From NCBI GenBank assembly GCA_025463865.1, contig JAODBH010000119.1, forward strand, positions 1-33,386: a stretch of 33,386 nucleotides of DNA, read 5' to 3'. The DNA is from Actinomycetes bacterium (GTDB taxonomy: Bacteria; Actinomycetota; Acidimicrobiia; IMCC26256; Chersky-534). Of the stretch, positions 1 to 33,386 are shown one piece after another (positions within the stretch are counted from its first letter, which is position 1; the number at the start of each line of letters is the position of its first letter). Below the pieces are notes generated by a model. That model made no database searches and was not told the origin of the DNA. It saw only the letters and a program-made list of their open reading frames with translations. Position numbers and translations under genes: made by a program.

Positions 1-630
1 GGCGTCGCCCGGCTCCGCGACGATCTGGCCGCGCTCCTGCCGCGGGCGAGCGTCGCCGACGTCGAGGCCGCGACCCTCGAGGTGCCCGACGTCGACGTGC
101 TCGTCGGCACCGAGGCGGTGCTGCACCGCGTGCCCCGGGGTCGCCGGGTCGGCCTCGTCGCCTACCTCGACTTCGACCAGGAGCTCCTGGCCGAGCGGTA
201 CCGCGCGCCGGAACAGGCGTTGTGGCTCCTCGTGCGGGCCGCGCGGCTGACGGGGCCGCGCAGCCGCGACGGGCGGATCCTGGTGCAGACCCGGCTCCCC
301 GACGACGCGGTCGTGCTCGCCGCCAACACCGCCGACCCGGATCTCGTCGCGGAGCGCGAAGGCCCGGCACGCGAAGACCTCGGGTTCCCGCCGTTCGGTG
401 CGCTGGCCGAGCTCTCGGGTGACGCGGATGCCGTCGCCGCCGCGTGCGACGTCCTGCGTCCGCAGCTCGGCGTCACGGTGATGGGACCCACACCGTCGGG
501 CGACCGCGGCGCTCGAGCCCTCGTCCGCGCCCCCGACCCCGCCCAGCTCGCCGACGGCCTGGCCGTTGCCGGCCCCCGAGGCCGCGCCGCCGGCCGCCTC
601 CGCGTCGCCGTCGATCCGCCCCGCGTCTAG
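1..630 (+). CDS. priA: Primosomal protein N' (PriA), C-terminal part, 5' truncated by window
   Basis: Open frame 1 from base 1 to TAG at 628-630; GVARLRDDLAALLP...DVDVLVGTEAVLHRVP...VAYLDFDQELLAERYRAPEQALWLLVRAAR...REDLGFPPFG resembles the PriA C-terminal helicase region; located just upstream of def/fmt as is common. Confidence 0.85.
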   Translation, partial: GVARLRDDLAALLPRASVADVEAATLEVPDVDVLVGTEAVLHRVPRGRRVGLVAYLDFDQELLAERYRAPEQALWLLVRAARLTGPRSRDGRILVQTRLPDDAVVLAANTADPDLVAEREGPAREDLGFPPFGALAELSGDADAVAAACDVLRPQLGVTVMGPTPSGDRGARALVRAPDPAQLADGLAVAGPRGRAAGRLRVAVDPPRV

Positions 631-687
631 AAGCCACGAAGCTTCGCTGACGCGTAGGGGCTCGGGGGCCACTGGTAAACTGCCCCC

Positions 688-1206
688 ATGTCCACGTTCC
701 CCATCCGGGTCTTCGGCGATCCTGTGCTGAAGCAACGGGCCCGCGAGATCACCGACATCGACGGCCCACTGGTCCGTCTGGTGTCGTCGATGATCGACAC
801 CATGTACGACGCCCCCGGCACCGGCTTGGCCGCGCCGCAGGTCGGCGTCCAGAAGCGGCTGTTCGTCTACGACGTGGGCGAGGGCCCGGTCGCGGTGATC
901 AACCCCGAGCTGGTCGAGCAGTCGGGCGAGTGGACCTACGACGAGGGATGCCTGTCGATCCCCGGGCTCTCATTCGACATCGTGCGTCCGAAGATCAACG
1001 TGGTGAAGGCCCTGAACCTGGAGGGGGAGGAGGTCGTCATCGAAGGCGACGAGCTCCTCGGCCGGGTGCTGCTCCACGAGCTCGACCACCTCGACGGCGT
1101 GCTCCTCTTCGACCGCCTGTCCAGCGGCGACCGCAAGCAGGCCATGCGGATGCTGCGTGAGCAGCAGCTCGCGGGCACCACCGCTCGTACTTCGCATAGT
1201 CTCTAG
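688..1206 (+). CDS. def: Peptide deformylase
   Basis: GTGLAAPQVG, EGCLSIPG and HELDHLDG motifs. Confidence 0.97.
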   Translation: MSTFPIRVFGDPVLKQRAREITDIDGPLVRLVSSMIDTMYDAPGTGLAAPQVGVQKRLFVYDVGEGPVAVINPELVEQSGEWTYDEGCLSIPGLSFDIVRPKINVVKALNLEGEEVVIEGDELLGRVLLHELDHLDGVLLFDRLSSGDRKQAMRMLREQQLAGTTARTSHSL

Positions 1207-1221
1207 TCGCGGGTCGAGCCC

Positions 1222-2172
1222 GTGCGCCTGGCGTATTTCGGCACGCCCGCCGACGCGGTTCCTCCCCTCGAAGCCCTGGTCCGCGCCGGACACGACGTGG
1301 TGCTGGTCGTCACGCAACCCGACCGCCGGCGGGGGCGGGGCAAGGGTGTCGACCCGAGCCCGGTCAAGACCGCGGCGACGGAGCTCGGCCTCACGGTGCT
1401 CACCCCGGAGCGTGCACGCGAAGTGGTCGACGCGGTCGCGGCCAGCGGGGCGGAGCTCGGCGTGGTCGTCGCCTTCGGCCAGATCCTGCCGTCCGCCCTG
1501 CTCGACGCACCACCGCTGGGGTTCGTGAACCTGCACTTCTCGCTGCTGCCGCGCTGGCGCGGCGCCGCACCGGTGGAACGGGCGATGCTCGCGGGCGACG
1601 CCGAGACCGGGGTCGCGGTGATGGCCGTCGAGCCCAGCCTCGACACCGGGCCGGTCTACGCGGAGGAACGCGTCGGCATCGATCCCGACGAATCGGCCGG
1701 CGCCTTGCGGGCGCGGCTCGTCCAGATCGGCGCCGACCTCCTCGTGCGCACGCTGCCCCGGATCGCCGACATCCAGCCCCGGGTGCAGGAAGGCGAGCCG
1801 ACGTACGCGGAGAAGCTCAGGGTCGACGAGTTCGAGCTTCGGCCCCGGTCGACGGTCGGCGAGCTGCTGCGTCTGGTCCGGGCCGGCAACCCCAAGCCCG
1901 GTGCGTGGTTCGAGCTCGACGGTGTGCGGGTCAAGGTCTGGCGTGCCCACGCGGCCGAGCCGGGCGACGAGGCCGGCGCCCACGCGGCCGACCCGGCCGA
2001 CGAGCCCGTCGGGACGATCACCCGCGACGGTTCGCTGGTCGCCGCCGATGGCCTTCTCGCGCTCGACGAGGTGCAGCCGGCGGGCAAGCGACCGATGGTC
2101 GGTGCCGACTGGCGCCGCGGCCTCGGCTCGGACCCCGCCCTCGTCACGCCGGCGGGCGAGGACGTCCCGTGA
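1222..2172 (+). CDS. fmt: Methionyl-tRNA formyltransferase
   Basis: FGTPADAVPPLEAL, NLHFSLLPRWRGAAPVERAM, C-terminal OB-like domain; GTG start; def-fmt order. Confidence 0.97.
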   Translation: MRLAYFGTPADAVPPLEALVRAGHDVVLVVTQPDRRRGRGKGVDPSPVKTAATELGLTVLTPERAREVVDAVAASGAELGVVVAFGQILPSALLDAPPLGFVNLHFSLLPRWRGAAPVERAMLAGDAETGVAVMAVEPSLDTGPVYAEERVGIDPDESAGALRARLVQIGADLLVRTLPRIADIQPRVQEGEPTYAEKLRVDEFELRPRSTVGELLRLVRAGNPKPGAWFELDGVRVKVWRAHAAEPGDEAGAHAADPADEPVGTITRDGSLVAADGLLALDEVQPAGKRPMVGADWRRGLGSDPALVTPAGEDVP

Positions 2173-3545
2173 CACCGGCCCCGACGCCCACCGCGCCCGA
2201 GACCCCGCGACCGCTCGTCAACAGTCGGGACATCGCGCTCGAGGTGCTCCTGCGGGTCGAGGGCGGCGCGTTCTCCAATGTGTTGCTGCCGTCGCTGCTC
2301 CGGTCATCCGACTTGGAGGATCGCGACCGGGCCTTCACCACCGACCTCGTCTACGGCACCTTGCGTTCTCAGCGCGCGCTCGACGACGTGCTGGAGCGCG
2401 TGCTCGACCGCCGCGTGGAACGGCTCGATCCCGCGGTCCGCGCCGGACTCCGCATGGGCGTCTACCAATTGGTCGAGGGCGTCGCGCCGCATGCCGCCGT
2501 GAGCGCGACGGTGGATGCGGTCGCGCGCGCCGGTTCCGGCCGGGCGCGCGGATTCGTCAACGGCGTCCTGCGCGCGGTCACCCGTTTGGAGCAGCCGGTC
2601 ACGTGGCCCGAGGGTGACGACGTCGAGTCGATGGGGGTCGCGACATCGCACCCCGACTGGATCGTCGACGCGCTGACCCGTGAGTTCGGTGTCGACGTCG
2701 CGCGATCGGTCCTCGCCGCCGACAACCGGCCGCCGGGCGTGACGCTGCGGCCCCGTCGGCCCGACGTCGATCCCGACGAGCTGACCGCGGAGCTCGAGGC
2801 CGGCGGCGCCAACGTCCAACGGGGCGAGCTGGTCCCCGACGCGCTGATCGTGCGCGGCCTCGGTGACCCCGGCCGCTGGGACGCGGTGCGCCACGGTCGG
2901 GCCACACCCCAGGACCAGGGATCACAGGCCGTGGTGGTGGCGCTCGACCCGCAGCCGGGGGAGCGTGTCCTCGAGATCGCGGCCGCGCCCGGTGGGAAGA
3001 CGGGGGCGATCGCCGAGCTCGTCGGCCACGGCGGACTCGTCGTCGGCACCGACATCGACGCCGGTCGCACCGCGATGATCGCCCGCGCCGCGCGGCGCCT
3101 GCACCTGCCGCAGGTGGTCGCGGTGGCCGCCGACGGCTCCCGGCTCCCGTTCCCCGAGGGCACGCGGTTCGACCGGGTGCTGCTCGACGCGCCGTGCAGC
3201 GGGCTGGGTGTGCTGCGTCGTCGGGCCGAGGCGCGCTGGCGGGTGCTTCCCGCCGACGTCGGTGAGCTCATCGGTCTGCAGCGCGAGCTGTTGCGCCACG
3301 CGGCCGCGCTCGTGCGTCCCGGCGGCACGCTCGTGTACTCCGTGTGCACGTGGACGCACGGCGAGACCGTCGGCATCGACGAATGGGCGGCGGCGCAGCT
3401 CCCCCGCCTGGTCGCCGACCCGTCGCGACAGCCCGGCGCACCGTGGCGCACGCACGGTCGCGGTGCCCTGTTGCTGCCCGGCGTCGCCGAGACCGACGGC
3501 ATGTACGTTCTCGTCCTGACCCGGGCCGACGACGCAGGAGCCTGA
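2169..3545 (+). CDS. rsmB: 16S rRNA (cytosine-967-C5)-methyltransferase, NusB-like N-terminal domain
   Basis: NusB-like N-terminus plus AAPGGKTGAIAEL, LLDAPCSGLGVLRRR, VYSVCTW motifs; GTGA overlap with fmt stop. Confidence 0.93.
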   Translation: MTPAPTPTAPETPRPLVNSRDIALEVLLRVEGGAFSNVLLPSLLRSSDLEDRDRAFTTDLVYGTLRSQRALDDVLERVLDRRVERLDPAVRAGLRMGVYQLVEGVAPHAAVSATVDAVARAGSGRARGFVNGVLRAVTRLEQPVTWPEGDDVESMGVATSHPDWIVDALTREFGVDVARSVLAADNRPPGVTLRPRRPDVDPDELTAELEAGGANVQRGELVPDALIVRGLGDPGRWDAVRHGRATPQDQGSQAVVVALDPQPGERVLEIAAAPGGKTGAIAELVGHGGLVVGTDIDAGRTAMIARAARRLHLPQVVAVAADGSRLPFPEGTRFDRVLLDAPCSGLGVLRRRAEARWRVLPADVGELIGLQRELLRHAAALVRPGGTLVYSVCTWTHGETVGIDEWAAAQLPRLVADPSRQPGAPWRTHGRGALLLPGVAETDGMYVLVLTRADDAGA

Positions 3546-3546
3546 C

Positions 3547-3981
3547 ATGGCCACGCTGTTCACCCGCATCATCCAGGGTGAGATCCCCGGTCACTTCGTC
3601 TGGCGCGACGACCGCGCCGTCGCCTTCCTCACCATCGGCCCGTTCGTCCCCGGTCACACGCTGGTGGTGCCGATCGAGGAGGTCGACAGCTGGCTCGACC
3701 TCGATCCCGATCTGGCCGGGCACCTCATGACGGTGAGCCAGGTCGTCGGTCGTGCTCTCCTCGACGAGTACGGGTCCGAGCGGGTGTCGCTGATGATCGC
3801 GGGCCTCGAGGTGCCGCACACGCACCTGCACGTCATGCCGCTGAACGACATGCGCGACCTCGACTTCCGCAACGCGTCGAAGCAACCGCCTGCCGATCTG
3901 GGCGATCACGCCCGGCGCATCCGGGCCCGGCTCCGCGCGATGGGCCGGGCCGAGGTCACCCCCGAACCTGACGCAGCGTGA
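3547..3981 (+). CDS. HIT family (histidine triad) protein
   Basis: HTHLHVMP histidine triad; FTRIIQGEIPGHFVWRDD N-terminus. Confidence 0.93.
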   Translation: MATLFTRIIQGEIPGHFVWRDDRAVAFLTIGPFVPGHTLVVPIEEVDSWLDLDPDLAGHLMTVSQVVGRALLDEYGSERVSLMIAGLEVPHTHLHVMPLNDMRDLDFRNASKQPPADLGDHARRIRARLRAMGRAEVTPEPDAA

Positions 3982-4035
3982 CCGCGAGCTCGAGCGCCGG
4001 CGGACGCTCGTCGAATCTCCCGGGCTACCGGTAAC

Positions 4036-4689
4036 GTGAGCCGGGTGAAAATCGCCCCGTCGATCCTGTCCGCCGATTTCGCCGCGCTGGCGGACGACAT
4101 CGCACGCGTCGCGGGTGAGGCCGACCTCCTGCACGTCGACGTGATGGACGGGCACTTCGTCCCCAACCTCACCATCGGCGCGCCGGTCGTCGCCTGCCTC
4201 CGCAAGCACACCGACCTCTATCTCGACTGCCATCTGATGGTGACCAACCCCGGCGATCTGCTCGAGGCGTTCGCGGAGGCCGGTGCCGACGGCTGCACGG
4301 TCCACGTCGAGCTCGGTGATCCGCGACCCTTGTTCCAGCGCATGCGCGAGCTCGACCTGCGGGTCGGCCTCACGCTCAACCCGGAGACGCCGCTCCCCGA
4401 GGTCGTGCCGTATCTCGCCGAGATCGACACGTTGCTCTTCATGAGCGTGCATCCCGGCTTCGGCGGCCAGTCGTTCATCGCCGACGTGCTGATGAAGGTG
4501 GCCGAGGCCCGCCGGATCATCGATCGCGAGAACCTGGCGGTCGAGATCGAGATCGACGGCGGCATCAACGAGGAGACCGCGCCGCTCGCAGCCGAGGCGG
4601 GCGCGGAGATCCTCGTCGCCGGCAGCGCGATCTTCCACGCCAAGGACCCGGCCGCCGCGGCTCGCGCCATCCGCCACGCCGCCGAGTAG
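4036..4689 (+). CDS. rpe: Ribulose-phosphate 3-epimerase (start may be GTG 4045)
   Basis: KIAPSILSADFAALA, LHVDVMDGHFVPNLTIG, MSVHPGFGGQSF, EIDGGINEETA motifs. Confidence 0.97.
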   Translation: MSRVKIAPSILSADFAALADDIARVAGEADLLHVDVMDGHFVPNLTIGAPVVACLRKHTDLYLDCHLMVTNPGDLLEAFAEAGADGCTVHVELGDPRPLFQRMRELDLRVGLTLNPETPLPEVVPYLAEIDTLLFMSVHPGFGGQSFIADVLMKVAEARRIIDRENLAVEIEIDGGINEETAPLAAEAGAEILVAGSAIFHAKDPAAAARAIRHAAE

Positions 4690-4702
4690 CGGGGGAGCCT
4701 GA

Positions 4703-5215
4703 GTGACCGCGGCTCCCGACCCGTCGGCCAACCCGACGTACCGGGCCAAGGTGCTGACGGTGTCCGACGGCGTGGTCGCCGGTACCCGTGAGGACCGTTC
4801 CGGAGCCGCCCTGGTCCGGGCGCTGACCGAGGCGGGCTTCGAGGTCGTCGACCACCAGGTCAGCGCCGACGGCATCGCCGACGTCGGTACCGCGTTGCGC
4901 GGGCTCACGTCGGGCTTCACCGGCGTGGTGCTCACGAGTGGGGGCACGGGCTTCGGAGTCCGCGACCTCACCCCCGAGGGCACCCGCGCCGTCATCGATC
5001 GCGAGGCGCCCGGCCTGGCCGAGGCGATCCGCCGCGCCTCCGACGCCGACGGCCGCGGCTTCGGCATGTTGGGGCGGGGCGTGTGCGGCGTCGCCGGCAC
5101 CGCGCTCGTCTGCAACCTCCCCGGCTCGAGCAACGGCGCGCTCGAAGGCTTCGCGGTCCTCCTCCCCGTCCTCCCGCACGTCCTCGGATTGCTCGCCGGC
5201 GAACGCCTCCACTGA
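4703..5215 (+). CDS. Molybdenum cofactor biosynthesis protein (MoaB/Mog, MoCF domain)
   Basis: VLTVSDGVVAGTREDRSG, LTSGGTGFGVRDLTPEGTRAVIDREAPGLAEAIR, NLPGSSNGALEGFAVLLPVLPH. Confidence 0.93.
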   Translation: MTAAPDPSANPTYRAKVLTVSDGVVAGTREDRSGAALVRALTEAGFEVVDHQVSADGIADVGTALRGLTSGFTGVVLTSGGTGFGVRDLTPEGTRAVIDREAPGLAEAIRRASDADGRGFGMLGRGVCGVAGTALVCNLPGSSNGALEGFAVLLPVLPHVLGLLAGERLH

Positions 5216-5312
5216 CGCAGGCCTGGGTGTGTCAACAGACGGCCGGTTCGGTGGTCCCGGGACGCAGAGGAAGAGGGGCGTCGGCGCCGAAGTAGCGTTG
5301 TCGGTCACCCGC

Positions 5313-6437
5313 GTGATCCGGCCGAGGAGCAGCGTGCACGACGAAGCGGCGATGCAGCGGGCGGTGGCGCTGGGCGAAGGCGCCCGCCGCCGGAGCGCCC
5401 CCAACCCATGGGTGGGTTCGGTGATCGTGGATGCCGACGGCACCGTCGTCGGTGAGGGCGCGACCCACGAACCGGGCGGCCCGCACGCCGAGATCGAAGC
5501 GCTGGCGCAAGCGGGGGAGCGGAGCCGCGGCTCGACGCTGTTCACCACGCTGGAGCCCTGTTCGCACACCGGCCGCACCCCGCCTTGCGTCGGGCCCATC
5601 GTGGCCGCGGGCATCCGCCGGGTCGTCGCTGCGCTGGAAGATCCCGATGCGCGGGTCACGGGCAATGGCATCGCGCACTTGCGAGCCGCCGGTGTCGAGG
5701 TCGTGACCGGCATCGGCGCGGAGTCCGCGGCCCGTTCGCTGGCGCCGTACCTCGTGCAGCGCCGACTCGGCCGCAGCTTCACGCTCCTGAAGACGGCCTC
5801 CAGCATCGACGGGCGAGTCGCCGCGGCCGATGGCTCGTCGCAATGGATCACCGGAGCGGCCGCCCGCGCCGATGCCCATGGGCTGCGCGCCGACTCCCAG
5901 GCGGTGGTGATCGGTTCCGGCACCGCGCTCGCCGACCGCCCGAGCCTCACGGCCCGCGACGTCGAGCCGCCGGCCGTCCGCCAACCGCTGCGGGTGCTCC
6001 TCGACGGGCGTGGCCGTGTGCCCGCCACCGGCTCGCTGTTCGACCCCGACCTCGCGCTCACGCTCGTCGTCACCACCGAGCGCGCGCCGGCTGCTGCCAT
6101 CGACGCGTGGAGCGCGGCGGGAGCGAAGGTCGAGGTGCTACCGACCGGTCTCGGCGGCGTCGGCATCGATCTGCGGCTCGCGCTCGAGCTGCTCGCCGGG
6201 CTCGGAGTGCTCCAGGCCCTGGTCGAAGGCGGCCCCGCGCTGCACGCGGCGCTGATCGAGGTCGACCTGGCCGACCGCCTCGTGGCCTACGTCGCGCCCA
6301 CCTGGCTCGGCACCAGCGGTGCGCCGATGTTCCCGACCGGCGGTCCTTCGACCCTCGGCGACGCGGCGCGCTGGAGGCTGCTCGACGTGCGCGCGGTCGG
6401 AGCCGACGCCCGGCTCGAGCTGGAGCCGGTTCGGTGA
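5313..6437 (+). CDS. ribD: Bifunctional diaminohydroxyphosphoribosylaminopyrimidine deaminase / 5-amino-6-(5-phosphoribosylamino)uracil reductase (start may be GTG 5334)
   Basis: GPHAEIEAL and PCSHTGRTPPC deaminase zinc motifs; reductase domain LKTASSIDGRVAA...WITG. Confidence 0.93.
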   Translation: MIRPRSSVHDEAAMQRAVALGEGARRRSAPNPWVGSVIVDADGTVVGEGATHEPGGPHAEIEALAQAGERSRGSTLFTTLEPCSHTGRTPPCVGPIVAAGIRRVVAALEDPDARVTGNGIAHLRAAGVEVVTGIGAESAARSLAPYLVQRRLGRSFTLLKTASSIDGRVAAADGSSQWITGAAARADAHGLRADSQAVVIGSGTALADRPSLTARDVEPPAVRQPLRVLLDGRGRVPATGSLFDPDLALTLVVTTERAPAAAIDAWSAAGAKVEVLPTGLGGVGIDLRLALELLAGLGVLQALVEGGPALHAALIEVDLADRLVAYVAPTWLGTSGAPMFPTGGPSTLGDAARWRLLDVRAVGADARLELEPVR

Positions 6438-7741
6438 GCACCGCACCGGGACCTGATCCCGCGAGCTTCGGCGCGATCGAGGCCGCGATCGCGGCCGTGC
6501 GCGCGGGCGAGATCGTGATCGTCGTCGACGACGAGGACCGTCAGAACCAAGGCGATCTCGTCATGGCCGCGCAACACATGAACGCGGAGAAGATGGGCTT
6601 CTTCGTCCGGCACACGAGCGGCGTGGTGTGCATGCCGATGCCCGCCGACCGGCTCGACGCGCTGCAACTCCCGCCGATGGTCGCCGACAACACCGAGAGC
6701 CAGCGCACCGCGTTCACGGTGTCGGTCGACGCGCACCGCGGCATCACGAACGGCATCTCCGCGGCCGACCGGGCCACGACCGTGCGCGCGCTCCTCGATC
6801 CGACCACCGATCCCACCGACCTCGACCGCCCGGGTCACATCTTCCCGTTGCGCTATCGCGCCGGGGGCGTGTTGAAGCGGGCCGGTCACACCGAAGCCGC
6901 GGTGGATCTGGCCCGACTGGCCGGGCTCGATCCCGCGGGCGTGACCGCCGCCCTCGTCAACGACGACGGCACCGTCGTGCAGCGGCACGGCCTCGAGTTC
7001 TTCGCGCTCGAGCACGAGCTGCAGCTCATCTCGATCGCCGACCTGATCCGGTATCGCAGCCACCACGACCAGCTCGTCCGCTGGGTCAGCGAGGCCCGCA
7101 TCCCGACGCAGTACGGCGACTTCACCGCGCACGTCTTCGAGAGTCGCCTCGACGGCGTGGAGCACATCGCGTTCGTGCGGGGCGACGTCGCGGGCATGGA
7201 CAACGTGCTCGTCCGGGTCCACTCGGAGTGCCTGACCGGCGACGTGTTCGGGTCGCTCCGCTGCGACTGCGGACCACAGCTCGACCGGGCGCTGGAGCTG
7301 GTCGCGGCTTCCGGTCAGGGCGTCGTCGTCTACCTCCGTGGCCACGAGGGCCGGGGCATCGGTCTGGGCCACAAGCTGCGCGCCTACGCGTTGCAGGAGA
7401 GCGGGCGTGACACGGTCGAGGCCAACGAGGACCTCGGCCTCCCCGTCGACTCGCGGGAGTACGGGATCGGGGCCCAGATGCTCGTCGACCTCGGCCTCAC
7501 CACCGTGCGGCTGCTCACGAACAATCCGGCCAAGTACGGCGGGATCGACGGATACGGTCTCCACATCGTCGAGCGGGTGCCGCTCGCCATCACCCCCAAC
7601 CCCGAGAACATCGCCTACCTCCGGACCAAGCGTGACAAGCTCGGCCACCTGATCGACCTGGGTGAGACCGACCTGGGTCACACCGATCCGGATGGCGCCG
7701 ACCTCGGTGACACCGACCTCGGCGACACCGACCTCGGGTGA
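6434..7741 (+). CDS. ribBA: RibBA-type protein: degenerate DHBP synthase domain fused to intact-looking GTP cyclohydrolase II
   Basis: GTGA overlap with ribD; N-terminal VVDDEDRQNQGDLVMAAQ...HTEAAVDLARLAG; C-terminal HSECLTGDVFGSLRCDCGPQL, RGHEGRGIGL, LLTNNPAK. Confidence 0.93.
   Translation: MSTAPGPDPASFGAIEAAIAAVRAGEIVIVVDDEDRQNQGDLVMAAQHMNAEKMGFFVRHTSGVVCMPMPADRLDALQLPPMVADNTESQRTAFTVSVDAHRGITNGISAADRATTVRALLDPTTDPTDLDRPGHIFPLRYRAGGVLKRAGHTEAAVDLARLAGLDPAGVTAALVNDDGTVVQRHGLEFFALEHELQLISIADLIRYRSHHDQLVRWVSEARIPTQYGDFTAHVFESRLDGVEHIAFVRGDVAGMDNVLVRVHSECLTGDVFGSLRCDCGPQLDRALELVAASGQGVVVYLRGHEGRGIGLGHKLRAYALQESGRDTVEANEDLGLPVDSREYGIGAQMLVDLGLTTVRLLTNNPAKYGGIDGYGLHIVERVPLAITPNPENIAYLRTKRDKLGHLIDLGETDLGHTDPDGADLGDTDLGDTDLG
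7660..7741 (+). repeat. 15-nt period repeats encoding a (D-L-G-x-T)n C-terminal tail of RibBA
   Basis: DLGETDLGHTDPDGADLGDTDLGDTDLG; DNA ...gacctcggtgacaccgacctcggcgacaccgacctcgggtga. Confidence 0.8.
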
Positions 7742-7783
7742 TCCAGGCCGTTTCGGCACCGGCTCACCGATCAAGGAACTGAG

Positions 7784-8659
7784 ATGCTGCGACTGGTGCT
7801 CCCCAAAGGCTCGTTGGAGAAGGCGACGCTGCAACTCTTCGAGGACGCGGACCTCACCGTCCACCGCGCCTCCGACGTCGACTACCGCGCCACGATCGAC
7901 GACCCACGCGTCGCCGACGTCCGCATCCTCCGACCGCAGGAGATCCCGAGCTACGTCGCCGACGGCCTGTTCGACATCGGGGTCACGGGGCGCGACTGGA
8001 TCGAGGAGACCGCGGCCGACGTCGTGTCGCTCACCGAGCTCCACTACTCCAAGGCGACCGCCCGCCCGATCCGCATGGTGCTCGCGGTCGCGGCCGATTC
8101 GCCGGTGCAGTCCGTCGCCGATCTCCCCGACGGTGTGCGGGTCAACACCGAGTTTCCCAACATCGCCGAGCGCTACCTCGCCAAGAACGGGGTGCGGGCC
8201 GACATCACCCTTTCGTACGGCGCGACCGAGGCCAAGGTGCCGGAGATCGCCGACGCGGTGGTCGAGATCACGGAGACCGGCCGGGCCCTCCGCGCGGCCG
8301 GGCTGCGGATCGTCGACGAGGTGCTGGTCTCCTACACCGAGCTCATCGCCAACCCCGTGAGCGCGGCCGACCCGGAGAAGCGCAAGGCGATGGATCAGCT
8401 CATGACGCTGCTCGCCGGCGTCCTCGACGCGCGCGGCCGCGTGCTCGTCAAGCTCAACGTCGCCAGCGCGCAGCTCGCCGCGGTCGTCGCGCTCCTGCCC
8501 GCGCTCAAGGCGCCGACGGTCTCCGCGCTCTCGGGCGACGATTCGTTCGCGGTCGAGACCGTGGTGCCCAAGCGCGAGATCAACATCCTGATCCCGGCGC
8601 TCAAGGACGCCGGCGCGACCGGGATCATCGAGCTGCCGATCTCCAAGATCGTCCACTGA
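7784..8659 (+). CDS. hisG: ATP phosphoribosyltransferase
   Basis: LRLVLPKGSLEKATLQLFEDADL, FDIGVTGRDWI, VNTEFPNIAERYL; AAGGAACT SD upstream of ATG. Confidence 0.93.
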   Translation: MLRLVLPKGSLEKATLQLFEDADLTVHRASDVDYRATIDDPRVADVRILRPQEIPSYVADGLFDIGVTGRDWIEETAADVVSLTELHYSKATARPIRMVLAVAADSPVQSVADLPDGVRVNTEFPNIAERYLAKNGVRADITLSYGATEAKVPEIADAVVEITETGRALRAAGLRIVDEVLVSYTELIANPVSAADPEKRKAMDQLMTLLAGVLDARGRVLVKLNVASAQLAAVVALLPALKAPTVSALSGDDSFAVETVVPKREINILIPALKDAGATGIIELPISKIVH

Positions 8660-8661
8660 TC

Positions 8662-8880
8662 GTGCGGGGCATCGTCGTCGAGTTCGACGAGTTCGTCGGC
8701 CTCGGCGTCATCCGAACCGAACTGATCGACGCCGACGCGTGCCTCGATCTGCCGTTCCACTGCACCCGCATCGCCGACGGCACCCGCACGATCCCGGTGG
8801 GCGCGAGCGTCGACTTCGTCGTCGAGCCCCACCCCCGCGGCCGCCTCGAAGCCGCGGCCATCCGCGTCGCGGCCACCTAG
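8662..8880 (+). CDS. Small cold-shock-domain-like protein
   Basis: 72 aa; VVEFDEFVGLGVIR...LPFHCTRIADGTRTIPVGASVDFVV follows a CSD-like pattern; starts 2 nt after the hisG stop. Confidence 0.6.
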   Translation: MRGIVVEFDEFVGLGVIRTELIDADACLDLPFHCTRIADGTRTIPVGASVDFVVEPHPRGRLEAAAIRVAAT

Positions 8881-8912
8881 CTCCAGATCCAAGGCCGTCA
8901 GAGCACCGGTAC

Positions 8913-8935
8913 GGTCTCCTGCGGCGCCGGAGAAC
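8913..8935. terminator. Weak bidirectional hairpin in convergent gap
   Basis: GGTCTCC...GGAGAAC with one mismatch between convergent genes; no U-tract. Confidence 0.3.
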
Positions 8936-8941
8936 TGCGCC

Positions 8942-10888
8942 TCACCAGCTTCCGCCGCCGCCACCGCCGCCACCGCCGCCGGAGAAGCCGCCGCCGCTGA
9001 AGCCGGAGGAGCCCGACCCGCCCGGCGTGGACGAGATGGTGCCCGCGGCGCTGGTGGTGAAGCTGTCCATCGCGCTGACGAACAGCAGCGGCGCGAACGG
9101 ATGGTTCGACACGTACCAGCTCGGGCCGGTCGGCGCTTGGCCGTCGAGCCCGGTGAACGCCTTGGCCCAACGTTCGGTTGCGCCGAAGACCACGGCGTAC
9201 GGCAGGTACTCGGTGAAGAGGTTCTGCTTCTCCGCGAACTGGGCCCGGTTCTTCTCCGACTCGTCGATGAAGCGCTTGAAGCCGAGCGTGTGGATCAGCG
9301 CCGCGGTGCCCGCAGGCGTGCGGCTCGGTGCCGTGCGCGCCGCGATCAGGAGGAAGACGGCGCCGAGGACGAGCGGGATCCCGATGAGCCCGGCGTGGGT
9401 GAGGACCGCCAGGAAGACGGCGATGGTCACCGCGACCGCGAGCACGCCCACCCCGATCCACCCCGCGACGGCCCGGGTCTTGTCCGGGCGCTTCGAGTAC
9501 CAGCCCCGCCGGACGAGCTCGTCGTACAGCTGGCTCTCGACGCTCTGGAGCTTGGTGGCGAACGTGTTCTTGAGCTCCGAGAGCTTGACCTCGGTCCGGC
9601 CGGCGAACAGCCCGTCGAGGAGGGTCCGCTCGTACTGGATGAGCTGGGCCTGCTTGTCGAGCGAGGTCAGGGTCCAGTCGGTGTGACCGAAGAGGCCGTG
9701 CTTCGGGATCTCGGTGATGGTGAGGAAGCCGCGCGACGCGAGGTCGACGATCGTCGCAGTGACGTCGAGCGCGTTGGCGCGTTCGTCGATGAGGGCACCC
9801 ATCAGGCCGGGGCGCATGCCGTCGATCGGCACGAACTCGACGGGCACGGGCACCTTGGCGAAGAACGGGACGCGCTGGTCGCCCGCGCCGGAGTTCCCGA
9901 ACGCGGCGTCGACCGCGGAGCCCTTGTAGCGGCGGTCGCGACCGATCCGGTACATGACGATGCCGAAGCCGCCGATGATCAGCACGAGCAGGACCGCGCT
10001 GGTTCCGACGGTGACCGGCGTCAGCGCGAAGGCCCGGGCGAAGCTCCAGCGCTCCTCCAGGATCGGCTTGGGCCGGGGCACGGTGCCCGGCGGGAAGCCG
10101 ACCACGACGCTGAGACCGCTGCCCGGGAAGAGGCTGGCTTGGCTGAACTGCGCCGTCGAACCGGTGAACGAATGCTGGGCGCACGAGACCCGGCTGCCCG
10201 TAGCGCCGGCGTAGCAGGCAATCCGCGAGATCGCGGCCGGCGTGCTCACCGTGACGGTCGCGCGGGAGATGCCGACCTCCCACTCGTCGCCGACGGCGTT
10301 CCAGGAGAGCTCGTCGAGTCCCGACGACTTCGGCCGGTTCAGCGTCCCGGCGAGGGTGTAGTCGATGTTGTAGGTATGGACGCCGGTGATGAGCTTGTCG
10401 GGGTCGCCGATGCGGATCTGGTGCTCGCCGCCGGTCTCGGACGACTCCTTCACGTTGGCGGGAGTGCTCTCGTCGCCGCTCACGTGCACGTCGGAGATCG
10501 GGTACACGCGGTCGTACCGGCCGTCGTACCGGAGGCGGGTCTTGATCCGGCGGTCGATGCCGTGGTGCTGCGTGGTTCCGAAGTCGTAGACGATGGTCTC
10601 GCGCACCTTCAGCTTGCCATCGGGCTGGACCGCGAGATCGATGTGGTAGTCGCGGATGTGCTCGCCGTCGAAGACGACCGTCGTCCGGGCACCGGCGGGC
10701 CGCGCTCCGAACGTCGGGCCCATCCGCGGACCGACGAGCACCGCGATCGCGACCATCAGCACGGCCAGGCCGGCGCCGAACCGGGTTCGACGGGCGGTCA
10801 GCGCCGGCTCCGACGCGGTGTCACAGGCGGGACCGCTGGCTCTGACATCGCCGAAAGCTAACGCCCGCCGGCAGGGGAGCCGGGGCAA
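8942..10888 (-). CDS. DUF2207-type predicted membrane protein with Gly-rich C-terminus (start uncertain)
   Basis: N-terminal hydrophobic segment, extracellular-like domain (RETIVYDFGTTQHHGIDRRIKTRLRYD...), internal TM segments, terminal SGGGGGGGGGGSW. Confidence 0.7.
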   Translation of the reverse strand: MPRLPCRRALAFGDVRASGPACDTASEPALTARRTRFGAGLAVLMVAIAVLVGPRMGPTFGARPAGARTTVVFDGEHIRDYHIDLAVQPDGKLKVRETIVYDFGTTQHHGIDRRIKTRLRYDGRYDRVYPISDVHVSGDESTPANVKESSETGGEHQIRIGDPDKLITGVHTYNIDYTLAGTLNRPKSSGLDELSWNAVGDEWEVGISRATVTVSTPAAISRIACYAGATGSRVSCAQHSFTGSTAQFSQASLFPGSGLSVVVGFPPGTVPRPKPILEERWSFARAFALTPVTVGTSAVLLVLIIGGFGIVMYRIGRDRRYKGSAVDAAFGNSGAGDQRVPFFAKVPVPVEFVPIDGMRPGLMGALIDERANALDVTATIVDLASRGFLTITEIPKHGLFGHTDWTLTSLDKQAQLIQYERTLLDGLFAGRTEVKLSELKNTFATKLQSVESQLYDELVRRGWYSKRPDKTRAVAGWIGVGVLAVAVTIAVFLAVLTHAGLIGIPLVLGAVFLLIAARTAPSRTPAGTAALIHTLGFKRFIDESEKNRAQFAEKQNLFTEYLPYAVVFGATERWAKAFTGLDGQAPTGPSWYVSNHPFAPLLFVSAMDSFTTSAAGTISSTPGGSGSSGFSGGGFSGGGGGGGGGGSW

Positions 10889-10897
10889 ACGGCCCGG

Positions 10898-11860
10898 TTA
10901 CACCCGGGTGGCCGCGTACCTCGAGAGCAGCCAGTCGCCCGCGAGCACCGGTTCGTAGTCGTCGTGCCGTCCGATCGGGGGCCCGAACGGCTCGACCAGC
11001 ACGTCCGGGTCGGCTTCGAAGAAGGCGATCAGCGACGTGAGCGCTTCGTCCGGCACGTCCACCGGCGGCGGGAGCACCCGGTGCCGGGTCGAGCGCCAAC
11101 GGTCGCCCGTCCAACGCGCGAGCAGGTCACCGACGTTGATGGTGAACGCGTCGTCGACGAAGGGGGCGTCCTGCCACTCCCCGTTCGGCGCCTGCAGCTG
11201 GAGTCCGCCGTATCCGGGCTGACGGTCGAGGATCGTGAGCGTGCCCCAGTCGGTGTGGGGTGCGATGCGGAACTGCCCGTCGAGCGCCGGTCCCACCTCC
11301 CGCAGCGCCGGGTAGCGGTTGATGTTCAAGCTCCGGACGCCGCGGCGCGTCCGGTCGACGAACCAATCCGGCTCGAGTCCCAAGGCGGATGCGCACACGC
11401 GGATCAGCTCGGCGTACAGATGATCGAGCGCGGTCGTGTAGCGCAGCGCGCACGCCTCGAGCTCGGGCACCTCGTCGGGCCACACGTTGGGCGGGAACCA
11501 TTCGGCGTCGACGGCCGGGTCGCCGGTGCCGACCGCGGGGCCCGTGACCCACGACTCCTTCATGTCGGCGCGATCGGGATCCGACTCCTCGCCGTAGAAG
11601 CTGTTGGCCTCCTTGCCCGGAGGAATCCAGCCCCGTCCGCCCACCTGGGTGGCGTAGCGGGCGCGCACGTCGTCGGGCAGGGCGAACGCGCGGGCGGCGG
11701 CCTCCCGCAGCTCCGCGCGCCAACCGACGGGGATCCCGTGGCCCGACAACAGCAGGAATCCCGACGTCTGCAGCGCGTCGTCGACCTCGGCGGCGAACGC
11801 CCGTCGGCGCGCGTCGGTGCCGTCGGTCCACGCGCGCAGGTCCATCAGCGGCAGTGTCAC
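10898..11860 (-). CDS. 2-oxoglutarate/Fe(II)-dependent oxygenase, isopenicillin-N-synthase-like
   Basis: GFLLLSGHGIP, LNINRYP, APHTDWGTLTIL (HxD) and RSTRHRVLPP; GGGAGG SD upstream of GTG at 11860. Confidence 0.88.
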   Translation of the reverse strand: MTLPLMDLRAWTDGTDARRRAFAAEVDDALQTSGFLLLSGHGIPVGWRAELREAAARAFALPDDVRARYATQVGGRGWIPPGKEANSFYGEESDPDRADMKESWVTGPAVGTGDPAVDAEWFPPNVWPDEVPELEACALRYTTALDHLYAELIRVCASALGLEPDWFVDRTRRGVRSLNINRYPALREVGPALDGQFRIAPHTDWGTLTILDRQPGYGGLQLQAPNGEWQDAPFVDDAFTINVGDLLARWTGDRWRSTRHRVLPPPVDVPDEALTSLIAFFEADPDVLVEPFGPPIGRHDDYEPVLAGDWLLSRYAATRV

Positions 11861-11961
11861 CCCGTGCCTCCCGATCCACTCGACGTCACGCCGAGCGTAG
11901 GAGTGCTGTGTGACACCGACGTTTCCAGCCGATGGCGGCCGTCGACGCGGCGCGGCGTCGC

Positions 11962-12531
11962 TCAGGTGGGGCCGCTGCTCCCGAGCCCGGCGCTCCCGGG
12001 GCCGTCGCTCGCGGTTCCCGCGTTCGCGCCTTCCTTGCCGCCCTCCTCGAGCGCGGCCTTCACCCGCACGATCCCGAGTCGCACCTGCGCGAGCGCCTCG
12101 GCGAGCGTGGGTGCGTTGGGACCGAACCGGTCGCCCAGGGCCTCCACGACACCGCCGAACGCGTCGGCGGCGATGCTGGCCTCGCCCACACGGCGCAATC
12201 GCTCCTGGACCGGGAGCTCGACGGCCTGGGCCGCGATCGACAGATGCAGCATGGCCAGCTCGTAGAGGCCCACCGCGTGGTTGGCCACCACCTCGATCGC
12301 CGGCGTCGCCGCCAGTTGGGCCTGGAACTCCCGGAGCTCGGCGAGCGACTCCTCGTCGAGCTCCACCGGCTGATCCGGGGCCGCCGACTCGCCCCCGAGG
12401 TAGGCCTCCTGGGGAGGACCGCCCGGACCGCCGCTGAACGGGGCGCCGCGGCCGGGACCGCCCGGGCCGGGTCGCGCCGGGTCCTGGGGTGCCGGCTCGG
12501 GCCCGCTGTTGGGTGTCCACAATCCGCTCAC
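11962..12531 (-). CDS. Conserved hypothetical helical protein with Pro/Gly-rich N-terminus
   Basis: [34 protein letters not shown]-like helical region; AAGGA SD 7 nt before GTG; divergent from infC. Confidence 0.6.
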
Positions 12532-12549
12532 GCTGGTATCCTTCCTGTT

Positions 12550-12572
12550 CGGCTCCGATCTGATCGGTGCCG
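12550..12572. promoter_or_regulatory. 23-nt dyad-symmetric operator candidate
   Basis: CGGC-T-CCGATC-T-GATCGG-T-GCCG: 10 of 11 base pairs symmetric around a central T. Confidence 0.6.
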
Positions 12573-12683
12573 CACAACATTCGAGACGTGGGAAGTGGGC
12601 CCCGGTTCTCCCGGTGCCCCACCCGGCCAGCCATCAGTCTGCACCCTGAGGCCGAAAAGCTGCGCCCCGGGTCCGTACATCGC

Positions 12684-12760
12684 CCGGCCGTCCACGCGGC
12701 CGGTTCGACGGCGGACGCTTCCCGTGTCCGCCGTCGGCGCGTCTGCGCCGCGGGCAGACG
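12684..12760 (+). promoter_or_regulatory. Structured infC 5' leader: three tandem hairpins
   Basis: H1 CCGGCCG/CGGCCGG 12684-12703; H2 CGACGGCGGAC/GTCCGCCGTCG 12706-12736; H3 CGTCTGC/GCAGACG 12740-12760; then aaaggcg SD-like. Confidence 0.7.
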
Positions 12761-12774
12761 AAAGGCGAAACCAC

Positions 12775-13401
12775 ATAGCCACGACCGAAGCCAGGATCAA
12801 CGACCGCATCCGTGCCCGTGAAGTGCTCCTCGTCGCGTCCGACGGTGAGCAGCTCGGGGTGAAGCCGCTGCCTGAGGCGCTGGCGATCGCCCGGGCCGAC
12901 GAGCTGGATCTGGTCGAAGTCGCGCCCAATGCCAACCCGCCCGTGTGCCGGATCATGAACTACGGCCGGTACAAGTACGAGCAGGAACAGCGGCGCAAGG
13001 AGTCCCGGCGCAAGACCACGAACGTCGTCGTCAAGGAAATGAAGTTCCGTCCGAAGATCGACGGACACGACTACACCACGAAGATGAAGCACGTCGAGCG
13101 CTTCCTGATGGAGGGCTCCAAGGTCAAGCTCACGATCATGTTCCGAGGGCGCGAGATGGCCCACCCCGAGCTCGGCCTGAGGATCCTCCAGCGGGTCGCC
13201 GAAGAGGTCGCCGACTTCGCGGTCGTCGAGCAGTCACCCAAGCAGGACGGTCGCAACATGACCATGATCCTGAACGCAGCCAAGAAGCCCGAGACGAAGA
13301 CCAAGGCCAAGGCGAAGGCGAAAGCCCAGCCGGACGCAGCGCCGAGCACCGGACCCGAGTCCGGTGTACCGGTGGCCGAAGAGACCACAGGAGCCCCGTA
13401 A
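12775..13401 (+). CDS. infC: Translation initiation factor IF-3, apparent AUA start
   Basis: [20 protein letters not shown]...VDLVEVAP-like ([26 protein letters not shown]), [29 protein letters not shown] overlap with rpmI. Confidence 0.93.
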
Positions 13402-13598
13402 TGCCGAAGATGAAGTCGAACCGCAGCGCGAAGAAGCGGTTCAAAGTCACGGGGACCGGCAAGTTCATGAAGCGCCAGGCCTTCCGTCACCACAAGCTCG
13501 AGCACAAGCCCAGCACCCGCACGCGCCGCCTGAAGGGCGAGGCGGAGATCACGGGCAAGTTCCGCAAGCAGGTTTCGCACCTGTTGGGGCTTTCGTAG
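13401..13598 (+). CDS. rpmI: 50S ribosomal protein L35
   Basis: [31 protein letters not shown]. Confidence 0.97.
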
Positions 13599-13686
13599 GC
13601 CACAGTCCCACCGCCGCCGCGACCGTCGGGTCGGGTGGATCGCTGACTGCGCCGAGCGCAGGCACCGCAACGCAGGAGGAACCGCA

Positions 13687-14049
13687 ATGGCAAGGGTCAA
13701 ACGCTCCGTCAACGCCCGCAAGCACCACCGGGCGATCCTCGAGCAGGCCGAGGGCTACTCGGGCGCGAAGAGCCGTCACTTCCGCAAGGCCAACGAGCAG
13801 GTCATGCGGTCGTCGCAGTACGCCTACCGCGACCGCCGGGTGCGCAAGGGCGAGTTCCGGCGTCTCTGGATCGTCCGCATCAACGCTGCGTGCCGACTCC
13901 ACGACATGTCGTACTCGCGGTTCATGGCCGGCCTGAAGGCTGCGGAGATCGACGTCGACCGGAAGGTCCTCGCCGACATCGCGGTGCGCGACGACGCGGC
14001 CTTCGCCGCCCTCGTCACCGCCGCCCGCACGGCGCTCGAGGCGGCCTGA
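13687..14049 (+). CDS. rplT: 50S ribosomal protein L20
   Basis: [50 protein letters not shown]. Confidence 0.98.
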
Positions 14050-14897
14050 CCGCCGACGCGGCCGGAGCTCCGCCCGCGGGGCCGCTGACCGCCGGCAGCG
14101 CGGAGGTCAAGCGTCTCCGCGAGCTGATCCGCGAGCCCCGCGCCCGCATCGACCAGCAGGCGTTCGTCCTCGAGGGGCCGAAGGTCATCGATGCGGCCTT
14201 GGATCGGGGTATCGACCTCCAGGTCCTGTACTTCGCACCCGAGGCGTCGGGGCGCCATCCCGAGCTGCTCGAGCGGGTCCGCTCGTCCGGAGTCCCGGTC
14301 CGGCCCCTCGCCGCGGGGGTCGTCGAACGGGTGGCCGACACGAAGAGCCCGCAGTCCGTGCTCGCGGTCGCTCCGCTCGTCACGGTGTCACTCGACTCCC
14401 TCGACGCCGAGGGTCTCGTGCTCGTCGCCGTCGACCTCAACGACCCCGGCAACGCGGGCACGCTGCTGCGCGCGGCCGAAGCCACCGGGGTCGCCGGAGT
14501 CGTCATCTGTGGCGACTCCGTCGACGTCCACCAGCCCAAGGTCGTGCGGGCGTCGGCCGGGTCCATCGCCGGGGTCCCGGTCGTGCGCGATCGGCGCGAC
14601 GCGGTCACGGTCATCCGCTCACTGGCGTCGCGCGGCCGGGTCGTGTTGGCCGCGGTCGGAGCCGGGGGAGCGGCACCCGAGGACGTCGACCTCACCGGCC
14701 GCGTCGCGATCGTGCTCGGCGGTGAGGCCCGCGGGCTCTCGTCCGAGGTCGTCGCCGCCTGCTCGGCCGGGATCACCCTGCCGATGCTCGAGCCGGTCGA
14801 GTCGCTCAACGTCGCGATCGCGGGTGCCGTGCTCGCCTTCGAAGCCGCGCGCCAGGAGCGCGCCGCATCGGGGAAACCTCCCCGGACGCCCGCGTGA
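14046..14897 (+). CDS. TrmH/SpoU-family RNA methyltransferase (CTG start at 14046 or 14085)
   Basis: [70 protein letters not shown] motifs. Confidence 0.9.
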
Positions 14898-14939
14898 CAC
14901 GCGCGAGGATGATTCGGTGAACGCCAGGGTTGCCACCGC

Positions 14940-15986
14940 GTGAACGCGATCGAAGCCAAGGAGCGGCTCGATCGCGCCCTCGCGGCCGCCCGCGACGCGC
15001 TCGCGTCGGCATCCACGCTCGCCGACGTCGAGGACGCGGAGAAGGAGTACGGCGGCAAGAGGTCCGTGGTCGCGGAGGTGCGCGAGGCGATCAAGGGCCT
15101 CGAGCCCGCCGACCGACCGATCGTCGGGCAGGCGCTGCGCGGGTTCGCCGACGCACTCGCGGCCGCGGTTGCGGCGCGACGCGACGCGCTGTCGGCCGCC
15201 GAGAACGAAGGTCGCTACGCGCTCGAGCGGCTCGACCTCACCCTCGGGGGCCATGCCCGGCCGCGCGGCCACCTGCACCTCGTCACGCAGGTGCAGCGGG
15301 AGCTCGAGGACGTCTTCGTGGCGCTCGGCTACCAGGTGGCGGAGGGGCCCGAGGTCGAGGACGACTGGCACAACTTCGAGGCGCTCAACTTCCCCCCCGG
15401 GCACCCAGCCCGCGCGATGCAGGACACGCTCTACGTCGACCTGGGCCGACCCGAACAGGTGATGATGCGGACCCACACCTCGCCGGTCCAGATCCGTTCG
15501 ATGGAGACGCGCGAGCTGCCGATCTTCGTGGTCGCGCCCGGCCGCACCTACCGCAACGAGACCCTCGACGCCCGCCATTCGCCGGTGTTCCACCAGATCG
15601 AGGGGCTCGCGGTCGACCGCGGCATCACGTTCGGCGACCTCGCGGGCACCCTCGAGGCGTTCACGAGCGACTACTTCGGCGAGGCCGTCACCGCGCGCCT
15701 CCTGCCGTCGTACTTCCCCTTCACCGAGCCGTCGGCCGAGTTCGCGGTCTCGTGCGTGTTCTGCCACGGCGAAGGGTGCCGGGTCTGCTCGCAGACCGGA
15801 TGGATCGAGCTCGGTGGCTGCGGGATGGTGGATCCCAACGTGCTCACCGCGGTCGGCCTCGACCCCGAGGCGGTCTCCGGCTTCGCCTTCGGCTTCGGCC
15901 TGGAGCGGATGGCGATGATCCGCTACGGCGTGGAGCCGATCAAGACGTTCTTCGACAACGACGTGCGCTTCCTCGAGCAGTACTGA
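14940..15986 (+). CDS. pheS: Phenylalanyl-tRNA synthetase alpha subunit
   Basis: HARPRGHLHLVTQVQRELEDVFVALGYQVAEGPEVEDDWHNFEALNFPPGHPARAMQDT, GFAFGFGLERMAMIRYG. Confidence 0.98.
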   Translation: MNAIEAKERLDRALAAARDALASASTLADVEDAEKEYGGKRSVVAEVREAIKGLEPADRPIVGQALRGFADALAAAVAARRDALSAAENEGRYALERLDLTLGGHARPRGHLHLVTQVQRELEDVFVALGYQVAEGPEVEDDWHNFEALNFPPGHPARAMQDTLYVDLGRPEQVMMRTHTSPVQIRSMETRELPIFVVAPGRTYRNETLDARHSPVFHQIEGLAVDRGITFGDLAGTLEAFTSDYFGEAVTARLLPSYFPFTEPSAEFAVSCVFCHGEGCRVCSQTGWIELGGCGMVDPNVLTAVGLDPEAVSGFAFGFGLERMAMIRYGVEPIKTFFDNDVRFLEQY

Positions 15987-16011
15987 TGGCCGCTCACGGG
16001 AAGGTGCCGGC

Positions 16012-18402
16012 ATGAGGGCTCCGCTCTCCTGGATCCGCGACTTCACGCCGCTCGACGCGCCGGTCGCCGAGATCGCCGCTGCGCTCTCCGACCTCGGCCT
16101 CGAGGTCGAGGGGATCGAGCAGCCGGGCCGCGAGATCACCGGGGTCGTCGCGGCGAAGATCCTCGTGGTGCTCCCGCACCCGAACGCCGACAAGCTGCAG
16201 CTCGCCGACGTCGACTTCGGCGCGGGGGAGACGCGCGTCGTCTGCGGCGCGCCCAACATCGCGGCCGGGATGATCGTGCCGTTCGCGCCGTCGGGGGCGA
16301 CGCTTCCGGGCGGCTTCACGCTCGAGCGGCGCAAGATCCGGGGCGAGGTCTCCGACGGCATGCTCTGCTCGGCCCAGGAGCTGGGCCTGGGCGACGACCA
16401 CTCCGGGATCCTCCAGCTCGATGCGGGCACCGAGCTCGGCGCCGACGTCCGGACGGTCCTGGGCCTCGACGACGTCGTCTTCGACCTCTCGATCACGCCG
16501 AACCGCCCGGACGCGATGGGGATCACGGGCATCGCCCGCGACCTCGCGGCCCACTTCGGTCTGCCGTTCGACGTGCCCGAGCCGCCTCCTGCCGGCGCCG
16601 TGGACGACGCCGCGGCGCGCGTCACCGTCGAGATCGACGACGACGTGCGTTGCCCGCGCTTCGTCGGACGGATCGTGAAGGTGGTGGTCGGGCCGTCGCC
16701 CGAGTGGCTCGCCCGCCGTCTGACCCTCGCGGGGATGCGACCGATCAACAACGTGGTCGACGTCACCAACTACGTCATGCTCGAACGCAACCGCCCCCTC
16801 CACGCCTTCGACCTCGCGAAGCTCGCGGGACCTGGGATCGTGGTCCGGACTGGGAACGAGGGCGAGACGATGGTCACGCTCGACGGTGTCGAGCGGAAGG
16901 TCGGGCCCGAGGACCTCCTCATCTGCGACGCCGAACGCGTGCCGCTGGCCATCGCCGGGATCATGGGTGGAGGCGACTCCGAGGTCTCGGGTACGACCAC
17001 CGAGATCCTCCTCGAGTCGGCCTACTTCCAGCCGATGTCGATCTCCAAGTCGAGCAAGCGGCTCGGCCTCCGTTCCGAGGCCAGCGCGCGGTTCGAGCGC
17101 GGCGTCGATCCGAACGGCTGCGCGAGCGGTGCCGACCGGGCGGTGCAGCTGCTGACCGAGATCGCCAACGGGATCGCGACCCCCGGTTCCGTCGACGTCT
17201 ATCCGCATCCGGTCGAGCGCCCACGCATCCGGCTGCGCACGGCCCGGGTGAACGCGTTGCTCGGCACGTCGCTCACTCCGGCTGAGGTGGTCGACGCGAT
17301 CCGTCCGCTCGGCATCGACGTCGAAGGCACCGGCGACGACCTCGTCGCGATCGCGCCGACGTTCCGTCCCGACCTCGAGCGCGAGATCGACCTGATCGAG
17401 GAGGTGGCCCGGCGGATCGGGCTCAACACGATCCCGAAGACGCTCCCGTCCACCACGGCCCAGGGCGGAGGGCTCACGCGCCGCCAGCGCGACCGCCGGC
17501 TCGTCGTCGACGCGCTCGTGGGGGCCGGCCTCTCCGAGGCGGTGACGCTCTCGTTGATCGCGCCGGCCGACGTCGAGCGGGTCGGCCATCCGCTCGACCA
17601 GGTCGTGCGGTCCACCAACCCGCTCCGGGCCGAGGAGTCGCTCCTGCGACCGCGTGTGCTCCCGGGCCTGCTCCGGGCCGCGGCGGCCAACGCGGGGCAC
17701 GGTCTTCCCGACGTCGCCCTCTTCGAGGTGGGCCACATCTTCCTGCCGCCCGCCGACGACGCGCTGCTCGCCGACGAGCGCGATCACCTCGCGGTGCTGA
17801 TCGCGGGCACCGTGCAGCGCAGCCCCGTCGAGCCCGATCGCCCGGTCGACGCGTACGACGCGGTCGACGCCGTGCGTGCGGTGTTCAGCGCGCTCGACCT
17901 CGCCGACGTCCGCCTCGTCCCCGAGGCCGGGCCCGGGTTCCACCCCACGCGTTCCAGCGCCGTCGTCGTCGACGGGCAGCCGATCGGCCACGTCGGCGAG
18001 ATCGCACCGACCGCGGCGGCGGCCTTCGGCACCGGGACGCCGGTCGTGGGTGCGGAGCTCGACCTCGACGCGCTGCTCGCCGGGAGCCGGCGCGACCGCG
18101 CCTTCGTCGCGCTGTCGCGCTACCCGTCGTCATCGATCGACCTGGCCTTCGTACTGGACGACGACGTCTCCGCGGCCGCGGTGATCGCGACGCTCCGGGG
18201 TGCCGGCGGGCCGCGGCTCGAAGCGGTCCGCGTCTTCGACGAGTTCCGCTCCGAAGCCCTCGGGCCCGGCAAACGGAGCCTCGCGTTCGCGCTGCGCTTC
18301 CGCGCGTCCGAGCGGACCCTCACCGTCGAGGAGGTCGGCGAGCTCCGCCGCGCCGCCATCGACGCCGTGACCGACACCCACGCCGCCCAGCTCCGCACCT
18401 GA
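16012..18402 (+). CDS. pheT: Phenylalanyl-tRNA synthetase beta subunit
   Basis: LSWIRDFTPLDAP, HPNADKLQLADVD, VCGAPNIAAGM, NNVVDVTNYVMLERNRPLHAFD, FDX-ACB C-terminus. Confidence 0.98.
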   Translation: MRAPLSWIRDFTPLDAPVAEIAAALSDLGLEVEGIEQPGREITGVVAAKILVVLPHPNADKLQLADVDFGAGETRVVCGAPNIAAGMIVPFAPSGATLPGGFTLERRKIRGEVSDGMLCSAQELGLGDDHSGILQLDAGTELGADVRTVLGLDDVVFDLSITPNRPDAMGITGIARDLAAHFGLPFDVPEPPPAGAVDDAAARVTVEIDDDVRCPRFVGRIVKVVVGPSPEWLARRLTLAGMRPINNVVDVTNYVMLERNRPLHAFDLAKLAGPGIVVRTGNEGETMVTLDGVERKVGPEDLLICDAERVPLAIAGIMGGGDSEVSGTTTEILLESAYFQPMSISKSSKRLGLRSEASARFERGVDPNGCASGADRAVQLLTEIANGIATPGSVDVYPHPVERPRIRLRTARVNALLGTSLTPAEVVDAIRPLGIDVEGTGDDLVAIAPTFRPDLEREIDLIEEVARRIGLNTIPKTLPSTTAQGGGLTRRQRDRRLVVDALVGAGLSEAVTLSLIAPADVERVGHPLDQVVRSTNPLRAEESLLRPRVLPGLLRAAAANAGHGLPDVALFEVGHIFLPPADDALLADERDHLAVLIAGTVQRSPVEPDRPVDAYDAVDAVRAVFSALDLADVRLVPEAGPGFHPTRSSAVVVDGQPIGHVGEIAPTAAAAFGTGTPVVGAELDLDALLAGSRRDRAFVALSRYPSSSIDLAFVLDDDVSAAAVIATLRGAGGPRLEAVRVFDEFRSEALGPGKRSLAFALRFRASERTLTVEEVGELRRAAIDAVTDTHAAQLRT

Positions 18403-18428
18403 CCCGACTTCAAGGTCTGACGGGTCAG
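18399..18428 (+). terminator. Hairpin overlapping the pheT stop
   Basis: CTGACCCG (18399-18406) / CGGGTCAG (18421-18428), 14-nt loop, no clear U-tract. Confidence 0.4.
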
Positions 18429-18545
18429 CGGACGCGGCGGCGGCGGCAGAGCCCCGGGGACGCCGCGGAACACGCCCAGGCTGGTGTTCGTGGTGCCCAG
18501 GACTGACGGGAGTCGGCCCCGAGCCAATCGTCGAGCAGCGACGGC

Positions 18546-19439
18546 CTAATCGGTCGGTGCCACGCGCCACGCGGCCCCGGTGGCGAGCAGCTCGCCGTCG
18601 GGCTGGTCGTGGACCTCGATGACGGCTTCCTCGACCCCGACGTGGACGGTCACGTCGACGGTCGTGCCCTCGAAGGTCATCGCGACGAACTGCGCCTCCA
18701 GCGCGCCGAGCTCGAGGAACTCCGAGCCCCACTGCTCGAGCAGGATCCCGTAGGCCGGACCGAGGAGGTGCATGCCCTGCGCGACGGGCCGGGTCAGACC
18801 GGCGTTGCGGGCAGCCTCCGCGTCGGAGTGGAAGTTGCCCGACCGCGAGTAGGCCCGGATCCGGTCGGGCGTCAGCTCGAGCGAGCGGCAGGTGGTCGTG
18901 GCGAGCGGAGGTGGCGTGGAGGTGGTGCCCCAGTCGCCGCGGTAGCGGTTCGCTGCGGGGTCGGTCGCCGGGTCGGAGCGGTGGATGCCGGTGCCGGTCA
19001 GGTCGGTGAGGGCCGCATCGGGTTCCACGGTTCGACGGACCGGATCGCAGAACGTCGCGACCGACGCCCAGAGCGGCTGACCACCGCCGGGCTCGTCGGT
19101 GCGGATCGCGGCGTGGACGACCGCGTACTCGCGGCCCTTCCGGGCGAACCGCTCGGTGACCAGGCCCTCGACGACCAGGGGCGTGTCGGCCTTGACCACG
19201 CGGCGGTTGACGATCCGCTGTCCCACCTGGAGCACCGGCGAGCTCGTGGCGGTCTGGAGGAGCAGCACGGTCAGGTTCGCGGCGATGGGCGGGTACAGCG
19301 CCCCGGCCCGCAGCGGCGCCGCGTCGACCCCGGCCGCGTTCCAGTACCGGACGTTGCCGGCGGCCGACACCGTGAGCGGCAACGGGCCCAGCTGCTGCCC
19401 GATCGCGAGCGCAGCGAAATCCGTTCCGTCGCTATTCAT
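18546..19439 (-). CDS. MaoC-like / FAS1-like acyl-CoA dehydratase
   Basis: NFHSDAEAARNAGLTRPVAQGMHLLGPAYGILL hot-dog/MaoC hydratase-like motif; double hot-dog length. Confidence 0.75.
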   Translation of the reverse strand: MNSDGTDFAALAIGQQLGPLPLTVSAAGNVRYWNAAGVDAAPLRAGALYPPIAANLTVLLLQTATSSPVLQVGQRIVNRRVVKADTPLVVEGLVTERFARKGREYAVVHAAIRTDEPGGGQPLWASVATFCDPVRRTVEPDAALTDLTGTGIHRSDPATDPAANRYRGDWGTTSTPPPLATTTCRSLELTPDRIRAYSRSGNFHSDAEAARNAGLTRPVAQGMHLLGPAYGILLEQWGSEFLELGALEAQFVAMTFEGTTVDVTVHVGVEEAVIEVHDQPDGELLATGAAWRVAPTD

Positions 19440-19440
19440 C

Positions 19441-19459
19441 AGTCTGTATAGTATTCAGC
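19441..19459. promoter_or_regulatory. Candidate overlapping bidirectional -10 / leaderless promoter with imperfect palindrome
   Basis: CTGTATAGTATTCAG 19444-19458; forward TATAGT-N7-ATG(argC), reverse TACTAT-N8-ATG(MaoC); only 20 bp between start codons. Confidence 0.6.
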
Positions 19460-20551
19460 ATGGCGAATGAAGGGGTCGGGCCCTCGCAGGGCGCATCGGG
19501 AGCCGGGTCGGGCCGGAGCCTCCGGACCGGAGTGGTCGGGGGGTCAGGGTATGCCGGTGCGGAGGTGCTCCGGTTACTCGCGGCCCACCCCCACCTCGAG
19601 GCGGCCTGGGTGACGGGCGATTCCAACGCCGGCAAGGCCGTCGCGGACCTGTATCCGTCGCTCGGCCGGGCCTATCCGAGCCTGAGGTTCGAGGCGTTCG
19701 AGCCGGGCCGGGTCGACGAGGTCGACGTCGTGTGGCTCGCGCTCCCGCACGGCGAGTCGCAGCGCGTGGTCCCGAAGATCATCGACCAGGTGGCCCACAT
19801 CGTGGACCTCGCGGCCGACTTCCGCCTCCCGCTCGACGACTACACCCACTGGTACGGCGGGGTGCACGAGGCCCCCACGCTCATCGACCGGTTCACCTTC
19901 GGCCTGCCGGAGCTGCACCACGACGAGCTCCTGACCGCCACCCACATCGCGGCACCGGGCTGCAACGCGACGGTCGCGATCCTCACGTTGGCGCCCCTGG
20001 TCGCCGCCGGGCTGATCGAGCCTCAGGGCATCGTCGTCAACGGCATGGCGGGGGTCAGCGGCGCCGGCCGCGCGCTCAAGGCGTCGAGCCTGTTCGGCGA
20101 GGCCAACGAGAACGTCAACGCCTACGGGCTCGTGGCCCATCGCCACACCGCCGAGATGGAACGCGAGCTGAGCGCGCTGGGGCCCGAGCCGGTGTCCGTG
20201 CTCTTCAACCCGCACCTCGTACCGATGACCCGCGGCATCCTCACCACGTGCACCGCGCGCACGGCCGTCGCCGGGCTCACGACCGGCGCGGCGCTCGACG
20301 CCGCGCGCGACTTCTACGCCGACGCACCCTTCGTCGCCGTCCTCGACGAGTCGCCGCGGACGAAGGCCGTGACCGGCTCCAACGAGGTGCACCTCACCTA
20401 CCGGGTCGACCCTCGCACCGGCACGGCCATCGGGATCGGTGCAATCGACAACCTGGTGAAGGGCACCGCGGGCCAGGCCATCCAGGCCCTCAACCTCGCA
20501 CTCGGGTGGCCCGAGACCACCGGACTCCCCACGATCGGACTCCTGCCATGA
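19460..20551 (+). CDS. argC: N-acetyl-gamma-glutamyl-phosphate reductase
   Basis: VVGGSGYAGAEVLRLLAAHPHLE, VWLALPHGES, APGCNATVAILTLAPL. Confidence 0.97.
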   Translation: MANEGVGPSQGASGAGSGRSLRTGVVGGSGYAGAEVLRLLAAHPHLEAAWVTGDSNAGKAVADLYPSLGRAYPSLRFEAFEPGRVDEVDVVWLALPHGESQRVVPKIIDQVAHIVDLAADFRLPLDDYTHWYGGVHEAPTLIDRFTFGLPELHHDELLTATHIAAPGCNATVAILTLAPLVAAGLIEPQGIVVNGMAGVSGAGRALKASSLFGEANENVNAYGLVAHRHTAEMERELSALGPEPVSVLFNPHLVPMTRGILTTCTARTAVAGLTTGAALDAARDFYADAPFVAVLDESPRTKAVTGSNEVHLTYRVDPRTGTAIGIGAIDNLVKGTAGQAIQALNLALGWPETTGLPTIGLLP

Positions 20552-21747
20552 GCGTGCTCGCGGCCCGCGGATTCGAGGCCTTCGGGCTCGCGTCGGGCAT
20601 CAAGGAATCAGGCGCACCCGACCTCGCCCTCGTCGCGACGGCCGACCGGGCTCCGGTGTCGGCCGCCGGAGTCTTCACGACCAACCTCGCCACGGCCGCG
20701 CCCGTCCAGGTCTCGCGCGCCCACCTCGCCGACGGCCGTGCGGCCGCGGTGATCGTCAACTCCGGCAACGCCAACGCGGCGACGGGGGCCGGCGGCCGGC
20801 GCAACGCCCAGCGGATGTGCGAGCTGTCGGCGAAGGCGCTCGGTTGCGCGTCCGACGACGTGCTCGTCTGCTCCACCGGTCTGATCGGGATCCCGCTCCC
20901 GATGGCGCCCATCGAGGCGTCGGTCGGCCGCCTCGCGTCCGGGCTGACCTCCGACCCGGCGGGGGCTGCGGCCGCCGCGACCGCGATGCTCACCACCGAC
21001 ACGGTGAAGAAGGAGAGCGTGGCCACCGCGAGCATGGGTGGTTCCCTCACGCTCACCGTGGGCGGCATGGCGAAGGGCGCGGCGATGCTCCAACCGGCCA
21101 TGGCCACGATGCTCGCGGTCCTCACCACCGACGTCGCCGTCGACCCGCGGGCCCTGCGGGTCGCGTTGCAGCGCGCGGTGGGGGAGTCGTTCAATCAGCT
21201 GACGGTCGACGGGTGCACCAGCACCAACGACACCGTGCTCGTCCTCGCGAGCGGCGCCCTCGGCAACCACCCGCTCGGCTTCGGCGGGAGTGGCTACCAC
21301 GCGCTCACCGACGCGCTCACCGCGGTGTGCGCCGACCTCGCCGAGCAGATGGCCCGCGACGCCGAGGGTGCCACCAAGTTCGCCCGGATCACGGTCGTCG
21401 GCGCCCGCACGGTCGAGGACGCGCGCCGCGCCGCGCGTGGTGTGGCCAACAGCCAGCTGGTGCAGTGCTCCCTCAACGGGCAGGACCCGTATTGGGGCCG
21501 CATCATCTCCGAGCTCGGCGCGAGCGGCGCCTTCATCGACCCCGAGCGGGTCGACATCGCCTACGGCGGCGTCACCGTGTGCCGCGACGGCATCGCGGCC
21601 GAGCACGACGGGGAGGCGGTCAAGGCGGTGATGGCCGCGCGCGACATCGACATTCTCTGCGACCTGCACGTCGGCCAGAGCGAGGCCGCCATGATCACCA
21701 CCGACCTGTCGTACGCGTACATCGACGAGAACGCGAAGACGTCATGA
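20548..21747 (+). CDS. argJ: Glutamate N-acetyltransferase / amino-acid acetyltransferase
   Basis: VNSGNANAATG, GGMAKGAAMLQPAMATMLAVLTTD cleavage motif, DGCTSTNDTV; ATGA overlap with argC. Confidence 0.97.
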   Translation: MSVLAARGFEAFGLASGIKESGAPDLALVATADRAPVSAAGVFTTNLATAAPVQVSRAHLADGRAAAVIVNSGNANAATGAGGRRNAQRMCELSAKALGCASDDVLVCSTGLIGIPLPMAPIEASVGRLASGLTSDPAGAAAAATAMLTTDTVKKESVATASMGGSLTLTVGGMAKGAAMLQPAMATMLAVLTTDVAVDPRALRVALQRAVGESFNQLTVDGCTSTNDTVLVLASGALGNHPLGFGGSGYHALTDALTAVCADLAEQMARDAEGATKFARITVVGARTVEDARRAARGVANSQLVQCSLNGQDPYWGRIISELGASGAFIDPERVDIAYGGVTVCRDGIAAEHDGEAVKAVMAARDIDILCDLHVGQSEAAMITTDLSYAYIDENAKTS

Positions 21748-22649
21748 GCACCTCGGCCGAGATGCGCGCCCAAGCGGGTGCCCAGCGCGACCTCGAGGTC
21801 GCGGCCAAGGCCACGATCCTGGCCGAGGCCCTCCCCTACATCCGCGAGTTCGCGGGCAAGACCGTCGTCATCAAGTACGGCGGACACGCGATGGAGGATC
21901 CGGAGCTCGCCCGCTCGTTCGCCGACGACGTCGTCCTCATGCGGCTCGTCGGCATGAACCCGGTCGTCGTCCACGGTGGCGGCCCGCACATCACCGACCT
22001 CATGCGCCGCCTGGGCAAGGAGCCCGAGTTCGTCGACGGCTTGCGGGTCACCGACGCGGAGACGGTCGACATCGTGCGCATGGCGCTCGTCGGCAAGGTC
22101 AACCGCGAAGTGGTCGGAGCGATCAATCGGGTCGGCCCCTACGCCGTCGGGCTCTCGGGTGAGGACGCCGGGCTCATCAACGTGACCCAGCGCGATCCCC
22201 GGCTCGGCTTCGTCGGCGACATCGCGCACATCAACCCCACCATCGTCCACGGCCTGATCCGTGAGGAGCTCATCCCGGTCGTCGCCACCATCGGCGTCGA
22301 CGCCGACGGCCAGGCCTACAACGTGAACGCCGACACCGTGGCCGGCGCGCTCGCCGAGGCCGTGGGGGCCGAGAAGCTCGTGTACCTCACCGACGTCGCG
22401 GGTCTCTACTCGGATTACCCCGACCCCGAGAGCCTCATCTCCGACATCGACACCGCGGGGCTCGACGAGCTCGCGGCCGGTGGCGCGCTGAGCGAGGGGA
22501 TGATCCCCAAGGTGCGCAGCTGCATCGAAGCGCTGCGCGGCGGCGTCGGCCGGGCCCACATCCTCGACGGCCGTCGGCCCCATGCTCTGCTGCTCGAGTT
22601 CTTCACCCGCGAAGGGATCGGCACCATGATCACCGCGAGTCAGTCGTGA
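21744..22649 (+). CDS. argB: Acetylglutamate kinase
   Basis: VVIKYGGHAME, VVHGGGPHI, NVNADTVAGALAEAVGAEKLVYLTDVAGLY. Confidence 0.98.
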   Translation: MSTSAEMRAQAGAQRDLEVAAKATILAEALPYIREFAGKTVVIKYGGHAMEDPELARSFADDVVLMRLVGMNPVVVHGGGPHITDLMRRLGKEPEFVDGLRVTDAETVDIVRMALVGKVNREVVGAINRVGPYAVGLSGEDAGLINVTQRDPRLGFVGDIAHINPTIVHGLIREELIPVVATIGVDADGQAYNVNADTVAGALAEAVGAEKLVYLTDVAGLYSDYPDPESLISDIDTAGLDELAAGGALSEGMIPKVRSCIEALRGGVGRAHILDGRRPHALLLEFFTREGIGTMITASQS

Positions 22650-23878
22650 ACGGCAGCACGCCCGCGGCCGACGCGCGCTACACCGAGATCGCGGCGCGCG
22701 AGCAGGCCCACATGATGCCCGTGTTCGCCCGCTACCCGGTCGCCTTCGAACGGGGCCAGGGCACCCGGCTCTGGGACACCGCGGGCAACGAGTACCTCGA
22801 CTTCCTCGGCGGCCTCGCGGTGGTGTCCCTCGGTCACGAACACCCGGAGGTCGCCGCGGCGATCGCCGAGCAGGCGGCCACGCTGCTGCACGTCAGCAAC
22901 TACTTCTCCAACGTCGTCGCCGGTGAGCTCGCGGAGCGGATCGACGAGCTCCTCGGTGGTGACGGACGCGTCTTTCTCGCGAACTCCGGCGCCGAGGCCA
23001 ACGAGTGTGCGATCAAGCTGGCCCGCAAGCACGGTCAGCTGCACGGTGGGCCCGAGCGCTACCACGTGCTCGCAGCGCACCGCTCCTTCCACGGCCGCAC
23101 CTTGATGACCCTCGCGGCTACCGGCCAGCCCGAGAAGCACGAGGCGTTCCAACCGCTGCCGCCGGGCTTCCGGCACGTCTCCTTCGCCGACGTCGACGAG
23201 CTCGCGTACGCGATGGACGAGCGGGTGTGCGCGGTGATCCTCGAAGCGGTCCAGGGTGAGGGCGGGGTCTGGCCGGCCCCTCCCGGCTACCTGGAGGCGG
23301 TCCGCGCGCTCTGCGACGAGCGTGAGGTCCTGCTGATCATGGACGAGGTGCAGACCGGGCTCGGCCGTACCGGGAAGTGGTTCGGCTTCGAGCACGCCGA
23401 CATACGGCCCGACATCGTCACGCTCGCCAAGGCGCTCGGCAACGGGATGCCCATCGGTGCCTGCTGGGCCAGGGCCGACGTCGCCGCCGCATTCGTGCCC
23501 GGCGACCACGGCAGCACGTTCGGCGGCCAACCCCTCGCCTCGCGCGCCGCGCTCACCGTCCTCGACGTCATGACCCGCGAGAACGTCGTCGAACGCGCCG
23601 TCGCGGCCGGAGCCCGGCTGGGGGAGCAGCTCGCGCGGCTACCGGAAGTCGCCGCCGTGCGCGGCCAAGGCCTGCTGCTCGCCGCCGAGCTGGTCGAAGG
23701 CGTCGACGCCCGTGCCGTCAGTGCCCGCTGCCTGTCCGAAGGGCTCATCGTCAACGCGGTGACACCTACCGCACTCCGGTTCGCGCCACCGCTGCTGGTC
23801 TCCGACGCCGAGATCGACGCCGCGGTGGCGATCCTGGCCGACGTGCTGCAGGGGCTCGCGATGGAAGGGGTCTCGTGA
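22646..23878 (+). CDS. argD: Acetylornithine aminotransferase
   Basis: FLANSGAEANECAIKLAR, LIMDEVQTGLGRTGKWFGFEH, DHGSTFGGQPLASRAAL. Confidence 0.96.
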   Translation: MNGSTPAADARYTEIAAREQAHMMPVFARYPVAFERGQGTRLWDTAGNEYLDFLGGLAVVSLGHEHPEVAAAIAEQAATLLHVSNYFSNVVAGELAERIDELLGGDGRVFLANSGAEANECAIKLARKHGQLHGGPERYHVLAAHRSFHGRTLMTLAATGQPEKHEAFQPLPPGFRHVSFADVDELAYAMDERVCAVILEAVQGEGGVWPAPPGYLEAVRALCDEREVLLIMDEVQTGLGRTGKWFGFEHADIRPDIVTLAKALGNGMPIGACWARADVAAAFVPGDHGSTFGGQPLASRAALTVLDVMTRENVVERAVAAGARLGEQLARLPEVAAVRGQGLLLAAELVEGVDARAVSARCLSEGLIVNAVTPTALRFAPPLLVSDAEIDAAVAILADVLQGLAMEGVS

Positions 23879-24795
23879 CCACGCGCCGGTTCCTCGAGGT
23901 CGAAGACCTGGACCACGCCGAGCTCGCGGGGATCCTCGCCCGCGGCAAGGAATGGAAGACCGACCCGTCGATGGTTCCCGCGCCGCTCGCGCGTTGCGGT
24001 GTCGCGTTGCTGTTCGAGAAGCCGTCGGCGCGCACACGTTCGTCGAGCGAGATGGCGGTCGTCGGACTGGGTGGCCACCCGATCTACATCCGGGCGGAAG
24101 AGGTGGGGCTGGGCGTGCGCGAGAGCGTCGAAGACATCGCCCGCACCCTCGGTGCTTACAACGTGCTGCTCGCGGCGCGGGTGTTCGACCACCGGACCCT
24201 CGAGACGATGAGCACGGTGCTCGACGCGCAGGGAGTGCCGGTCGTGAACCTGCTCTCCGACCTCGCCCATCCCTGCCAGGCGGTCGCCGATCTGCTCACG
24301 CTGCAGGAGCAATTCGGCCGGCTCGAAGGCCGTCGGCTCGTCTACGTCGGCGACGGCAACAACGTCGCCGCGTCGCTGGCGTTCGCGGCCGCGCTCACCG
24401 GCATCGAGTTCACCGTGTCGTCGCCGATCGGATACGAGCTCGATCCCGAGGTGGTTGCCCGGGCCCGGAACCTCGGTGGGTCCGTGGAGCTCGTCACCGA
24501 CCCGTTCGACGCGGTCAAGGGTGCCGACGCGGTCTACACCGACGTGTGGACCTCGATGGGCCAGGAGACCGAGAGCGACTTCCGCCGGGCCGCGTTCGCC
24601 GGTTACCGGGTGTCGGAGGAGATGATGGACGCCGCCAACGATGACGCCGTGTTCCTGCACTGCCTCCCCGCGCACCGGGGCGAGGAGTGCGACGCCGAGG
24701 TGATCGACGGCCCGCGGTCGCTCGTGTGGGAACAGGCCGCGAACCGGATGGACGCGGCGCGCGCCATCTTCGCGTTGATGGTGGAGCACCGATGA
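23875..24795 (+). CDS. argF: Ornithine carbamoyltransferase
   Basis: FEKPSARTRSSSEMAV, LSDLAHPCQAVADLLTLQE, VYTDVWTSMGQE, FLHCLPAHRGEE. Confidence 0.95.
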   Translation: MTTRRFLEVEDLDHAELAGILARGKEWKTDPSMVPAPLARCGVALLFEKPSARTRSSSEMAVVGLGGHPIYIRAEEVGLGVRESVEDIARTLGAYNVLLAARVFDHRTLETMSTVLDAQGVPVVNLLSDLAHPCQAVADLLTLQEQFGRLEGRRLVYVGDGNNVAASLAFAAALTGIEFTVSSPIGYELDPEVVARARNLGGSVELVTDPFDAVKGADAVYTDVWTSMGQETESDFRRAAFAGYRVSEEMMDAANDDAVFLHCLPAHRGEECDAEVIDGPRSLVWEQAANRMDAARAIFALMVEHR

Positions 24796-24826
24796 CGGCG
24801 GGCTCGAAGACCGGCACGAACAGAAG

Positions 24827-25303
24827 GTGGCACGCGTGAGCATCGGGAAGCCCCAGCGCCAGTACCGCATCGCCAAGCTCTTGGAGGAACAGGCCGTGTC
24901 CAGCCAGGCGCAGCTCGTCGAGCTCCTCGCGGCCGAAGGTGTGGTCGCCACGCAGGTGACGGTGAGCCGTGACCTCGAGGAGCTCGGAGCCGTGAAGGTG
25001 CGGATACCGGGCGGGGCGACCGCGTACGCCGTCCCCGAGCACGCCAAGGCGTCCGAGGCGTCGGACGACCACCTGCGGCGAGTCCTGGGCCAGTTCGTGG
25101 TCGACGTCGCCCACAGCCTCAACATCGTGGTGCTGCGGACCCCTCCCGGATCCGCCCACGTGGTGGCTTCGGCCCTGGATCGGGCCGGACTGCCCGACGT
25201 TCTCGGTACGGTGGCCGGGGACGACACCATCCTGCTGGTCTGTGCCGAGCAGGCGAGCGGCACCGACATCGCCGCCAGGATGGCAGGGCTGGCCGGTCTC
25301 TAG
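24827..25303 (+). CDS. argR: Arginine repressor
   Basis: RQYRIAKLLEEQAVSSQAQLVELLAAEGVVATQVTVSRDLEELGAVKV; C-terminal GTVAGDDTILLVC. Confidence 0.95.
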   Translation: MARVSIGKPQRQYRIAKLLEEQAVSSQAQLVELLAAEGVVATQVTVSRDLEELGAVKVRIPGGATAYAVPEHAKASEASDDHLRRVLGQFVVDVAHSLNIVVLRTPPGSAHVVASALDRAGLPDVLGTVAGDDTILLVCAEQASGTDIAARMAGLAGL

Positions 25304-25338
25304 GTCGTCCCCGCTCTGGGCTGGCACGGCACTGTTCC

Positions 25339-25372
25339 CGACAACCGCAACCGTTGACGACAACTGCAACCG
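25339..25372 (+). repeat. Pair of 15-nt direct repeats upstream of argG
   Basis: CGACAACCGCAACCG (25339-25353) and CGACAACTGCAACCG (25358-25372), 14/15 identical, 19-nt spacing. Confidence 0.7.
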
Positions 25373-25387
25373 GAAGGCAATCGAGCG

Positions 25388-26611
25388 ATGGCGAAGCGTG
25401 TGGTCCTGGCGTACTCGGGTGGTCTCGACACCTCGATCGCGGTGCGATGGATCCAGGAGGAGTGGAAGGCCGAGGTCGTGTGCGTCGCGGTCGACGTCGG
25501 CCAGGACCCGAACACCACCCCTGACGACTGGGACACGATCCGCGCGCGCGCCATGGCAGCGGGTGCGATCGAGGCCAACGTGATCGACGCCAAGGCGGAG
25601 TTCGCGTCCGAATATGTCGTCCCGGCCATGCAGGCCAACGCGCTCTACGAAGGCAAGTACCCGCTCGTGTCCGCGTTGAGCCGGCCGGTGATCGTCAAGC
25701 ACCTGGTCCAGGCCGCGCGCTACTACGAAGCGGACGCGGTCGCCCACGGTTGCACCGGCAAGGGCAACGACCAGGTCCGCTTCGAGGTGGGGACGCGCGC
25801 GTTGGCGCCCGACCTCGAGGTGCTCGCGCCCGCCCGCCTCTGGGGGCTCACCCGCGAAGACTCCATCGAGTACGCCCGCAAGTGGGACATCCCGATCGCG
25901 GCGAAGAAGGGCAAGCTCTACTCCATCGACGAGAACCTCGTCGGCCGCGCCATCGAGTGCGGCGAGATGGAGGACCCGTGGGTGTCGCCTCCCGACGACG
26001 TCTACACGCTCACCCGCAACGTCGCCGACGCGCCCCGTGAGCCGCGCGACATCGTCGTTCGCTTCGAGGCCGGCGTCCCGGTCTCGCTCGACGGCGTCGA
26101 GATGGCCCCGGTCGAGCTGATCCCTGCGCTGGGTGCGGCGGCGGGTGAGTACGGCTTCGGTCGCATCGACATGGTCGAGAACCGCCGCGTCGGCATCAAG
26201 AGCCGTGAGACGTACGAGTGCCCCGGGTCGCTGGCGTTGATCCTCGCTCACCAGGACCTCGAGTCGATGACCGTCGAGCGGGACCTGATGCGGGAGAAGG
26301 CGCGCCTCGAGCCTCGATACGCGGAGCTCGTCTACGACGGCCTGTGGTTCTCGCCGCTCAAGGAGGCGCTCGACGCGTTCGTACAGTCGAGCCAGGAGTT
26401 CGTCACCGGTGAGGTGCGGCTCCGCCTCGAGCCCGGTCGCTGCTTCGTCGCGGGCCGGCGCGCCGACCACGGCCTCTACGACTACGGGCTCGCCACCTAC
26501 GACGCGGCCGACTCGTTCCGGCACGAGGACGCGGAAGGCTTCGTCCGGCTGTGGGGCCTCTCCGTCGAGATGTGGTCGCGGCGCCAGCGCGGCCTGGGCT
26601 CCGGCGGTTGA
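25388..26611 (+). CDS. argG: Argininosuccinate synthase
   Basis: VVLAYSGGLDTSIAVRW, AHGCTGKGNDQVRFE, SREDSIEYA-like region. Confidence 0.98.
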   Translation: MAKRVVLAYSGGLDTSIAVRWIQEEWKAEVVCVAVDVGQDPNTTPDDWDTIRARAMAAGAIEANVIDAKAEFASEYVVPAMQANALYEGKYPLVSALSRPVIVKHLVQAARYYEADAVAHGCTGKGNDQVRFEVGTRALAPDLEVLAPARLWGLTREDSIEYARKWDIPIAAKKGKLYSIDENLVGRAIECGEMEDPWVSPPDDVYTLTRNVADAPREPRDIVVRFEAGVPVSLDGVEMAPVELIPALGAAAGEYGFGRIDMVENRRVGIKSRETYECPGSLALILAHQDLESMTVERDLMREKARLEPRYAELVYDGLWFSPLKEALDAFVQSSQEFVTGEVRLRLEPGRCFVAGRRADHGLYDYGLATYDAADSFRHEDAEGFVRLWGLSVEMWSRRQRGLGSGG

Positions 26612-26612
26612 C

Positions 26613-28082
26613 ATGACCGACGACCGCCCGGACCGGCCCGACACCGGCGCGCCTGAGGGCGATACGGCCACAACCGCGGAGACAGGAACGCCCGGCGACG
26701 CCCACACCCTGTGGCACGGGAGGTTCGCCGACGGGCCGTCGGACGCGCTGCTCGCGTTCAGCGTCAGCCTCGACTTCGACCGCCGCCTCGCGGCCGACGA
26801 TCTCGAGGGCTCGCGCGCGCACGTCGCGATGTTGGCCGAGGTCGGACTGATCGACGGCGAGGAACGGGTCGCCATCGTGGATGCCCTTGCCACGGTCGAG
26901 GCCGAGATGGGCGCGGGCGAGTTCGTGTTCGTCCCCACCGACGAGGACATCCACACCGCCATCGAACGCCGGGTCGCCGAGATCGCCGGGCCTGCGGGCG
27001 CCAAGCTCCACACCGGTCGGAGCCGCAACGACCAGATCACCACGGACCTGCGCCTGTTCATCCGACGCGAGGGCCGGGCCCAGATCCGCCGTCTGCTCGA
27101 TCTGCAGGAGGTGCTCGTCCAACGGGCCCAGGAGGTCGGCGACGCCTACCTGCCCGGCTACACCCACCTCCAGCGGGCCCAGCCCGTCTTGCTCGCGCAC
27201 CACCTGCTCGCGCACTTCTGGGCGTTGGCGCGCGACGTGAGCCGCTGGTGGGACGCCCTCGACCGCGTCGACGTCTCGCCCCTCGGTGCCGGCGCGTTGG
27301 CGGGATCCAGCCTTCCGCTCGATCCCGACCTCACGGCCAGGGCACTCGGCTTCCAGTTCCGCTTCGCCAACTCCCTCGACGCCGTCGGTGACCGTGACTA
27401 CGTCGCCGAGTGCCTCTTCGTGCTCGCGCTGTCGCAGGTCCACCTGTCGCGCATCGGGGAGGAGATCACGCTGTGGGCGAGCGACGAGTTCGGCTTCGTG
27501 CATCTCGCCGACGCGTTCAGCACGGGTTCGACGATGATCACGCAGAAGAAGAACCCCTACCTCTCCGAACATTCGCCGCGCAAGGCCGGACGGCTGATCG
27601 GCAACCTCACCGGCTTCCTCGCGACCCTCAAGGGCCTGCCGCTGGCGTACAACCGCGACCTCCAGGAGGACAAGGAGCCGCTGTTCGACGCGATGGATCA
27701 GCACGCGCTCACCCTCGACGCGTTGACGGGCCTGCTCGCGACCATCGAGTTCGACGTCGAACGCATGCAGTCCGCGGCCGACGGCGCCGCGGTCGCGGCG
27801 ACCGACCTCGCCGAGCACCTCGTCGTGCAGGGCGTGCCCTTCCGCGACGCGCACGCAATCGTCGGCAAGCTCGTGCGGCAGTCCCTCGAGCGAGGCATCC
27901 CGCTGGCCGAGCTGGTCGAGACCGAGCCCTCACTGGGCAAGGACGCGCTTCCGTTGCTCGAGCCCGGCGCGGCCGTCCGTCGCCGCACCACGCCCGGCGG
28001 GGGTGGCCCGGGCCCGGTGGCCGTCCAGCTCGAGGCCGCGCAGGCGAAGCTCGCCGACGAGCGGGCCCGCCTCGTGGATTGA
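26613..28082 (+). CDS. argH: Argininosuccinate lyase (divergent signature loop)
   Basis: LWHGRFADGPSD, KLHTGRSRNDQITTDLRL, GYTHLQRAQPV, GSTMITQKKNP, PLAYNRDLQEDKEPLFD. Confidence 0.94.
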   Translation: MTDDRPDRPDTGAPEGDTATTAETGTPGDAHTLWHGRFADGPSDALLAFSVSLDFDRRLAADDLEGSRAHVAMLAEVGLIDGEERVAIVDALATVEAEMGAGEFVFVPTDEDIHTAIERRVAEIAGPAGAKLHTGRSRNDQITTDLRLFIRREGRAQIRRLLDLQEVLVQRAQEVGDAYLPGYTHLQRAQPVLLAHHLLAHFWALARDVSRWWDALDRVDVSPLGAGALAGSSLPLDPDLTARALGFQFRFANSLDAVGDRDYVAECLFVLALSQVHLSRIGEEITLWASDEFGFVHLADAFSTGSTMITQKKNPYLSEHSPRKAGRLIGNLTGFLATLKGLPLAYNRDLQEDKEPLFDAMDQHALTLDALTGLLATIEFDVERMQSAADGAAVAATDLAEHLVVQGVPFRDAHAIVGKLVRQSLERGIPLAELVETEPSLGKDALPLLEPGAAVRRRTTPGGGGPGPVAVQLEAAQAKLADERARLVD

Positions 28083-28092
28083 CGCGGTCGCC

Positions 28093-28719
28093 GTGAGGCT
28101 GCCAGGTCGTCGACCACCGGGCTCGTTCTTCGCCCGCGATCCGCTCGTCGTCGCGCCGGAGCTGCTCGGCAAGCTCCTCGTCCACGCCCCAGCCGACGGC
28201 GAGCCGACCGCGGTCCGGATCGTCGAGGTCGAGGCCTACCGGGGATCCAGCGATCCGGCGAGCCATGCGTTCCGCGGACCGACCCGCCGCAACCGCACGA
28301 TGTTCGGCCCACCCGGCCGGCTCTACGTCTATTTCACGTACGGCATGCACTGGTGCGCCAACGTCGTGTGCGACCTGCCCGGCGACGCGGGAGCGGTGCT
28401 GTTGCGCGCGGGTGAGCCGGTGTTCGGCATCGACGTCATGCAGGCGCGCCGGCCTGCCGCCCGGCGGCTCCGCGACCTTGCCTCCGGACCGGCCCGCTTG
28501 TGTCAGGCGTTGGGGATCGACGGCGCGCTCGATGGCACCGACCTCCGTGCAGGTCCGGTATGGCTGCGCGACGACGGCGTCCCTCCGCCCGAGGCGCCGA
28601 TCGTCACTCCGCGGATCGGGCTCACGCGGGGGACCGAATCGAGCTGGCGCTGGGTCGTCGGCGGCAATCTGCACGCGAGCCGGCCGGCGAACGGAGGGGT
28701 CAGCCCGGAGGGGCGCTGA
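28093..28719 (+). CDS. DNA-3-methyladenine glycosylase (Mpg/AAG family)
   Basis: FFARDPLVVAPELLGKLLV, RIVEVEAYRGSSDPASHAFRGPTRRNRTMFGPPGRLYVYFTYGMHWCANVV. Confidence 0.95.
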   Translation: MRLPGRRPPGSFFARDPLVVAPELLGKLLVHAPADGEPTAVRIVEVEAYRGSSDPASHAFRGPTRRNRTMFGPPGRLYVYFTYGMHWCANVVCDLPGDAGAVLLRAGEPVFGIDVMQARRPAARRLRDLASGPARLCQALGIDGALDGTDLRAGPVWLRDDGVPPPEAPIVTPRIGLTRGTESSWRWVVGGNLHASRPANGGVSPEGR

Positions 28720-31078
28720 CCGGCTGGCTCGCGCTGACGGTTGGCGGCGCGGTGGTACCCGCGGCCGGGGCCGCGGTGGTCGTCGGGTCCGCCGGCGAGA
28801 CCTGCACCACGACGGTGGATCCGGCGTCGAGCAGCGTCCCGGCCGCCGGATCGCTGGACCAGACCCGGCCCGCCGGCACGGTCGTGCCTGCCGGCGCACG
28901 CTGCACCACGACGGACGGCGCCAGTGCTACCGCGCGCAGTGCGGCCGCGGCCTCGTCCGCGTACTTGCCCGAGACCGCGGGCACGACGACCGATGCGGGT
29001 GGGCCGTTCGCCACCGAGATCGTGACCGCGTTGGTGCGCCGGATCCGCGAACCTCCGGGCGGCGACTGCGCGACCACGAATCCCGGCGGGTAGTCGCGGC
29101 TCGCCCGGCTCGCGACCGTCACCTTCAGGCCCGCGGCCGCCAACACCTCCTGGGCGGCCTCCGCCCGCAGCCCGACGACGTCGGGGAACGCACGTGCGGG
29201 CGCCGTGGTGGTCGGGGTCGGTGCCTCGGCGACCGGAACGGGGAAGGGCACCACGGGCGTGCCCGCGAGCGCGGCGGCCTCGTCCTCGTGCCAGATCTGC
29301 GCGGGCCAGGTTCCACCGGTCACCGTGATCGGCGTCGTCGGCGGCACCATCGACTTGGACGACGCCGGGTACCCGACCCACACCGCGGTCGACACGCCCG
29401 GGGTGTACCCGACGAACCATGCGTCGTGCCAGCTCTCCGCGGTCCCGGTCTTTCCCGCCACCGGCCGGTCGAGCCGCGCCTTCACGCCGGTGCCGCGCTG
29501 GACGACCTGCTGCAGCACACCGGTCACCGTGCGGGCGAGGTTGGCCGTGATCACGCGGGTGCGCGTCACCGGAGCGGTGTACACGATCGAGCCGTCGGCC
29601 CGGGTCACGCGGGTCACGAAGACGGGGTCGGAGCGCACACCGTCGGCCGCGAACGTCGCGTACGCCGACGCCATGTCGAGCACGGTCACGCCGTCGGCCC
29701 CGAGCGCGGCCGACGGGTACGCGGGAAGGGGAGTCCGCACGCCCAGCTGCGCCGCGAGGTCCACGACCTTCTGCGGGCCGACGTCCAGGATGAGTTGCGC
29801 GTAGACGGTGTTCACCGAGTTCACGGTCGCGTCCACGAGGTTCTCACGGCCGCCGCCCCCACCGTCGTAGTTCTTCACCCGCCAAGGTTCGGCGTCGGGC
29901 AGCTTGAGCACGATCGACCCCGGCGCGTTGTACGTGCGCGTGAGCGGGATGCCGCTCTGCAACGCGGCCGCGAGGACGAACGGCTTGAACGACGAGCCGG
30001 GTTGGCGGACGCCCTGGCCGGCCAGGTCGAACTCGGCGTCGGGCGCGCTGCCGAAGAAGTCGCGACCGCCGACGTACGCGAGCACGTGCCCGTTCGTCGG
30101 ATCCACGCTGACGACCGCGGCCGAGGGATCCCGTCCGACCCGGGTCAGCACCTTGGCGACGGCGCTCTCGGCGTCGGCCTGGAGCTTCGGGTCCAGCGTG
30201 GTCTCGATCCGCAGGCCACCTTGGTACAGCGCCCGCCGCCGGGCCTGGGGCGTGGCTCCGAAGTGGTGGTCCGTGAGGACGAACTGCTTCACCCGTTCGA
30301 CGAAGTGACCGCCGGGGTAGCGGAGGTCACTCGCGGGCGTGCTCTTCGCCACGACCCCGAGCGGTTCGCTGCGGGCCCGGTCGACGGCCTCGAGACCCGC
30401 TCGGTTCAGGCTCAGCATCCGGCGCAGCACGACGTCGCGGCGCGCGAGGGCCTCGGCGGGATGGAGGTACGGGTTGTAGCCCTCGGGCGAGCGGATGATG
30501 CCGGCGAGCAGCGCGCTCTGCGCGAGATCGAGGTCCGCCGCGTCGCGGGCGAAGTAGTGCCGGGCCGCAGCCTGGACGCCGTACGCGCCGTCGCCGAAGT
30601 AGACGGTGTTGAGGTAGCGCTCGAGGATCTGACGTTTGGAGTACTTCCGCTCGAGCTCGATCGCGAGGACCGCCTCCCGCGCCTTGCGGCTGAACGTCTT
30701 GTCCCGGTCGTCGAGGATGACGTTGCGCACGTATTGCTGCGTGATGGTCGATCCACCCTCGACCGCGTCCCCGGCCTGCGCGTCCCGGGTGATGGCCCGC
30801 ACCAGGGCCCGAGGATCGATCCCGGTGTGCTCGAAGTAGCGGGAGTCCTCGATCGCGACGACCGATCGCTGCAGCGTCGGCGAGATGCGGCTCAGCGGGA
30901 CGGGGGTCCGGTTCTCGGCGGAGTGGAGGATGGTGAGCACCTGCCCGTCGGCCGCGACGACGGTCGAGTCGGCGGGGGAGAACGTGGGCTCCTTGATCTG
31001 CGGCGTGTACTGGCACGCCGATGCCACCAGTGCGAGCGCCAGGAGTCCTGAGATGGCGAGGCGCCCCGACTTCACCAC
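28700..31078 (-). CDS. Class A penicillin-binding protein (transglycosylase/transpeptidase) with two C-terminal PASTA domains
   Basis: AIEDSRYFEHTGIDPRALVRAI, GGSTITQQYVRN, GSSFKPF (SxxK), GKTGTAESWHDAWFVGYTP (KTG); PDVVGLRAEAAQEVLAAAGL and VPAVSGKYADEAAAAL PASTA repeats. Confidence 0.93.
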   Translation of the reverse strand: MVKSGRLAISGLLALALVASACQYTPQIKEPTFSPADSTVVAADGQVLTILHSAENRTPVPLSRISPTLQRSVVAIEDSRYFEHTGIDPRALVRAITRDAQAGDAVEGGSTITQQYVRNVILDDRDKTFSRKAREAVLAIELERKYSKRQILERYLNTVYFGDGAYGVQAAARHYFARDAADLDLAQSALLAGIIRSPEGYNPYLHPAEALARRDVVLRRMLSLNRAGLEAVDRARSEPLGVVAKSTPASDLRYPGGHFVERVKQFVLTDHHFGATPQARRRALYQGGLRIETTLDPKLQADAESAVAKVLTRVGRDPSAAVVSVDPTNGHVLAYVGGRDFFGSAPDAEFDLAGQGVRQPGSSFKPFVLAAALQSGIPLTRTYNAPGSIVLKLPDAEPWRVKNYDGGGGGRENLVDATVNSVNTVYAQLILDVGPQKVVDLAAQLGVRTPLPAYPSAALGADGVTVLDMASAYATFAADGVRSDPVFVTRVTRADGSIVYTAPVTRTRVITANLARTVTGVLQQVVQRGTGVKARLDRPVAGKTGTAESWHDAWFVGYTPGVSTAVWVGYPASSKSMVPPTTPITVTGGTWPAQIWHEDEAAALAGTPVVPFPVPVAEAPTPTTTAPARAFPDVVGLRAEAAQEVLAAAGLKVTVASRASRDYPPGFVVAQSPPGGSRIRRTNAVTISVANGPPASVVVPAVSGKYADEAAAALRAVALAPSVVVQRAPAGTTVPAGRVWSSDPAAGTLLDAGSTVVVQVSPADPTTTAAPAAGTTAPPTVSASQPVSAPPG

Positions 31079-31162
31079 GACATTCTCGCCCGGCCCGGAC
31101 CCCGCACCCGACACCTGCCAAACCCCGGGTCCGCGCCAGAGGTGCCGGTAGCGTGGCCCGCC

Positions 31163-32386
31163 ATGACCACTCCGTCGGCCGACGAACAGATCCGCGTGCT
31201 CTCGGCGGGTGCCGCCGACGTCATCTCCCCGGCGGACCTCCGGAAGAAGCTCGAGCGGGGCACCCCGCTGCGGGTGAAGCTCGGCATCGACCCCACCCGG
31301 CCCGACATCCATCTCGGCTTCGCCGTCGTGTTGCGCAAGCTCCGCCAGTTCCAGGATCTCGGCCACACCGCGGTGCTCATCATCGGCGACTTCACGGCCC
31401 AGGTGGGCGATCCGTCCGGCCGCTCCGCGACGCGGGCGCTGCTGTCGTCGGAGGAGGCGGAGGCGAACGCGCAGAGCTACTTCGACCAGGTGAAGCTCAT
31501 CCTCCGGGACGACCGGCTCGAGGTGCGCCGGAACTCGGAGTGGCTCGGGAAGATGGGCATCGCCGACGTCACCGCGCTGATGGCCCGGATGACCGTCGCC
31601 CGCCTGCTCGAACGGGACGACTTCGCCAAGCGCTACGCCGGCGGCGCCCCCATCTCGCTCCTCGAGTTCCTCTATCCGTTGCTCCAGGGCTGGGACTCGG
31701 TCGTGGTGGAGGCCGACGTCGAGCTCGGTGGCACCGACCAGCTGTTCAACAACCTGGTCGGGCGCCAGCTCCAGCAGCAGGAGGGCCAGGAGCCCCAGGT
31801 CGTGCTCACCATGCCGATCCTCGAGGGCCTCGACGGCGTCCAGAAGATGAGCAAGTCGCTCGACAACTACGTCGGCATCGCCGAGCCGGCCGCCGAGCAG
31901 TTCGGCAAGATCATGAGCATCACCGACGAGCTCATGCCCCGGTACTTCGAGCTCACGACCGGTTGGCACCCCGACCGGGTGGGCGAGACGCTGGCCGAGC
32001 TCGCCGACGGGCGGCTCCGCCCGGTCGACGCCAAGCGTCTGCTCGCCCGTACCGTCGTCGAGCTCTACCACGGCGAAGGGGCCGGGACGGCGGCCGAGAC
32101 CGCCTTCGACCAGGTCTTTCGCGCCGGTGGCGCCCCCGACGAGGTGCCCGAACGACTCGTCCCCGAGGCGGAGTTCGCGGGGGGCCCGGTCCGCGTCGCG
32201 CGGGTGCTCGCCCTGGCGGGCCTGGTGTCTTCCAACAAGGAAGGGCGGCGGATGATCGAGCAGGGCGCGGTCCGCATCGACGGTGAGCGGGTGGACGATC
32301 CCGATGCCACCGTCGGGAAATCCGAGGTTTCCGGTGGAATCTGGCAAGTGGGCAAGCGCCAGTGGGCGCGAGTGCGAGTAGAGTGA
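31163..32386 (+). CDS. tyrS: Tyrosyl-tRNA synthetase (TyrZ-like), C-terminal S4 domain
   Basis: GIDPTRPDIHLGFAVVLRKLRQFQDLGHTAVLIIGDFTAQVGDPSGRS, KMSKSLDNYVGI, S4-like SNKEGRRMIEQGAVRIDGERV. Confidence 0.95.
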   Translation: MTTPSADEQIRVLSAGAADVISPADLRKKLERGTPLRVKLGIDPTRPDIHLGFAVVLRKLRQFQDLGHTAVLIIGDFTAQVGDPSGRSATRALLSSEEAEANAQSYFDQVKLILRDDRLEVRRNSEWLGKMGIADVTALMARMTVARLLERDDFAKRYAGGAPISLLEFLYPLLQGWDSVVVEADVELGGTDQLFNNLVGRQLQQQEGQEPQVVLTMPILEGLDGVQKMSKSLDNYVGIAEPAAEQFGKIMSITDELMPRYFELTTGWHPDRVGETLAELADGRLRPVDAKRLLARTVVELYHGEGAGTAAETAFDQVFRAGGAPDEVPERLVPEAEFAGGPVRVARVLALAGLVSSNKEGRRMIEQGAVRIDGERVDDPDATVGKSEVSGGIWQVGKRQWARVRVE

Positions 32387-32430
32387 CGCCGCTCGGACGC
32401 CAGGGCCGGTAGATCCACCGCCTCGGACGT

Positions 32431-32459
32431 TTGACACTGCAAGCAGCCGTCACTACGAT
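32431..32459 (+). promoter_or_regulatory. rRNA operon promoter candidate
   Basis: TTGACA (32431-32436), 17-nt spacer, TACGAT (32454-32459). Confidence 0.75.
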
Positions 32460-32624
32460 GGCGAGTCCGCTGAGAGGGCCTACGGCCCTCGACGCGGTTG
32501 ACACGGACGCCCCACCGAAGCTCTCGACTCGTGTGTCGAAGCCACGCAGGGTTTCAGTCGGGTGGGTGTCCGCTCGAGGTGCGCTTCCAACCCCCAGGGT
32601 TGATCGCGGCATGCTCGGGCCGTC

Positions 32625-32646
32625 GCTCCTTGAAAACGGAACAGTG
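32625..32646 (+). promoter_or_regulatory. rrn leader antitermination/processing-like element (boxA-like)
   Basis: gctccTTGAAAACggAACAGTG resembles the conserved actinobacterial pre-16S leader TTTGAGAACTCAACAGTG. Confidence 0.5.
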
Positions 32647-32869
32647 ACGCCAAAAGCCAGTACGGGCGTCGGCACCCATCTCCCTCCGGGGGGAAGGTCG
32701 ATCGACGTCCACTCAGCAACAATTACTGGCATGGCGACAACGGGTTCTCCAACGGGCCCGGACCTCGTCATGCCTGCCAGTCGGAAGCGGAGCATTGTGG
32801 CTGCTTCCGGCGGCTCTTCGATTTTGGGCGGTCGCAACGGTCTTCGGACCCGAGTGATCGTCGCAAGGT

Positions 32870-33386
<517 letters not shown>

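Follow-up and report, generated by a model that had tools for sequence, protein, structure and literature searches.

Leaders controlled by ribosomal protein L20 have so far been reported in Gammaproteobacteria, Firmicutes and Deltaproteobacteria, and the site recognized by L20, in known leaders and in rRNA, consists of an AA dimer and two G–C pairs separated by a helix (PMC7247131). At the level of the start codon, IF3 autocontrol is documented for infC in E. coli, and an ATC start has been noted in Streptomyces (PMC5472188). For Actinomycetota, the M. tuberculosis infC 5′ UTR has been described as homologous to the infA 5′ UTR and compared with B. subtilis L20 control (PMC3207917), and Scr1601, which turns up in one paper of the literature searched, is described there as a UTR-located sRNA (PMC8388888); in this literature, with subscription journals mostly outside the search, we found no structural link drawn between L20 and the infC leaders of Actinomycetota. 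Our work here adds Acidimicrobiia, where the infC leader is quite likely a structurally new variant of the autoregulatory leaders that bind L20, built on a scaffold of its own and combined with IF3 autocontrol at the start codon. The fold has not been described before in this class.

The window, a 33,386-nt stretch of DNA from an Actinomycetes bacterium of the class Acidimicrobiia, carries infC, rpmI and rplT on the plus strand (Table 1), and Pfam bears out their predicted identities as the genes of IF3, L35 and L20; the last base of infC, 13401, is also the first of rpmI. The infC start codon is ATA, and thus none of AUG, GUG or UUG, and it is likewise non-canonical in 53 of 53 relatives (ATC, ATA, CTG or ATT). 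Because of this uniformity and the established work on IF3 (PMC5472188), we propose IF3 autocontrol through the AUA codon. On the minus strand, a divergent gene whose product has no Pfam match begins with a GTG at 12531 (region 12529–12578); its AGGATA Shine–Dalgarno sequence reads TATCCT on the plus strand, at 12537–12542, where it could double as a −10 element, and ACAAC comes next in most relatives.

Table 1. Features of the infC leader and operon, with window coordinates.
Feature	Position	Strand	Sequence and remarks
Pseudoknot 5′ strand	12590–12596	+	GGGAAGU; alignment columns 1–7; invariant AA dimer at 12593–12594; AAG in 50/50 leaders
P2 hairpin	12597–12619	+	GGGC/GCCC, 12597–12600 with 12616–12619; 92% of cells paired; 3/4 pairs covary
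CACCCGG	12620–12626	+	Unpaired C12620, then P3 5′ strand (12621–12626); C12620, C12622 and C12623 invariant in 50/50 leaders
P3 3′ strand	12667–12672	+	CCGGGU; G12670 and G12671 invariant; P3 96% paired, 3 pairs covary
H1	12684–12703	+	CCGGCCG/CGGCCGG; free-sequence hairpin between P3 and H2
H2	12706–12736	+	CGACGGCGGAC/GTCCGCCGTCG, loop GCTTCCCGT; arms 12706–12716 with 12726–12736; conserved, presents pseudoknot loop
Pseudoknot 3′ strand	12717–12723	+	GCUUCCC, in H2 loop; 7-bp long-range pairing with 12590–12596
CGCGUC block	12738–12743	+	2–5 nt 3′ of H2; kept in most leaders listed
H3	12740–12760	+	CGTCTGC/GCAGACG, loop GCCGCGG; genus-only; overlaps CGCGUC block
Shine–Dalgarno	12761–12765	+	AAAGG; 9 nt before ATA
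infC (IF3)	12775–13401	+	Start ATA at 12775–12777; Pfam IF3_N 4.6e-31, IF3_C 6.9e-37
rpmI (L35)	13401–13598	+	Pfam Ribosomal_L35p 1.2e-18
rplT (L20), presumed ligand	13687–14049	+	Pfam Ribosomal_L20 1.7e-43

The original prediction read three tandem hairpins upstream of infC as a candidate ribosomal-protein or IF3 autoregulatory RNA. All of their stems lie where they had been placed, H1, H2 and H3 are all present in the minimum-energy fold, and the 111-nt segment folds better than its dinucleotide shuffles (z −3.3; 2 of 200 shuffles as good). Together, they are merely the 3′ half of a larger leader element that starts near 12590 and has its core upstream of H1, and they differ from one another in conservation status. 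We located infC in 55 of 58 same-order genomes and read the leaders upstream. Across the whole order, H2 is conserved with covariation, 8 of its 9 pairs having changed on both sides among relatives, and a strong hairpin of unrelated sequence occupies the H1 site in 27 of 51 order-level leaders at p ≤ 0.05. The recurrence of H3 in these leaders is at chance level (6 of 51 at p ≤ 0.05; median p 0.52), which led us to reject it as a component of the conserved element, and as such it is common only to the window and the same-genus genome. The original prediction had also missed the key tertiary contact, between the H2 loop and 12590–12596. Pairing of the CGCGUC block with the 5′ tail shows no excess over shuffles (537 versus a mean of 525 and a maximum of 567), and no partner was found; in other Acidimicrobiia the block joins directly onto the pseudoknot strand (CUUCGCGUC).

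Comparison of sequences shows a shared leader structure with a pseudoknot and an rRNA-like core, its linkage to infC and the use of non-canonical starts. The conserved blocks upstream of H1 read GGGAAGTGGG ... CCCCACCCGGCC ... CCGGGTC, followed by H1, H2 (loop CTTCC) and CGCGTC, and make up a core at 12590–12672 of the form AAG-N-[P2]-C-ACC-[P3]. In a gap-free block alignment of 50 distinct order-level leaders (A3), eight columns are invariant (A4 A5 G6, C17, C19 C20 and G29 G30), and two C–G pairs of P3 (12622–12671 and 12623–12670) are kept in 50/50 leaders. Over the whole fold, 91.2% of cells are paired versus 83.1% after shuffling, with 17 double-change pairs versus 10.3 and 108 double-change cells versus 31.8 (0 of 500 shuffles as good), figures to be read with the knowledge that about 20 anchors were hand-placed with pairing in view, that the H2 arms were aligned by pairing and that the shuffles ignore phylogeny. 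When the partner strands are slid against each other, pairing falls from 91% to 39–55%. Conservation and covariation in relatives had been set as the test that could refute the prediction; covariation was found, the outcome went against refutation, and the proposal of an autoregulatory RNA is well supported by comparison. A shifted register for P2 and P3 was rejected, with 41% of cells paired. The extra C of CCCC can be bulged (G12597–C12620) or serve as an unpaired linker (G12597–C12619), both forms pairing in 92% of cells, and we prefer the linker since it matches the CACC of other leaders. In family f16 (L041, L067), both strands of P3 have changed together, to ACCUGA/UCAGGU, giving a naturally compensated form of the L20 core.

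The long-range pseudoknot taken alone is paired in 93% of cells, with 15 double-change cells versus 3.2 in shuffles (0 of 500). Compensated variants comprise GAGAAG/CUUCUC (L021), GGCAAG/CUUGUC (L024) and CGGAA/UUCCG (L025), these three sitting inside clear H2 loops, as well as GACAAG/CUUGUC and CGGAAG/GUUCCG. The pairing recurs with new sequences in other Acidimicrobiia (GCGAAGU/ACUUCGC, GCAAAGU/GCUUUGC and GGAAAGC/GCUUUCC), where it reaches p ≤ 0.05 in 11 of 20 core-bearing leaders, and is absent from a few members (L036, L034 and L011).

Among the columns that never vary in the 50 aligned leaders are an AA dimer and two adjacent C–G pairs, with a helix in between, the same determinants that the literature assigns to L20. 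The leader thus shares with the functional class of L20-binding r-leaders both these determinants, the AA dimer and the two consecutive G–C pairs, and a covarying structure tied to the L20 operon. The 23S rRNA gene of the home genome was not found in the assembly, and E. coli 23S rRNA served for comparison; the 5′ part of a 16S rRNA gene lies at the contig end (32871–33386). Positions 971–992 of E. coli 23S rRNA, which we take to be H40/H41, with the G residues near 1162–1163 as presumed partners of the CC, read GAAGAGGGAAACAACCCAGACC (G-AAG-A-GGG-AAACAA-CCC-AGA-CC) and present the same order of elements as the core: AAG, one base, a GGG/CCC helix, a short linker and CC. The core resembles H40/H41 of E. 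coli 23S rRNA, with P2 as the counterpart of helix 40.

From 16 leaders, with families f10, f12 and f7 left out, we built a covariance model for the core (R1), whose one match in the home genome is the infC leader itself (12589–12674, E 2e-6). Across the order, 33 matches have E < 0.02, and every one of them, in the three left-out families too, immediately precedes infC; most of the six weaker ones lie away from any known infC. The model also picks up leaders from further orders of Acidimicrobiia, and the core recurs before infC across Actinomycetota, a phylum in which ribosomal-protein feedback has been little studied: it is present in 42 of 60 other Actinomycetota leaders sampled over the phylum, versus 0 of 60 reverse complements and 13 of 353 control windows. 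Rfam L20_leader matches precede infC in some other Actinomycetota, one of them above the gathering score. Another infC, preceded by a leader of its own (L002), is found in the home assembly on a 4-kb contig (C35); its N-terminus resembles that of family f2 (L042), and it is therefore probably a contamination of the metagenome-assembled genome.

We infer that the infC–rpmI–rplT mRNA begins with an L20-binding leader, in which the module AAG-N-P2-C-ACC-P3 would imitate the H40/H41 junction of 23S rRNA. L20 in excess of free rRNA sites would bind this module and lower expression of the operon, most likely by shifting the balance between the pseudoknot and H2 and so changing transcription read-through or ribosome access, while the AUA start would independently allow IF3 to throttle its own translation. 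As far as sequence can tell, a surplus of L20 is probably sensed in these bacteria and answered by lower expression of the operon. Because the invariant AAG, presumed to contact L20, also belongs to the pseudoknot, L20 and the H2 loop may compete; within the pseudoknot the AA dimer is base-paired, whereas in rRNA it is described as docking with the G–C pairs. Pseudoknot and L20 binding may be mutually exclusive, with a switch that could work in either direction. We are doubtful of a bolder version, in which the pseudoknot hides the L20 site through the same AA dimer, L20 frees H2, and the same core brings much of Actinomycetota under L20 control, including Scr1601 and possibly the long mycobacterial infC leaders.

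How binding would be transduced is the point on which alternative models diverge. As in a Bacillus-like attenuator, L20 could favour H2, which would end transcription ahead of infC as an intrinsic terminator whose U-tract is weak; this is a serious candidate toward which we nonetheless lean slightly negatively. In Coriobacteriia and in Streptomyces-size genomes, the leaders carry the core and, between it and infC, a clear terminator with a U-run; Scr1601 has been reported as an RNA of Streptomyces (PMC8388888), and in M. tuberculosis the 326-nt infC 5′ UTR reaches 2.6–4.9 times the abundance of the coding part (PMC3207917). Within the order, the four positions after H2 (+1 to +4) show a mild excess of T (0.63, 0.47 and 0.50 versus a background of 0.15), but in the window H2 is followed by no U-tract and no terminator-like site was found in 12480–12830. 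Nor did we find a covarying antiterminator: the GTCCG:CGGAC alternative, seen by eye, was rejected as a conserved one, being missing by inspection from several families. The lack of a terminator in the window would suit translational control of the kind exerted at the E. coli rpmI operator, where the L20 site is also a long-range pseudoknot (PMC10931766), with pseudoknot and L20 competing with the 30S subunit at the infC ribosome site. We find this rather unlikely, however, since the E. coli operator precedes rpmI rather than infC, the Shine–Dalgarno sequence is in neither pseudoknot strand, and the distance between H2 and the start codon ranges over 30–126 nt within the order, which does not readily fit a simple occlusion of the ribosome site. 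Masking of the Shine–Dalgarno sequence by CACC:GGTG pairing, possible in relatives (GAGGTG), was rejected for the window (AAAGG).

It is improbable that IF3 alone regulates the operon through the AUA start, with the leader structures acting as passive stabilizers of the mRNA; the uniformly non-canonical infC starts, the autocontrol documented in E. coli and the ATC start noted in Streptomyces speak for this model, but it leaves the invariant rRNA-like core, its covariation and its conservation across classes unaccounted for. Finally, the hairpins lie in a G+C-rich region between divergent genes, where TATCCT doubles as the Shine–Dalgarno sequence of the minus-strand gene, and could be by-products of high G+C or a DNA signal in a divergent promoter region. 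Compensatory changes, the single genome-wide match and a fold better than that of shuffles make this very hard to credit; it is contradicted by covariation for H2, P2, P3 and the pseudoknot, and may stand for H3. An L20-binding leader combined with IF3 autocontrol remains our preferred reading of the locus.

Among known systems, the Rfam L20_leader of Bacillota (RF00558) lies, like the leader in the window, upstream of infC–rpmI–rplT. The original prediction that the architecture is unlike that of the Bacillus leader holds, in that RF00558 has no match in 12300–13100 at E ≤ 10 and none in the window at gathering, and in place of a rho-independent terminator with a U-tract before infC, we find the long-range pseudoknot with the H2 loop. 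It does not extend to the core, however: AAGN-[helix]-CACC is common to the L20_leader matches L139, which reads AAGA-AGAAGC..GCUUCU-CACC, and L157. No Rfam family matches the leader in the window at a meaningful level, even at E ≤ 10. This includes Scr1601 (RF02830), which is the infC leader in two Streptomyces-size genomes (L171 and L198; 171 and 184 bits), where it is probably an attenuated infC leader; as in the window, it holds an L20-type core (ACAAGUGGAG..CUCCCACC), but it ends in a strong terminator and is filed as an sRNA rather than as an L20 leader. Our results offer a testable function for Scr1601 and for the abundant M. tuberculosis infC 5′ UTR. The E. coli operator shares the long-range pseudoknot and the mimicry of 23S rRNA (PMC10931766), yet uses another scaffold at another gene boundary, between infC and rpmI, with infC itself free of L20 control, whereas the element described here lies upstream of infC. 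Similarly, the L20 r-leader motif of Deltaproteobacteria presents an AA dimer and two G–C pairs separated by a helix (PMC7247131), in another phylum and on another scaffold. The Acidimicrobiia leader would thus constitute a further case in which one rRNA site is reused on different RNA scaffolds.
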